A stretch of DNA of 64,000 nucleotides from Williamsia muralis NBRC 105860 (GTDB taxonomy: Bacteria > Actinomycetota > Actinomycetes > Mycobacteriales > Mycobacteriaceae), in assembly GCF_001598915.1 (NCBI RefSeq), contig NZ_BDAP01000003.1, forward strand, positions 372,001 through 436,000, read 5' to 3'. Positions 1-64,000 of this stretch are shown here, one piece after another. Position numbers and translations under genes: made by a program. Position 1 is the first letter of the stretch, and every line of letters starts with the position of its first letter. A model generated the notes under the pieces. It did no database searches. It was not told where the DNA came from and saw only the letters and a list, made by a program, of their open reading frames with translations.

Positions 1-654
<654 letters not shown>

Positions 655-688
655 TCAGGTCCTTCCAGCGCCAGGAGACGACGTACCC

Positions 689-1906
689 GTGACCACCTCG
701 GTTCCCACCCTCGCCGATTTGCTCGAGACCGGAGTGGAAGGAAGGACCGTGTTGGTCCGTTCCGACCTCAACGTGCCTCTCGACGGCGGCAAGATCACCG
801 ACGCCGGACGCATCGTTGCGTCGGCGCCGACCATCAAGGCTCTGTCCGACGCAGGTGCCAAGGTCATCGTGACCGCACACCTGGGCCGTCCGAAGGGGGC
901 GCCCGACCCGGCGTTCTCCCTCGCGCCGGTCGCCGAGCGGCTTGGCACCGAGCTGGGCCGTAACGTCCAGCTCGCCGGTGACGTGGTCGGCGGGGACGCG
1001 TTGGCCCGCTCGGAAGGTCTGACCGACGGCGACGTGCTGTTGGTCGAAAACGTGCGGTTCGATCCGCGCGAGACCTCCAAGGACGCAGCCGAGCGCGAGA
1101 AGCTCGCCAAGGCGCTGGTGGAGTTGACCGGTGATGAGGGCGCGTTCGTCTCCGACGGATTCGGTGTGGTGCACCGTGAGCAGGCATCGGTGTACGACGT
1201 GGCAAAGCTGTTGCCGCACTATGCAGGTGGCCTCGTCGCAGCCGAGGTCGAGGTTCTGGCCAAGCTGACAACCGACACCGCCCGGCCTTACGCGGTGGTG
1301 CTCGGCGGCTCCAAGGTGTCGGACAAGATCGGCGTCATCGAGGCCCTGGCGCCCAAGGTCGACACCCTGGTGATCGGCGGCGGTATGGCGTTCACCTTCC
1401 TCGCCGCACGTGGGCTGTCGGTCGGTTCGTCGTTGCTGCAGGAAGACCAGATCGAGGTCTGCAAGTCCTTGCTCGAGCGGTTCGGGGACGTCATCCACCT
1501 TCCGGTGGACGTGGTCGTGGCCGACAAGTTCGCGGCCGACGCCGAGGCCAAAACCGTGTCGGCAGAAGAGATCCCGGACGGCTGGATGGGGTTGGACATC
1601 GGTCCCGAGTCGGTCAAGCGCTTCGCGGCCGTGTTGCACGAGGCCAAGACCGTCTTCTGGAACGGCCCGGCGGGTGTCTTCGAGTTCGAGAAGTTCGCCG
1701 CCGGCACCAAGGGTCTGGCCCAGGCGATCATCGAAGCAACCAGCGGGGGAGCGTTCTCCGTGGTCGGCGGCGGCGACAGCGCGGCGGCGGTCCGAACCCT
1801 CGGTCTCCCCGAGGACGGGTTCTCGCACATCTCGACCGGCGGCGGTGCGTCTCTGGAGTATCTCGAAGGCAAAGAGTTGCCCGGACTGAAGGTGTTGGAG
1901 AACTGA
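689..1906 (+). CDS. pgk: Phosphoglycerate kinase
   Basis: Transfers phosphate from 1,3-bisphosphoglycerate to ADP, the first ATP-yielding step of glycolysis. The 405-aa length is normal. Visible family motifs are VRSDLNVPL near residue 22, HLGRPKG near residue 65 in the substrate-binding N-domain, and the glycine-rich nucleotide-site motif GGGDSAA near residue 358, followed by STGGGASLE. The start is GTG at 689, preceded by CCAGGAG. The stop is one base from the ATG of tpiA, so the two are almost certainly co-transcribed and probably translationally coupled. Confidence 0.98.
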
Positions 1907-1907
1907 G

Positions 1908-2696
1908 ATGGCCAATCGTAAGCCGCTGATCGCCGGCAACTGGAAGATGAACCTCAACCACCTCGAGGCCATCGGTCTGGTGCAGAAGATCGCATTCGCG
2001 TTGCCCGCCAAGTACTTCGACAAGGTCGACGTGACGGTGATCCCCCCGTTCACCGACATCCGAAGCGTGCAGACCGTCGTCGACGGCGACAAGTTGCTGT
2101 TGACCTATGGCGCGCAGGACCTCTCGGCGCACGATTCGGGTGCGTACACCGGTGAGATCAGCGGCGCGTTCCTGGCCAAGCTCGGGTGCACATTCGTGGT
2201 GGTCGGGCATTCCGAGCGGCGCACCATGCACGCGGAGACCGACGACGTGGTGCTGGCGAAGACCAAGGCAGCGCTCAAGTACGAGCTGACCCCCATCGTC
2301 TGTGTCGGCGAAGGCCTCGAGGTGCGCGAGGCGGGCGACCACGTCGACTACAACATCGCGCAGCTCAAGGGATCGCTTGCAGGTCTGTCCGCCGACGAGA
2401 TCAGCAAGGTTGTCATCGCCTACGAACCCGTGTGGGCCATCGGCACCGGCCGCGTTGCCAGTGCCGCCGACGCCCAGGAGGTGTGCGCGGCGCTGCGTGC
2501 CACGCTCGCCGAACTGGCCGACGCCAAGGTCGCCGACTCGGTGCGCATCCTCTACGGCGGATCTGTGAATGCCAAGAACGTCGGCGAGATCGTGGGACAG
2601 ACCGACGTCGACGGTGCCCTGGTGGGTGGCGCGTCGCTCAAGTCCGACGAGTTCGCCACCCTCTCGGCGATCGCCGCCGGGGGACCGCTGCCCTGA
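1908..2696 (+). CDS. tpiA: Triosephosphate isomerase
   Basis: Interconverts dihydroxyacetone phosphate and glyceraldehyde-3-phosphate. The protein is 262 aa, typical of the TIM-barrel family. Seen directly are the N-terminal AGNWKMN with the substrate-binding Asn and Lys, the catalytic-His motif VVGHSERR, the catalytic-Glu motif [11 protein letters not shown], and the phosphate-binding LYGGSV and GALVGGASL near the end. ATG lies one base after the pgk stop. It closes a gap-pgk-tpiA cluster; a perfect 16-bp inverted repeat lies 10 bases downstream, separating it from secG. Confidence 0.98.
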
Positions 2697-2706
2697 CCAA
2701 CCGATT

Positions 2707-2759
2707 TTGTGCCCTTTTGGCGGTACTGACCTGCGGGTTTGTTCGCCAAAAGGGCACAA
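2707..2759. terminator. Perfect inverted repeat after tpiA, candidate terminator or protein-binding repeat
   Basis: Two perfectly complementary 16-base arms (2707-2722 and 2744-2759, core TGCCCTTTTGGCG) are separated by 21 bases. It begins 10 bases after the tpiA stop and ends 73 bases before secG. There is no run of T after the second arm, so classical intrinsic termination is not certain. It resembles in size and placement the inverted repeat at 42784-42848. Confidence 0.55.
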
Positions 2760-2832
2760 TTCTGGGATGGGGGACGCGGCCGGTACAGTTGAAGATCGGC
2801 CGTCAGTACAACTCTTTGATAGGAAACGACAC

Positions 2833-3066
2833 GTGAAGCTTGCCCTGGACATCGGACTGGTGGTCACCAGCGTCATGTTGATCGTGTTGGTTCTGCTGCA
2901 CCGCGGCAAGGGCGGCGGACTCTCGTCGCTGTTCGGCGGCGGCGTGCAGTCGAGTTTGTCCGGCTCCAGTGTTGTCGAGCGAAATCTCGACCGCCTCACC
3001 GTGTTCGTCGGCGTCATCTGGCTGATCTTCATCCTCGGCATCGGTCTGGACATCAAACTCTCGTAA
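2833..3066 (+). CDS. secG: Preprotein translocase subunit SecG
   Basis: Small membrane subunit of the SecYEG translocon, assisting protein export. The predicted 77-aa product has two hydrophobic helices (about residues 4-22 and 52-72) around a Gly-rich cytoplasmic loop carrying RGKGGGLSSLFGGG, the SecG hallmark. The GTG start at 2833 is chosen because it gives the normal N-terminus and has AGGA upstream at 2820-2823. A TACAGT at 2784-2789 could be its -10 element. The order tpiA-secG-ppc recalls the corynebacterial gap-pgk-tpi-ppc-secG cluster, with secG and ppc swapped. Confidence 0.93.
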   Translation: MKLALDIGLVVTSVMLIVLVLLHRGKGGGLSSLFGGGVQSSLSGSSVVERNLDRLTVFVGVIWLIFILGIGLDIKLS

Positions 3067-3129
3067 CTTCGGCCGACACGGGCCATGTCCGAGATGCGCG
3101 AGCACGGACCGGCCAGAGATACTTGACCG

Positions 3130-5934
3130 GTGACTGACAAGCGCCACATCGTGCCCCGTCCGGAAGCCGGCAGTACCGACCGCGAGCTCACCGAACCACT
3201 CCGCGAGGACATCCGGTTGCTCGGCGGGATCCTCGGGCAGATCGTGCGCAAACATGCAGGCGAAGAGACCTTCGAACTGGTCGAGAAAGCGCGCGTCGAG
3301 TCGTTCCGGATCCGCCGCGACGAAATCGACCGCACCGAACTCGAAGAGCTCTTCCGCGACATCGACGTCCAGGACGCGATCTCGGTCATCCGGGCGTTCA
3401 GCCATTTCGCCTTGCTCGCCAACCTCGCCGAAGACATTCATCGCGAGCGTCGCCGCGCCATCCATGTGCGCGCCGGCGATCCTCCGCAGGACTCGAGTCT
3501 CGCCGCGACATATTCGAAGCTGTCTGCCGCGGGTCTGACCGACGAGCAGGTGGGATCTGCGTTGGCAGATGCGACCGTGGTGCCCGTGATCACCGCCCAC
3601 CCCACCGAGACCCGACGTCGCACGGTCTTCGAGGTGCAGCGTCGCATCACTGATCTGATGCGCTTCGCCGGACGTACGGAATTGACACCCGCCGAGCGCG
3701 ACGAGGTGCACACCGCGCTGAACCGGCAGATCCTCACGCTGTGGGAAACCGCGTTGATCCGACTCGAGCGTCTCCAGATCCAGGATGAGATCGAGGTGGG
3801 TCTGCGGTATTACGATGCCGGATTCTTCGAGGTCATTCCCCGGGTCAATGCCGAGCTACGGGCATGGCTGCAAGAGCACTATCCAACTGCGGGCATCGCC
3901 GACGATCCGATTCTCCGGATGGGCTCATGGATCGGTGGAGACCGCGACGGGAATCCATTTGTCACCGGTGAGATCGTGGGCATGGCCACCCGGCGTGCCG
4001 CGGAAACCGCTGTGGCGCATCATCTATCCGAATTGACCACCCTGGCACAGGAATTGAGCCTGACGTCGCGGCTGACGGAGGTCGACGACGAGGTGTTCGC
4101 GCTCGGCGGCGTGGAGCGTGGCACCCCCGACGCCGACGAACCCTATCGCCAGGCATTGCGGGCCATTCGGCGTCGATTGGCTGCAACCGCCGGTTCGTTG
4201 TTCGACGATCGTTTTGTGGCCGTCAACGACGGGGGCTTCCCCAAAGACGGTGCCGAGACGTACGCCGATGCCGAGCAGTTACTGGCGGACCTCGACGTCA
4301 TCGATGCGTCACTGCGCGCGAACGGCGACGACGAACTCGCCGATGACCGATTGCTGACTCTGCGCGAAGCCGTGCGCGCGTTCGGATTCCACCTGTCCGG
4401 CCTGGACATGCGGCAGAACTCGGACATGCACGAGGAGGTGGTGGCCGAACTGCTCGCCTGGGCCGGGGTCCATCACGACTACACGTCGTTGTCCGAGCAC
4501 GAGCGGGTCGAGTTGCTGACGGCGGAACTGAGCAACCGTCGACCACTGGTCGGGCCCGGCGCCACACTGTCCGAGCTCGCCGACAAGGAATTGGCGATCG
4601 TTCGGGCTGCGGCCTCCGCGGTCGCGGCTTTCGGTCCCCAGGCCGTTCCGAACTACGTCATCAGCATGTGCACATCGGTCAGCGATCTATTCGAGGCGAT
4701 CGTGCTGCTCAAGGAAGCAGGCCTGTTCGACCCCGGTGACGCGAAGACTCCTCCGACGTCGACCGTCCGGGTCGTCCCTCTCTTCGAGACCATCGAGGAT
4801 CTGCAGCAAGGTGCGGCCACTCTTCTTGCAGCACTGGATGTTCCGCTGTACCGCGCGTTGGTTGAACAGCAGGAGGGCATGCAGGAGATCATGCTCGGCT
4901 ACTCGGACTCCAACAAGGACGGAGGGTATCTCGCCGCGAACTGGGCGCTCTACCGCGCCGAACTCGACCTTGTTGAAGCCGCCGAGAAGGCCGGAATCCG
5001 GTTGCGGCTCTTCCACGGCCGGGGCGGTACCGTCGGCCGAGGGGGTGGGCCGAGCTACGACGCGATCCTCGCCCAGCCGCCGGGCGCCGTCCAGGGATCG
5101 CTCCGCATCACCGAGCAGGGTGAGGTGATCGCGGCCAAATACGCCGAACCCGTTGTCGCCCGGCGCAATCTCGAGACGTTGCTGGCCGCGACGATCGAGT
5201 CGTCGCTCCTGGACACCGAGGGCCTCGGAGAAGAAGCGGAAGCGGCGTACGCGGTGCTTGATGAACTCGCTGCGCTGGCTCGCCAGGCCTACAGCGAACT
5301 GGTCCACGAGACACCGGGATTCGTCGAGTATTTCGTGAACTCGACGCCTCTGTCGGAGATCGGGTCGCTGAACATCGGCAGCCGTCCGGCCTCTCGCAAA
5401 CAGACCGAGAAGATCTCTGACCTCCGTGCGATCCCGTGGGTGCTGTCGTGGTCTCAGGCTCGCGTGATGCTGCCCGGGTGGTACGGCACGGGCTCGGCGT
5501 TCGAGCAGTGGGTGGGGGACGACAGCAGCCGGCTGGAGACGTTGTCGGACTACTACGAGCGCTGGCCGTTCTTCCGAACGGTGATGTCGAACATGGCGCA
5601 GGTGATGGCCAAGTCGGATCTCGGTCTGGCCGAACGTTATTCGCGACTCGTTCCCGATGAGGACCTGCGTGTCAAAGTCTTCGGGATGATATCCGCCGAG
5701 CATGAACGCACAACGGCCATGTACTTCAAGATCACCAAGACCGACGACCTCCTGGCCGACAACCCAGCGCTCAAACGGTCGGTCTTCAACCGTTTTCCGT
5801 ACCTCGAGCCGCTGAATCACCTCCAGGTGGAGCTTCTGCGGCGTTACCGCGGCGGGGACGACTCCGAGCTGGTCCGCCGCGGCATCCAGCTCACGATGAA
5901 CGGTCTCGCAACCGCGCTGCGCAACAGCGGCTGA
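3130..5934 (+). CDS. ppc: Phosphoenolpyruvate carboxylase
   Basis: Carboxylates phosphoenolpyruvate to oxaloacetate, replenishing the TCA cycle. The protein is 934 aa, full length for bacterial PEPC. Visible motifs are the catalytic-His [12 protein letters not shown] near residue 155, [14 protein letters not shown] near 265, [11 protein letters not shown] near 590, the glycine loop [14 protein letters not shown] near 630, GSRPASRK near 750, and the C-terminal [16 protein letters not shown] start at 3130. Convergent with the sigma-factor gene, whose stop is only 24 bases away. PEPC is absent from M. tuberculosis in my recollection, so this gene marks a difference from that lineage. Confidence 0.98.
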
Positions 5935-5957
5935 CGGCTCGCCGGGCCGGGTGTCCC

Positions 5958-7103
5958 TCAGTTGCGCCGGGCGGCGTTCAATCGTGCCGCCTGGCGCGTG
6001 AGGTGGTCACGTTCGGGCACGCTGGGCGCCAGTCGGGCGGCGTCGGCGTACAGTCGCGCCGCGGTCTTGATGTCGCCGTCGCGTTCGTGCAGGTAGGCGC
6101 AAACGGCCGTATACCGGGGCAGTGCGGTGTCGAGCCCGGCGAGGGCGGCCAGCCCGGCTCGCGGTCCGTCCGCCTCACCGACTGCCACCGCGCGATTGAG
6201 CCGAACGATCGGACTGTCGGTGAGTCGCACCAGTTCGTCGTACCACTCCACGATCTGCACCCAGTCGGTTTCCGAGGCCGATCGGGCGTCGGCGTGCAGG
6301 GCAGCAATGGCGGCCTGCGCCTGGAACTCGCCGAGGTTGTCGCGGGCGAGCGCGTTCTGGAGTACGTCGACTCCCTCGGCGATCATGCCGGTGTCCCAGA
6401 GGCGCCGGTCCTGATCGGCGAGTGGCACCAGGCCGCCGTCGGGGCCTATCCGTGCCGGCCGCCGGGCGTGGTGGAGCAGCATGAGGGCGAGCAGGCCGGA
6501 GACCTCCTCCTGCCGCACCATCGCGTCGAGCTGACGGGTCAGTCGAATGGCCTCACCGGCCAGGTCGATGTCGCCGGAATATCCTTCGTTGAACACCAGA
6601 TAGAGCACCCGGAGCACCGTCGCGAGGTCACCGGGCTGGTCGAAGCGGACGTCTGACACGGTTCGTTTGGCTCTGCTGATCCGCTGGGCCATCGTTGCCT
6701 CGGGGACGAGATAGGCCTGCGCGATCTGCCGGGTACTCAGGCCGCCGATCGCGCGCAGGGTGAGCGCGACGGCTGACGCCGGCGTGAGAGACGGGTGGGC
6801 GCAGAGGAAGTACAGGTGGAGCGTGTCGTCGGCGATCTGTCCAGGGCCGGGTGGCGGCTCGTTCTCCGCACGGACCTCACGGTCACGCCGAGCGTTTTCC
6901 GACCGCACCGAGTCGAGGAACTTGCGCCAGGCGACAGTGACCAGCCAGCCTTTCGGATCCCGTGGAGGATCAGTCGGCCACAGCTTCATCGCCTCCACCA
7001 GTGCGTCCTGCACGGCGTCCTCGGCCGTCGCGAAGTCGACTCCGCGACGTACGAGGACGCCGATCACAGCAGGCGTGAGGTTCCGTAACAGAGCCTCATC
7101 CAC
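5958..7103 (-). CDS. ECF42-type RNA polymerase sigma factor with C-terminal helical extension
   Basis: Predicted to direct RNA polymerase to a small regulon. 381 aa. An N-terminal sigma-2 region (residues about 5-70, including AEDAVQDALVEAMKLW and PKGWLVTVAWRKFLD) is followed by a sigma-4 region near residues 105-155 (LTLRAIGGLSTRQIAQAYLVPEATMAQRISRAK in segments). A 200-residue C-terminal alpha-helical extension, rich in TPR-like Ala/Arg helices, is typical of ECF42 (DUF6596) sigma factors and replaces an anti-sigma factor. It follows the YCII/DGPF gene by 6 bases, the standard ECF42 gene pair. No anti-sigma gene is present nearby. Confidence 0.9.
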   Translation of the reverse strand: MDEALLRNLTPAVIGVLVRRGVDFATAEDAVQDALVEAMKLWPTDPPRDPKGWLVTVAWRKFLDSVRSENARRDREVRAENEPPPGPGQIADDTLHLYFLCAHPSLTPASAVALTLRAIGGLSTRQIAQAYLVPEATMAQRISRAKRTVSDVRFDQPGDLATVLRVLYLVFNEGYSGDIDLAGEAIRLTRQLDAMVRQEEVSGLLALMLLHHARRPARIGPDGGLVPLADQDRRLWDTGMIAEGVDVLQNALARDNLGEFQAQAAIAALHADARSASETDWVQIVEWYDELVRLTDSPIVRLNRAVAVGEADGPRAGLAALAGLDTALPRYTAVCAYLHERDGDIKTAARLYADAARLAPSVPERDHLTRQAARLNAARRN

Positions 7104-7109
7104 CGCGTG

Positions 7110-7517
7110 TCACTCCGTGATCGCGGTGGGTGCGGTGAGGAAGGGGCGCACCTCCAGCCACTCGCGAAGAGGTTCACCGCCCGCACCGGGCGCCGCAGAC
7201 AGTTCGGCAGCGAGTTCGAGAGCACGGTCGTAACTGTCGACATCGATCGCCATCCAGCCGGCGATCAGGTCTTTGGTCTCCGCGAACGGGCCGTCGGTGA
7301 CCGGCGGGCGACCCTCACCGTCGTATCGCACGAACGTTCCCTCCATCGACAGCGCCTGGCCGTCCACGAATTCGCCGTTGCGTTGCAGGCGGGTCGCGAA
7401 GTCTTCCATGAACTGCATATGGGCGGACACCTCCTCGGGCTTCCACTGGTCCATCGGTGTGTCGAACAGCGGTGCCGGGCCACCCCGGTAGTGCTTGAGC
7501 AACAGGTACTTGGCCAT
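7110..7517 (-). CDS. YCII-related (DGPF-motif) protein, ECF42 partner
   Basis: 135-aa ferredoxin-like-fold protein of the YCII/YciI family. It begins MAKYLLLKHYRG and carries TDGPFAETKDLIAGWM near residues 76-91, the DGPF signature found next to ECF42 sigma factors. ATG at 7517 is supported by AAGGAGA just upstream; the longer open frame to 8897 is only antisense to the next gene. Biochemical role is not established for this family; genomic pairing suggests it feeds a signal to, or is controlled by, the sigma factor 6 bases downstream. Confidence 0.92.
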   Translation of the reverse strand: MAKYLLLKHYRGGPAPLFDTPMDQWKPEEVSAHMQFMEDFATRLQRNGEFVDGQALSMEGTFVRYDGEGRPPVTDGPFAETKDLIAGWMAIDVDSYDRALELAAELSAAPGAGGEPLREWLEVRPFLTAPTAITE

Positions 7518-7631
7518 CGTCTTCTCCTTGGTGGGTACGGCCCATTGTGGCCGTTTCACTACGGGGACGGAGTCGCTCGGTGGTTCTCGACATCGGCTTG
7601 TCCATGAATTCAGAAAATGTGGCGAACGATG

Positions 7632-7657
7632 TGAGACGATTACGCAAAACAGTCTCA
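7632..7657. promoter_or_regulatory. Inverted repeat upstream of the DUF2236 gene
   Basis: TGAGAC at 7632-7637 and GTCTCA at 7652-7657 form 6-base complementary arms 14 bases apart, in the 168-base divergent intergenic region, 29 bases before the GTG of the DUF2236 gene. It could be an operator or a 5' hairpin. Nothing else in the window tells which protein would bind it. Confidence 0.3.
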
Positions 7658-7685
7658 ACTCTTGCTCTACCCCCGAGGAGAACCT

Positions 7686-8957
7686 GTGTCCGCGACACTG
7701 CCAGACCAGCGTGTACCCGTCCCCGGTTTCCCGACGGCCGTCAAGTACGGCGCGGCTCAGAACAACCGGTGGCTCAGGACCGTCCGTCGAGCAGCTGTCA
7801 AGACAACTGGTCGCGACCTCTTTCCCACGGACGATCAAATCCGGACATTCGCCGAAGACATGTTCCGCAGTGACCCCGTGGCCGAACGATTTGTCGACGA
7901 GGTGTACGGCGAGCTGGGAGCGCCCGCTGCCCGCGCCCTTCTCGACAAGGCCTTGACGGAGGGGCTCGATTCCATCGAGGACCCTCCCGCAGCGATGAAG
8001 GCGCTGTTCGAGGAGTTCGAAACCGTCCCCGACTGGGTGGATCCGGCGATGATCGCCGAAGGAGAGGCCATCTGGCGTCGATGGGGCACCTCGCTGTTCA
8101 GCGTGGCGGGCGGCATCACCCTGGAGATGTATACCGAGGCGGCTGTGGCCACACCGCTGTCGCTGGCGGGCGGTTACGCGGGGGACAACGCCCTGCGTAG
8201 GTTCCTCGAGACGGCCCGTTTCTGGATCGACGTGTCCGAGCCGGACGCGTTGTTGACACCTGGATCGGCCGGCCGTGCCACAGCCATGCGGGTTCGCGTG
8301 ATGCACGTGTGGGTGCGCCGAAAGGTCGCCGAGCATCCCGAATGGGACACCGAGCGGTGGGGTGTGCCCATCAGCCAGTCGTACCAGTTGTTGACGCTGC
8401 TCGGTGGCAGCGTCGTCCCGGCGATGGCTCTCTGGCTGGTGGGGGTGCAGACCTCGCTCCGGGAGATCCGGGTGCTGTTGCATTACCAGCGCTATCTCGG
8501 TCATCTCTTGGGCGTCCGCATGCAGTGGTATCCCGAATCGATCGCCGACTCGCTTCGGCTCCTGGCGTTGGTCAATTCCGCCCGCAGTTACGACGCGGGC
8601 GGTCACGGCGCCGAACTCATCGAATCGTTCCCAGCCGCATTTGCGCCTCGCGATGGTCACACCGGTGTTCGACGCTTGCGTGAAAAGTACAACGCCACAA
8701 TGTATTCCGCCTATTCGGCGGTTTTCATGATGCCGTGGACGCGCCGCCGGTACAACATGCCGAGTGCGGCGCCCGGGATTGCCTGGATCATCGCGCGACT
8801 GCCTGCGGTGGTGCTGATCGAGACCGTCCGCCGGATCTGCCCTCCGTTCGCCCGTCTCCACGAGTCCATCATGCGCAAACACCGGGAGAACTGGCACGAC
8901 GCGCAGATGGAAGGCCGGTCGGCCGAATTCGACGCCAGCGGGGGTTTGCGGCGGTGA
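7686..8957 (+). CDS. DUF2236 (MpaB/Lcp-like) putative haem-b oxygenase
   Basis: 423-aa protein of the DUF2236 family, which contains MpaB-type enzymes and the rubber-cleaving latex clearing protein Lcp. The conserved block includes RVRVMHVWVRR near residue 202, whose His is the likely haem ligand by family analogy, then a WGVPISQSYQLLTLL block. No signal peptide or twin-arginine motif is visible, so it is probably cytoplasmic, unlike secreted Lcp. GTG at 7686 is preferred over the upstream TTG at 7662 because GAGGAG lies 5 bases before it. The stop overlaps the start of the next gene (GTGA), indicating coupled synthesis. The substrate is unknown. Confidence 0.8.
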   Translation: MSATLPDQRVPVPGFPTAVKYGAAQNNRWLRTVRRAAVKTTGRDLFPTDDQIRTFAEDMFRSDPVAERFVDEVYGELGAPAARALLDKALTEGLDSIEDPPAAMKALFEEFETVPDWVDPAMIAEGEAIWRRWGTSLFSVAGGITLEMYTEAAVATPLSLAGGYAGDNALRRFLETARFWIDVSEPDALLTPGSAGRATAMRVRVMHVWVRRKVAEHPEWDTERWGVPISQSYQLLTLLGGSVVPAMALWLVGVQTSLREIRVLLHYQRYLGHLLGVRMQWYPESIADSLRLLALVNSARSYDAGGHGAELIESFPAAFAPRDGHTGVRRLREKYNATMYSAYSAVFMMPWTRRRYNMPSAAPGIAWIIARLPAVVLIETVRRICPPFARLHESIMRKHRENWHDAQMEGRSAEFDASGGLRR

Positions 8958-10009
8958 GTGTGGTCGAGGCGTGGAACGGTCCGGGCCGTCGCGACGGTGA
9001 ACTCACCGTGGTACGCCCGTCCGACAACGGAGTCCATCTCCCTTCGCACGGAAAGCCATTCGAGCACTGGTACTTTGACGCCACGTTCGACAACGGGTAT
9101 TCGATCGTCGTGTTCTTCAACAAGCGCCGCCCGGAAGACATGCCATGGGCGCGTCCCTGGGTTGAGGTCACGCTGTATTCGCCGGATGGATCTCGGCAGC
9201 AGTTCTCCAAGAGATATTCACGATCGAAGGCAACGTTCACCGCCGACCGGGCCGATGTGACCATCGGTGAGAACCGTGCCCACATCGAATCGGTCTCGGC
9301 GCCTCTGCCGAGCTATCTGGTCCATGCGGCGATCGGCGGGATTGAACTCGATCTCCGTTTCGACAGCGTGATGAGGCCCTGGATGCCGGGCAGTGGCGAG
9401 ACGCATTTCACCGACGCCGAGTCGTTCGGCTGGGTGGTCGGTGCTCCGAGAGCGACAGTGACGGGATGGGTGAGCCTCGGGGACAACAAGTTCGACGTCA
9501 TGGGCCAGGGGTACGCCGACCACAATTGGGGCACCGGCGACATGAAAAGGGTCATCGACCGCTGGCACTGGGGCCGGCTGTACCTAGCGGACTATTCGCT
9601 GCTCTACGCCACCGTCATGACGCAGCGGCGGTTCGATTCCCACGTGATCAGCCCGCTCATGCTGGCACGCGACAACGAGGTGGTCCTGAGTACGGGGGAG
9701 ACGATCCTGACCGAGGGACCACCGGCGTTCGATGAGGACGCGGGCCGCACCTACCCGACTTCGGTGACCCTGCACGTTCCCGGTGAAATGGAGCTGATCT
9801 TGCAGGTGCGCAACGTGATTCATGCCGAGGATATTGTGCGAGGGGTTCCGATCGTGGGCAGCGCCCCGCTGCGACCGCTGGCATATCGCCTCATCGGTCA
9901 CCCGGGATATTTCCGGTTCTACTCCGACTTCGAGCTCACCGTGCACACGTCCGGTGGCGCGTTGACGAGAACGGGGACCACTCTTCACGAACTGGTCGCC
10001 CTGAGCTAG
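8954..10009 (+). CDS. CrtC/AttH-family lipocalin-like protein (hydroxyneurosporene-synthase-like)
   Basis: 351-aa protein with features of the carotenoid 1,2-hydratase (CrtC)/AttH superfamily: an N-terminal FEHWYFDATFDNGYS strand and the diagnostic YADHNWGTGDM near residue 195. No signal peptide is visible. GTG at 8954 overlaps the previous stop by 4 bases, so the start is well fixed; the longer frame from 8735 is out of context. The partner DUF2236 enzyme suggests a hydrophobic substrate such as an isoprenoid or lipid, but the carotenoid role itself is not shown: no other carotenoid gene is adjacent, although a lycopene cyclase lies 30 kb away. Confidence 0.72.
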   Translation: MSVVEAWNGPGRRDGELTVVRPSDNGVHLPSHGKPFEHWYFDATFDNGYSIVVFFNKRRPEDMPWARPWVEVTLYSPDGSRQQFSKRYSRSKATFTADRADVTIGENRAHIESVSAPLPSYLVHAAIGGIELDLRFDSVMRPWMPGSGETHFTDAESFGWVVGAPRATVTGWVSLGDNKFDVMGQGYADHNWGTGDMKRVIDRWHWGRLYLADYSLLYATVMTQRRFDSHVISPLMLARDNEVVLSTGETILTEGPPAFDEDAGRTYPTSVTLHVPGEMELILQVRNVIHAEDIVRGVPIVGSAPLRPLAYRLIGHPGYFRFYSDFELTVHTSGGALTRTGTTLHELVALS

Positions 10010-10077
10010 AGCGGCAACCCAGTCGGCCACCAGGGGGATCTCACCCGTGCGCAGTTTGCGGTCTAGACGAACCCAGC

Positions 10078-10824
10078 TCAGGTCAGCTGCGACGCCGCGT
10101 CCGGGTCGACGAACCACACGGTTGCGTCCGTGCCGTGCGCCCCGGCACACGGCCAGTCCAGAGGATCGGCCCCACCGACTCCGGCGGCCACCGCCTCGGC
10201 CTTCTCGGCGCCGGACACCAGGAACCAGACCTCGCGGGCCCGGGCGACAGCCGGGAACGTCAGCGTGATCCGCTGGGGCGGTGGCTTGGGTGAGTCGGTG
10301 ACGGCGACCACGGTGGCGTCGGCTTCGGCAGTTGCCGCACTGTGGGGGAACAGCGAGTTGATGTGCCCCTCACCGCCCATCCCGACCAGATGGACGTCGA
10401 ACTCCGGTACCAGATGGCCGTCGCCGGCTTTCGACGACAACGTCGCAGCGTAAGCGGCCGCCGCCGCTTCGATGTCGTCGCCGAACTCGCCATCGGACGC
10501 AGCCATGACGAACACCCGATCCGGTTGCACCGGAACGTGGTTGAGTAGCGCATCGTAAGCCTGCCCGGCGTTCCGTTCGGGGTCGTCGGCGGTGACGAAC
10601 CGTTCGTCACCCCAGTAGATGTCCACCGCGGACCAGTCGATGTCGCCGGAGTCCTTGGCCAGAGCTTCCAGTAGCGCGATTCCGTTGCTACCTCCGGTCA
10701 GTACCACCGAGGCGCTGCCGCGCGCGGCCTGCGCCGAGGTGACCGTGGCGATGAACCGCGCCGCCACCGACTCGACGAGCGCGGACTTGTCCGCGCAGTG
10801 GATCACCTGCGCATCGGCGTTCAT
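10078..10824 (-). CDS. pgl: 6-phosphogluconolactonase
   Basis: Hydrolyses 6-phosphogluconolactone to 6-phosphogluconate, second step of the oxidative pentose phosphate pathway. 248 aa, normal for the SOL/DevB type. Motifs seen are VVLTGGSNGIALLEAL near residue 41, the active-site region YWGDERFV near 70 followed by N-AGQAYDALL, and the LVGMGGEGHINSLFP loop near 147. Its ATG overlaps the opcA stop by 4 bases. Last gene of the tkt-tal-zwf-opcA-pgl operon, which from memory matches the Rv1449c-Rv1445c order. Confidence 0.96.
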   Translation of the reverse strand: MNADAQVIHCADKSALVESVAARFIATVTSAQAARGSASVVLTGGSNGIALLEALAKDSGDIDWSAVDIYWGDERFVTADDPERNAGQAYDALLNHVPVQPDRVFVMAASDGEFGDDIEAAAAAYAATLSSKAGDGHLVPEFDVHLVGMGGEGHINSLFPHSAATAEADATVVAVTDSPKPPPQRITLTFPAVARAREVWFLVSGAEKAEAVAAGVGGADPLDWPCAGAHGTDATVWFVDPDAASQLT

Positions 10825-11744
10825 GCGTGCACCTTGTCTTTCGCTCGGGTCAGCCCATCGACGCCCTGCAGGGCGAGGTGGTAGATCTCGTCCGGATCGA
10901 GTCGCCGCAGCTCTTCGGCGAGGCAGTCGCGGATGTCACGACCGGGTAGGGCCACCTTGCCGTCGGGCTTGCCCGGAATGGAGATGATGGCCTGGTTGCT
11001 CATACCGACGCACAGCACCAGCGGTCCGGCCTCGCGTTCGAGGGTCACCTTGAAGCTGCCGACCGATCGGGTCACCGGCACCTTAAGAACGGCATGCAAC
11101 CAACCGGCGAGCAGATCGACCGCGGGAGATCCCGCAGGGCCCTCGACCTCAGCGGACACCGCTGCACTGTGCGGCGGTTGATCGAGCGCCGAGGTGAGCA
11201 AGGCGCGCCACGGGGTGATCTGGGACCACGCGATGTCCGAGTCGCCGGGGGAGTACGTCCTCAGTCGCTCGGCGAGGGCTGCGGGCACATCGGATGCCTT
11301 GTTGGTGTCGGTGATACGGCGCCTTCCGAGCTGCCCCATCGGATCGGCGGCAGGATTCTCGGGTGGCCGGCCCGGCCACCACGTCACCACCGGCGTGTCC
11401 GGCAGCATGAACGGGATGACCACGCTCTCACCGTGATTCGCCAATTCGCCGTAGAGATGCAGAACCACCACCTCCGACGCGCCTGCGTCGCCGCCCACCC
11501 GGATTTGTGCGTCCAGTCGCGACTTCATCCGACGGTCGCCGCACGACACCACGATCACCCGGCAAGGGTGCTCGCGACTGGCCTCGTTGGCCGCGTCGAT
11601 CGCGCCTTCGGTGGGTTCGCCCTCGTCCGAGCAGACGAGCAGGGTCAGCACCCGGCCCGACGTGAAAGCACCGCCGGCATCACGGATCTTGATGAGTTCC
11701 TTGCTGATCGCGGTGGTGCTGGTATCGGGCAGTTCGACAATCAC
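10821..11744 (-). CDS. opcA: OxPP cycle protein OpcA, glucose-6-phosphate dehydrogenase assembly factor
   Basis: Partner needed for full activity of actinobacterial and cyanobacterial glucose-6-phosphate dehydrogenase. 307 aa when started at GTG 11744, giving the family's usual N-terminus with IVELPDTSTTAI; a GAAGGAG lies 8 bases before it. The central region contains TPVVTWWPGRPP near residue 117, a conserved OpcA segment. It sits between zwf and pgl, and its stop overlaps pgl. Just upstream is an 8-codon reading frame with its own ribosome site that ends over this start codon (see 11741-11767). Longer in-frame extensions run into zwf and are not credible. Confidence 0.94.
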   Translation of the reverse strand: MIVELPDTSTTAISKELIKIRDAGGAFTSGRVLTLLVCSDEGEPTEGAIDAANEASREHPCRVIVVSCGDRRMKSRLDAQIRVGGDAGASEVVVLHLYGELANHGESVVIPFMLPDTPVVTWWPGRPPENPAADPMGQLGRRRITDTNKASDVPAALAERLRTYSPGDSDIAWSQITPWRALLTSALDQPPHSAAVSAEVEGPAGSPAVDLLAGWLHAVLKVPVTRSVGSFKVTLEREAGPLVLCVGMSNQAIISIPGKPDGKVALPGRDIRDCLAEELRRLDPDEIYHLALQGVDGLTRAKDKVHA

Positions 11745-11767
11745 GACTGGAACTCCTTCGTCGGCAT
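11741..11767 (-). other. Possible 8-codon leader ORF and duplicated initiation signal before opcA
   Basis: On the minus strand ATG at 11767 begins MPTKEFQS and stops with TGA overlapping the opcA GTG (GTGA). It is preceded by AAGGAGTT at a spacing equal to that of the AAGGAGTT before opcA. The two 17-base blocks (ribosome site, spacer, start) differ at only 3 positions and are 23 bases apart, so the initiation region looks duplicated. Function by translational coupling is an inference. Confidence 0.45.
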
Positions 11768-11823
11768 GACTACAACTCCTTGGTCGCCCTCGCAGCGCTG
11801 CTGCTCCATCTGCCCGACACCGA

Positions 11824-13365
11824 TCACGGACGTCGCCAGGTCCGTCCGTGCCGGGCCAGCATCTCCTCGGCCGATCTCGGACCCCAGGTGCCCGATTCAT
11901 AGCCGTCGGGCTTTCCGTTCGCTGCCCAGTGTTCGAGCACCGGGTCGAGGATCTTCCAGGACAGTTCGACCTCGGCATTGACCGGGAACAGCGATGGCTC
12001 GCCGAGCAGCACATCGAGGATCAGACGCTCGTACGCCTCGGGGGACGACTCGGTGAAGGCCTGCCCGTAACTGAAGTCCATGTTGACGTCCCGGACCTCC
12101 ATGGACGACCCCGGCACCTTCGACCCGAAACGCAACGTGATGCCCTCGTCCGGCTGTACCCGGATCACCAGTGCGTTCTGGCTGAGCTCTTCGGTCATCG
12201 TCTGATCGAACGGCAGGTGCGGCGCGCGCTTGAACACCAGTGCGATCTCGGTGACCCTGCGGCCCAGGCGCTTTCCCGTCCGTAGGTAGAAGGGGACGCC
12301 CGCCCACCGCCTGCTGTCGACCTCGAGTGCGATGGCGGCGAAGGTCTCGGTGGTCGAGTCCGCGGCAAAGCCCTTCTCGTCCTTGAGCCCCGGCACCTCT
12401 TCGCTGCCCTGCCAGCCGGCTTCGTACTGTCCGCGTGCGGTGTTCTCGTCGAGCGGCAGGATGTTGCGTGTTGCGGAGAGGACCTTGATCTTCTCGGTCT
12501 GCAGTTCGTGTGGTTCGAACGAGATGGGTTCTTCCATCGCGATCAGGGCCATCAGCTGGATCAGGTGGTTCTGGATCACATCGCGGGCGGCGCCGATGCC
12601 GTCGTAGTAACCGGCCCGGCCTCCGAGTCCGATGTCCTCAGCCATCGTGATCTGCACGTGGTCCACGTAGTGCGAGCTCCACACCGGATCGAACAGCTGG
12701 TTGGCAAAGCGCAGCGCCAGGATGTTCTGCACGGTCTCTTTGCCGAGGTAGTGGTCGATGCGGAACACGGAGTGCTCCGGGAAGACGGTGTTCACCACCG
12801 AGTTCAGCTCTTTCGCGCTCTCCAGGTCGTGCCCGAACGGCTTCTCGATGACCACGCGCCGCCAATGGTCGTCGGACTGCTCGGCCAGCCCCGACTTCGA
12901 CAGCTGCTCACACACCACCGGGAAGGCCGCCGGCGGGATCGACAGGTAGAAGGCGTGATTACCCTCAGTTCCGCGCTTCTCGTCGAGTTCACCGAGGGTG
13001 TCCCGGAGCTTCTCGAAGGCCGTGTCATCGTCGAACGTGCCCTGGACGAACCGGAAGCCCTCGCTGAGCCGCTCCCAGACGTCCTCGCGGAACGGCGTAC
13101 GGGAATGAGCGCGCACGGCGTCGTGCACCACCTCGGAGAAGTCCTCGTGGTCCCAGTCCCGGCGGGCGAATCCGACCAGCGCGAAACCGGGGGGTAGGAG
13201 CCCCCGGTTCGCGAGGTCGTACACCGCGGGCATCAACTTGCGCTTCGCGAGGTCGCCGGTCACGCCGAAGATGACAAGACTGCTGGGCCCGGCGATGCGG
13301 GGCAGACGCTTGTCACGGTCGTCGCGCAGCGGATTCGTCCACTGCCCGGCTGCGTCCTTGGCCAA
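11824..13365 (-). CDS. zwf: Glucose-6-phosphate dehydrogenase
   Basis: Oxidises glucose-6-phosphate to 6-phosphogluconolactone, producing NADPH. 513 aa, standard length. The nucleotide-binding motif VIFGVTGDLAKRKLMP is at residues 31-46, the substrate-binding/catalytic RIDHYLGKETVQN near residue 200, and conserved YYLR-like PFYLRTGKRL near 345. ATG at 13365, four bases after the tal stop, so it is translated from the same message as tkt and tal. The following 79 bases carry the unusual opcA initiation region. Confidence 0.98.
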   Translation of the reverse strand: MAKDAAGQWTNPLRDDRDKRLPRIAGPSSLVIFGVTGDLAKRKLMPAVYDLANRGLLPPGFALVGFARRDWDHEDFSEVVHDAVRAHSRTPFREDVWERLSEGFRFVQGTFDDDTAFEKLRDTLGELDEKRGTEGNHAFYLSIPPAAFPVVCEQLSKSGLAEQSDDHWRRVVIEKPFGHDLESAKELNSVVNTVFPEHSVFRIDHYLGKETVQNILALRFANQLFDPVWSSHYVDHVQITMAEDIGLGGRAGYYDGIGAARDVIQNHLIQLMALIAMEEPISFEPHELQTEKIKVLSATRNILPLDENTARGQYEAGWQGSEEVPGLKDEKGFAADSTTETFAAIALEVDSRRWAGVPFYLRTGKRLGRRVTEIALVFKRAPHLPFDQTMTEELSQNALVIRVQPDEGITLRFGSKVPGSSMEVRDVNMDFSYGQAFTESSPEAYERLILDVLLGEPSLFPVNAEVELSWKILDPVLEHWAANGKPDGYESGTWGPRSAEEMLARHGRTWRRP

Positions 13366-13369
13366 GGGA

Positions 13370-14494
13370 TCAGGCCTTCGAGCCGGCTGCCAACTGTTCC
13401 GCGGTGGCGTCGAGCAGTTCCTGCCACGCCACCTCGAACTTCTCCACGCCCTCGTTCTCCAGCGTCAGGAAGACGTCGGTGAGGTCGACCCCGATCCCGG
13501 AGAGCGCATCGAACACCTCCTGCGACGCGGGACCCTGGCCGATGATCGAGTTGGGGTTGACCTTCCCATGATCAGCGAAGGCATCCATCGTCTTCTCGGG
13601 CATCGTGTTCACCGTTCCGGGGGCCACCAGCTCGCCGACGTACAGGGTGTCCGGCAGACTCGGGTCCTTGACGCCGGTGGAGGCCCACAGTGGGCGTTGG
13701 GCATTGGCCCCAGCGGCGGCCAGTGCGCGGAAGCGCGGCTGCTCCTCGAACACCTTCTGGTAGGCGACGTAGGCGAGTCGGGCGTTGGCCAGGCCGGCCT
13801 TTCCCTTGAGTGCCTTCGCCTCGTCGCTGCCGATGGCATCGAGTCGCTTGTCGATCTCGGTGTCCACGCGAGAGACGAAGAACGATGCGACCGAATGGAT
13901 CTTGGACAGATCGTGCCCCGCTGCCGATGCCTTCTCCAGGCCCTCGATGTAGGCGCCCATGACCAGCTCATAACGTTCGACCGAGAAGATCAACGTCACG
14001 TTCACGCTGATGCCCTCGGCGATGACCTTGGTGATGGCCGGGATGCCCGCTTCTGTTGCCGGGATCTTGATCAGCAGGTTGGGACGATCGACGATCTTCC
14101 ACAGCTCCACCGCCTGCGCCACGGTCTGGTCGGAGTCGTGGGCGAGACGCGGGTCGACCTCGATCGAGACCCGCCCGTCGACACCCTTGGATGCCTCGTA
14201 CTGCGGGGCGAGCACGTCGCACGCGTTGCGCACGTCGTCCGTGGTGACCGTGCGGATGGTGGCATCCACATCGGCGCCGCGGGCGGCCAGCTCGTTGACC
14301 TGATCGTCGTAGGCGTTGCCCTTGGACAATGCCGCCTGGAAAATCGACGGGTTGGTGGTGACACCCACCACCGACTTGGTGGCGATCAGTTCGGCGAGAT
14401 TGCCGGACTGGATGCGGGTGCGAGAGAGATCGTCGAGCCAGACCGAGACGCCGGCCTGGGACAGTGCGGCAAGATTGGCGTTCTGTTCGCTCAT
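13370..14494 (-). CDS. tal: Transaldolase
   Basis: Transfers dihydroxyacetone units between sugar phosphates in the non-oxidative pentose phosphate branch. 374 aa, the long actinobacterial class. SVWLDDLSR near residue 18, [11 protein letters not shown] near 44, and [15 protein letters not shown] near 140, with the Schiff-base Lys, are visible. ATG at 14494 was chosen because homologues start MSEQN- and GGAG is in place upstream; the open frame continues further back only as read-through sequence. 31 bases downstream of tkt. Confidence 0.97.
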
Positions 14495-14525
14495 TTTGCG
14501 CTCCAATTCAAGTGTTGTGCAGATC

Positions 14526-16613
14526 TCAGTTGGTTTTTGCGACCGAACGCTCGGCGGCGGCGATGACGGCCTCTGCGGTGATACCGAACTTCTCGTAGAG
14601 CACCTTGTAGTCGGCAGAGGCGCCATAGTGCTCGATGGACACGATCTCACCGGCGTCGCCGACGAGGCGGTACCACGGCATCGCGATACCGGCTTCCACG
14701 ACCACTCGGGCCTTCACCGTGGGCGGCAGCACCGAATCGCGGTAGCTGCTGTCCTGCTCGTCGAACCACTCCACGCATGGCATCGACACGACGCGGGCAT
14801 TGATTCCCTTGTCCTTCAAGGCCTTTTGCGCCTCGACGGCGAGGTACACCTCGGACCCGGTGCCGATCAGGATGACCTGAGGATCTCCCTCGGGCTCTGA
14901 CAGGACGTATCCGCCCTTCGCCACACCCTCGGCCGACGTTCCCTCCAGGATCGGGATGTTCTGCCGGGTGAGCGCCAGCCCGACCGGATTGTGCCGCCGG
15001 GTCATGATGGCCTGCCATGCGTAGGCCGTCTCGTTGGCGTCGCCGGGGCGCACCACGTCGAGATCGGGGATCGCGCGCAGCGCCGCCAGGTGCTCGATCG
15101 GTTGGTGGGTGGGTCCGTCCTCGCCCAGCCCGATCGAGTCGTGGGTCCACACATAGATGGGATCGGTCTTCATCAGCGCGGCCAGTCGCACGGCCGGCCG
15201 CATGTAGTCGGCGAACTGAAGGAACGTTCCGCCGTATGCGCGGGTCGGTCCGTGCCGGACGATGCCCGACAAGATCGCACCCATCGCGTGTTCACGGATG
15301 CCGAAGTGCAGCGTGCGCCCGTACGGGTTCGCGCTCCAGTTCTTGGTGCTGATCCCGGTGGGGCCGAAGGACGCGGCTCCGTCCATGGTGGTGTTGTTGC
15401 TGCCTGCGAGGTCAGCGGAACCACCCCATAGTTCGGGCAGAACGGGTCCGAGAGCTGAGAGCACCTTGCCCGACGCCGATCGGGTGGCCACATCCTTGTC
15501 GCCGACCTCCCACTTGGGGAGCGCATCGGTCCAGCCGTCGGGCAGGCCGTTCACCACGAGGCGGTCGAGCAGAGCCTTGCGGTCCGGATTCGCCTCGGCC
15601 CACTCGTCGAACGACTTCTCCCAGGCCTTGCGCCGTTCGGCGCCCCGGTCCACGAGCTGCCGGGTGTGCGCGATGACCTCGTCCGCGACCTCGAACGTCT
15701 GGTCGGGGTCGAATCCCAGCAGCTTCTTGGTCTCGGCGACCTCATCATCACCGAGCGCGCTGCCGTGGGCGCTGCCGGTGTTCATCTTGTTGGGCGCGGG
15801 GTAGCCGATGATGGTGCGCAAGACGATGATCGACGGCTTGTCGATCACGGCCTTGGCCTTCTCGACGGCCTCTTCGATCGCGGTGACGTTCTCGCCGCCC
15901 TCGACGTGCTGGACGTGCCAGCCGTATGCCTCATAGCGAGCGGCGACGTCCTCGGACAGCGCGATGTCGGTGTCGTCTTCGATCGAGATGTGGTTCTTGT
16001 CGTAGAACACGATGAGGTTGCCCAGCTGCTGGGTGCCTGCCAGTGAGCTGGCCTCCGAGGTGACGCCCTCTTCGATGTCGCCGTCGGAAGCGATCACGTA
16101 GATGTAGTGGTCGAACGCACTCTGGCCGACCGGTGCGTCCGGATCGAACAGTCCACGCTCGTAGCGGGCCGCCATCGCCATCCCGACCGACGAGGCAAGT
16201 CCCTGACCGAGCGGCCCGGTGGTCATCTCCACGCCGCGCGTGTGGCGGTACTCGGGATGGCCGGGCGTCTTGGACTCGTAGGTGCGCAGCGCCTTCAGAT
16301 CGTCGAGTTCGAGGCCGAATCCGCCGAGGTAGAGCTGGATGTACAGCGTCAGGCTCGAGTGTCCGCAGGACAGGATGAAGCGGTCGCGGCCCATCCAGTC
16401 CGTATCCGTGGGGTCATGCCGCATCACTCGCTGGAACAGCGTGTAGGCCAGCGGCGCCAGGCTCATGGCTGTGCCGGGGTGTCCACTGCCGCATTTCTGA
16501 ACCGCGTCTGCGGCCAGAACCCGCACTGTGTCAACGGCTTTGGTGTCCACCTCGCTCCAGTCAGCAGGGTGTGAGGGCTGTGTTAGCGCGCGAATCTCAT
16601 CTGTTGCTGACAC
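14526..16613 (-). CDS. tkt: Transketolase
   Basis: Thiamine-diphosphate enzyme moving two-carbon units between pentose and hexose phosphates. 695 aa, typical. Visible are [15 protein letters not shown] near residue 41, the ThDP/metal motif [19 protein letters not shown] near 165, the substrate-binding [14 protein letters not shown] near 490, and RPGDANET near 525. GTG start at 16613 with GGAGGAG 13 bases upstream. First gene of the minus-strand pentose phosphate operon and divergent from ctaB, so its promoter must lie in 16614-16824. Confidence 0.98.
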
Positions 16614-16744
16614 GATCGTGTGAACTCCTCCAAGCTCGACTTTCCGTACATGGCAGGCTGCGAACAGCCCACGTCAAGCCTAGACGTCTCCCGGTCCCAT
16701 GGCGCGATACGGGACTGAATAACTCTCCGGTTCACCTTCGGGGA

Positions 16745-16763
16745 CCTGACCGACGAGGTCAGG
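16745..16763. promoter_or_regulatory. Perfect 7-bp inverted repeat between tkt and ctaB
   Basis: CCTGACC and GGTCAGG flank 5 bases in the middle of the 211-base divergent intergenic region that must hold the promoters of both tkt and ctaB. A candidate operator. The ctaB side has TACCAT at 16807-16812, a possible -10 element 12 bases before the ATG at 16825. No regulator is identified. Confidence 0.35.
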
Positions 16764-16824
16764 CGCCGGATCGGACCTCGATTGCCGTTCTGGGGTACCG
16801 GCCGTCTACCATTCCCTGTAGTAG

Positions 16825-17838
16825 ATGAGCGAGTCAGGAGATCTAGTGCGGATTGGGGAACGTGTGAGCCGACACGGTTTCGCCTCCTCCCCAGCGTCAG
16901 GTGGTGAGGCTCCGCCCATGCAGCGCCCCACCAGCATGCGCGGGAGGATCTCGGGAACGGCATTGGCCTATCTCGCTCTCACCAAGCCACGGGTCATCGA
17001 GTTGCTCCTCGTGGCGACCATCCCCGTGATGCTGCTGGCCGACCGTGGTCGGGTGGACCTGGCCCTGATGGCCTGGACACTGCTGGGCGGCTGGCTCGGC
17101 GCGGCGAGCGCCAACACGCTCAACATGGTGGTCGACGCCGACATCGACCAGAAGATGAAGCGCACCGAACGCCGGCCTCTGGCCCGCCACGCGGTGTCCA
17201 CCAGAAGCGCACTCATCTTCGGGATCGTGCTGGGCGCGGCATCGTTCGCGGTGTTGTCGACGATGGCAAACCTGCTCAGCGCCCTGTTGGTGATGGCGAC
17301 AATCGCGTTCTACGTCTTCGTCTACACGATGGTGCTCAAGCGCCGTACGTGGCAGAACGTGGTGTGGGGCGGAGCGGCCGGATGTATGCCGACCCTCGTC
17401 GGCTGGGCTGCCGTCACCGGCAGCCTGAGCTGGCAGCCTGTGGTGCTGTTCATGGTGATCTTCTTCTGGACGCCACCGCACACCTGGGCGCTGGCGATGC
17501 GTTACAAAGAGGACTACCGCGCAGCGGGTGTGCCCATGCTCCCCGTCATCGCCACCGAGATCCAGGTCACCCGGCAGATGCTGTTCTATACGTGGGCGAC
17601 GGTTCTCAGCACGCTGGTGTTGTGTCTGGCCACTGGCTGGATCTACACGGCCGTGGCCCTCGCCGCGGGCGGCTGGTTCATCTACGTGGTCCACAAGCTC
17701 TACCGCGCCACCCTGCGCGGTGAGGAAGTCACCCCGCTCAAGGTCTTCTTGCAGTCCAACGAATATCTCGCGATAGTCTTCTGCGGACTGGCGATCGATT
17801 CGGTGATCGGATTGCCGACGCTGACAAGCTTGTTCTGA
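16825..17838 (+). CDS. ctaB: Protohaem IX farnesyltransferase (haem O synthase)
   Basis: Adds a farnesyl group to protohaem to form haem O for cytochrome aa3 oxidase. 337 aa, UbiA superfamily, with about eight or nine hydrophobic segments. The prenyl-diphosphate motif [19 protein letters not shown] begins at residue 100 and the second motif [16 protein letters not shown] is near 227. An N-terminal tail of about 45 polar residues precedes the first membrane segment; GTG codons at 16846 and 16864 are alternative starts. The partner haem A synthase ctaA is 3 kb away on the other strand. Confidence 0.95.
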
Positions 17839-17884
17839 CGGGCACCACCGGCCGCTGGCCGGTGCGAGGTGATTTGGGGGAAAC

Positions 17885-19084
17885 ATGTCGTACCCACCTG
17901 GGCAGGGTCAGGGGCCCGGAAACAACGACTGGCGGCCGTATTCGGAGCCGACTCAGGTCGGCCAACCCCAGTTCGGTCCATCGCAGTACGGTCAGCAGCA
18001 GCCGCCGCCCGACAACGGTCAGGGCGGACAGTTCTATGGCCAGCCCGATCCCGCTTACAACCCGTATCAGCCCTACCCGGCTGCCGGCGGACAGTGGGGC
18101 CCGCCCCAGCCCCGAAAATCGCGCACGCCGCTGATCATCGGCCTCGTCGCGGTCGCAGTGCTCGTTGTCGTGGCTGTTGTGGTTGCACTCGTCGTCGCGC
18201 TCGGCGGGGGAGGGGCGAGCAGCGATCCGGAGTCAGCAGTGGAGGGGTATCTCACGGCGCTGTCCGACGGCGATGCCGCCAAGGCGCTGGACCTGTCAAA
18301 GTCGCCCGCGTCCGAACTCCTGCTCACCGACGACATCCTGAAACAACAGCAGGAAATCGCCAAGATCTCGGACATCTCGATCGTGGATGTCCAGAAGATG
18401 GGCGAAATGGCCACGGTCCAGGCCACCTACCAATTCGGAGACCGCAAGGCCGACGAGAGTTTTGTCCTGCACAAGACCGGGGATTCCTGGCGGCTGGACG
18501 AGGGCGTCGTCGCAGTGGACGTCAGCAGCCTCGGAGGCATTCCAGGGCTCACCGCCTTCGGCGTCCCTGTCGAGGGCGAGGCCAAGGTGTATGTGTTCCC
18601 CGGGCCCGTGAAGTGGGGCAGTGCCGACGAGAACTTCGCGGTCGTGAACGGCAAGGAAAAGGACTTCCCGGTCGCAGGGACAAGTTACGGGTCGTTCCCG
18701 GACCTGACTGCTGAACTCAGCGGCAAAGGACAGAACGCGGTGAATACAGCGGTCCAGGCCCACCTGGACGAGTGTGCGTTGTCGGTCCAGGTCGACGCGG
18801 CAACGGACAAGCCGGACTGTGGCCAGCGGACGTACGCCTACAACGCCGAACCGGGCTCGGCGAAATGGACTGCGCCGGCGCAATTGCCTGCCCTCGACTA
18901 CCGCCTGGGATACGACAACCCCGAGGAAGTGTCGGTCGACGGCGAGATGGAGTGGTCGGTGACCTTCCGCACGACCGCGTCGGGTTCACGACCGGCCGAG
19001 ACCAAGACGGAGACCGTCACGGACTACCTGTACGGCACCGTCGACCTGGCCCAGAATCCGCCGGTGTTCACACCCGAAGGATGA
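17885..19084 (+). CDS. Membrane-anchored secreted protein with Pro/Gln-rich cytoplasmic tail, function unknown
   Basis: 399 aa. Residues 1-78 are rich in Pro, Gln, Gly and Tyr (repeated YGQ, PYQPY, QPDP). One strong transmembrane helix of about 25 residues follows near 82-107 (LIIGLVAVAVLVVVAVVVALVVAL in part). The rest is an exported domain that starts with DPESAVEGYLTALSDGDA, resembling the NTF2-like DUF4878 module of actinobacterial lipoproteins, and contains two Cys in the second half (DECALS, KPDCGQ) that could form a disulfide. No lipobox. A GGGGGA ribosome site precedes ATG. Possibly envelope-associated; no function is claimed. Confidence 0.85.
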   Translation: MSYPPGQGQGPGNNDWRPYSEPTQVGQPQFGPSQYGQQQPPPDNGQGGQFYGQPDPAYNPYQPYPAAGGQWGPPQPRKSRTPLIIGLVAVAVLVVVAVVVALVVALGGGGASSDPESAVEGYLTALSDGDAAKALDLSKSPASELLLTDDILKQQQEIAKISDISIVDVQKMGEMATVQATYQFGDRKADESFVLHKTGDSWRLDEGVVAVDVSSLGGIPGLTAFGVPVEGEAKVYVFPGPVKWGSADENFAVVNGKEKDFPVAGTSYGSFPDLTAELSGKGQNAVNTAVQAHLDECALSVQVDAATDKPDCGQRTYAYNAEPGSAKWTAPAQLPALDYRLGYDNPEEVSVDGEMEWSVTFRTTASGSRPAETKTETVTDYLYGTVDLAQNPPVFTPEG

Positions 19085-19102
19085 CCGGCCTGCGCCTCAG
19101 GT

Positions 19103-20071
19103 CTACTGCGGCGTGAGGACAACCGACCCCGTGGTCGCCCGGGCGGCTAGATCGATGTGCGCCTGCCTCGCCTCGGCCAGTGGATACGAGTGGGCGACCC
19201 GCACGGTGACGCTGCCGTCGGCGATCCCGCTCATCACCTCACCGGCGCGCCACGCCAACTCTTCGGGGTCGGAGATGAAGTGTTTGAGGGTTGGCCGGGT
19301 GACCGACAGTGAGCCCGCGGCGTTGAGTCGTTGTAGGTCAAAGGGTGGGACCGGTCCGCTGGCCGCGCCGAAGAGAACAACGATTCCCCGGATCGCAGTC
19401 GCGGCGAGACTCTGTTCGAACGTGTCTGCACCCACGCCGTCATAGGCGACGGACACGCCCGCGCCACCGGTGAGGGAGCGCACCTGTTCGGCCACCTGGT
19501 CTCCGTATCGCAGCACTTCGTCGGCCCCCGCCCGCCGGGACAGGTCTTCCTTCGCGTCGTTCGACACGGTGGTGATGACCCGCAGTCCTCTGGCCTTGGC
19601 CATCTGGGTGAGCACCAGGCCGACGCCGCCTGCGCCGGCATGGACGAGGACGGTGTCGCCCGGGCGCGGGTGGGCGGCACCATCGAGCAGGTAGTGCGCA
19701 GTGATCCCCTGCAGCAGAGCGGACGCCGCGACGTCGTCGGCGATGGTCTCGGGTACGGCCACGGCGCGCGCTGCCGGCACCACGACGAGTTCGGCGTAGC
19801 TCGAGGGTGCATCGCACCACGCGACCCGCTGGCCGACCGACATCGAGTCGACATCGGGGCCGACCGCCACGACCTCACCGGCGCCTTCACTGCCCGGGAT
19901 GAACGGCAGCGTCATCGGATACATGCCGGACCGCTGGTACGTGTCGATGAAGTTCACACCGATCGCCGCGGCGCGCACCAGGACCTCACCAAGACCGGGT
20001 TCGGGATCTGCGGTCTCGACCACATCCATCACTTCGGGCCCACCGTGCTGACTGACCTGGATCGCATGCAT
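19103..20071 (-). CDS. qor: Quinone oxidoreductase (zeta-crystallin-like MDR family)
   Basis: NADPH-dependent reductase of the zinc-free medium-chain dehydrogenase family. 322 aa. N-terminal MHAIQVSQHGGPEVMD, the GroES-like entry FIDTYQRSGMYP near residue 37, the cofactor loop VLVHAGAGGVGLVLTQMAKARG near 140, and YDGVG near 210 are typical of QOR. It corresponds in position to Rv1454c. Convergent with the preceding gene and divergent from the 97-aa gene at 20144. The physiological quinone substrate is not indicated by context. Confidence 0.93.
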   Translation of the reverse strand: MHAIQVSQHGGPEVMDVVETADPEPGLGEVLVRAAAIGVNFIDTYQRSGMYPMTLPFIPGSEGAGEVVAVGPDVDSMSVGQRVAWCDAPSSYAELVVVPAARAVAVPETIADDVAASALLQGITAHYLLDGAAHPRPGDTVLVHAGAGGVGLVLTQMAKARGLRVITTVSNDAKEDLSRRAGADEVLRYGDQVAEQVRSLTGGAGVSVAYDGVGADTFEQSLAATAIRGIVVLFGAASGPVPPFDLQRLNAAGSLSVTRPTLKHFISDPEELAWRAGEVMSGIADGSVTVRVAHSYPLAEARQAHIDLAARATTGSVVLTPQ

Positions 20072-20143
20072 GACTCAGTTGTACCGAGCCCGTCAGAGTG
20101 TCCGGTGATCGGCCCCGCCGCGGTGCGCAATATGCTGTGACAC

Positions 20144-20437
20144 ATGAGCGACCACAAGGGTGTCATCTCGGCCATTTCGAAGTTCGTGGCCCGCGAGGGT
20201 GGTTCGGCCACCGCTGTCCTGCAGGGGATCGGCGCCTCAGGCGTCCGCATCACGCTGGTGGGCGGGGCGGGCGGAATCCTGGGCGATCAGGTGGTCCGGG
20301 ACATGGAGACCGCAAAGCAGATCGTGGAACAGGTCGACGGGGTCGAGATCGGCGAGTGGGATCGCGACCTCACGTCGACGGTTGATGTCCGTCCCGGGCA
20401 CTACCGCAAGATGGCCGGCTGGGTGGCCAACACCTAG
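20144..20437 (+). CDS. Conserved 97-aa protein of unknown function
   Basis: Small soluble protein beginning MSDHKGVISAISKFV, with a Gly-rich central strand VRITLVGGAGGILGDQVVRDM and a C-terminal RPGHYRKMAGW. I do not recognise a domain. Position between qor and ctaA equals that of a conserved hypothetical in mycobacteria (Rv1455). TATGCT at 20131-20136 ends 7 bases before ATG, so the transcript may be leaderless. A hairpin at 20446-20464 closes it. The strong codon periodicity of high-GC coding DNA supports it being a gene. Confidence 0.82.
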   Translation: MSDHKGVISAISKFVAREGGSATAVLQGIGASGVRITLVGGAGGILGDQVVRDMETAKQIVEQVDGVEIGEWDRDLTSTVDVRPGHYRKMAGWVANT

Positions 20438-20445
20438 ACGGAAGC

Positions 20446-20464
20446 CGCCCCTTCCAGGGGGGCG
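20446..20464. terminator. Short GC hairpin between two convergent genes
   Basis: CGCCCC at 20446-20451 and GGGGCG at 20459-20464 with a 7-base loop fill the 27-base space between the 97-aa gene and the end of ctaA. Placement between convergent stops suggests a bidirectional terminator, although no T-run follows. Confidence 0.5.
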
Positions 20465-21448
20465 TCAGACCGCTGCGGCCGTTCGTGGCTCGGCCGGCGA
20501 CGCCGTCAGTGGATTCCCGGTTGATCGGGGACGCATTCCCACCCAGAGAGCTGCTGTTGCGGCAACGCAGGCTCCTGCTCCGGCGACGTGCATGACCACC
20601 AGCGCCGCGGGGATGTCGGTGAGGTACTGGGTGATCCCGATGACCGCCTGCGCTACGACCACAGCCACCACCACGTACAGCCGGCGTTTGAGCCTGCTCG
20701 GAGCGCCGACCGCGAACAGCGCGAAACCGATCGCCAGGAGCAGCGACAGGTAGGCGATCAGCAGATCGGCGTGTAGGTGCACGAGTGTGGTCACCTCGAT
20801 CTTCAAGCGGGGAACCGGCTTGTCGATGCTCTTGTCACCGGCGTGCGGGCCGGCTCCGGTCACCATCGTTCCGGCGATCAGAACTCCGGTCATCACCACA
20901 GCCGACAGGACGGTGAGCCACCGGAGGGCAGCCGGGACCACGGGGACGGCTTGCACGTCATCTGGCTCGCGGACTTTCTCGAGCAGGAGTACGGACAACC
21001 ACACCATGGCCATCGACAGCAGAAGGTGGATGGCGACCGTCCACCACAGCAGTCCGGTGAGCACGGTGATGCCGCCGACAACGGCCTGGACCACGGTGGA
21101 CGCCGGCATCAGCCAGGCGTACACACGAACCTCGTACCTGCGTCGTGCCCTGGTGACAGCGATGACGATCAACGCGGCGGTGAGCACCACTGCGAACGTC
21201 AGGAGCCGGTTGCCGAACTCGACGGCCTGATGGATCGCGGCGACTTCGGGGTGCGCGGTGGGTGTGAAGCTGCCCGGGAAGCATTGGGGCCACGTCGGGC
21301 ATCCCAGACCCGAGGACGTCACGCGGACCACCGATCCGGTGACCGCGATTCCCGCCTGGGTGAGCACCACCGCCAACGCCAGCAGGGTCTGGACGCGGAG
21401 CGAGGGGAGGGGGAGCCGGTCGACTAGCCGGACAAACAGGCGGTACAC
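20465..21448 (-). CDS. ctaA: Haem A synthase
   Basis: Oxidises the haem O methyl group to formyl, giving haem A for aa3-type cytochrome oxidase. 327 aa with about eight membrane helices. RVTSSGLGCPTWPQC (Cys pair) lies near residue 45 and the haem-ligand motif IHQAVEFGNRL near 73; later conserved histidines occur in TTLVHLHADL and VVMHVAGAG. GTG at 21448 is preferred because homologues begin YRxFxRLVDRLPLPSL; a TTG at 21499, directly after the ABC permease stop (TGATTG), is an alternative. Downstream of the exporter genes on the same strand. Confidence 0.93.
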   Translation of the reverse strand: MYRLFVRLVDRLPLPSLRVQTLLALAVVLTQAGIAVTGSVVRVTSSGLGCPTWPQCFPGSFTPTAHPEVAAIHQAVEFGNRLLTFAVVLTAALIVIAVTRARRRYEVRVYAWLMPASTVVQAVVGGITVLTGLLWWTVAIHLLLSMAMVWLSVLLLEKVREPDDVQAVPVVPAALRWLTVLSAVVMTGVLIAGTMVTGAGPHAGDKSIDKPVPRLKIEVTTLVHLHADLLIAYLSLLLAIGFALFAVGAPSRLKRRLYVVVAVVVAQAVIGITQYLTDIPAALVVMHVAGAGACVAATAALWVGMRPRSTGNPLTASPAEPRTAAAV

Positions 21449-21499
21449 GCCTTCGATGGTAGGGGCAGGGCGAATGTGACCTGGGTCCAGGTGAGGCAA

Positions 21500-22279
21500 T
21501 CAGGTGAAGCGGAAATACCGGACGGCGGCGATGCCCGCCGCGGCGCCCCAGATCGCCAGGACGGCGAGTCCGAACACATCGACAGAGCCCGCGGTCGCCT
21601 GGTGCAGTGCCTCGCTGAGGGCTCCGGACGGAGTGCATCGCGCAAACCATTCGACGAGGTCGGGAACGCGGTCCCCGATCACCACGATGGATCCGATGCC
21701 GATGAATGCGAACCACAGCAGATTGGCCAGGGCCAGCACAACTTCGGCTTTGAGTGTGCCTCCGAGGAGCAGTCCCATCGCCGAGAACGCCAGCGTGCCG
21801 ATCGCGATCGCGATGATGCCGAGCAACAGCCCGCCGATCGACGGTCGCCAGCCCAGTGCTGCACCGATCAGACCGAGCACGACGGCCTGTCCGCTGACCA
21901 CGATGGCCACCGCGACGGATTTGCCGACAATGACACCCCAACGTGGGAGGGGCGTGGCGCCCAATCGTTTCAGTGCGCCGTACCGACGGTCGAATCCGAC
22001 GGCGATCGCCTGGCCGGTGAATGCGGTGGACATCACGGCCACGGTCATGATGGCGGGAACGAAGGTGTCCGTGCGAGATTCGTCGAAGTCACCGATCGGC
22101 AGGAGGCACAGCCCGATCAGCAATGTGATCGGGATGAACATCGTCAGGAGTTGCTGCTCGCCGTTGCGCAGCAGCAACATCAGCTCGATCCGGGACTGCG
22201 CCACGATCATCTGACGGATGGGGGCGGGTCTCGGACGTGGACTGAAAGTGCCGGCGGCGAAACGGTTCGGCGTGCTCAT
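21500..22279 (-). CDS. ABC-2 type transporter permease
   Basis: 259-aa membrane protein with six predicted helices of the ABC-2 (DrrB-like) exporter class, starting MSTPNRFAAG with a 40-residue cytoplasmic lead and containing the conserved FDRRYGALKRLGATPLPRW loop near residue 95. ATG at 22279 overlaps the ATPase stop by 4 bases, so the two subunits are coupled. Homologous in position to Rv1457c. The exported substrate is unknown; drug or lipid export is common in the family. Confidence 0.92.
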   Translation of the reverse strand: MSTPNRFAAGTFSPRPRPAPIRQMIVAQSRIELMLLLRNGEQQLLTMFIPITLLIGLCLLPIGDFDESRTDTFVPAIMTVAVMSTAFTGQAIAVGFDRRYGALKRLGATPLPRWGVIVGKSVAVAIVVSGQAVVLGLIGAALGWRPSIGGLLLGIIAIAIGTLAFSAMGLLLGGTLKAEVVLALANLLWFAFIGIGSIVVIGDRVPDLVEWFARCTPSGALSEALHQATAGSVDVFGLAVLAIWGAAAGIAAVRYFRFT

Positions 22280-23241
22280 CCGCGCATGCCCCGGCCGGTC
22301 AGCTCGAGGAAGACATCTTCCAGGCTCCTGGTCTCGACCCGCAGGTCGGTGGCGAGGACATTGATCTTGGCGCACCACGACGTCACGGTGACCAGCACTT
22401 GCGGCGTCACCTGGCCGGTCACCAGGTAACCGCCGGGGGTCACCTCGGTGCACGAATACTCTTCGGGCAGAACAGTTCTGAGCAAAGTAAGGTCCAGTCC
22501 CCGTGGTGCTTGGAATCGCAGCTCGTTCTCGGCGCCGCGGCTGGTCAGTTCGGCGGGTGTGCCTTTGGCCACCTCGACACCGTGGTCGATGATGAGGACC
22601 TGGTCGGCCAGTTCCTCGGCTTCGTCCATCAGGTGTGTGGTGATCAGCACCGAGACCCCGTCGGCCCGCAGACGGTCGATCAGCTCCCACACCATGATCC
22701 GGGCGTGGGCGTCCATGCCGGCCGTCGGTTCATCGAGGAACACCACTTCGGGTCGACCCACCAGCGCGCAGGCCAGGGCGAGTCGTTGTTGCTGCCCACC
22801 GGACAGCCGCCGGTAGGAGGTTCGCTGGGCGTCGACGAGTCCGAGGTTCTCCAGGAGCCAGTCCGTGTCGATGGGGTCGGCGGAGTACGACGCGCACAGG
22901 CGCAGCATCTCGCCGGCCCGGGCGCCCGGATAGGCTCCGCCACCCTGGAGCATCACACCGATCCGGCTTCGCACTTGGTCGTTGTCGGCGAGTGGGTCCA
23001 AACCGAGGAGACTCACCTCGCCCTCGTCAGGGGCCTGAAATCCCTCGCAGATCTCGACGGTGGTGGTCTTACCCGCTCCGTTCGGACCGAGAATTGCCAG
23101 GATCTCGCCGCGCTGCAGTTCGAGGTCGAGGCCGCCCACGGCAGTGGTGTCACCAAAGCGTTTGACGAGTCCCTTGACCGACAGCGCGGGTCCATCGACG
23201 CCGACGCCGGCGATACCGGGGGCGGACGACGGGCTGCTCAC
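22276..23241 (-). CDS. ABC transporter ATP-binding protein (DrrA-like)
   Basis: 321-aa ATPase energising the adjacent permease. Walker A LGPNGAGKTTT near residue 53, Q-loop VMLQGGG near 96, signature LSGGQQQRLALA near 143, Walker B VVFLDEPTAGMD near 165, and switch His TTHLMDEAEELAD near 197. The C-terminal 80 residues are the regulatory extension usual in DrrA-type proteins. GTG at 23241 is the best start; a GTG at 23247 is possible because no clear ribosome site separates them. 70 bases downstream of mptB. Confidence 0.92.
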   Translation of the reverse strand: MSSPSSAPGIAGVGVDGPALSVKGLVKRFGDTTAVGGLDLELQRGEILAILGPNGAGKTTTVEICEGFQAPDEGEVSLLGLDPLADNDQVRSRIGVMLQGGGAYPGARAGEMLRLCASYSADPIDTDWLLENLGLVDAQRTSYRRLSGGQQQRLALACALVGRPEVVFLDEPTAGMDAHARIMVWELIDRLRADGVSVLITTHLMDEAEELADQVLIIDHGVEVAKGTPAELTSRGAENELRFQAPRGLDLTLLRTVLPEEYSCTEVTPGGYLVTGQVTPQVLVTVTSWCAKINVLATDLRVETRSLEDVFLELTGRGMRG

Positions 23242-23311
23242 AACCACCAAGAGTAAGCGCCCGTTTGCCCGGCTCGGTACACGGGTGAGGCGAAACCGGC
23301 GGCGTCGGCGG

Positions 23312-25156
23312 TCAGTTGTCGACCGCGGCCGGTGCCGCCTGGGCGACTTTGGCGCGCCGCCGGCGCTGCCAGGGCATCTCCTCGAAGAACAGGGCTGTGA
23401 GAATGGCCACCAACAGGACCGCGGCAACGATTGCCTCGGCCAGCTGGAAGCCGCGGGTGCCCGCCCCGGTGGGCAACACCACGACGGAGATGATCGCCGA
23501 GATCGACACCGAGATGATCCGGAACCACCGCCCTGTCGCCCATGCGGCGAGGGGGATGATGGCCCACAGCAGGTACCACGGCTGCACGAAGGGGAAGAAG
23601 AGCACGACGGTTCCCATCGCCAATCCCAGTGCGCCGACCGGGTGCAATCGGCCGGCCAGGGCCGCCAGGAGCCAGCGCACGACGAGGACTGCAGCAACCG
23701 CCTGCGCGGCCGGGCGCGCGACATCGAGCATTGCCTGGGTGTGGTCGCCCAGGCCGAGCAAGACCCCGATCCGTCCGGTCGTCACCGACAAGAACGTGGG
23801 CATGGACATCCACGAGCGCACCACGTCGCCGGTGGACAGCGTTTTGGTCCATCCGAAGCCGAGACCGGTGCCCACACAGATCGCCACCATCACCGCGACC
23901 AGGATGACGCCGAGGAACGCGGCCGACGCCGACAACGCTCCGAGACTGCGTCTGGACCGCTGCCAGTACTCGCGGGGAGGCGCGTGCCGCAGTGCCGGAA
24001 GGGTCGCTCCCCACCGACGGGCCAGCGCGATGCCGACAAATCCGAAGGCCAGGATGGACGCGATCTTGATCATGCAGGAGGCGGCGATCACGACGGCGCC
24101 CGCGATCAGCAGCAGCCCGGCCCGGCTGGGCCACACCGAACCGGGTCTTCGGAGCCGCTCGGGTGAGTCGAGTCCCCGGAAGCACAGTTCCATACCCGCG
24201 AGCATCAGCCCGAGCATCAGGGCTTCGTTGTGGATGCCGCCCACCAGATGCAGGATGAGCAGGGGATTCATCGCCCCCAGCCACAGCGCGGCCACCGGCG
24301 ACACCCCGCACCGCTTCGCCAGTCGCGGCAGGGCCCACACGATCAGGCCCACGCCGAACAGGGCAAGCGCCCGATGCGCCACCAGCGCCGCGGGGATGTA
24401 TTCGCCGGTGACGTGGGTGATGTTGTCGCCGAGCCACAGGAACAGCGGCCCGTAGGGCGCAGGCGTCTCGCGCCACAGGTTGGGGACCGATCTGGTGAAG
24501 ACGTGGTCGATGCCCAGTCCGGCGGCGGGACTGACGACGTAGGGATCGAGGCCGCGGGCGGCGATCTCGCTCTGCGCGAGGTAGGAGTAGACGTCCTTGC
24601 TGAGCATCGGCGGGGCCACGACGAAGGGCATCAGCCAGACCAGCAACGTGCGGTCGGCTTGCCTGCGGGTCATCCGTCTCGGCGGGGCATGCCCTTTCAT
24701 GACGTCGCCGCCCACTCGGCCGACCGCGAATCGGCCGAGGAGAAGCCACGCGAGGACGAGGATCACGGTGCCCGCGAGAGAGAAGGTCAGCGCTGTGGGC
24801 CACATTCGCGACGGCAGCGACAGCACGCGAGCACCGGCAAGTGGGTTCTGCAGCACCGGCAGTGCACCGGTCCCCAGTGAGCCGACCAGAACCAGCACCG
24901 CGCCGGTTGCGCCGAACAGACGAATCCGCAGCAGTCGCTTGGACTCGTCGCGGTTGAGTGGGCCCACCTCGCCCTCGTCGCCGTGCAGTCGCGCAACGGT
25001 GAGCCCGTAGTCGCCGGTGGCGTCGCGGTCAGGCGGGCCGTCCCCGTTCCGAAGCCCCAGGTAATCGAGGGATCGGCGGAAACCGGTACGCACAGGGGTC
25101 GATCGGGCCGGCGCCGATGCCTTCGGCTCGGGTTCGGTGACTGTGGTTTCCGGCAC
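23312..25156 (-). CDS. mptB: Polyprenol-phosphate-mannose-dependent alpha-1,6-mannosyltransferase MptB
   Basis: GT-C family integral membrane glycosyltransferase that starts the alpha-1,6-mannan backbone of lipomannan/lipoarabinomannan in mycolate-containing actinobacteria. 614 aa: a cytoplasmic tail of about 80 residues, then about 13 hydrophobic segments. The first periplasmic-loop region carries the acidic and Tyr-rich SKDVYSYLAQSEIAARGLDPY near residue 195, and NPLLILHLVGGIHNEALMLG near 308 is a family block. GTG start at 25156. It corresponds to Rv1459c and is divergent from sufR, sharing the 162-base region 25157-25318. Confidence 0.93.
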   Translation of the reverse strand: MPETTVTEPEPKASAPARSTPVRTGFRRSLDYLGLRNGDGPPDRDATGDYGLTVARLHGDEGEVGPLNRDESKRLLRIRLFGATGAVLVLVGSLGTGALPVLQNPLAGARVLSLPSRMWPTALTFSLAGTVILVLAWLLLGRFAVGRVGGDVMKGHAPPRRMTRRQADRTLLVWLMPFVVAPPMLSKDVYSYLAQSEIAARGLDPYVVSPAAGLGIDHVFTRSVPNLWRETPAPYGPLFLWLGDNITHVTGEYIPAALVAHRALALFGVGLIVWALPRLAKRCGVSPVAALWLGAMNPLLILHLVGGIHNEALMLGLMLAGMELCFRGLDSPERLRRPGSVWPSRAGLLLIAGAVVIAASCMIKIASILAFGFVGIALARRWGATLPALRHAPPREYWQRSRRSLGALSASAAFLGVILVAVMVAICVGTGLGFGWTKTLSTGDVVRSWMSMPTFLSVTTGRIGVLLGLGDHTQAMLDVARPAAQAVAAVLVVRWLLAALAGRLHPVGALGLAMGTVVLFFPFVQPWYLLWAIIPLAAWATGRWFRIISVSISAIISVVVLPTGAGTRGFQLAEAIVAAVLLVAILTALFFEEMPWQRRRRAKVAQAAPAAVDN

Positions 25157-25268
25157 AGCAGAGACTGTAGTGGTCGCTCATGGGCAGCGGCCCGGGCCTG
25201 CATGTTCGTTGATCGTCGCCGCCTGAATGGTTAGAGAAAGTGGCCCTGAAAGGGTCGGCCCGACCAGG

Positions 25269-25282
25269 CAAGGGCACCCTTG
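25269..25282. promoter_or_regulatory. Palindrome in the mptB-sufR divergent region
   Basis: CAAGGG and CCCTTG surround a 2-base centre, giving a perfect 14-base dyad 36 bases before the sufR start. Could be an operator or part of the mptB leader. It is distinct from the sufR-overlapping site at 25308-25322. Confidence 0.3.
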
Positions 25283-25307
25283 GTGGAAATCGTCTCGTAA
25301 TTCGGTA

Positions 25308-25322
25308 ACACTTGTGTTGTGA
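25308..25322 (+). promoter_or_regulatory. Candidate SufR operator overlapping the sufR start codon
   Basis: The bases read ACACT, five bases, then TGTGA. This matches exactly the ACACT-N5-TGTGA element that I recall being reported for mycobacterial SufR. An overlapping perfect dyad AACACTTGTGTT is at 25307-25318. The second half-site covers the GTG at 25319, so if the site is real, bound SufR would block transcription start or initiation directly, giving autorepression of the SUF operon. Confidence 0.6.
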
Positions 25323-26125
25323 AAACGGCTCACGAAATCTCGCATGCCTCGGACGTGGCATCGATCGACGCTGCGCCGGCAATCGACATTGCGGACGACG
25401 TGCACAGCCCGGTCCCGGTCACCCACGACGGACAGACCCGGTCCGCGGTGGTCACCCTCATCCTCGAGCAGGGCCCGGTGACCGCAGGTCACATCTCAGA
25501 AGCTCTCGGGATCACTCCCACCGCGGTCCGCCGCCATCTCGACGCCATGATCGCCTCGGGCGACGTCGTCGCGACCGCAGCCCCCCGCTACGCCCAACGG
25601 GGCCGGGGTCGTCCCGCCAAGCACTTTCAGCTCACCGCCGCAGGTCGCGGTCGTCTCAAGCACGCCTACGACGACCTCGCAGGCGCGGTGATGCGGCGTC
25701 TGCGGCGGATCGGTGGCGACGCAGCGGTCGAGGACTTCGCCCTCGAGCGTGCCGAGCAGATCGTGGCCGATGTGCCGGTGGCAGGGGATTCTGCCGCCGA
25801 TCGGGAGGGCACCGCGCGAGAAATCGCCGAAGCTCTGACCGAAGCGGGATTTTCTGCGACCACCCGGCGCGTTGGTAATGGTGTGCAGATCTGCCAGCAC
25901 CACTGCCCGGTCGCACATGTGGCAGCGGAGTTCCCTGAGTTCTGCGAGGCCGAAACGGCGGTCTTCACCAAAGTCCTCGGTACACACGTGCAGCGTCTGG
26001 CGACCATCGCCAACGGCGACTGCGCATGCACCACTCATGTGCCGCTTGCGAATCCGCAGGTGGCAAATCAGGTCGACGCCCAGCCCGCGTCGGCACCGGC
26101 AGCCTCCGGAAGGAGTCACTCATGA
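25319..26125 (+). CDS. sufR: SufR, iron-sulfur-sensing ArsR/DeoR-type repressor of the SUF operon
   Basis: 268 aa. N-terminal winged helix-turn-helix at about residues 44-90 ([29 protein letters not shown] in part), then a winged segment [13 protein letters not shown]. Four cysteines C192, C196, C209 and C237 (spacing C-x3-C-x12-C-x27-C) would hold the [4Fe-4S] cluster, as in mycobacterial SufR. GTG at 25319 overlaps the candidate operator. The TGA stop overlaps sufB ATG by 4 bases, so repressor and first scaffold protein are coupled. First gene of the SUF operon. Confidence 0.95.
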
Positions 26126-27579
26126 CGGTCACAGACCCGACACCCACACAGGCAACTGCCGCTGCGGCAGTGCTGACGCAGGAAGAGACGATCGATTCGT
26201 TCGGCGCGTACGGGTACGGCTGGGCGGATTCCGACGTCGCGGGCGCCAGCGCCAAGCGCGGCATCTCCGAAGCCGTGGTCGCCGACATCTCGGCGAAGAA
26301 GAGCGAGCCCGAATGGATGCTCGCCGCACGTCTGAAGGCGTTGTCCATCTTCGAGCGCAAGCCCATGCCGAACTGGGGCTCGAACCTCGACGGCATCGAC
26401 TTCGAGAACATCAAGTACTTCGTCCGCTCCAGCGAGAAGCAGGCAGCCACCTGGGACGACCTGCCCGCGGACATCAAGAACACCTACGACAAGCTCGGCA
26501 TCCCCGAGGCCGAGAAGCAGCGTCTGGTGTCGGGTGTGGCAGCTCAGTACGAGTCCGAGGTCGTCTATCACTCGATCCGTGAGGATCTCGAGGCCCAGGG
26601 TGTGCTGTTCCTCGACACCGACACGGCCCTGCGTGAGCAGCCCGAACTGTTCCAGGAGTACTTCGGAACGGTCATCCCGGCCGGCGACAACAAGTTCTCC
26701 GCGTTGAACACCGCCGTCTGGTCCGGTGGATCCTTCATCTACGTCCCCCCGGGTGTGCACGTCGACATCCCGCTGCAGGCCTACTTCCGGATCAACACCG
26801 AGAACATGGGCCAGTTCGAGCGCACCCTGATCATCGTCGACGAAGGTGCATACGTGCACTACGTCGAGGGTTGCACCGCGCCGATCTACAAGACCGACTC
26901 GCTGCACTCGGCCGTGGTCGAGATCATCGTGAAGAAGGGTGGTCGCTGCCGGTACACCACCATTCAGAACTGGTCGAACAACGTTTACAACCTGGTCACC
27001 AAGCGGGCCAAGGCCGAGGCGGGCGCCACCATGGAGTGGGTCGACGGGAACATCGGCTCGAAGGTCACCATGAAGTACCCGGCCGTGTGGATGACCGGCG
27101 AGCACGCCAAGGGCGAGGTTCTGTCCGTGGCATTCGCCGGACCGGGCCAGCACCAGGACACCGGTTCCAAGATGGTGCACCTCGCGCCGAACACTTCGTC
27201 GAACATCGTCAGCAAGTCGGTTGCCCGTGGCGGTGGCCGGGCCTCCTACCGTGGGCTGGTCCAGATCAACAAGGGCGCGCACGGCAGCCGGTCGACCGTG
27301 AAATGCGATGCGTTGCTGGTCGACCAGATCTCGCGCAGTGACACCTACCCGTACGTCGACATCCGCGAGGACGACGTCACGATGGGTCACGAGGCGACCG
27401 TCTCGAAGGTCAGCGACGACCAGCTGTTCTACCTGATGAGCCGCGGCCTCACCGAGGACGAGGCCATGGCCATGGTCGTCCGTGGGTTCGTCGAGCCCAT
27501 CGCCAAGGAATTGCCCATGGAGTACGCCCTCGAGCTGAACCGTCTGATCGAGCTGCAGATGGAGGGTTCGGTCGGATGA
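26122..27579 (+). CDS. sufB: Fe-S cluster assembly scaffold SufB
   Basis: Core of the SufBC2D scaffold that assembles Fe-S clusters in the cytosol. 485 aa. N-terminal [17 protein letters not shown], then the beta-helix core including [12 protein letters not shown] near residue 252 and [20 protein letters not shown] near 360 with the conserved SufBD region; C-terminal ERP-like [21 protein letters not shown] at 26122 has GGAAGGAG upstream. From memory mycobacterial SufB carries an intein; here the protein is uninterrupted. Stop overlaps sufD by 4 bases. Confidence 0.97.
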
Positions 27580-28766
27580 GTTCTCCCACTGGTGTGGTCG
27601 GCGCTGTCTCCGGCGAGAATCAGGGACCGGCGGTCAACAAGGGTGAGCAGTTCACCTCGTTCGACGTCAACGCATTCGAGATCCCGCGGTCGAAAGACGA
27701 GGCCTGGCGCTTCACGCCGTTCCGGCGCCTTCGCGGACTGCACGACGGCTCGGCGCAACCGACCGGACAGGCCACGGTCACCGTGGACGGTCTGGTGGAG
27801 GGAGCTCGCGTCGAGACTGTAGGGCGCGACGACGCCCGGCTGGGGCAGGGTGGCGTTCCCTTCGATCGCATTGCTGCACAGGCGTATTCGTCGTTCACCG
27901 AAGCCACGGTCGTGACCGTGGACAAGGAGACCGAGATCGCCTCACCGATCACGGTCACCATCGATGGCCCGGGCGAGGGCGAGACCGCGTTCGGTCATGT
28001 CCAGGTCCGGCTCGGTGCCTTCGCCAAGGCCGTGGTGGTCATCGACCAGCGGGGCAGCGGCACGTACGCCGAGAACATCGAGTTCGTGATCGGCGACAGC
28101 GCGCACCTGACAGTGGTGAACATCCACGACTGGGCCGACGACATGGTCCACGTCGCAGCCCACCATTCGCGGCTCGGACGTGACGCGGTGCTCCGGCACT
28201 TCGCGATCAGCCTCGGCGGAGACTTCATCCGGTTGAGCCCGGTGGTGCACTACGACGGTCCCGGCGGCGACGCGGAACTGTGGGGCCTGTACTTCGCCGA
28301 TGCCGGACAGCATCTCGAACAGCACCTGCTGGTGGACCACTCGCAGCCGCATTGCCGGTCGAACGTCGTCTACAAGGGCGCGTTGCAGGGCGTCGCGGGT
28401 GACCGCAGCCGCGAGGCCCATACCGTGTGGGTCGGCGACGTGCTGATCCGAGCCGAGGCCGAGGGCACCGACACCTTCGAACTCAATCGCAATCTGATCC
28501 TCACCGACGGCGCCCGCGCCGACTCCGTCCCCAACCTGGAGATCGAGACCGGCGAGATCGTCGGAGCCGGACACGCAAGTGCCACCGGCCGATTCGACGA
28601 CGAGCAGCTGTTCTACCTCCAGGCTCGTGGCATTCCCGAGGACCAGGCCCGCCGACTGGTGGTCCGTGGGTTCTTCGGTGAGGTCATCGCCAAGATCGGT
28701 GTGCCGGAACTGCGCGAGCGTCTCGAGGCGGCTGTGGAAGCCGAACTCGAGGTTGCAGGCGCCTGA
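27576..28766 (+). CDS. sufD: Fe-S cluster assembly protein SufD
   Basis: Paralogue of SufB in the SufBC2D complex. 396 aa. The start region has the SufD-typical [20 protein letters not shown] near residue 30; the C-terminal core has [28 protein letters not shown] in segments (as HTVWVGD) and [32 protein letters not shown]. The catalytically relevant His is in the SRSNVVYKG-type segment [14 protein letters not shown] overlap with sufB. 52 bases before sufC, the only sizeable gap in the operon. Confidence 0.96.
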
Positions 28767-28818
28767 GCCGCACCCAGCCCCAACACTTCAGCCCATACCA
28801 GCAAGGAATTCGATAACC

Positions 28819-30915
<2,097 letters not shown>

Positions 30916-30916
<1 letters not shown>

Positions 30917-31404
30917 TGCGGATGGAGCAGATGTATCAGGAAGTGATCCTCGATCACTACAAGCACCCGCAGGGGCGAGGTCTGCGTGACCCGTTCGGTG
31001 CCGAGGTCCACCACGTCAACCCGACGTGCGGGGACGAGGTCACCTTGCGAGTACAGCTCTCCGACGACGGAGACAAGATCACCGATGTCTCGTACGACGG
31101 CCAGGGATGTTCGATCTCCCAGGCGTCCACGTCGGTGCTCTTCGAGCAGCTGGTGGGCCAGAACGTCCAGGAAGCCTTGGCGACCGTCGATGCGTTCAAC
31201 CAGATGATGACGTCGCGGGGCACTGTCGACGGTGACGAAGAGGTCATCGGCGACGGAATCGCCTTCGCCGGAGTGAGCAAGTACCCGGCGCGCGTCAAGT
31301 GCGCGCTCCTGGGATGGATGGCATTCAAAGACGCGTTGGCACAGACGGTGGTCAACAGAGAAGCACCGGCCGACAACAACAAATCCGCTAGGGAGTCAGC
31401 ATGA
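30916..31404 (+). CDS. sufU: Zinc-dependent sulfurtransferase SufU
   Basis: Receives persulfide sulfur from SufS. 162 aa, IscU-like fold. MEQMYQEVILDHYKHPQGRG at the start, and the three zinc/active-site cysteines in NPTCGDEVTL, GQGCSISQAS and RVKCALLGW. Contains the SufU-type insertion between the second and third Cys. ATG at 30916 shares a base with the sufS stop; the stop overlaps sufT by 4 bases. Note the additional internal ATG at 30922; the first is favoured by the overlap. Confidence 0.96.
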
Positions 31405-31772
31405 GCGATCAAGCCCCGCCGACAGAGATCAAGGCGCCTGAGGAAGTTCAGACCTCTCTGCCGAAGATCGAGGACATCGAGGAGGCCATGCGCGATGTGG
31501 TCGACCCCGAACTCGGTATCAATGTCGTCGACCTCGGCCTGGTCTACGGACTCGACGTCACCAATGATGCGGTCGCCAAGATCGACATGACACTGACCTC
31601 GGCGGCCTGCCCGTTGACCGACGTGATCGAGGATCAGACCCGGTCGGTCCTGGTGACATCCGGGCTGTGCACCGACATCGAACTGAACTGGGTGTGGCTG
31701 CCGCCGTGGGGCCCGGACAAGATCACCGACGACGGCCGCGAACAGCTGCGCGCGCTCGGCTTCACCGTCTGA
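31401..31772 (+). CDS. sufT: SufT-like MIP18/DUF59 Fe-S maturation factor
   Basis: 123-aa MIP18-family protein that helps load Fe-S clusters onto client proteins. Conserved VDPELGINVVDLGLVYGL near residue 34 and the reactive Cys in TSAACPLTDVIEDQ near 70, with a C-terminal WVWLPPWGPDKITDDGREQLRALGF. ATG overlaps the sufU stop; GGGAG sits upstream. Matches Rv1466 in position. Last certain member of the SUF operon, but the next gene begins only 13 bases on. Confidence 0.95.
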   Translation: MSDQAPPTEIKAPEEVQTSLPKIEDIEEAMRDVVDPELGINVVDLGLVYGLDVTNDAVAKIDMTLTSAACPLTDVIEDQTRSVLVTSGLCTDIELNWVWLPPWGPDKITDDGREQLRALGFTV

Positions 31773-31785
31773 CCCTTCTGGGGCA

Positions 31786-32184
31786 GTGGCAGAAACGTTC
31801 GAGACCCGGATCGATCGGCTGATCCGGGAAGCACAAGAACGCGGCGAGTTCGACAACCTGCGCGGCGCCGGCCGCCCTCTTGATCTCAGCGATGCCGACG
31901 ACCCCGAATGGTGGGCGAAGCGCAAGATCAAGGAAGAGAACCTTGACAGCTCGGCGCTGTTGCCTCCGACGCTTCAGTTACGCCGGGAGGCCCAAGGGTT
32001 TCCGGAATCGCTTGCCTCCCTCCGTGAGGAGTCGGCGGTGCGTCATGTCCTCGAAGTCTTCAATCGCCGGGTCCGGCGTGATCGGCTCGCGCCGAGTCTC
32101 GGGACGGCGTCCTATGTGATCGCCCGCACCGTGGATGTCGAGGCGATGGTGGAGCGATGGCGCGAACTCCGCCGAAGCAGATGA
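31786..32184 (+). CDS. DUF1992 (DnaJ subfamily C member 28-like) protein
   Basis: 132-aa soluble protein of the DUF1992 family, related to the conserved domain of animal DNAJC28 but without a J-domain. The family signature is visible as IREAQERGEFDNLRGAGRPL near residue 14. GTG at 31786 lies 13 bases after sufT, so it is probably transcribed with the SUF genes. Function is unknown; Rv order in M. tuberculosis does not place it here in my recollection, so this may be the left edge of an inserted segment. Confidence 0.88.
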   Translation: MAETFETRIDRLIREAQERGEFDNLRGAGRPLDLSDADDPEWWAKRKIKEENLDSSALLPPTLQLRREAQGFPESLASLREESAVRHVLEVFNRRVRRDRLAPSLGTASYVIARTVDVEAMVERWRELRRSR

Positions 32185-32244
32185 CGTCGATCGCCGAGTT
32201 CGGATCGTCGTAAATCGGTTGTGGTCACCGATACTGTTCTCAGA

Positions 32245-33606
32245 GTGTTGCTGACCATCGAAACGACCGGATCATCGTCTGATCACCGCATTCCTGCGAC
32301 CGATCTCGGGTTCCTGCTGCACAAGCACCCCGACCGGGTCCAGCAATTCGCCACCTCCAGTGGAACCGCAACCGTTTTCTACCCGGTCGCGGACACCTCG
32401 CGATGCCGCGCGGTTCTTCACGTCGGGGGTGAAGACCCGTCACGGTCCACGCTGGGGGCTGCTGACCGCTACGTGAACACGCTGCCGTACGCGGGATCGT
32501 CTCGACTGATGGTCGCGATGGCCAAGGTGATGTCGGATGCGCTCGGCGGCCGCTGCGCACACCGCCCTGACCTGGTCGACACGGTGTGGCAGCTGCAGGT
32601 GACGGTGAGCTCGGTGCCCACCACCGGCGGCGCCGATCTCACCCACGACTTCTTCGAACCGCTTGGCTGGGCGGTGCTTTCCACTGCCACCGTGCTGCAG
32701 CCGACTGAGTGGGGCCCGTCCCGGTTTGTGCAGTTGCAGATGAGTGGCGAGTTCACGCTGCGCGATGCGCTGTCACACATATACGTGCTGATCCCGGCGC
32801 TCGCATCGGACAAGCACTACTTCATCGGTGACGACGAGGTCGACAAACTGTTGCGCCTGAGTTCGCGCTGGCTGTCGAACCATCCTGCGCGCGAACAGAT
32901 CACAAGGCGGTACCTGAAGGGATTGCATTCGCTCACCAACGACGCGCTGGCACGGCTTATACCCGACACCGCGTCACACGAACCACTGCCGAAACGCCGC
33001 ACATCGATGCAGGAGCTGCGCCGTACCGCAGTGGTCGACGCGCTTCGTATGGTCGGCGCGCGGTCGGTCCTCGACGCGGGATGCGGTGAAGGCAGCCTCT
33101 TGCGGGAGCTCGTCACCGAGCCGGGTATCGGCCGACTGGCAGGAGTGGATGTGTCGGTTGCCGCCCTCGGCCGGGCCAGTGACTCGTTGTCCAGGTTCGC
33201 AGCGGTAGAACTGTGGCAGTCATCGCTGATGTACTCGGACAACCGGTGCCGAGGATTTGATGCCGTGGTGCTGATGGAGGTGATCGAGCACGTCGAGCCT
33301 GATCGCCTCGACACAGTCGAGTCGTCCGTGTTCGAGACCATGGCTCCGGCATCGGTGATCGTCACGACTCCCAACCGCGACTACAACGCTCTCTATGGGC
33401 TGGGCGGCAACGAGTTCCGCCATCCTGATCACCGGTTCGAGTTCAGCCGCGCCGAGTTCGAGCACTGGTGTGAACGCGTAGCCGACGATTACCGGTATTC
33501 GGTGACGGTGAGCGCGATCGGAGAGATGGACATGGATGTGGGCTCATCGAGTCAGCTGGCAGTCTTCCGACGGATCGACGCAGAGGCCCCGGAGGTCCAG
33601 CGATGA
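32245..33606 (+). CDS. hen1: RNA 3'-terminal 2'-O-methyltransferase Hen1
   Basis: Bacterial Hen1 methylates the 2'-OH at the 3' end of cleaved RNA before sealing by Pnkp, protecting it from repeat cutting by ribotoxins. About 453 aa: an N-terminal ligase-activating domain (LLTIETTG, ATDLGFLLHKHPDRVQ) and a C-terminal SAM methyltransferase with motif I SVLDAGCGEGSLLREL near residue 275. The metal-binding residues are in LMEVIEHVEP and HPDHRFEFSRAEF. GTG at 32245 matches the family N-terminus; the frame is open to 32221. The stop overlaps pnkp by 4 bases. With Pnkp it forms a repair complex. Confidence 0.93.
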   Translation: MLLTIETTGSSSDHRIPATDLGFLLHKHPDRVQQFATSSGTATVFYPVADTSRCRAVLHVGGEDPSRSTLGAADRYVNTLPYAGSSRLMVAMAKVMSDALGGRCAHRPDLVDTVWQLQVTVSSVPTTGGADLTHDFFEPLGWAVLSTATVLQPTEWGPSRFVQLQMSGEFTLRDALSHIYVLIPALASDKHYFIGDDEVDKLLRLSSRWLSNHPAREQITRRYLKGLHSLTNDALARLIPDTASHEPLPKRRTSMQELRRTAVVDALRMVGARSVLDAGCGEGSLLRELVTEPGIGRLAGVDVSVAALGRASDSLSRFAAVELWQSSLMYSDNRCRGFDAVVLMEVIEHVEPDRLDTVESSVFETMAPASVIVTTPNRDYNALYGLGGNEFRHPDHRFEFSRAEFEHWCERVADDYRYSVTVSAIGEMDMDVGSSSQLAVFRRIDAEAPEVQR

Positions 33607-36155
33607 CGGTACTCGAGATCCCCGAACTGTCTCTCGTGGTGCTCATCGGTGTCACCGGCGCAGGTAAGTCGACGTTCGCAGCCAACAACTTTCGTGAGAC
33701 AGAGGTGTTGTCGTCCGATCGGTTCCGAGGCCTGGTCGCCGATGACCCCACGTCACAGGAGGCGACCGGCGACGCGTTCGAGGTGCTCGAGTTAGTTGCG
33801 GGCAAACGATTGGCGGCCGGGCGCCTCACCGTGATCGATGCGACCAGCGTCCGCGTCGAGGACCGCAAGCGGCTTGTCGCGCTGGCGAGGGCCCATGACG
33901 TCTTACCTGTCGCCATCGTCCTGGACGTCCCTCCGGACGAGCTGCGGGGGCGTGCCCGCGATCGAACAGACATCACGGTCGGTGTCGTCGAACGCCAGTA
34001 CGCGCACCTGCAGCGCAATCGGAAGGGTCTGCGCAAAGAAGGGTTTCGACACGTCCATCAGCTCGATGGTGTAGCGGACATCGATGCCGCGACCATCGTG
34101 CGTACCCCCTTGTTCAGCAACCTCAACGATCGGCACGGCCCGTTCGACATCATCGGTGACGTCCACGGCTGCTTCACCGAGTTGACCACGCTGCTCGGCA
34201 AGATCGGGTGGCGTCTGCAGACCGACACGGACGGCACCGTTGTCGGCGCCGTACCGCCCGAGCCCGGACGGACAGCGATCTTCGTCGGGGATCTGGTGGA
34301 CCGTGGCCCGGACACTCCGGCTGTCCTGCGACTGGTCATGTCGATGGTTCGCCAGGGCAGTGCGTTCTGCGTGCGCGGAAATCACGAGGACAAGTTGCTC
34401 CGCGTCCTTCGTCAGCGCAGCGGTCGCGCCCGAGACGCGCAGCCGATTGCGCTGACCCACGGTCTTGCGGAGTCCATGACGCAACTCGACGCGCAGCCAC
34501 CCGAGTTCACCCGGGAGGTCGTCGACTTCCTCGATTCCCTTGTGTCGCACTACGTGTTCGACGACGGTCGGCTCGTCGTCGCCCACGCCGGGCTGGCAGA
34601 GAAGTACCACGGGCGAGCATCGGGCCGCGTCCGCGACAAGGCGATGTACGGCGAGACGACCGGGGAGACCGATCGTTGGGGTTTCCCGGTGCGGCTCGAT
34701 TGGGCAGCGGACTATCGAGGACCGGCACGGGTGGTCTACGGCCACACCCCGGTCCCGGACGCGGCATGGATCAACAACACGATGTGTCTGGACACCGGGT
34801 GCGTGTTCGGGGGTCGATTGACGGCGCTGCACTACCCGGAGATGGTCTTGACGGCCGTCCCTGCCGAGCAGACCTACTACGACCCCGGCCGACCGATGGG
34901 TTTCGGGACCACACGCGCGGACGTCCGCGTGCGAACCACACTGAACCTGTCGGACGTGGTGGGTAAGCGGATCATCGACACCGCATTCGGGCCGCCGATC
35001 ACCGTCCGGGAGGACAACGCCGCCACCGCATTGGAGGTGATGTCGCGGTACGCGGTTGATCCACGCTGGATCCGGTACCTGCCGCCGACGATGGCCCCGG
35101 TTTCTCCCGGGCGGGCCGATCTGCTGGAGGACCCCCGTGCAGCGTTCGAGTCGTACGGACAACGCGGTGTCTCACAGGTTGTCTGCGAGGAAAAGCACAT
35201 GGGATCCCGGGCGATCATCGTGGTCGCGAAGGACGAGTCAGCAGCGGCGCGGGCGTTCGGCGTCACACAGGGCAGTGGCGCGATCTACACCCGGACCGGC
35301 CGCAGCTTCTTCGATCCATCGGTCACGGAGCAACTGATTGTCCGAATCCGGCGAGCGTGCGCTGAGTTGTTCGATGAGCTCGACTCCGACTGGCTGATCC
35401 TCGATGCCGAGTTGCTGCCATGGAACGTCAAGGGGGAAGGCCTGATCCGCGACCAGTTCGCCTCTGTCTCGGCAGCGGCGGGCCCCGAGCTGCATGCACT
35501 CGGCGCAGAACTGGCGAGGGCCGCAGACCGGGGTCTGGATGTCCAGACCATGATCGACGCGAACGCGAAACGCCGTGCGGATGTGGAGGCGTACACCGAT
35601 GCGTATCTCCGCTACGTCGATGTCGACGCGCGGCCGGACACCGTGTCGCTCGCGCCGTTCGAGGTACTGGCAAGTGCCGCAAGCGAATACGGCGGGTCGT
35701 CGCACGGTTGGCACCTCGAGGTGGCCGCGCGGCTCGCTGCGGCCGACCCTGTTCTCTTCCGGCCGACGCGGCACATCGTGGTCGACACCGGCTCGGATAC
35801 CTCGTGTCTGGAAGGAGCTCGATGGTGGGAGGAGCTGACCGCGGCCGGATCCGAAGGGATGGTCGTCAAACCGGCCGGGAACCTCACCCGTGTCGGCGGC
35901 AAGCTGATCGATCCTGGTGTGAAGGTTCGCGGTCGCGAGTACCTGCGGATGGTCTACGGTCCCAGCTACCTCGATGATCTGCCGACCCTCCGGTCACGCG
36001 ACCTGCGGCACAAGCGGTCCATGTCGATGCGCGAGTACCAACTGGGACGGGAGGCCCTCGCCCGCCAGGCACGCTCTGAGCCACTCTGGCGCATCCACGA
36101 GTGTGTCTTCGCGATCCTGGCGCTGGAGAGTGAGCCGGTGGATCCCCGACTCTGA
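33603..36155 (+). CDS. pnkp: Polynucleotide kinase-phosphatase Pnkp (RNA end-healing and sealing)
   Basis: 850-aa three-domain enzyme. Kinase domain: P-loop VLIGVTGAGKSTFA at residues 13-26. Calcineurin-type phosphatase: DIIGDVHGCFTEL near 183, GDLVDRGPDTPAV near 230, CVRGNHEDKL near 255, VVAHAGL near 325. Ligase-like adenylyltransferase: CEEKHMGSRAI with the AMP-accepting Lys at residue 531, later TRTGRSFF and LDAELLPWN. It heals the 2',3'-phosphate and 5'-OH ends and, with Hen1, seals them. ATG overlaps hen1 stop. The C-terminal region after about 700 includes EGMVVKPAGN. Ends 2 bases from the convergent Asp23-like gene. Confidence 0.95.
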   Translation: MTVLEIPELSLVVLIGVTGAGKSTFAANNFRETEVLSSDRFRGLVADDPTSQEATGDAFEVLELVAGKRLAAGRLTVIDATSVRVEDRKRLVALARAHDVLPVAIVLDVPPDELRGRARDRTDITVGVVERQYAHLQRNRKGLRKEGFRHVHQLDGVADIDAATIVRTPLFSNLNDRHGPFDIIGDVHGCFTELTTLLGKIGWRLQTDTDGTVVGAVPPEPGRTAIFVGDLVDRGPDTPAVLRLVMSMVRQGSAFCVRGNHEDKLLRVLRQRSGRARDAQPIALTHGLAESMTQLDAQPPEFTREVVDFLDSLVSHYVFDDGRLVVAHAGLAEKYHGRASGRVRDKAMYGETTGETDRWGFPVRLDWAADYRGPARVVYGHTPVPDAAWINNTMCLDTGCVFGGRLTALHYPEMVLTAVPAEQTYYDPGRPMGFGTTRADVRVRTTLNLSDVVGKRIIDTAFGPPITVREDNAATALEVMSRYAVDPRWIRYLPPTMAPVSPGRADLLEDPRAAFESYGQRGVSQVVCEEKHMGSRAIIVVAKDESAAARAFGVTQGSGAIYTRTGRSFFDPSVTEQLIVRIRRACAELFDELDSDWLILDAELLPWNVKGEGLIRDQFASVSAAAGPELHALGAELARAADRGLDVQTMIDANAKRRADVEAYTDAYLRYVDVDARPDTVSLAPFEVLASAASEYGGSSHGWHLEVAARLAAADPVLFRPTRHIVVDTGSDTSCLEGARWWEELTAAGSEGMVVKPAGNLTRVGGKLIDPGVKVRGREYLRMVYGPSYLDDLPTLRSRDLRHKRSMSMREYQLGREALARQARSEPLWRIHECVFAILALESEPVDPRL

Positions 36156-36157
36156 CG

Positions 36158-36619
36158 TCACCCGGGGATGGAGTGCGGCTGATCTGCCGGGCTCGCAGAG
36201 TCAACCGGTTGGACGTCCACCCACGTGACGTCGACACAGTCGGCCACCGTGATCCGTAGTGACCCGAGCCGGCCGCGGACGGCCTCACGGACCTGCTCGC
36301 TCATCGCGCCGATCTGATCGCCGTACCGGGCGACCATCTCCACGCGAATCCTGCGGACGGATCCGTGGTCGGTGGTGATGTGGATCGCGGCGACGTCGCG
36401 TCGACATGATCGGTCGATCGCGCGGGCAAGCAGCTGGCGGATCGCGCGCTCGTTGATCTCGATGCCGGGATCGTCGGTGGCGATCGGGACACCCAACCGC
36501 GTGGCCGACCGAAGCCTGGGTCCGAGCCGTTCCAGGACCACTCCCTCGTCGCCGTGCGCGAGGTGGGCGGCGGCATCGCTGATCCAGGTATCGGCTTCAC
36601 CGGGGCGCTGGACTGTCAT
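36158..36619 (-). CDS. Small Asp23/Gls24-like protein downstream of an ECF sigma factor
   Basis: 153 aa. The second half, with IHITTDHGSVRRIRVEMVARYG-type alternation followed by VREAVRGRLG and a terminal VDVTWVDV strand, resembles the alternating strand-helix pattern of Asp23 proteins but is divergent. ATG at 36619 with AAGGAAGG upstream; the frame is open to 36904 inside the sigma-factor gene, which it overlaps by 23 bases, so it is in the sigma operon. It could be a regulator of the sigma factor, but no anti-sigma motif (such as HxxxCxxC) is present. Confidence 0.75.
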   Translation of the reverse strand: MTVQRPGEADTWISDAAAHLAHGDEGVVLERLGPRLRSATRLGVPIATDDPGIEINERAIRQLLARAIDRSCRRDVAAIHITTDHGSVRRIRVEMVARYGDQIGAMSEQVREAVRGRLGSLRITVADCVDVTWVDVQPVDSASPADQPHSIPG

Positions 36620-37244
36620 CTCGCCTTCCTTCCGTCGTCGGTCGCGGGATCTGATGCCGGATGCGTCCGGGTGATCGGGCCTCGTGAACATCGGAGCCGT
36701 CCGGTCCCCACGCGGCGAGTCGTACAGCCAACTGTGATCGTGCACGCTGCAGATGTCCACGCACCGAGCCGCGCGAGATGGCGAGCGCCGTGGCGATCTC
36801 ATCGTGCGACAGGCCTTCGACCTCCCGTAGCCACCAGCATGCGCGCGCCTGGTAACCGAGCCTGCCGAGCTCGGTCTGGAGTGCGACGAGAAACGAGTGT
36901 TCAACCGTGCGAGCAGCTGGGCCGGGGGTCCGTACTTCCATCGCCTCGAAGGTGTTGTCGGAAATCACGATCGCGCTCTGCCGTCGCTGGAGATCGACCG
37001 TCTTGCGCGAGGCGATGGTGAACAGCCATGTGCGAAAGCTCGACCGGAAACCGAACCGGTCCAATCCGCGCCACGCGGCGAGGAACGTCTCCTGAGTGAT
37101 GTCCTCCGCTGTTGTCGGAGATCCGGTCAGTCGGGTCGTGTATCGAAGGACGGGCGTCAGGTGACAACGCATCAGCTGGTCGAACGCCTGGCGATCGCCC
37201 AGGGCAGCCGCGCGAATCAATGATTCTTCGGCGCGCGCATCCAT
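36597..37244 (-). CDS. ECF-type RNA polymerase sigma factor
   Basis: 215 aa. Sigma-2 region at residues about 8-75 with LIRAAALGDRQAFDQLMRCH and ITQETFLAAWRGLDRF, and a sigma-4 region at about 120-175 with REVEGLSHDEIATALAISRGSVRGHLQRAR. A 35-residue Arg/Pro-rich tail follows. ATG at 37244. It is divergent from the Asp23-type operon 117 bases away and overlaps the Asp23-like gene downstream, so it probably controls the whole envelope-stress module. Confidence 0.92.
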   Translation of the reverse strand: MDARAEESLIRAAALGDRQAFDQLMRCHLTPVLRYTTRLTGSPTTAEDITQETFLAAWRGLDRFGFRSSFRTWLFTIASRKTVDLQRRQSAIVISDNTFEAMEVRTPGPAARTVEHSFLVALQTELGRLGYQARACWWLREVEGLSHDEIATALAISRGSVRGHLQRARSQLAVRLAAWGPDGSDVHEARSPGRIRHQIPRPTTEGRRDDSPAPR

Positions 37245-37272
37245 TTGTTCAGCGTGCCAGAAAGTCGTGCGT

Positions 37273-37296
37273 GCAACATGCGGTTCTCAACCCGTC
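37273..37296 (+). promoter_or_regulatory. Possible ECF-type promoter for the Asp23 operon
   Basis: GCAAC at 37273-37277, 15 bases, then CGTC at 37293-37296 resembles the -35/-10 pair (GGAAC with CGTC or CGTT) recognised by many ECF sigma factors. It sits 66 bases before the Asp23 start and 50 bases from the divergent sigma gene. One mismatch in the -35 and the short motifs make this weak evidence. Confidence 0.3.
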
Positions 37297-37361
37297 AAAG
37301 GGGTGGGAGAGCAGATCACCCGGTCTGCCATCCGGACACCGAACCGACGAGGGAGCACCTT

Positions 37362-37847
37362 ATGACCAGCGCGACGTCCAGGCAGGATGACGAGCCGACC
37401 ACCGCCAGGGATGAACTCAGTCACACCGACGGCCGTGGTCCCGATCAGAGCGATGCGGGAGGCAAGACGTCGATCGCCGATGTCGTGGTGGCCAAGATCG
37501 CCGGGATCGCGACGCGTGAGATAGACGGCGTCTACGACCTCGGCGGTGGCGCAGCGCGTGCGGTCGGCAAACTACGCGAAAGTCTGCCGGGGACCGCTGC
37601 CGACGTCACCCAGGGCGTGTCGGTGGAAGTCGGCGAGAAGCAGGCCGCGGTCGATGTCGGATTGGTTGCCTACTACGGCGTGGCGATCCACCAGCTTGCC
37701 GAATCCATCCGGACCAACGTGATCGAAGCGATCGAGAAGATGACGGGTCTGGAGGTCACCGAGGTGAACGTGACCGTGCACGACGTTCACCTCGACACCG
37801 ACGATCCGACCACCGCGCTCGACGGCCAGACACCGCGGGTCCAGTGA
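37362..37847 (+). CDS. Asp23/Gls24 family envelope stress response protein
   Basis: 161 aa. A polar, disordered lead of about 35 residues, then the Asp23 domain: TSIADVVVAKIAGIATREIDGVYDLGGG near residue 37, VSVEVGEKQAAVDVGLVAYYG near 88, IRTNVIEAIEKMTGLEVTEVNVTVHDVHL near 120 (in segments). Family proteins coat the inner face of the membrane through AmaP. ATG at 37362 with GAGGGAG upstream; the frame open to 37245 lacks one. Stop overlaps the next gene by 4 bases (GTGA). First gene of a five-gene operon. Confidence 0.93.
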   Translation: MTSATSRQDDEPTTARDELSHTDGRGPDQSDAGGKTSIADVVVAKIAGIATREIDGVYDLGGGAARAVGKLRESLPGTAADVTQGVSVEVGEKQAAVDVGLVAYYGVAIHQLAESIRTNVIEAIEKMTGLEVTEVNVTVHDVHLDTDDPTTALDGQTPRVQ

Positions 37848-38191
37848 CAGTCACAGCGGCCTCCGCAGTGCTCATCCGTGAACGGGTGTTGTCTGTCGAC
37901 GGCGTGGCAGACCTGCACGCGGGCACCTTCGGGGAGATCGCCACACATCTGCCCGGCCGGCGGGTGAACGGTGTGCGAGTCGGCCGTTCCGGCGTCGAAA
38001 TCCATGTGGTCACCTACCTCGATGTCGACGTCGCGGGGGTGGCCCGCAACGTCCGTGCGGCCGCGGTGTCGGCCGCGCCGGGAGCGATCGGCTACACCGT
38101 CGTCGTCGAAGATGTTGTTGCGCGCCAGGACTTTCGAGTCGCAGTTGCAGATAGCGGCCGGGGTACATCCACAGAAACGAGTCAATCATGA
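37844..38191 (+). CDS. Asp23-like small protein
   Basis: 115 aa. Shares the Asp23 pattern (IRERVLSVDGVADLHAGTFGEIATHLPG then a VTYLDVDVAGVARNVRAAAVSAAPG-type segment and a VVVEDV strand) but is shorter and lacks the N-terminal tail. GTG at 37844 overlaps the preceding stop, and its TGA overlaps the next ATG, so it is tightly coupled to both. Likely a second subunit of the membrane-associated stress assembly; the exact role is not known. Confidence 0.85.
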   Translation: MTVTAASAVLIRERVLSVDGVADLHAGTFGEIATHLPGRRVNGVRVGRSGVEIHVVTYLDVDVAGVARNVRAAAVSAAPGAIGYTVVVEDVVARQDFRVAVADSGRGTSTETSQS

Positions 38192-38367
38192 ACAATTCCG
38201 TGATCGGGCTGTTCGTCGGCCTGCTGTTCGCCCTGGCGGTCACCACCGGAGGTTTCTCCGGCCTGATGGTCGCGGTGGTGTTCGCGGCCATCGGCGTGGC
38301 CGTCGGCGCCCATCGTGACGGCCGCATCGACCTCGGTGCACTGTTACGGAGCAAAGGCCGTGGCTGA
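38188..38367 (+). CDS. 59-aa membrane protein (DUF2273-like) of the Asp23 cluster
   Basis: Small gene of 60 codons, ATG at 38188 overlapping the previous TGA (ATGA). It encodes MNNSVIGLFVGLLFALAVTT followed by a second hydrophobic stretch SGLMVAVVFAAIGVAVG and a charged tail HRDGRIDLGALLRSKGRG. Two predicted helices with a positively charged end fit the small membrane proteins (DUF2273) found in Asp23/AmaP clusters. Its stop overlaps the next gene's start region by 8 bases. It is too short for a default ORF search and is easily missed. Confidence 0.82.
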   Translation: MNNSVIGLFVGLLFALAVTTGGFSGLMVAVVFAAIGVAVGAHRDGRIDLGALLRSKGRG

Positions 38368-39391
38368 GGCGGCAACTGCCGAGCGCGTCGGCGGTTCCCA
38401 CCTACCGACCCCCGAACACCGAGGCTCCCTGCAGATCGAATCGCGCGTGATCTCTCAGATCGCCCGCCAGGCGGCGCTCGAGGTCGATGGCGTGGTGCCG
38501 TACGCGGTGACGTTGGGGTCACTCACAGGTCGCAATCTCCCTCGCGCCCTTGCTGATTCCGATCCGCGCCATCCGGCGATCACCGTGGAGATCGCGGTGA
38601 GCTGGCCGATGCCGGCAGTTGATGTCGCCGAGCGGGTTCAGCAACACGTCATCGAGGTTGTCACCCGGTTGACCGGACGCCGGCCGGCGCGAGTGGATGT
38701 CGAGGTCACCGAGGTCGTCCAATCGAGGATGTTGCTGGGGGAGGAGCTGGCCCAAGTGTCCGCTGCCGAACCCGGCCCGGACACGGGTACAGAGGCGGCG
38801 GCGCCGCACGGTCGCACCAGGGCCGAGGGCGGGCCGCCGCGGAGCTTTCCGACTGCGGGATGGCTCGCGCCTGTGCTGGGGCTTGGTCTGCTTGCACTCG
38901 CCGTTGTTGCAGGCCGGGAGTATGCCGTTGTCCAGGGCCACTATCGGTCCGAGGCCTGGATCGAACCCTCTGCGCGCTGGATTTCCGGGACCGAGTGGAG
39001 ACCGTGGATGGTCGTGGTTGCCGTCGTGTGCGTGCTGGTGGGGCTTTACTTCGTGTACGCCGCCGTACGGCCTCGACGTCGCACCCACCGACCACTACGG
39101 GCCACGGGCGTGTGGACGCGCGACACCGACGTCGCCCGCCGGCTCAGCGCCATCGCACTCGACGACGACAACACCGTGTCCGCCACCACCAAGGTGACGT
39201 CAGGCCGCGCCCATGTACGTGTGTTCGTCACCTCACCGACGGAGAGCGACCTCTCGGACCGCCTCGAGGCATCGACGGCAACGTTGGCCCGACCGCCCCG
39301 CGTGAGCGTGGATCTTCGTGGCGTCACCCACCCGAACATGACCGTGATCGACGAGAGGGAGCCTGATGCGGCGCACCCTGAACGCCCTTGA
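38360..39391 (+). CDS. Asp23-domain protein fused to a DUF6286 membrane domain
   Basis: 343 aa. Residues about 25-130 form an Asp23 domain (IESRVISQIARQAALEVDGVVPY, then VEIAVSWPMPAVDVAERVQQHV-like and VDVEVTEV). A low-complexity linker follows, then two membrane helices around residues 165-185 and 215-235, and a C-terminal DUF6286 region starting WTRDTDVARRLSAIALDDD. It thus carries both the soluble Asp23 module and its own membrane anchor. GTG at 38360 was chosen because it overlaps the 59-aa gene by 8 bases; the frame is open to 38315. Confidence 0.85.
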   Translation: MAEAATAERVGGSHLPTPEHRGSLQIESRVISQIARQAALEVDGVVPYAVTLGSLTGRNLPRALADSDPRHPAITVEIAVSWPMPAVDVAERVQQHVIEVVTRLTGRRPARVDVEVTEVVQSRMLLGEELAQVSAAEPGPDTGTEAAAPHGRTRAEGGPPRSFPTAGWLAPVLGLGLLALAVVAGREYAVVQGHYRSEAWIEPSARWISGTEWRPWMVVVAVVCVLVGLYFVYAAVRPRRRTHRPLRATGVWTRDTDVARRLSAIALDDDNTVSATTKVTSGRAHVRVFVTSPTESDLSDRLEASTATLARPPRVSVDLRGVTHPNMTVIDEREPDAAHPERP

Positions 39392-39926
39392 CCGCCTCGC
39401 GGTGGGCCTGGTCGGCGTGCTTCTCGCCGCGGCCGGCCTGATCGCCCTGCTCCGTTGGGCGGGCGTGGGACCGGTGACCGATGCGGTCGGCAACGTCGAC
39501 ACCGATCAGATCTACTCAGCGCCGGGACAATCGTGGTGGGACTGGGCACTGCTTTCCGCAACCGTTCTGCTGGGGATCTGTGGTGCGTGGCTGTTGTTGG
39601 CGAACATCTCGCCGAATCGCCTGCGGTCGGTGACAGTGCGACCGCAGGGTGAACCGTTTGTCGGCGAGATCGACATCGCCGTGGCCGACGTGGCCCGGGC
39701 GGCGGCCAGGTCTCTCGAACGGCATCGTCATGTTCGCTCCTCGGCAGTCCGGTCTTATGTCGACGGCGCAACCCCTGTCGTCGAGATCACGGTGACGGCT
39801 TCTCCGACCGCCGACGACCACGATCTCGGCGCCGCCGTGAGCGGGGTGAGGGAGCTGCTCAAGTCGTCGCTCCGGGGCAGCGACGTCCAGATACGCATGC
39901 TGCTGCACCGCGAACCCAACCACTGA
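39366..39926 (+). CDS. AmaP-like alkaline-shock membrane anchor protein
   Basis: 186 aa with two transmembrane helices, at about residues 9-32 and 58-82, joined by a short external loop (VDTDQIYSAPGQSWWDW). The cytoplasmic C-terminal part alternates strands and helices (EIDIAVADVARAAARSLERH, VVEITVTASPTADDHDLG) and resembles AmaP, the anchor of Asp23. It overlaps the preceding gene by 26 bases. Closes the Asp23 operon 25 bases from the convergent lycopene cyclase. Confidence 0.82.
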   Translation: MRRTLNALDRLAVGLVGVLLAAAGLIALLRWAGVGPVTDAVGNVDTDQIYSAPGQSWWDWALLSATVLLGICGAWLLLANISPNRLRSVTVRPQGEPFVGEIDIAVADVARAAARSLERHRHVRSSAVRSYVDGATPVVEITVTASPTADDHDLGAAVSGVRELLKSSLRGSDVQIRMLLHREPNH

Positions 39927-39951
39927 GAGCCGCTCCCGCCCGTGAAAGCCG

Positions 39952-41106
39952 TCAGGTCCGCGACATCACAGCACCTCGCATGATGCGCAGGGCGAGGGTG
40001 CGGTCGGTGAGCCCGATCATGCGACTCATCGACAAGGCCACCCCGGCGAGGTCGTCGCGCGAACTGAGATATGTCCGCTGGCGTTCGAGCGACATCTCGA
40101 AGAATCCGTCGAAGAACCTGACCACTTCGGTGGGAGCCAATCCGAGGAGTGAGGACAGGCCGCGACGTCGCAACCGATGGACGGCGCGGGCCTGAGCGGT
40201 CCACAGTGCGGCCTTCGGATCACGTTCGTTCGCCATGGCGTCGACCACTGCGTCGGCCGCCGACAACGATGCCGCCACGCTGTATCCGGTCGCCGGATGG
40301 ATCATTCCGCCCGCTGCGCCGAACAGGAGCGGATCGGACCGCCATGGCGGCATTGAGTCGTGACCGCACAACGCGAAATACACCCGCTCGGTCGGCGCGG
40401 TGTCGACGGCCGGCCCGGTGATCCCCATGCGTTCGAGGCGGTCCCGTAGCCGATCCTGGAGTTCTGCCAGTGGCACCGGCGGGGCGCCGGCGAGACAGGT
40501 CTCCTCCAGCAGCACCCGGCCATCGGCCACGGGGATTGCGTAGAGGAACGAGGGGGCTCGACCGGGCTCGACCCCTCGCCAGTCCATCAGCACAGCGTTG
40601 TCCGAGCCGAGATAGGACGCCGCGATCTCGCTGTCGACAAAGATCCCGAACGCCGACTGCGCCGGCGCGTGTGGAGCCCGCAAACCGCGCGCATCGATGA
40701 CTGTGCGTGCCGTCACTTTTCGGCCATCTTGCAGGCTGACGTTGTCGGAGCTCACGGATGTGGCTGTGTCTGCGAAGGTCGTCACAGCCGAGATGTTGAG
40801 GCTCTGCTGCAGCGCACGGGTGTCCAGAGTGACGTACGCGCGCTCGATCAAGTGGCGGCCCGGGGTGAACACGGCGACCGTGTCCGACTGTGCAGCAATG
40901 GCTTTCGTGCCGACCCAGCTGGGGAGTTCGTCGGACCACGCCCCGTAGGTGACGTGCCAGGCCCGGTCCGGTGCCGGATCGACCAATGCGGTGTCGAGGC
41001 CCGCGGCCGCCGATCGTGCGGCGACCGCCCGACCGGCCGGACCCGCACCGACGACTGCCACGTCATATGTACGACCTTCGTGGTGGTCGTCGCCCGCCTC
41101 GCTCAT
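39952..41106 (-). CDS. crtL: Lycopene beta-cyclase (CrtL/CrtY flavoprotein type)
   Basis: FAD-dependent cyclase predicted to form beta-ionone rings on lycopene. 384 aa. N-terminal dinucleotide fold YDVAVVGAGPAGRAVAARSAAAGLDTALVD (in segments), motif YGAWSDELPSW near residue 51, RAYVTLDT near 86, the conserved ETCLAG near 205 and the C-terminal FGAAGGMIHPATGYSVAASL near 265. ATG at 41106; the longer frame reaches the divergent gene. It stands alone here, without crtE, crtB or crtI. Divergent from the ABC-F gene 37 bases away. Confidence 0.88.
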   Translation of the reverse strand: MSEAGDDHHEGRTYDVAVVGAGPAGRAVAARSAAAGLDTALVDPAPDRAWHVTYGAWSDELPSWVGTKAIAAQSDTVAVFTPGRHLIERAYVTLDTRALQQSLNISAVTTFADTATSVSSDNVSLQDGRKVTARTVIDARGLRAPHAPAQSAFGIFVDSEIAASYLGSDNAVLMDWRGVEPGRAPSFLYAIPVADGRVLLEETCLAGAPPVPLAELQDRLRDRLERMGITGPAVDTAPTERVYFALCGHDSMPPWRSDPLLFGAAGGMIHPATGYSVAASLSAADAVVDAMANERDPKAALWTAQARAVHRLRRRGLSSLLGLAPTEVVRFFDGFFEMSLERQRTYLSSRDDLAGVALSMSRMIGLTDRTLALRIMRGAVMSRT

Positions 41107-41143
41107 AAGGGCACGGTATCGTTTTGGCGTACACTGGCGCGTC

Positions 41144-42775
41144 GTGATCACGGCAACCGACCTCGAGGTACGCGCGGGCGTACGCACCCTACTGAGCGCC
41201 CCTGGTCCGGCGCTACGGGTGCAACCCGGTGACCGCATCGGATTGGTCGGTCGAAACGGCGCCGGCAAGACCACGACGATGCGAATACTGGCCGGCGAAG
41301 GCGAACCCTACGCCGGTTCGGTGACCAACAGCGGCGAGATCGGATATCTCCCTCAGGATCCCCGCGAAGGTGACCTGGAGGTCATCGCCAAGGACCGTGT
41401 GCTCTCCGCGCGAGGTCTGGACACGCTGTTGCGCGACCTGGAGAAACAGCAGGCACTGATGGCCGAGGCCGTCGACGACAAGGTGCTCGACAAAGCTGTC
41501 AATCGGTACGGACAGCTGGAAGACCGTTTCTCGGCGCTCGGCGGGTACGTCGCAGAATCCGAGGCGGCCCGCATCTGCAACAGCCTCGGCCTTCCTGACC
41601 GGGTGCTGGCGCAGCCCCTGAAAACGTTGTCCGGTGGTCAACGGCGAAGGATCGAGTTGGCTCGCATCCTGTTCGCCGCCTCGGACGGCAGCGGCGGCAA
41701 ATCGGGCACCACTCTGTTGCTCGACGAACCTACCAACCACCTCGACGCCGACTCGATCGGCTGGCTGCGCGGTTTCCTGCAGAACCACGACGGTGGACTC
41801 ATCGTGATCAGTCACGATGTGGAGTTGCTTGCCGACGTGGTGAACCGGGTGTGGTTCCTCGACGCGGTACGTGGCGAGCCCGACATCTACAACATGGGAT
41901 GGAAGAAGTACCTCGACGCGCGGGCGACGGACGAACAGCGCCGCAAGCGTGAACGTGCAAACGCCGAGAAGAAGGCGGGCGCGCTGCGGGTGCAGGCGGC
42001 CAAGATGGGCGCCAAGGCAACCAAAGCCGTTGCGGCCCAGAACATGCTCAAGCGCGCCGAACGCATGCTCGACAACCTCGATGAAGAGCGGGTTGCCGAC
42101 CGGACCGCGAAGATCCGGTTCCCCGAGCCGGCGCCCTGCGGCAAGACGCCGCTGATGGCGTCGGGCCTGACGAAGATGTACGGATCGCTGGAGATCTTCG
42201 CCGGTGTGGACCTCGCGATCGACCGCGGAAGCCGGGTGGTGGTGCTCGGGCTCAACGGCGCAGGCAAGACCACGTTGCTGCGTTTGCTGGCGGGCACCGA
42301 GAAGGCCGAGCACGGCACACTCGAACCCGGCCACGGACTCAAGATCGGCTATTTCGCGCAGGAGCACGACACCCTCGACGACAACGCGAGCGTGTGGGAC
42401 AACATCCGTCATGCGGCGCCCGACGCGGGCGAGCAAGATCTGCGAGGCCTGCTCGGCGCGTTCATGTTCACCGGGCCCCAGCTCGATCAGCCCGCGGGGA
42501 CACTCTCCGGCGGTGAGAAGACCAGGTTGGCACTCGCCGGGCTCGTCTCGTCGGCGGCGAATGTCCTGCTGCTCGACGAACCGACGAACAACCTCGACCC
42601 GATCTCGCGGGAACAGGTGCTCGACGCGTTGCGGAGCTACAAGGGCGCGGTGGTGCTGGTCACCCACGACCCGGGTGCAGCGGCAGCGCTCGACCCGCAA
42701 CGGGTGATCCTGCTGCCCGACGGTACCGAGGACCATTGGTCCGCCGAGTACCAGGAGCTCATCGAACTCGCCTGA
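41144..42775 (+). CDS. ABC-F family ATPase
   Basis: 543 aa with two ABC domains and no membrane segments, so a soluble ABC-F protein that acts on ribosomes rather than a transporter. Walker A GLVGRNGAGKTTT near residue 30 and VLGLNGAGKTTLL near 367; signatures LSGGQRRRIELA near 163 and LSGGEKTRLALA near 450; Walker B LLLDEPTNHLDAD and LLLDEPTNNLDP. The linker between domains is Lys/Arg/Ala-rich. GTG at 41144; TACACT at 41130-41135 leaves only 8 bases, suggesting a leaderless transcript. Matches Rv1473. Could be a translation factor or antibiotic-protection protein. Confidence 0.92.
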   Translation: MITATDLEVRAGVRTLLSAPGPALRVQPGDRIGLVGRNGAGKTTTMRILAGEGEPYAGSVTNSGEIGYLPQDPREGDLEVIAKDRVLSARGLDTLLRDLEKQQALMAEAVDDKVLDKAVNRYGQLEDRFSALGGYVAESEAARICNSLGLPDRVLAQPLKTLSGGQRRRIELARILFAASDGSGGKSGTTLLLDEPTNHLDADSIGWLRGFLQNHDGGLIVISHDVELLADVVNRVWFLDAVRGEPDIYNMGWKKYLDARATDEQRRKRERANAEKKAGALRVQAAKMGAKATKAVAAQNMLKRAERMLDNLDEERVADRTAKIRFPEPAPCGKTPLMASGLTKMYGSLEIFAGVDLAIDRGSRVVVLGLNGAGKTTLLRLLAGTEKAEHGTLEPGHGLKIGYFAQEHDTLDDNASVWDNIRHAAPDAGEQDLRGLLGAFMFTGPQLDQPAGTLSGGEKTRLALAGLVSSAANVLLLDEPTNNLDPISREQVLDALRSYKGAVVLVTHDPGAAAALDPQRVILLPDGTEDHWSAEYQELIELA

Positions 42776-42783
42776 CCCAAACC

Positions 42784-42848
42784 CCGAAAGTGGTGGGTTC
42801 GGGCGCGCATGTGCGCAGGTCGCGCCGGCACAAACCCACCACTTCCGG
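42784..42848. terminator. Long inverted repeat between convergent genes
   Basis: Arms at 42784-42799 and 42833-42848 are 16 bases each with one mismatch (core AAGTGGTGGGTT). The 33-base loop contains a further small hairpin, GCGCA-TG-TGCGC. It fills the 81-base space between the ABC-F stop and the acyl-CoA synthetase stop and would act in both directions. It resembles the repeat at 2707-2759 in architecture. Confidence 0.6.
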
Positions 42849-42856
42849 GTCCTTGG

Positions 42857-44386
42857 TCAGACGTAGTTCTTCTGCAGTTCTCGCTTCACCAGTTTTCCGG
42901 TGGGCGTGCGGGGGAGTTCGTCGACGAAGTCGACCGACTTGGGTGCCTTGTAGTGCGCAAGGCGCTCCCGCACGAAGTCGATCATCTCCTGAGCCAGCTC
43001 AGGGGACGGGTTCACGCCCGGCTCGAGCTGGACGCATGCCTTGGCGACCTCACCCAGATCTGGGTCGGGCACCCCGATCACGCCGACGTCGAAGACGTCA
43101 GGGTGTCCGATGAGGACGTTCTCGGCTTCCTGCGGGTAGATGTTCACTCCGCCGGAGATGATCATGAACGATTTACGGTCGGTGAGGTACAGGAAACCCT
43201 CCGCGTCGACGTAACCGACATCGCCGCTTGTCGTCCAGGCCGGGTGGTCGGGGTGCTGCGCAGACTTCGTCTTCTCCGGATCGTTGTGATACTCGAACGG
43301 CAGTTCGTCGCGTTCCCAGAAGACCGTGCCGATCTCGCCGGTGGGCAGTTCGTTGCCATCGTCGTCGCAGATGCGCACCACACCCAGCAGGGGTTTGCCC
43401 ACCGAACCGGGGTGGGTGAGGGCTTCCTCGCTGTTGATGAACGTGGCGCCGGCGCCCTCGGTGGAGGCGTAGTACTCGTGGATCACCGGGCCCCACCACT
43501 TGATCATGGCCTGCTTGACCTCGGGAGGACACGGCGCGGCCGCGTGGATTGCGATCTTCATGCTGCTGACGTCGTATTTGGCGCGGACATCCTCGGGCAG
43601 TTTGAGCATGCGGATGAACATCGTGGGCACCCACTGGCTGTGGGTGACCCGGTACTCGTCGATCAGGCCCAGCGCACCTTCGGCGTCGAACTTGTCCATC
43701 AGCACGATCGTGCCCCCGACGGAGTTGACCATGCCGCAATAACGCAGCGGCGCAGCGTGATACAGCGGAGCGGGGCACAGGTACACACATTCCTGGTCGA
43801 ACCCGTACAGCAGGGAGAACACCGCCGTGTACGGGTCGGGGATCTCGTTCACCTGCCCGTCCTGCAGCGGTACCTTGATGCCCTTGGGCCTGCCGGTGGT
43901 ACCGGACGAATACAGCATGTCCTGGCCGCGGGGCTGGTCGGTCAGGGGCTCGTCGGAGGCGTTGGCGAGGATCTCATCGAACGACTCGAAGCCCGGTACG
44001 TCGCCACCCCAGGCGATTCGGTGCGTCACCCCGGGCACCTGATCCGCGGCGCTGACCGCATCGGCCACCTCGGCGGAGGCGAACAGGGCGACCGCGCTGC
44101 AGTCGCCGAGGATGTAGTTGACCTCGTCGGGTGTGAGGTGATTGTTGATCGCGGTGACGTACATCCCCGAACGCACTGCCGCCCAATAGATCACGAGCAC
44201 TCGGATGTCGTTGTTGGAGACGATGGAAACGTTGTCGCCGCGGCCGAGGCCGAGGTCGTCACGCAGGTAGTGGGCGACTTGGGTCGATAGCCTGTCGAGC
44301 TCGGCGTAGGTGATCGACTCACCGGTCGCCGGTCGCACGACGGCGACCTTGTCAGGGGTGGTGGCGACAAAATTGCCCGGGAACAT
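42857..44386 (-). CDS. Fatty acyl-CoA/AMP ligase (FadD-like)
   Basis: Activates a carboxylic acid by adenylation and thioesterification to CoA. 509 aa. P-loop-like LYSSGTTGRPKGIKVP near residue 163, YYASTEGAGATF near 302, SGDVGYVDAEGFLYLTDR near 385, and the C-terminal catalytic Lys in PRTPTGKLVKREL near 494. ATG at 44386 is chosen because GGAGG lies just upstream and homologues start MFPGNF; the frame is open to 44413. The substrate is not predictable; position between Rv1473- and acnR-like genes is not a typical fadD locus, so it is probably accessory. Confidence 0.93.
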   Translation of the reverse strand: MFPGNFVATTPDKVAVVRPATGESITYAELDRLSTQVAHYLRDDLGLGRGDNVSIVSNNDIRVLVIYWAAVRSGMYVTAINNHLTPDEVNYILGDCSAVALFASAEVADAVSAADQVPGVTHRIAWGGDVPGFESFDEILANASDEPLTDQPRGQDMLYSSGTTGRPKGIKVPLQDGQVNEIPDPYTAVFSLLYGFDQECVYLCPAPLYHAAPLRYCGMVNSVGGTIVLMDKFDAEGALGLIDEYRVTHSQWVPTMFIRMLKLPEDVRAKYDVSSMKIAIHAAAPCPPEVKQAMIKWWGPVIHEYYASTEGAGATFINSEEALTHPGSVGKPLLGVVRICDDDGNELPTGEIGTVFWERDELPFEYHNDPEKTKSAQHPDHPAWTTSGDVGYVDAEGFLYLTDRKSFMIISGGVNIYPQEAENVLIGHPDVFDVGVIGVPDPDLGEVAKACVQLEPGVNPSPELAQEMIDFVRERLAHYKAPKSVDFVDELPRTPTGKLVKRELQKNYV

Positions 44387-44532
44387 CAACGACCTCCGGC
44401 TCAGCGAATCCACGAGGCGGCCCGAACGGCCGCGATATGTTAACCAGAACTATCACATTCCTCGCGGTTGCCGAGGAGTTATCCGAAGGAGTCATGAGGC
44501 CGGCGTAACAGATGTCGTGGACGCGGCACGCG

Positions 44533-44575
44533 AAAGCCCCCGTCCACCGCGCCAGGGGCACGATGAACGGGGGCC
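44533..44575 (-). terminator. Rho-independent terminator after acnR
   Basis: On the minus strand GCCCCCGT (44574-44567) pairs with ACGGGGGC (44543-44536), followed by TTTCG. Eight perfect base pairs, a loop of 23 bases with further pairing, and a short T-run. It starts 14 bases after the acnR stop, and would end the acn-acnR message. Confidence 0.72.
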
Positions 44576-44588
44576 AGGGTCGGCGCCG

Positions 44589-45155
44589 TCAGCGGGTACG
44601 GCGGACCGATTCCTCCACGAGGTCCAGAACCGCGTGCAGATCGTCGGTCGCGGCGCCCGATGCCAGCCGGGTGGTGAGCCCGTCGAGGATGAGATCGAGG
44701 TAGGCCACCAGAACGCGTGTGGGCAGATCGTCGCGCAACCGTCCGGCCGTCCGCTGCCGCTCGAGGCGAGCCAGTGTCGCCGACTCAAGCTCGGCGGAAC
44801 GTTCCTTCCAACCAGAACGAAACGCCGCGTCGGTGCGCAACTTACGGGCGATCTCCAGACGTGTTCCCAGCCAATCGAACTCCTCGGGATGGTTGAGCAT
44901 GTCGCGCATCACCTGGACAAGACCTTCGTTCGCGGCCACGTCGGCCATTCGCTCGGCGTCCTCGTGCGCCAGCGCGAGGAAGAGCGCCTCCTTGTCCCGG
45001 AAGTGATGGAAAATTGCTCCCCGGGACAAGGAGGTTGCCTCCTCGAGCCGACGCACGGTGGCGCCGTCGTAACCGAACTCGGCAAAACAACGGCGCGCAC
45101 CGTCGAGGATCTGACGTCGCCGGGCTTCCAGGTGGTCTTGGCTTACCTTGGGCAC
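44589..45155 (-). CDS. acnR: TetR-family repressor AcnR
   Basis: 188 aa. N-terminal helix-turn-helix region (residues about 15-58) with ILDGARRCFAEFGYDGATVRRLEEATSLSRGAIFHHFRDKEAL in segments. GTG at 45155 gives PKVSQDHLEARRRQ, as in mycobacterial homologues; the frame extends upstream into acn. It lies 16 bases after the acn stop. In Corynebacterium glutamicum AcnR represses acn, and a matching operator is found at 48133-48148, so the same role is strongly suggested. Not proven here. Confidence 0.92.
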   Translation of the reverse strand: MPKVSQDHLEARRRQILDGARRCFAEFGYDGATVRRLEEATSLSRGAIFHHFRDKEALFLALAHEDAERMADVAANEGLVQVMRDMLNHPEEFDWLGTRLEIARKLRTDAAFRSGWKERSAELESATLARLERQRTAGRLRDDLPTRVLVAYLDLILDGLTTRLASGAATDDLHAVLDLVEESVRRTR

Positions 45156-45171
45156 CCGCGGAGTCCTCTGA

Positions 45172-48009
<2,838 letters not shown>

Positions 48010-48125
48010 TCAGCTCCACTCTTCGTGTTGTCGGCCGGCGGGGGCTGTGCCGGTCCGGGTAGTTGTCGGCAACTTCACCGATCTGGACGCAAGCAGTGGG
48101 CTGCACCGCATGCGCTCTACCGTCG

Positions 48126-48154
48126 ATTCTAGCAGTACGAGCGTACTGGTAAAA
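48126..48154 (-). promoter_or_regulatory. acn promoter with AcnR operator in the -35/-10 spacer
   Basis: A perfect palindrome CAGTAC-GAGC-GTACTG lies at 48133-48148 and agrees with the corynebacterial AcnR consensus that I recall (CAGNAC, nnnC, GTACTG). On the minus strand TTTTAC (48154-48149) and TAGAAT (48131-48126) form a -35/-10 pair 17 bases apart, the ideal spacing, and the operator occupies that spacer. Start of transcription would be near 48119, leaving a leader of about 120 bases. Confidence 0.75.
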
Positions 48155-48290
48155 CCGCCGGGTCGGTTCCGGGCATGTCCGGTGTGTCGGACAGGCGCGG
48201 TGATGCTGGGACTCCCCAATTGTGTCGTAATGTGCAGCCGTAGGTTGGCTTCTGCCAGCAATGCCCCCGATCCACAGATTCGGAGAACAC

Positions 48291-48863
48291 GTGGCACCCA
48301 CGCCGAGCTTGACCATCATCCCGCCGGACGTGAACCTGCCCGAGCTGCAGGCCGGACTGGCCGATGACGGAGTCGTGGCGCCACCGGAGATGACCCCGCG
48401 AATCCTGCAGGTTGTCGCCGAGGCGAAGGACAAGGGCTACGACGTGCATTTCGTGGTGACGGACAAGGTGTATCCCCGGATCACCTACTACCGCGACATC
48501 GCCACCGAATTGCAGCAGGACACAGGCGGCACCGTCATCGTTCTCGGCGGCAATTACGTCGGTTCGGCAAGTGACGAGTTCAGCCGAGTGCAATTGGAAC
48601 AGGCCACAGACAATCTGACGATTTCGAATCCGCCCGTCGCAGCCGAGCAGATGTTGGACCGGATGACCGAGCAGCCCCAGGTTCCGTGGACCGTTGTCAC
48701 GCTCGTGCTGATCGCCGTGGTCGCCGTGGGTGCGGTGGTGGCCCGCAAGCTGCAGTTGCGCAAGGGAACTCCCACCGAGACCGATCCGGCGTCGGTGCAC
48801 ACCGCCCCTGAGTCGCAGGCCACGCCGCGCGCCGGCGGCGGCTCTTCTGCCACCGCCGTCTGA
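48291..48863 (+). CDS. Rv1476-like membrane protein
   Basis: 190 aa. Residues 1-110 form a soluble alpha/beta domain (VVAEAKDKGYDVHFVVTDK, GGTVIVLGGNYVGSASDEF), followed by one transmembrane helix near 128-148 (WTVVTLVLIAVVAVGAVV), and a short cytoplasmic, Thr/Ala/Ser-rich tail. There is no signal peptide. It starts at GTG 48291 with CGGAG upstream; the frame is open to 48261. Homologous in position to Rv1476. Transcription is divergent from acn. A terminator follows at 48872-48895. Function unknown. Confidence 0.88.
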   Translation: MAPTPSLTIIPPDVNLPELQAGLADDGVVAPPEMTPRILQVVAEAKDKGYDVHFVVTDKVYPRITYYRDIATELQQDTGGTVIVLGGNYVGSASDEFSRVQLEQATDNLTISNPPVAAEQMLDRMTEQPQVPWTVVTLVLIAVVAVGAVVARKLQLRKGTPTETDPASVHTAPESQATPRAGGGSSATAV

Positions 48864-48871
48864 ATTGACGC

Positions 48872-48895
48872 CAGAACTACACAATTGTAGTTCTG
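48872..48895 (+). terminator. Hairpin after the Rv1476-like gene
   Basis: CAGAACTACA (48872-48881) and TGTAGTTCTG (48886-48895) are perfectly complementary with a 4-base loop CAAT, eight bases after the stop codon. The arms are AT-rich compared with the genome and there is no T-run, so it may be a terminator or a binding palindrome. Confidence 0.6.
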
Positions 48896-49123
48896 CGATA
48901 TCCAATTCGTGACCTTCGGCATTGTCCGAGTTCACGGCGTTTCCGCAGGTAATGACGCTAATGTAATTTGTGACTACTGTTTCCTTCGGGGTTCTTGTGG
49001 CGTACGGTTCCGTATGTCATCGGTGGTGCTAATGGGGAAGTTGATCACCATCGTGGCGATGGCCAGGTATGCCGCTGATTCGGCGGCGACCGGCGCAATG
49101 TCAGATCTGCGAGGGAGTTCTTT

Positions 49124-50644
49124 GTGAGGCGACGCACTGCATTCGGCATACGCCGTCGACCTTTTTCCGTGTCCACCCGACGGCGTGGTGGTGCCCGAAC
49201 ATCGGTGGCAGTCGCGTTTGTCGCGGCGGTCGCGGTGGGTTTCGGGCAGTTGTCCGCGGGGACAGCGGTCGCCGAACCACCCAGCAGTGCTGACAAGATC
49301 GCCACACTGATCAATCAGATCGCCGATACAAATCAGAACCTGGTCAACCTGGACGGCGACGTCGCGGTCAAACGCGAAGCGGTCAACCGCGCTCTCGTCG
49401 ACCTCCAGAACGCCAGGGAAGCGCAGCGACTGGCGGCCATCGCCGTGCGTGGCGCCCAGGAGGCGCTACAGGGCGCTGCCGGCGCAATTGCGCTCGCGGA
49501 GACCGACTTCGACGGGTTCATCCGGAGTCTGTACACCCAGGGCAACAGCCAGGGATCGATGGCGGCCTATCTCTCGGGTGATCCCGGTGCGGTCCTCGAT
49601 CGGGCCTCGGTCATCGATCAGCTGAGCAAAGATCAGCAGGAGACGATCACCCGGCTGCAGCAGGCCCGCAACGAAGAGGCCAACCGCGCGGCCACTGCGC
49701 AGGCCACCGAACAGCAGGCCTCGTTCGCCGCCACCACCGCCGAGAACCGCCAGGCCGACGCGCAGAGCGCGATCACCGAGGCGATCGAGGCAGTCAAAGC
49801 CGAGAACGCCCGGCGCCAGAAGCTGCAAGCCGATCGTGACGAGGCGCAGCGGCAGCTCGAGGCGCTCCGAGGACAGCCGACGCCTGTCACCTCACCGGGT
49901 GCGCCGGGATCGATCCTGCCCGATCAACAGGCCGCGATCGAGGACCAGGCGCACCAGGCCGCGTTGCGTGCTGCGGCCGATGCGGCAGGCAAGCTGGCGC
50001 TGAACACCAGCCAGCAGATGCTCGCTGCGCTGGTCGGATCGCTGACCCCTCCGCACACCGATATCGATGAGCCGACGACCCCGACCACTCCGGTCGACCC
50101 GACCGATCCGACCACTCCGGTCGACCCGACCGATCCGACCACCCCCGTCGACCCGACCACCCCGACCGAGCCCACCACGCCGACGACCCCGTCGCCGGGG
50201 ACGGTCGACCCGGGCGCCGAAGGCCCCGCTGCGGTGGAGATCGTAGTCAACCGCGCGATGTCGCAGCTGGGTGTGAGTTATTCGTGGGGCGGCGGTGACG
50301 CGAACGGTCCCACCCTCGGTATCCGCGACGGTGGCGTGGCCGACTCGTACGGCGACTACAACAAGGTGGGCTTCGACTGCTCCGGGCTGATGATCTACGC
50401 GTTCGCCGGCATCGGGATCTCGCTACCGCACTACACGGGTTACCAGTACACGTCGGGTCCGCAGTTCCCGCTCTCGGAGATGCAGCGCGGCGACATGATC
50501 TTCTACGGGCCCAACGCGAGCCAGCACGTCGCCCTCTACCTCGGGGACAACACGATGATCGAGGCGCCGCAGTCGGGTGACGTCGTGAAGATCTCGCCGT
50601 TGCGGACCAGCGGAGCGATGCCCTACGTTGTGCGGCTCGCCTGA
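49124..50644 (+). CDS. ripA: RipA-like NlpC/P60 peptidoglycan hydrolase
   Basis: 506 aa. Long signal peptide (basic residues 1-26, hydrophobic 27-48, cleavage after AVA near residue 50). A coiled-coil region (about 50-245, Ala/Gln/Glu-rich, with ADKIATLINQIADTNQNLVNL) is followed by a Pro/Thr/Asp linker of three nonapeptide repeats and a C-terminal NlpC/P60 domain from about 365. Catalytic Cys in FDCSGLMIY, His in NASQHVALYL, third residue near IEAPQSG. It cuts D-Glu-DAP bonds during cell separation. GTG at 49124 with GAGGGAG upstream. A second, RipB-like gene that follows ripA in M. tuberculosis is absent. Confidence 0.93.
   Translation: MRRRTAFGIRRRPFSVSTRRRGGARTSVAVAFVAAVAVGFGQLSAGTAVAEPPSSADKIATLINQIADTNQNLVNLDGDVAVKREAVNRALVDLQNAREAQRLAAIAVRGAQEALQGAAGAIALAETDFDGFIRSLYTQGNSQGSMAAYLSGDPGAVLDRASVIDQLSKDQQETITRLQQARNEEANRAATAQATEQQASFAATTAENRQADAQSAITEAIEAVKAENARRQKLQADRDEAQRQLEALRGQPTPVTSPGAPGSILPDQQAAIEDQAHQAALRAAADAAGKLALNTSQQMLAALVGSLTPPHTDIDEPTTPTTPVDPTDPTTPVDPTDPTTPVDPTTPTEPTTPTTPSPGTVDPGAEGPAAVEIVVNRAMSQLGVSYSWGGGDANGPTLGIRDGGVADSYGDYNKVGFDCSGLMIYAFAGIGISLPHYTGYQYTSGPQFPLSEMQRGDMIFYGPNASQHVALYLGDNTMIEAPQSGDVVKISPLRTSGAMPYVVRLA
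50081..50161 (+). repeat. Three 27-base tandem repeats in ripA linker
   Basis: Units at 50081-50107, 50108-50134 and 50135-50161 encode PTTPVDPTD (the last ends PTTPVDPTT). The first two are identical in DNA; the third has about three changes. They build the flexible linker between coiled coil and NlpC/P60 domain. Copy number may vary between strains. Confidence 0.9.
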
Positions 50645-50770
50645 TCTGATCGATCCAGCCCGGGGCCCTATGTCGACCCGCCGCAGATGCCGGACGTGGC
50701 TGGCTCCACCGGCGGCCCAGTACCCTCGGTGCAGTCAGTACAACGATCGAACAGACCCCGGAGGGTATCG

Positions 50771-51946
50771 GTGACCTCAGCGCAGGACGACAGCAAGACC
50801 TCGGCAGAGGAATTCAAGCTCACGCAGTCCGACGTCGCCTTGCTCGAGAAGGCGATGTTCGAGGTCAAGAGGGTCATCGTCGGGCAGGACCGACTGGTCG
50901 AACGCATCCTGGTCGGTCTCCTGGCCCGCGGTCACATCTTGCTCGAAGGTGTGCCGGGCGTGGCGAAGACCCTTGCGGTCGAGACGTACGCGACCGTCAT
51001 CGGTGGCAGCTTCTCGCGAGTGCAGTTCACCCCCGACCTGGTGCCCACCGACCTCATCGGTACGCGTATCTATCGGCAGGGTCGTGAGGAGTTCGACACC
51101 GAACTCGGACCCGTGGTGGCCAACTTCCTTCTCGCCGACGAGATCAACCGTGCACCCGCGAAGGTGCAGTCGGCGCTCTTGGAGGTGATGGCCGAGCGCC
51201 ATGTCTCGATCGGCGGCACCACTTATCCGATGCCCGACCCGTTCTTGGTCATGGCGACGCAGAACCCCATCGAGAACGAGGGCGTGTACCCGCTGCCCGA
51301 GGCACAGCGTGACCGGTTCCTGTTCAAGATCCTGGTCGACTACCCGGCGGTGGAGGAAGAACGCGAAATCGTCTACCGGATGGGTAACGTCCCGCCCAAG
51401 GCATCCCGCGTTCTCGACGCGGAGACGATGGTCCGCCTGCAGAACACCGCAGCGAATGTCTTCGTGCATCACGCCCTCGTCGACTATGTGGTCCGGGTGA
51501 TCAACGCGACCCGGCGACCGGCCGAGCTCGGCATGCACGATGTCGCGGGATGGCTGGCATACGGCGCCTCCCCACGCGCCACGCTGGGCATCGTCGCGGC
51601 TTCGCGCGCGCTCGCGCTGGTTCGTGGCCGCGACTACGTGATTCCCCAGGACGTCGTCGAGCTCATTCCCGACGTGCTCCGCCACCGTTTGGTACTCAGT
51701 TACGACGCGCTGGCCGACGAGGTGGATGCCGATGCCGTCATCACCCGGGTGTTGCAGACGGTCGGTCTGCCCCAGGTCAGCGCACAGCCGCTGGCCACCC
51801 CGCCCACCGTGGGTGGACAGGCCCCGCCGCAGCAGTCGCCACAGCAAGGCCAGCCGGCGTATTCGCAGGGGCCCGGTCCTCTGACCAAACCTGCTGCCGC
51901 GCAAGCCAACCCGGCGCAGGGCAACCAGTCGCACTATGGCGGATAA
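50771..51946 (+). CDS. moxR: MoxR-family AAA ATPase
   Basis: 391-aa AAA+ chaperone-type ATPase. Walker A LEGVPGVAKTLAVET near residue 61, Walker B LLADEINRAPAKVQSALLEVM near 117, sensor region MATQNPIENEGVYPLPEAQRDRF near 157. A Gln/Pro-rich tail of about 55 residues (TVGGQAPPQQSPQQ) follows the conserved core. GTG at 50771 with GGAGGG upstream is preferred over the open frame to 50687. Overlaps the DUF58 gene by 11 bases. With DUF58 and VWA partners it forms a metal/protein maturation module; the client is unknown. Confidence 0.93.
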   Translation: MTSAQDDSKTSAEEFKLTQSDVALLEKAMFEVKRVIVGQDRLVERILVGLLARGHILLEGVPGVAKTLAVETYATVIGGSFSRVQFTPDLVPTDLIGTRIYRQGREEFDTELGPVVANFLLADEINRAPAKVQSALLEVMAERHVSIGGTTYPMPDPFLVMATQNPIENEGVYPLPEAQRDRFLFKILVDYPAVEEEREIVYRMGNVPPKASRVLDAETMVRLQNTAANVFVHHALVDYVVRVINATRRPAELGMHDVAGWLAYGASPRATLGIVAASRALALVRGRDYVIPQDVVELIPDVLRHRLVLSYDALADEVDADAVITRVLQTVGLPQVSAQPLATPPTVGGQAPPQQSPQQGQPAYSQGPGPLTKPAAAQANPAQGNQSHYGG

Positions 51947-52877
51947 CAGCACGCTCCCGTCGTTCGGCGCCGGTACCCTCGAAGACCCCAAGCTGACCGC
52001 AGCACTCAAGACCCTGGAGATCGTGGTTCGCCGCAAGCTCGACGGGGTGCTGCAGGGTGAACACCTCGGGCTCATCCCGGGACCGGGGACCGAGCCGGGG
52101 GAGGCCCGCGAGTACCAGCCCGGCGATGACGTCCGCCGGATGGATTGGTCGGTGACGGCCCGCACGACCCACGCTCACGTCCGGCAGATGGTGGCCGATC
52201 GCGAACTCGAGACCTGGCTCGTCGTCGACATGTCGGCGAGTCTGGACTTCGGCACGGTCAACACCACCAAACGGGATCTGGCGGTGGCGGCGTGCGCGGC
52301 CATCGCCCACCTCACTCTGGGCGGAGGTAACCGGTTGGGTGCGGTGGTGTGCACCGGCGATCAGGTGGTGCGAATCCCTGCCCGCGGTGGCCGGGCACAC
52401 GCTTTGAGCACCCTCAAGACCATTGCCACCACCACCCGTGCGAACGACGGTGTGCGCGGCGACCTGTTCGCCGGCATCGACGCCCTGCGCAGGCCCGAGC
52501 GACGCCGGGGTCTGGCCGTGGTGGTCAGCGACTTTCTCGGGCCGATCAACTGGGATCGCCCTTTGCGGGCCGTGTCCGGTCACCACGATGTCCTCGGTGT
52601 CGAGATCCTCGATCCGCGCGACATGGAATTGCCTGCGGTGGGTGAGGTGGTGCTGCGCGATGCCGAATCGGGGCAGATCCGCGAACTGACGATCACCGAC
52701 AAGGTGCGGGCCGATTTCGCCAGAGCCGCCGAAGACCACCGGATGGCGGTGCAGCGCGCGTTGAGGCAGTGTGGTGCACCGACATTGGCGCTTCGCACCG
52801 ACCGCGACTGGATCGCCGACGTGGTGCGATTCATCGCGCAGCGGAGGCGGGGAATGAACGCGGGGGCCACCCGATGA
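51936..52877 (+). CDS. DUF58 domain protein
   Basis: 313 aa. Conserved GLIPGPGTEPGEAREYQPGDDVRRMDWSVTART at residues about 50-82 (seen in segments) is the DUF58 core, followed by a VWA-like LVVDMSASLDFGT. Companion of MoxR ATPases; usually thought to receive or present clients. ATG at 51936 overlaps moxR by 11 bases, and its stop overlaps the VWA gene by 4. Equivalent to Rv1480. No membrane segment, so cytoplasmic. Confidence 0.9.
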   Translation: MADNSTLPSFGAGTLEDPKLTAALKTLEIVVRRKLDGVLQGEHLGLIPGPGTEPGEAREYQPGDDVRRMDWSVTARTTHAHVRQMVADRELETWLVVDMSASLDFGTVNTTKRDLAVAACAAIAHLTLGGGNRLGAVVCTGDQVVRIPARGGRAHALSTLKTIATTTRANDGVRGDLFAGIDALRRPERRRGLAVVVSDFLGPINWDRPLRAVSGHHDVLGVEILDPRDMELPAVGEVVLRDAESGQIRELTITDKVRADFARAAEDHRMAVQRALRQCGAPTLALRTDRDWIADVVRFIAQRRRGMNAGATR

Positions 52878-53854
52878 GCTGGTTCGACTTCGCGTCCCCC
52901 TGGTGGTTGCTGATCATCCTCGTCGTGGCCGCCTTGGTGGCCGGGTACATCTACATGCAGCGGCGACGGCAGAACCGTGCGCTGAAGTTCGCCAATCTGG
53001 ACCTGCTGAACACCGTTGCCCCACAGACCCGCAGCCGGACGCAGCACATTCCGATCGTGCTGATGGTGATCGCCCTGCTGGTGCTGACGGTGGCGATGGC
53101 CGGTCCTCAGGCCGACCGAAAAGTGCCGCGCAACAAGGCCACCGTGATGCTTGTCATCGACGTGTCCCGATCGATGGACGCGACCGACGTGGCCCCGTCA
53201 CGGCTCAAGGCTGCTCAAGAGGCCGGTAAGAAGTTCGCGGACGAACTCACCGAGGGCATCAACCTGGGGTTGATCTCGTACGCCGGAACGGCGACCACTC
53301 TGGTGTCGCCGACACCCGACCGTGCCGCCACCAAGGACGCGATCGACAAATTGCGCCTCGACGACAAGACCGCGACCGGTGAGGGCATCCTCGCCGCGGT
53401 CACGCAGATCAAGACCCTCAATGCCGTGCTCGGTGGCGACAAGGGTGCTCCGCCCGCCCAGGTGGTGTTGCTCTCGGACGGCAAAGAAACGGTGCCCGAC
53501 GACCCCGACGACCCCCGCGGAGCTTTTACCGCGGCCCGTAAGGCGAAAGAGGACCGGATTCCGGTCAACACCATTTCGTTCGGAACCCGCGGTGGCACAG
53601 TCGAACTGGAAGGTGACCGGATCCCGGTGCCTGTCGACGACGATTCGCTCCGCAAGATCGCGCAGTTGTCGGAGGGTAAGTTCTTCACCGCCTCGAGCCT
53701 CGATGAACTCAACCAGGTCTACGGCAATCTCCAGGATCAGATCGGTTACGAGACCCGGCGCGGCGACGCGTCCCGCCCGTGGTTGATCGCCGGCACGCTG
53801 CTCGTACTCCTCGCGGTCGGCAGCGCCGTGGCGATCAACCGGCGCCTGCCCTGA
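52874..53854 (+). CDS. VWA-domain membrane protein
   Basis: 326 aa. N-terminal SWFDFASPWWLLIILVVAALVAGYIYM is a membrane helix, a second helix is at residues about 57-75, and a third near the C-terminus (LIAGTLLVLLAVGSAVAI). Between them is a von Willebrand A domain with a MIDAS motif DVSRSMDATD near residue 98 and YAGTATTLVSPTPD. ATG at 52874, overlapping the DUF58 stop. Forms the membrane partner of the MoxR/DUF58 set, matching Rv1481. Confidence 0.92.
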   Translation: MSWFDFASPWWLLIILVVAALVAGYIYMQRRRQNRALKFANLDLLNTVAPQTRSRTQHIPIVLMVIALLVLTVAMAGPQADRKVPRNKATVMLVIDVSRSMDATDVAPSRLKAAQEAGKKFADELTEGINLGLISYAGTATTLVSPTPDRAATKDAIDKLRLDDKTATGEGILAAVTQIKTLNAVLGGDKGAPPAQVVLLSDGKETVPDDPDDPRGAFTAARKAKEDRIPVNTISFGTRGGTVELEGDRIPVPVDDDSLRKIAQLSEGKFFTASSLDELNQVYGNLQDQIGYETRRGDASRPWLIAGTLLVLLAVGSAVAINRRLP

Positions 53855-54628
<774 letters not shown>

Positions 54629-54672
54629 CCGTCTGACCTGTAACAGCCCACATCCAAAGCAAGGGAGCACCA

Positions 54673-55497
54673 GTGAGCGGACTTCTCGACGGCAAGACCA
54701 TCCTGATCACCGGGATCATCACCGATTCCTCGATCGCGTTCCACGCGGCCGCAATGGCGCAGGAGCAGGGCGCGCGGGTCATCATCACCGGATTCGACCG
54801 CCTGCGACTGATCGACCGGATCGCTCAGCGACTCCCCAAGGAGGTCCCTCCCGCCGTCGAGCTCGACATCACCGACGAGGAGCACCTGGGTACGCTGGCC
54901 GACCGGCTCAAAGAGCTTGCGCCCGAGGGTATCGACGGTGTGCTGCACTCGATCGCCTTCGCGCCCAGGACCCTGATGGGCCCCGAGGCCAAGCCGTTCC
55001 TGGAAGGTCCCGGACCCGATGCGGCGCAGTCCTTCCAGGTGTCGGCCTGGAGTTATGCCGCACTTGCGCGAGCAGTGTTGCCTGCGATGAACGAGGGTGG
55101 CTCGATCGTGGGGATGGACTTCGATCCGCGCACGGCGATGCCTTACTACAACTGGATGGGCGTGGCCAAGGCCGCCCTCGAATCGGTCAATCGGTATGTG
55201 GCGCGTGAGGTGGGCGAGGCCAAGCGGATCCGCTCCAACCTGGTGGCCGCAGGCCCCATCAAAACCCTTGCCGCCAAGGCGATCGCGGGTACGGCCACCG
55301 GCGACGCCAAGAAGCTCAATCAGCTCAACGAGTACTGGGATGGTGCGTCCCCGATCGGCTGGGACGTCGATGACGCAACCGTTGTGGCGAAGTCGATCTG
55401 CGCGCTGCTGTCGGACTGGCTGCCGGGCACGACCGGGTCGATCGTCTACGTCGACGGCGGGGCCAGCCACAACACCTGGTTCCCGGAAGACATGTAG
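54673..55497 (+). CDS. inhA: NADH-dependent enoyl-[ACP] reductase InhA
   Basis: Reduces 2-trans-enoyl-ACP in FAS-II mycolic acid synthesis; the target of isoniazid-NAD adducts. 274 aa. NAD motif [11 protein letters not shown] near residue 14, HSIAF at 92-96, catalytic Tyr/Lys in YYNWMGVAK at Y159 and K166 (one residue later than in M. tuberculosis), [13 protein letters not shown] near 192. S93 aligns with the S94 of mycobacteria and is unchanged, but the glycine two residues on is Ala. GTG at 54673 with AAGGGAG. Followed by hemH after 9 bases. Confidence 0.97.
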
Positions 55498-55506
55498 GTC
55501 CGCCGG

Positions 55507-56547
55507 ATGAGCGCAGACTTCGATGCTGTTCTGGTGTTGTCCTTCGGCGGGCCCGACAAGCCCGCCGACGTACGGCCGTTCCTCGAGAACGTCACGCGCG
55601 GTAGGGGTGTGCCACCGGAACGGCTCGACGAGGTCGCCGAGCACTACTACCACTTCGGTGGTGTCTCGCCGATCAATGCGCTCAACCGCGACCTGATCGC
55701 CTCGTTGGAGGCCGAACTCGCACGGTCGGGTATCGATCTACCCGTCTATTTCGGCAACCGCAACTGGCACCCGATGATCGAGGACACGCTTGCGCGCATC
55801 CATTCGGACGGGCACCGTCGAGTGCTGGTGTTCCCGACGTCGGCGTGGGGTGGATATTCGGGCTGCCGACAGTACGACGAGGACATCGCCCGTGCCCTGG
55901 ACTCGTTGGGGCCGGATGCGGATTCGATGGTGTTGCGCAAATTGCCACATTTCTGGAATCACCCGGCGATGACAGCTGCTTGCGCCGACGCGATCCGCGC
56001 TGCTCTCGGACGTCTGCCGGAAGACGAACGTGATGACGTACGGCTTATCTTCACCGCCCACTCGATCCCCGACTCGGCCGACAAGGCGGCCGGGCCGCCC
56101 GAGGACGGGGGAAGGCTCTACAGCAAGCAGGTCGCCCAGGCGTCCCGATTGGCCGCGGCCGCTGCGGGTTTCGACGTTTTCGACCAGGTCTGGCAGTCGC
56201 GCTCGGGACCACCGCAGATCCCGTGGCTGGATCCCGATATCTGCGACCATCTCGAAGACGTTGCCGCCCAGGGTGTTCCATCGGTGATCGTATGCCCGAT
56301 CGGGTTTGTGTCAGATCATCTCGAAGTGCTCTGGGATCTGGACAACGAGGGCAAGGACAAAGCCGACGAACTCGGGCTGACGTACGAGCGAGCCGCCACC
56401 GTCGGCACCGATCCGCGGTTCATCTCCATGATCGTCTCGCTGATCAGCGAGCAGCTTGCCGGTGAAGTGCCGTTTCGACCGGGGATGACCGAGAACGGGT
56501 CTCCCTGTGCGCAAGGATGTTGCGCGCCGGTGCGACGGCCGGCCTGA
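55507..56547 (+). CDS. hemH: Ferrochelatase (coproporphyrin type)
   Basis: Inserts ferrous iron into coproporphyrin or protoporphyrin. 346 aa. LSFGGPDKPADVRPFLENVTRG near residue 11, YHFGGVSPIN near 47, and metal-site TAHSIPDSADK near 181. The C-terminal CAQGCCAPV has three cysteines that, with the Cys in GGYSGCRQY, could coordinate the [2Fe-2S] cluster reported for some actinobacterial ferrochelatases. Actinobacteria normally use the coproporphyrin (CpfC) route, so that is the likely substrate. 9 bases after inhA, 2 bases before a convergent gene. Confidence 0.96.
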   Translation: MSADFDAVLVLSFGGPDKPADVRPFLENVTRGRGVPPERLDEVAEHYYHFGGVSPINALNRDLIASLEAELARSGIDLPVYFGNRNWHPMIEDTLARIHSDGHRRVLVFPTSAWGGYSGCRQYDEDIARALDSLGPDADSMVLRKLPHFWNHPAMTAACADAIRAALGRLPEDERDDVRLIFTAHSIPDSADKAAGPPEDGGRLYSKQVAQASRLAAAAAGFDVFDQVWQSRSGPPQIPWLDPDICDHLEDVAAQGVPSVIVCPIGFVSDHLEVLWDLDNEGKDKADELGLTYERAATVGTDPRFISMIVSLISEQLAGEVPFRPGMTENGSPCAQGCCAPVRRPA

Positions 56548-56549
56548 CC

Positions 56550-57377
56550 TCAGACCCGGTTGTTCGACAACAACTCTGAGATCACCGCATTGGTCGCACT
56601 CATCCGGGCCACCCGGACGGTGCGGGCGAGATCACGGAGGGCTGAATCGCCGGTGTGCTGTTCGCCGACGCTGTAGCCGAAATCCGGGGCCGCCTGCTGC
56701 GCCACGGAGAGAATGGCCGCCACGTGTGCCGCCTGTTCGAGGATGCGTTCGGCGCGCGCGTTGACCCCTGGAGGCAACTGCTGAGCTGCCAACCGGGTCA
56801 GTTCTGCGACCTTCTTGCGGGGGTCGGTCAATGAGTCCGTTGCCGTGGATCGCGGCATCCGCAAGCCGTCCAGAAGGTCGGCTGCAGAGCGGATACCCTC
56901 CCGTAGGTCGTATTCGACGGCGCCGAGGGAATGGATGACGGGGATCATCGCCGTCTCGACGGTGTGCACACCCCAGCCGATCGTGTACCGGTCGAGTCGG
57001 CGCGGGACGAGGGCGTACCTTCCGGGGACGACAAGGAGTTCACCCGACTCGAGTGCTGCGTTGGTGATCGGTCCGCGAGGCGGCAAGCCGAGCATGTCGC
57101 CTGGAGCCACGAGCAGAACCGCCAGTCCCTGCGCCGAGCTACCACCTCGAACGAGTCTCAGCAGGGCGTCGCTCTCCTCACCTCGGGGACTGAGCGAAAG
57201 CGATTGCGCCGCAATGGCATCAGCAGCCAGTGCACGATGTCGCGCGCTCCACCAACCAAGGACATCGAGCACGTCGTCGGGGGAGCATCGGCCGGCCTGC
57301 CAGGCTGCACCCCACGCACCCAGAGCGCTGCTCACGCCCTGCGTGTCGGTCGGGTAGTCGAAATCCGCGTCAGTCAT
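56550..57377 (-). CDS. Rv1486c-like conserved protein
   Basis: 275 aa, soluble, no recognised catalytic domain. Features visible are AWQAGRCSPDDVLDVLGWW near residue 26, a central LVVPGRYALVPRRLDRYTIGWGVH and an Ala-rich helical C-terminal half. Position between hemH and the DUF3097 gene equals Rv1486c of M. tuberculosis. ATG at 57377. No membrane or signal sequence. Function unknown. Confidence 0.85.
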   Translation of the reverse strand: MTDADFDYPTDTQGVSSALGAWGAAWQAGRCSPDDVLDVLGWWSARHRALAADAIAAQSLSLSPRGEESDALLRLVRGGSSAQGLAVLLVAPGDMLGLPPRGPITNAALESGELLVVPGRYALVPRRLDRYTIGWGVHTVETAMIPVIHSLGAVEYDLREGIRSAADLLDGLRMPRSTATDSLTDPRKKVAELTRLAAQQLPPGVNARAERILEQAAHVAAILSVAQQAAPDFGYSVGEQHTGDSALRDLARTVRVARMSATNAVISELLSNNRV

Positions 57378-57492
57378 CGTGCTTCCTGGTTGCTGTTCTG
57401 CGAGCCACGCTCAGCCCGTTCACCCGGCCACTTTAGCGCCGAAAACGGGTATGCGGCGTGCCTGGCGGAATGCACCCGGAACGGGCCCTAAC

Positions 57493-58353
57493 GTGGTGGC
57501 GGTGAACAGCACTGGACCACATCGCCGAGTCCCGGATCGTTACGGTCGCGATGTACTCTCCGAGCCCCGGCGGTCCACTCGACCGGCGGTTCCCGAGGTG
57601 ACGGCCGAACGGGACCTGGTCGTCGAGGACGCTGCCAGCGGATTCTGCGGCGCGGTGGTCGGTTTCGAACGTAGTTACGACGGGGAGTTCGTGCGGTTGG
57701 AAGACCGGCGAGGATCCACCCGGATCTTTGCATTGCGCCCCGCGGCATTCCTCATCGATGGGTCACCGGTGACCCTGGTCAAACCCGTCCGAAAAGCGCC
57801 TGGGGCGCCGGCCCGCACGGCCTCGGGCTCCGTTGCCCCGGTCAGCAGGAGAGCCCGGGTGGCCCGCGCCAGCAGGTTGTTCGTCGAAGGTGTGCACGAC
57901 GCTGCGTTGATGGAACGCATCTGGGGCGACGACCTGCGGGTGGAAGGTGTGGTGGTCGCCAGCCTCGACGGCCTCGACAATCTGGATGAAGCGCTCGCCG
58001 AGTTCGAGCCCGGGCCGACTCGGCGGGCGGGCGTCCTGGTCGACCACCTCGTCGCCGGGTCGAAGGAATCGCGGCTCACCGAACGTGTCGGTCCGCATGT
58101 GCTGGTCTGCGGGCATCCCTACATCGATGTGTGGGAGGCAGTGAAACCGGCAGCGGTCGGCATCAGTGCGTGGCCGAAGATCCCGCGCGGGATCGACTGG
58201 AAGACAGGGGTGTGCAACGAACTGGGCTGGGGTTCGCCACGTGACGGCTGGCGGAAGGTGAACAGCTCGGTGTCGAGTTTTCGGGACGTCGAGGTGCCGC
58301 TCATCCGCGCGGTGGAAGAGCTGATCGACTTCGTCACCGCCATCGAATCCTAG
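57493..58353 (+). CDS. DUF3097 family protein
   Basis: About 286 aa, cytoplasmic. Starts (M)VAVNSTGPHRRVPDRYGRDVL and contains the DUF3097 core: GFCGAVVGFERSYDGEFVRLEDR near residue 50, RARVARASRLFVEGVHDAALMERIWGDDLR near 118, VLVCGHPYIDVWEAVKP near 202, IPRGIDWKTGVCNELGW near 230. A Toprim-like segment (FVEGVHDAALME) suggests a nucleic-acid enzyme, but this is not established. GTG codons at 57493, 57496 and 57502 are all possible starts; none has a strong ribosome site. The frame is open to 57379 but homology begins near the chosen start. Confidence 0.85.
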   Translation: MVAVNSTGPHRRVPDRYGRDVLSEPRRSTRPAVPEVTAERDLVVEDAASGFCGAVVGFERSYDGEFVRLEDRRGSTRIFALRPAAFLIDGSPVTLVKPVRKAPGAPARTASGSVAPVSRRARVARASRLFVEGVHDAALMERIWGDDLRVEGVVVASLDGLDNLDEALAEFEPGPTRRAGVLVDHLVAGSKESRLTERVGPHVLVCGHPYIDVWEAVKPAAVGISAWPKIPRGIDWKTGVCNELGWGSPRDGWRKVNSSVSSFRDVEVPLIRAVEELIDFVTAIES

Positions 58354-58392
58354 AGCCGCACCGACCGGTCGTGAGCATGGCAGACTGGGGAA

Positions 58393-58821
58393 ATGGGCGC
58401 ACTCCTGTGGTTGGTCGCCGGATTGATCCTGATCGGCGCCGAGACCCTCAGCGGTGATCTGATCCTGCTCATGCTCGCCGGTGGTGCGCTCTCGGCGGCG
58501 GGTGTCAGCGCGGTGCTCGACCCCCCGCTGTGGGTGGACGGGGTTGTGTTCGCAGTGGTGTCCTTGCTCCTGCTCTTCGCCGTACGCCCGGTCGCACGCA
58601 GGCACATGTTCACCCGCCCCCGCCTTGCCACCAACACCGAAGCACTCGTGGGCCGACAAGCCCTGGTGATCACGCCGGTGGACGAACGTGGTGGACAGGT
58701 CAAGTTCGGCGGCGAGGTCTGGTCGGCCCGCGCAGCCACTCCAGGTGACCACTTCGCCGAGGGCGAATCGGTGACGGTACTCGAGATCGACGGTCCGACC
58801 GCCGTCGTGTGGAAAGGATGA
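58393..58821 (+). CDS. NfeD-like membrane protein
   Basis: 142 aa. Two or three N-terminal hydrophobic segments (GALLWLVAGLILIGAETL, LILLMLAGGALSAAGV, VVFAVVSLLLLFAVRP) and a C-terminal OB-fold (ALVGRQALVITPVDERGGQVKFGGEVWSARA in segments). NfeD proteins work with SPFH proteins in membrane quality control. The stop overlaps the SPFH gene by 4 bases. Matches Rv1487. The short NfeD1b form lacks the protease domain of longer NfeD proteins. Confidence 0.93.
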   Translation: MGALLWLVAGLILIGAETLSGDLILLMLAGGALSAAGVSAVLDPPLWVDGVVFAVVSLLLLFAVRPVARRHMFTRPRLATNTEALVGRQALVITPVDERGGQVKFGGEVWSARAATPGDHFAEGESVTVLEIDGPTAVVWKG

Positions 58822-60029
58822 ACGCCGTGATCGTCGGACTCATCATCATCGCCGTCCTCGTGCTGGTGGTCGGGGTGATCCTCGTCAAGTCCATCGCACT
58901 CATCCCTCAGGCCGAGGCGGCGGTGATCGAACGCCTCGGCCGCTACACCAAGACGGTGTCCGGTCAGCTGACATTGCTGGTGCCGTTCGTCGACCGCATC
59001 CGTGCCCGGATCGATCTGCGAGAACGCGTGGTGTCGTTTGCCCCGCAACCCGTCATCACCGAGGACAACCTGACCGTTCTGATCGACACCGTCGTGTATT
59101 TCCAGGTCACCGTGCCGCAGGCGGCGGTGTACGAGATCAACGACTACATCGTCGGCGTCGAACAGTTGGCCACCACGACGCTGCGCAACGTCGTCGGTGG
59201 GATGACGCTCGAAGAGACCCTGACCTCACGGGACTCCATCAACGCCCAGCTGCGTGGGGTGCTCGACGAGGCCACGAGTCGATGGGGCCTACGCGTCGCC
59301 CGGGTCGAACTCAAGAGCATCCTCCCGCCGCCGTCCATCCAGGAGTCGATGGAAAAACAGATGAAGGCAGATCGTGAGAAGCGGGCAACGATCCTGACCG
59401 CGGAAGGTCAGCGGGAATCGGCGATCAAGACCGCCGAGGGCAACAAGCAGAGTCAGATCCTCTACGCCGAAGGCGCCAAGGCGGCGGCGATCCTGACCGC
59501 GGAGGGCGAACGGCAGTCACGGATCCTGCAGGCGCAAGGCGATCGCGCCGCCACGTACCTCCGTGCCGAAGGTGAAGCCAAGTCGATCCAGAAGGTCTTT
59601 GCCGCGATCAAAGCCGCAAAACCGACACCGGAACTGCTGGCCTACCAGTATCTCCAGCAACTACCGGAGATGGCCAAGGGCGAAGCCAGCAAGGTGTGGG
59701 TGGTCCCGAGTGACTTCGGCTCGGCGCTACAGGGATTCGCGAGATCATTCGGTGTCCAGTCCGATGACGGGGTGTTCCGGTACGAGCCGGCCGCCGACGA
59801 CGGCAGCGCCCAGCCGGACGACACAGACATGTCCAGCTGGTTCGAAACCGCAGCCGATCCCAAGGTGGCCCAGGCCGTGGCCGAGGCTGAGGCAGTGGCC
59901 CGCAAGCCGGTCGATGACGATCCGCTGCTGGCCCGTCCGCGCACGGATCCGGGCATCGATCAGGCCGGGGCCTCGGACCAACCCGGCTGGCAGACGCCGG
60001 CGATCGACCCCGGCAGGGTTGAGCAATAG
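58818..60029 (+). CDS. SPFH/band 7 domain protein (stomatin-like)
   Basis: About 403 aa. N-terminal membrane helix (IVGLIIIAVLVLVVGVILVKSIALI), SPFH domain with AAVIERLGRYTKTVSGQLTLLVPFVDRI near residue 35, then coiled-coil repeats of the LTAEGQRESAIKTAEG and ILTAEGERQSRILQAQG kind near 190-250. The tail (about 85 residues) is acidic and disordered. ATG at 58818 overlaps the NfeD stop; GTG at 58809 or 58827 are alternatives because the Shine-Dalgarno-like GGAAAGG is unusually close. Matches Rv1488. Organises membrane microdomains with NfeD. Confidence 0.93.
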   Translation: MNAVIVGLIIIAVLVLVVGVILVKSIALIPQAEAAVIERLGRYTKTVSGQLTLLVPFVDRIRARIDLRERVVSFAPQPVITEDNLTVLIDTVVYFQVTVPQAAVYEINDYIVGVEQLATTTLRNVVGGMTLEETLTSRDSINAQLRGVLDEATSRWGLRVARVELKSILPPPSIQESMEKQMKADREKRATILTAEGQRESAIKTAEGNKQSQILYAEGAKAAAILTAEGERQSRILQAQGDRAATYLRAEGEAKSIQKVFAAIKAAKPTPELLAYQYLQQLPEMAKGEASKVWVVPSDFGSALQGFARSFGVQSDDGVFRYEPAADDGSAQPDDTDMSSWFETAADPKVAQAVAEAEAVARKPVDDDPLLARPRTDPGIDQAGASDQPGWQTPAIDPGRVEQ

Positions 60030-60038
60030 TTCAAGATC

Positions 60039-60611
60039 TCAGTGCAGCAGTAGATATCCGGTGCCGGCCACCGCAGCAGCCCACAGCACCGATGCCAACG
60101 TCCCGATGATGAACTGTTCGGCGGCGCCCGGTTCGCGGAGTTCCGGGTAGCGACCGAGTCCCTTGACCGCCAGCACTATTGCTATCGCCTCGGGCCATCG
60201 CAGACCCAGTGCTGCCACCACCGCGATTCGCTCCAGGTATCCGATGACGCGGCCTCCTCGCAGTGGCGTCGGCGCTGGTGGTTCCGGTGCATCTCCGGAG
60301 CCGGCCGTCTCCGGTTCCGGGGGCCGGGTGTCCAGTTGCCACGGTTCTATGCCCCCGAGCAGCAAGGCGCCGCGAACCAGCAAGGTGCCGCCGGTGACCG
60401 CGGCCAGAACGGTGAGGCAGTGGGTGATCACCGCGGCCGCGCCCGAGGCCCGGTCCGCGAGCAGGGCGAGCACCGCCACCCCACCGAGAGCCAGGGGCGT
60501 GGCCACCGCGGCGATGAGGTTCGGACCGGTCCGATGTCCGATCGGCGCTGCAGCAAGGATCAGTGGCAGCACAGCGGTGACCCCGAGTAGGACAAGCGCA
60601 GCGACGATCAT
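60039..60611 (-). CDS. Membrane protein downstream of a SatD-like gene
   Basis: 190 aa with about four hydrophobic segments (LVLLGVTAVLPLILAAAPIG, LIAAVATPLALGGVAVLALLA, VITHCLTVLAAVTGGTLLVRGALLLGG, LASVLWAAAVAGTGYLLL) and a Pro-rich linker between segments three and four. ATG at 60611 overlaps the SatD-like stop by 4 bases, so the proteins are made together. Family members next to satD usually belong to the DUF3307-type; I cannot confirm that assignment from sequence alone. Function unknown. Confidence 0.75.
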   Translation of the reverse strand: MIVAALVLLGVTAVLPLILAAAPIGHRTGPNLIAAVATPLALGGVAVLALLADRASGAAAVITHCLTVLAAVTGGTLLVRGALLLGGIEPWQLDTRPPEPETAGSGDAPEPPAPTPLRGGRVIGYLERIAVVAALGLRWPEAIAIVLAVKGLGRYPELREPGAAEQFIIGTLASVLWAAAVAGTGYLLLH

Positions 60612-61189
60612 GAATGTGCCGACTGCAGTAGATGTATGGCCAGCAAACGCGTCTCCTCCTCGATGTACCAGTCCGCGGCACGCAATCGCTGCGACAGCGC
60701 CTGCGGGGTGATCCCGAGTGTGGCAGCAGCCACCGACTGAGTCTGTCCCGAGCGCATCTGGCGAGCCGCGGCGTGTCCGGCATCCGACCGTCCGGCGACC
60801 GTGCGGACCAGCAACCGAAGCCCGGTCTGGGCGTATGTGCAGGGCGTCGGGTCCGGCCCCACGAGGGCGACGCTGTAAGGATTGGTCTTCGCGGCGTTGA
60901 CCGCGTCGCGTGCGCGTTCGAACGCGGGCCCCCGCCCGGCGCGAGTGATGGATGGCAACGGGAGTTCCACGGTGCCGATCCCGACCCCGATACTCCACCC
61001 ACCTTCTTCGGCGAGGGTGAGCACGGTGTCGATGACTGCGGCGGGGTCGTCGAGTACCGCTTGGAACTCATCTCCCGCGGTTCGATCGAATGGGCGGATG
61101 ACCGGGATGTGGGTCAGCGATTGCAGCGCGTGGGGTACCCGGTCGGCTTCTCGTCGGCTGTGCCGTTGGTCGATGGTGACGACGTACAT
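60608..61189 (-). CDS. SatD-like protein with C-terminal helix-turn-helix
   Basis: 193 aa. The N-terminal half follows the SatD pattern: YVVTIDQRHSRREAD, FDRTAGDEFQAVLDDPAAV near residue 34, GWSIGVGIGTVELPLP near 63 and GRGPAFERARDAVNAAK near 84. The C-terminal SVAAATLGITPQALSQRLRAADWY is a DNA-binding-like helix-turn-helix. Named after the streptococcal acid-tolerance gene satD, whose biochemical role is not known to me. ATG at 61189. Coupled by ATGA to the membrane protein gene that follows. Confidence 0.82.
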   Translation of the reverse strand: MYVVTIDQRHSRREADRVPHALQSLTHIPVIRPFDRTAGDEFQAVLDDPAAVIDTVLTLAEEGGWSIGVGIGTVELPLPSITRAGRGPAFERARDAVNAAKTNPYSVALVGPDPTPCTYAQTGLRLLVRTVAGRSDAGHAAARQMRSGQTQSVAAATLGITPQALSQRLRAADWYIEEETRLLAIHLLQSAHS

Positions 61190-61331
61190 CGGGCATCCCG
61201 TCCGTTATCAAGTACATAACCTTGATCGGAGGGTATCAAGCCAGCAGCCTTTACTTCAAGGAATTCCGCTCTCAGACTTGTCGGTCGGCGACCCTCGGTG
61301 GACTCGACCCCGACGCAGGGGCACCCTTCGC

Positions 61332-62057
61332 TCAAACAGCACGGTTCGAGAGTTCATCTGCAGGCTTGTCGGTGTTCTCCACATCGCCATCGGTGGGTTC
61401 CCTCACCGACAGCCTCGTGTCGAGGATCAGGCCGAAGACGCCGAGGCTGAACAGGCCCGCCGACAACGCCAGCATGACCGGATCGCCGTCTCCTGCGAGA
61501 GCATTGCCGAGGATCACCACGGCTGCTGTTCCCGGTGCGACACCGATCACCGTGGCGAGCGCATAAGGCACGAACTTGATGGCAGACAGAGCTGCGACGT
61601 AGTTGGTGACAGAGAACGGAAACGCGGCGATCAGCCGGAGTGACCCGACCGCAAGCCATCCCCGGCGTTCCATGCGCAGCTCCACCGACCGCGCAACCGG
61701 GTGGCGTAGATAAGGCCGGATACGTTCTCGTCCCAGGCGCCTGACCAGCACAAAAGCCATCAAAGCCGCGAATATGGTGGCCAGCATCGCACCGACGAAA
61801 CCCACCAGCGGACCGAACAGCAAACCGGATGCTGCCGTGAACGCCGAGCGCGGTACGGGGCCGATCGCGATGACGGCATAGCCGATGAAGAAAATCCAGA
61901 CGAAGTTCGGCCCGAACGAGTCGGCCCAGTCCCGCAGCTTGCCCACCGACGGCAAGGGGATCAGGTAGGCGCCGAGCAGGACGGCTATCACCACCACCAG
62001 TCCGCCGAGCGCCCGGATCACCGCGGTTCGCCCGGTGAGCCGGCCACTGAATTTCAC
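61332..62057 (-). CDS. TVP38/TMEM64 family membrane protein
   Basis: 241 aa with about six hydrophobic segments and the VTT/SNARE-associated core: GPVPRSAFTAASGLLFGPLVGFVGA near residue 65 and RLIAAFPFSVTNYVAALSAIKFVPYALATVIGVAPG near 142, which form the re-entrant loops typical of the family (DedA-like superfamily, possible lipid scramblases). A 30-residue acidic tail follows. ATG at 62057, divergent from mutA. Corresponds to Rv1491c. Confidence 0.92.
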   Translation of the reverse strand: MKFSGRLTGRTAVIRALGGLVVVIAVLLGAYLIPLPSVGKLRDWADSFGPNFVWIFFIGYAVIAIGPVPRSAFTAASGLLFGPLVGFVGAMLATIFAALMAFVLVRRLGRERIRPYLRHPVARSVELRMERRGWLAVGSLRLIAAFPFSVTNYVAALSAIKFVPYALATVIGVAPGTAAVVILGNALAGDGDPVMLALSAGLFSLGVFGLILDTRLSVREPTDGDVENTDKPADELSNRAV

Positions 62058-62221
62058 GGTCTCAAGGATACGGGCGAAAAAAGTCGCAAAGATGTGCGCG
62101 ACGCCACTGTTCGGGCATCGACTCCCCGTACCGGGCCGAGCGTTCGATCGGATAGTGTCGATTCACCTCAAGATGCGATAGAGATCACGACGTCACAAGC
62201 AGATCGAAGGGCTCACGCCGA

Positions 62222-64000
62222 ATGCCGGATACCCGACCAGACCTCCACGACCTGGAGTCCAGTTACCAGCAATGGTCCGACTCCGCCGCACAGGTGCTCG
62301 CGAAGTCCAAGCGCGTCGACGTCGCCGATCTGCGCGACACCCCAGAGACGCTCTTGTCGACCACCACCCCGGATGCGTTGACCATCAAGCCGCTCTACAC
62401 GCGGCGCGACGAACTCGACGAGCCCGGGTTGCCCGGGTCCTACCCGTTCGTCCGAGGCAGCGACCGCGTGCGGGACGTCAACATGGGGTGGCGTGTCACC
62501 GAGCGCTTCGGCGACCCGGTCGGCGAGCCTCAGGATCCGGCGGCCCTGAACCAGGCAATTCTGGAGGCGCTGAACAACGGGGCCAGCGGGCTGTGGCTGA
62601 CGGTCGGTGACTCTGCCATCGCCCCGAAGGATCTCGCCGCCGTTCTCGACGGCGTCTACCTCGATCTGGTTCCGGTCACACTCGACGCCGGTGCCGCGGG
62701 CATCGAGGCCGCGCAGGTCCTCCAGCCACTCCTCCCGGACTCCGCGACGGTCGGCACGGTCAGCTCCTATGGCCTCGCGCCTCTGACCGCCGCGTTCTCC
62801 GGGCGTCCGGCGGTTGCACTCGCCGATGCGATCGGGGTGGCGGCATCGGCCGGCGCGGCCGTGCGGTCCATCCGTGTGGACGGCACCGACTTCGCCCTCG
62901 GTGGCGCCACCGACGTGCAGGAACTCGCCTTGGTCACCGCTGCCGGCGTCGAGTACCTGCGGGCCCTCACCGCGGCCGGACTGGCTGTCGACAAGGCCCT
63001 GAACCAGCTGACGTTCGCACTGTCGGCCACCGACGACCAGTTCGGAACGGTGGCCAAGTTCCGCGCGATCCGCCGCCTCTGGGGACGGGTGGCCGAGGTC
63101 AGTGGAGCACCTGAGGCCGGGGGCGCGGTGACCCACGGGGTGACCGCGCTGAGCATGATGAGTCAGCGTGATCCCTGGGTCAACATGCTCCGGGTGACCA
63201 CGGCCACCTTCGGCGCCGGAGTCGGCGGTGCCGATCAGATCACGGTGCTGCCCTTCGACGTGGCGCTGCCACCGGCAGACCGGACCACCAGCCCGAGCTT
63301 CTCCCGCCGGATGGCACGCAACACCCAGCTGCTCCTCATCGAGGAGTCGAACGTGGCCAAGGTGCTCGACCCCGCGGGTGGTGCATGGTTCGTCGAGTCA
63401 CTCACCGACGACCTCGCTGCATCGGCATGGGCACTGTTCCAGGAGATCGAGGCCAAGGGCGGGTACCAGAAGGCCCTCGACGACGGATGGATCGGCGAGC
63501 AGGTCTCCATCTCCCTGGCCGCCCGAGACGAGGCCGTCGCCCACCGGACCACCTCGCTCACCGGCATCAACGAGTTCCCCAACCTGGCCGAGAAGCCGCT
63601 CACCACACCAGGTTCGGCCGACTTCGTCGACCTGCCGACCGCAGCGCCGAATCTGGCCCGCACCGCCCGGCCGTTCGAGCGTCTGCGGGATCGTTCCGAT
63701 GCGTTTCTCGCATCCCACGGAAAACGGCCGATCGCCATGCTTCTCCCACTCGGGTCGGTCGCCGAACACAACGCCCGTACGACGTTCATCGCGAACCTGC
63801 TGGCGGCCGGCGGCATCGAGTCGGTCAATCCGGGACCGCTGACCGCCGACGCCATCGCTGCCGCGAGGGCGACGTCCGGAGATCCGGTTGTCGCGGTCCT
63901 GTGCGCGGCCAACCCGCGCTACGAGAGCGACGGCGCAGGCGCCCTCGCAGCCGCTCGCGAGGCCGGATTCCACACCGTCCTGCTCGCCGGGCCGGCCAAG
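62222..64000 (+). CDS. mutA: Methylmalonyl-CoA mutase small subunit (runs off the window)
   Basis: Small (beta) subunit of the B12-dependent mutase interconverting methylmalonyl-CoA and succinyl-CoA, for propionate, odd-chain and methyl-branched lipid metabolism. 593 codons are open to the last base, close to the full length of about 610-640. Substrate-channel and barrel motifs include TIKPLYTRRDELDEPGLPGSYPFVRGSDR near residue 55, VDGTDFALGGA near 220 and YLRALTAAGL near 242. The C-terminal B12-like domain is beginning. ATG at 62222 with an AGGG upstream. mutB is expected immediately downstream. Confidence 0.95.
   Translation, partial: MPDTRPDLHDLESSYQQWSDSAAQVLAKSKRVDVADLRDTPETLLSTTTPDALTIKPLYTRRDELDEPGLPGSYPFVRGSDRVRDVNMGWRVTERFGDPVGEPQDPAALNQAILEALNNGASGLWLTVGDSAIAPKDLAAVLDGVYLDLVPVTLDAGAAGIEAAQVLQPLLPDSATVGTVSSYGLAPLTAAFSGRPAVALADAIGVAASAGAAVRSIRVDGTDFALGGATDVQELALVTAAGVEYLRALTAAGLAVDKALNQLTFALSATDDQFGTVAKFRAIRRLWGRVAEVSGAPEAGGAVTHGVTALSMMSQRDPWVNMLRVTTATFGAGVGGADQITVLPFDVALPPADRTTSPSFSRRMARNTQLLLIEESNVAKVLDPAGGAWFVESLTDDLAASAWALFQEIEAKGGYQKALDDGWIGEQVSISLAARDEAVAHRTTSLTGINEFPNLAEKPLTTPGSADFVDLPTAAPNLARTARPFERLRDRSDAFLASHGKRPIAMLLPLGSVAEHNARTTFIANLLAAGGIESVNPGPLTADAIAAARATSGDPVVAVLCAANPRYESDGAGALAAAREAGFHTVLLAGPAK

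Follow-up and report, generated by a model that had tools for sequence, protein, structure and literature searches.

Gene content of the locus and integrity of the enzymes

The window, i.e. the whole 64,000-nt stretch of Williamsia muralis NBRC 105860 DNA that was analysed, carries the genes hen1 and pnkp on the same strand downstream of the SUF operon (Table 1). A first-pass annotation, made from the sequence, had described both RNA repair enzymes as complete, with a stop/start overlap of 4 bases between their genes and all catalytic motifs present, K531 included, and the analysis bore this out. That is, the two genes overlap in the ATGA at 33603-33606, Hen1 scored 529 bits against TIGR04074 (cut-off 340), and Pnkp scored 1227 bits against TIGR04075 (cut-off 750), with residues 3-850 aligned to positions 2-851 of the 851 in the model. 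Hen1 matched Hen1_L (E=2.7e-83) and a methyltransferase domain in Pfam, with 4dqz, 3jwg and 3jwh as PDB relatives, and Pnkp carries kinase, phosphatase and ligase domains, with PDB relatives across all three (4drf, 3ty8, 4j6o and 4gp6). In comparisons from which rows of the window's clade, broken rows and short rows were excluded, Pnkp kept 209 of the 214 columns whose conservation across 156 other Pnkp sequences is 97% or more, and Hen1 kept 63 of 66 conserved columns (150 other Hen1 sequences). The residues retained, for which we assume catalytic roles, comprise K22, R117, D186, H188, D230, N260, H261, H328, H381, D397 and K531-H-M-G-S-R536 in Pnkp, none of these key positions being wrong, and E345, E348, H349, H393 and H396 in Hen1. 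Moreover, dN/dS values against three close species were 0.13-0.22 for hen1 and 0.10-0.15 for pnkp. Judged by these alignments, neither gene is damaged and purifying selection acts on both; together they make up an ordinary bacterial RNA repair pair that is present in many related bacteria.

The start of hen1 at 32245 fits the family well, because the protein read from this position matches Hen1_L with its residue 1 at model position 1. An in-frame GTG located further 5′, at 32221, is replaced by TTG in a relative (G008) that has lost 1 base, a difference that would not exclude 32221 as the start of hen1.

Among the neighbours, the ArsR-family regulator, sufC, sufS, sufU and sufT were recognized by Pfam or NCBIfam matches, while sufB and sufD were named from their position and mutual similarity alone. 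The cassette was correctly placed beside SUF by the first-pass annotation, with the single DJC28-domain gene intervening. On the other side, no family match was obtained for orf248, and the region between pnkp and the ABC-F gene holds the ECF-type sigma gene, an Asp23-type cluster and a lycopene-cyclase gene.

Table 1. Features at the hen1-pnkp locus (window coordinates)
Feature	Position	Strand	Length	Remarks
ArsR-family regulator (probably SufR) and SUF operon sufB-D-C-S-U-T	25319..31772	+		Neighbour, same direction as the cassette
DJC28-domain gene	31786..32184	+	132 aa	PF09350, E=1.2e-21; separates hen1 from the SUF operon, neighbour outside the cassette
Conserved promoter box AAATCGGTTGT (scored as TAAATCGGTTGT, 32211-32222)	32212..32222	+		33 bases 5′ of the hen1 start codon
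Putative -10 element TACTGT	32232..32237	+		7 bases before the GTG start
hen1	32245..33606	+	453 aa	3′-terminal RNA ribose 2′-O-methyltransferase with N-terminal ligase-activating region
pnkp	33603..36155	+	850 aa	RNA kinase-phosphatase-adenylyltransferase
Convergent orf248 and ECF-type sigma factor gene	36158..37244	-		Sigma70_r2 and r4; right border of the cassette

Distribution and age of the cassette

Among the 301 genomes of the family, 85 encode a Pnkp above the cut-off. SUF-side cassettes occur in 4 of the 9 genomes from the window's genus and in 10 of the 59 from Gordonia, and at none of the 50 mapped non-Gordonia loci outside the genus (synteny mapping covered all but 17 of the 77 over-cut-off family loci outside the genus); the cassette is therefore far from being present at this locus in nearly all Gordonia and Rhodococcus, the case that would have marked it as core. 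Within the genus, the SUF-side site is occupied in the window's genome and three close relatives (Pnkp identity 97-98%) and lacks the cassette in the five more distant congeners: in three of them the DJC28 gene is followed directly by the convergent orf248, and the other two also have no cassette there. The proposed insertion between SUF and the ABC-F gene hence holds as regards presence and absence at the site, but it is not strain-specific, as four species and ten Gordonia genomes share it.

The SUF-side cassettes of the window's genus form a deep sister clade to the Gordonia cassettes, which mostly occupy the same place (63% mean identity), and the window's Pnkp is about 48-58% identical to the compared cassettes outside its own clade. 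The composition of the window's cassette is ordinary (GC3 0.77-0.79). Four congeners bear a cassette of about 54% identity at another place, so that more than one cassette clade occurs within one genus. The two cassette types were never found together in any of the 59 Gordonia or 9 genus genomes (hypergeometric P=0.035 and 0.040, respectively), which is no more than suggestive. Broken copies also exist, one Gordonia genome (G310) having a frame break in pnkp and another (G322) retaining only a C-terminal piece. The SUF-side cassette is an old lineage of the window's genus and Gordonia, for which early acquisition with repeated loss is as good an explanation as transfer.

Another possibility, in line with the first-pass annotation, is that the cassette is a defence or antitoxin-like insert particular to the strain, guarding tRNA against phage-triggered or rival ribotoxins. 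The patchy presence in the family, the multiple clades in one genus and the occurrence in plasmids, 18 of 72,556 records having a single place that covers 80% or more of Pnkp, would all agree with such a role. On the other hand, four species have the cassette at one site with ordinary composition, and none of 50,697 phage records covered 80% of Pnkp. Furthermore, no recognized toxin or defence family was detected among the neighbours scanned, several of which had no family match at all, and the sole PADLOC match among seven window proteins was that of one methyltransferase to mads_2 (E=4e-8, 30 bits). MazF-type toxins occur in 22 of the 25 Pnkp-bearing Gordonia and in 33 of the 34 that lack Pnkp. 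Flanking genes were clustered from 128 cassette loci, and for some of the clusters Pfam gave a name to the representative; these were MFS transporters, luciferase-like enzymes, a carbamoyltransferase and an EF-Tu-like gene that is located just upstream of the cassette in one Rhodococcus-like group, and none of them is a general partner. Taken together, these data make a strain-specific defence insert unlikely.

A conserved promoter box upstream of hen1

De novo motif search in 100 non-redundant hen1 upstream regions, leaving out the window's clade, yielded a motif of 7.41 bits versus 5.72-6.04 bits in four shuffled sets, which had been given fewer restarts than the real set; a repeat with equal restarts gave 7.2 bits versus 5.69-6.01 in nine shuffled sets. 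Training ignored position. Of 148 upstream regions whose start was well placed, counting related rows, 80 had a site scoring 8 bits or more, 55 of them at -46 to -41, 15 at -35 to -31, one in between and nine elsewhere. After de-duplication, 55 of 101 rows had such a site, split 35, 10, 1 and 9, i.e. 45 of 55 at the two positions. No site of 8 bits was found in the other 68 of 148 (46 of 101 de-duplicated), many Streptomyces among them. The close position is one DNA turn nearer to the start, and it is the form seen in the window and, outside its clade, in Oerskovia (L072) and at locus L165. With the window's clade left out of training, 14 of its 17 upstreams scored at p<0.05, and the window's own box reached 11.5 bits (p=0.004, dinucleotide shuffles) with the matrix derived from the hen1 upstreams of the other clades. 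Since the rows are related, these p-values are too small. In a gene-called control, nine hen1 genes did not score above other genes (p=0.26), mainly because the gene caller often picked an earlier start.

In all 17 S-type cassettes, TA-N3-T follows 8-10 bases past the TTG-type end of the box. A generic sigma-70 scan detected no site in the hen1 upstream region. A pattern built from the sites of the window's clade, the window site included, had one match in the window's whole genome and none in the control. Dyad symmetry of the box was weak, the highest column correlation among many centres being 0.48, and no dyad is claimed. The PafBC-type (RecA-NDp) DNA-damage promoter has the form TTGTCRGTG-N8-TANNNT, from which the box differs, by eye, in both sequence and spacing. 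Collectively, the motif data indicate that hen1-pnkp has a promoter whose conserved box takes either of two positions about one helical turn apart; in the window, hen1 apparently begins with a leaderless GTG, and a leaderless transcript is predicted.

The cassette could instead be a functional extension of the SUF operon, in which case the SufR-controlled SUF promoter would make RNA repair respond to oxidative stress or a shortage of iron. Indeed, hen1 has the same direction as the preceding gene, from which it is separated by a 60-base gap where no terminator-like site was found, and 14 of the 17 cassettes of the clade (4 from the genus, 10 from Gordonia) lie beside SUF, all 14 co-directional, on either side of the DJC28 gene. 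However, hen1's own conserved promoter element sits in that intergenic gap, and no SUF linkage was seen in the cassettes of other clades examined, which makes control from the SUF promoter unlikely.

The same box upstream of rtcB in Gordonia

The hen1-trained matrix, for which no rtcB upstream regions had been used, scored 17 of 27 Gordonia rtcB upstreams at p<0.05. Compared with other genes, rtcB had a median of 9.1 versus 5.0 bits (p=1.2e-5; 17 rtcB, 2 from the window's genus and 15 from Gordonia, and 348 other genes; rows related). Scores of at least 11 bits were reached by 6 of the 17 rtcB and 3 of the 348 other genes, one of these three directly preceding rtcB in G327. Of 13 further rtcB loci, p<0.05 was reached by two of the nine in other genera and by two of the four in Gordonia. 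In one Gordonia genome (G309), rtcB is located directly before hen1-pnkp, and no box was detected upstream of this rtcB (p=0.82). Likewise, none of the eight rtcB upstreams of the window's genus reached p<0.05 (4.8 bits in G000; best p=0.086, in G003). At rtcB, the geometry AAANNNNTTG-N10-TASTGT is nevertheless common to the window's clade (four species) and missing from the other four congeners, the pattern having been written after the rtcB site was seen. A relaxed form of the pattern has a third match in the window's own genome (G000:C8:6981-7006), upstream of a small ORF that looks HTH-like by eye; we took this match as a chance occurrence.

RtcB accompanies Pnkp in 17 of 25 Gordonia and occurs in 15 of the 34 Gordonia without Pnkp (p=0.11, or p=0.007 with the genus added; kinship uncorrected); mutual exclusion of the two was not seen.

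An A-rich element plus -35 might also be a general promoter feature of leaderless actinobacterial genes that needs no dedicated regulator. The distal form of the box does overlap the -35 region, and A-rich stretches upstream of promoters are common. Yet high-scoring sites are nearly absent from the 348 other genes compared with rtcB, and the two positions, separated by about 11 bases with hardly any sites in the interval, do not resemble a -35 element, which renders this explanation rather improbable. By matrix score, the box is more frequent before rtcB than before other genes, and its occurrence before both hen1 and rtcB suggests a common RNA repair switch in actinobacteria, for which we propose a single regulator.

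Proposed mechanism and comparison with known systems

The explanation that we favour, with a probability of roughly 0.6, is that the locus encodes a working Pnkp-Hen1 repair complex of an old SUF-side lineage, governed by a box-binding regulator common to hen1-pnkp and Gordonia rtcB. As in the rest of its family, Pnkp would heal the 2′,3′-cyclic-phosphate and 5′-OH ends left by transesterifying RNases, and Hen1 would activate the ligase half of Pnkp and methylate the terminal 2′-OH ahead of sealing, so that the mended RNA, most likely tRNA, could not be cut again at that place. A single transcription factor, perhaps with an activating role given that no canonical -35 was seen, may bind the box and induce both repair systems once broken RNA builds up; our search found no regulator of the box. 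Hen1-Pnkp cassettes would come and go at several loci and yet join common control. Extended to actinobacteria at large, the proposal is of an RNA-damage response in which a putative factor acting on a GGAAAAYCnSTnGCC-like box, at two positions one helical turn apart, switches on Hen1-Pnkp and RtcB, and in which horizontally moving cassettes carry or re-evolve the box and therefore join the host's regulon; to this broader statement we give even odds.

The pair itself corresponds to the bacterial Pnkp-Hen1 system of the Martin/Shuman and Huang laboratories, with which it agrees in its two proteins, the order of their domains, the conserved residues and the hen1-pnkp operon order. According to PMC4411300, hen1 and pnkp invariably share an operon, and Hen1 has two tasks, activation of the ligase and methylation of the 2′-OH. 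The overlapping, same-strand genes of the window agree with such an operon, and their co-transcription is predicted. A further relative is the Pnkp1-Rnl-Hen1 complex of Capnocytophaga, which shares the repair chemistry with methylation but is made up of three proteins, the kinase-phosphatase being apart from the ligase, whereas the window encodes one fused Pnkp (PMC4411300). The literature that we searched held no account of a hen1 promoter element or its link to rtcB, and nothing on when or by what bacterial Hen1-Pnkp is induced. To our knowledge, actinobacteria lack the known RtcR/sigma-54 route. In Salmonella, the rtcBA operon is likewise under a transcription switch for RNA repair, which, according to PMC7790460, responds to broken tRNA and relies on a sigma-54 enhancer promoter and a CARF-domain regulator. 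The window, in contrast, has a sigma-70-like -10 with the box about 9-20 bases upstream, serving Hen1-Pnkp too. The promoter box is therefore apparently the new part, the Hen1-Pnkp pair being known, and it offers a handle on the response: a bait for the regulator, a reporter for the signal and a search key for more actinobacterial RNA-damage genes.

Integrity of the Hen1 and Pnkp proteins

The first-pass annotation had claimed that Hen1 and Pnkp are complete, and this was borne out: both proteins score above the curated NCBIfam equivalog cut-offs, and solved structures of relatives, some of whose chains we take to be Clostridium thermocellum proteins, align with them across their domains. When rows from the window's own clade, broken rows and short rows were left out, the window was found to keep 209 of the 214 Pnkp columns conserved in at least 97% of sequences (compared with 156 other Pnkp) and 63 of the 66 such Hen1 columns (150 other Hen1). 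The departures are D173N, L201I, R410H, G750S and A808S in Pnkp, and F96M, L255M and T436S in Hen1. R410H is a real oddity, since residue 410 (window 34830-34832), which lies within the phosphatase domain or just past its end, is His in the window and Arg in 156/156 others; presumably, R410 is not among the catalytic residues. Both genes show low dN/dS (0.10-0.22) against three close species. The hen1 start at 32245 agrees with the family model, and an in-frame GTG at 32221 could still serve as an alternative. The enzymes themselves are of an already known kind. Elsewhere in the window, the AMP-binding enzyme and TetR regulator genes are most likely minus-strand genes and not plus-strand ORFs, as judged from Pfam for both and the dN/dS pattern for the first.

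Features of the window, in window coordinates
Feature	Coordinates	Strand	Basis
hen1	32245-33606		above NCBIfam equivalog cut-off
pnkp	33603-36155		above NCBIfam equivalog cut-off
AMP-binding enzyme gene	42857-44413	minus (most likely)	Pfam; dN/dS pattern
TetR regulator gene	44589-45266	minus (most likely)	Pfam

Distribution and age of the cassette

Pnkp scores above the cut-off in 8 of the 9 genomes of the window's genus. In four of them (the window's own, G000, and G003, G005 and G008) the cassette has the SUF/DJC28 genes on one side and the sigma/Asp23 genes on the other, and their Pnkp proteins are 97-98% identical. No cassette is present at the SUF site of G004, G006 and G007, where DJC28 is directly followed by the convergent orf248, or of G002, where DJC28 is missing too; these four genomes carry, at another locus, a Pnkp about 54% identical to that of the window, with its own hen1. 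In G001, sufT adjoins lycopene-cyclase and ABC-F genes. The record NZ_JNYV01000001.1 (locus L040), whose title gives Kitasatospora arboriphila NRRL B-24581, encodes a 97% identical Pnkp in the gene order of the window, and is probably a mislabelled genome.

Pnkp is above the cut-off in 25 of 59 Gordonia genomes, with sufT within about 4 kb of pnkp in 10 of the 25; of the further Gordonia members of the window's clade, two have sufT some 30 kb away and one has it on another contig. A quick pnkp tree groups 13 Gordonia cassettes with those of the window's four species in a single clade (SH-aLRT 100), within which the genus part and the Gordonia part are each single, and the remaining 12 Gordonia cassettes fall in three separate places. 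In a SufS-U-T tree (42 rows), species that carry the cassette at SUF are interspersed with species that lack it. The cassette is therefore an old lineage, mostly faithful to its place, with many losses or exchanges, and not a recent insert. In a family sample, Pnkp is above the cut-off in 85/301 genomes. When 60 of the 77 above-cut-off loci outside the genus were mapped (10 Gordonia and 50 others), SUF linkage was seen in 4/10 Gordonia loci and in 0/50 others, and among the named loci (n=80) the SUF operon occurs only at L040 and L041, which repeat G005 and G130.

The neighbourhoods show further recurrent genes. A sigma-factor/Asp23/AmaP-like cluster (window 36158-39926) adjoins pnkp in the window's clade, its Asp23 part adjoins pnkp in a Rhodococcus-like genus (L166-L169), and such a cluster, named by eye, adjoins rtcB in some Gordonia (L273, L286-L288); this could reflect either chance or a functional link. 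An EF-Tu-like gene, assigned by Pfam on L168 only, lies about 100-290 bases before hen1 at L168:3147-4397 and seven similar loci, from the Rhodococcus-like genus and one neighbour genus.

A conserved box upstream of hen1

Within the 75 bases that precede hen1, the 17 cassettes of this clade share a somewhat variable element, AAWYCNGTTGC-N9-TASNGT-N6/7-GTG, and a TA-N3-T element lies 8-10 bases past the box end in 17/17. This clade is that of the window. The clade pattern, in whose making the window was included, has one match in the 5.5-Mb genome, at hen1, and its reversed control has none there. A Gibbs search of 100 non-redundant upstreams of other cassettes (-100 to -18, window's clade left out) returned AAAACCGCTGGC at 7.41 bits versus 5.72-6.04 in four shuffled sets, which were given two restarts versus three for the real set; at equal restarts the values were 7.2 bits versus 5.69-6.01 in nine shuffled sets. 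Although site position played no part in the search, the best sites fell at -46..-41 from the hen1 start codon in 53 of the 100 upstreams. Of the 17 cassettes in the omitted clade, 14 score at p<0.05 with the resulting matrix.

A site scoring 8 bits or more is present in 80 of the 148 upstreams whose start is well placed, related rows being counted (55 at -46..-41, 15 at -35..-31, 1 at -40..-36 and 9 elsewhere); the other 68 have none. After de-duplication the figures are 55 of 101 (35, 10, 1 between and 9 elsewhere), with none in 46. Of the 15 close sites, 13 come from the window's clade and two, in Oerskovia L072 and in L165, from outside it. A DNA-bound regulator on one helix face would be expected to give such a pattern, with two positions separated by about 11 bases and almost no sites between them.

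The box before rtcB

The other ligase with which bacteria join RNA ends of the type handled by Pnkp is RtcB. With the matrix trained on hen1 upstreams only, rtcB not being in the training, 17/35 rtcB upstreams score at p<0.05, including 17/27 in Gordonia and 0/8 in the window's genus, where the window's own rtcB sequence scores as background. Among 385 called control genes from 35 loci (rtcB, hen1 and pnkp included), 21 (5.5%) reach p<0.05, as by chance. Scores of at least 11 bits occur in 6/17 rtcB versus 3/348 other genes, and the median is 9.1 versus 5.0 bits (p=1.2e-5, optimistic, as are all p-values of the box comparisons, because the rows are related). Of the three other genes, two are notable in themselves: one, with an HNH domain, immediately precedes rtcB, and another, dehydrogenase-like, comes just ahead of hen1 in Gordonia G275. 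The third is a SnoaL-domain gene. In this gene-called control hen1 showed no excess over the others (9 genes, p=0.26), mainly because wrong starts were called. Of 13 further rtcB loci, 2 of the 4 in Gordonia and 2 of the 9 in the phylum's other genera reach p<0.05, and Gordonia without Pnkp also have the box before rtcB (e.g. G016, G045, G281, G325). Counting against the link, the window's own rtcB resembles hen1 in geometry only; by a pattern written after the fact, this resemblance extends to all four species of the window's clade but to none of the remaining four rtcB genes in the genus.

An HNH-endonuclease-domain gene directly precedes rtcB in two Gordonia (L284:6561-7055, L285:5167-5712), with the promoter box 36 bases upstream of it in L284. 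In G309 (L209), hen1-pnkp follows immediately after rtcB, so that the three genes make up a small island of RNA repair. The rtcB match of G008 (G008:C5:4076414-4077528) is split into two pieces that overlap and differ in frame, so this rtcB may be broken, with hen1-pnkp intact there.

Proposed control and comparison with known systems

Expression of the cassette is most likely set by a putative regulator acting at the box, and the same putative regulator would most likely be common to rtcB in many relatives. A sigma-70 scan found no site before hen1. The regulator could be an activator or a repressor, the lack of a visible -35 there favouring the former, and read-through from the SUF operon into the cassette may also occur. 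The box and its sharing with rtcB are not mentioned among the papers listed in literature searches, as judged from titles and abstract beginnings, an absence that does not mean they are unpublished, or in the portions consulted of PMC4411300, PMC4012209 and PMC7790460. In Salmonella, broken tRNA itself switches on the rtc operon via RtcR (PMC7790460). We infer that control through the box would be a route parallel but unrelated to that of Salmonella RtcR.
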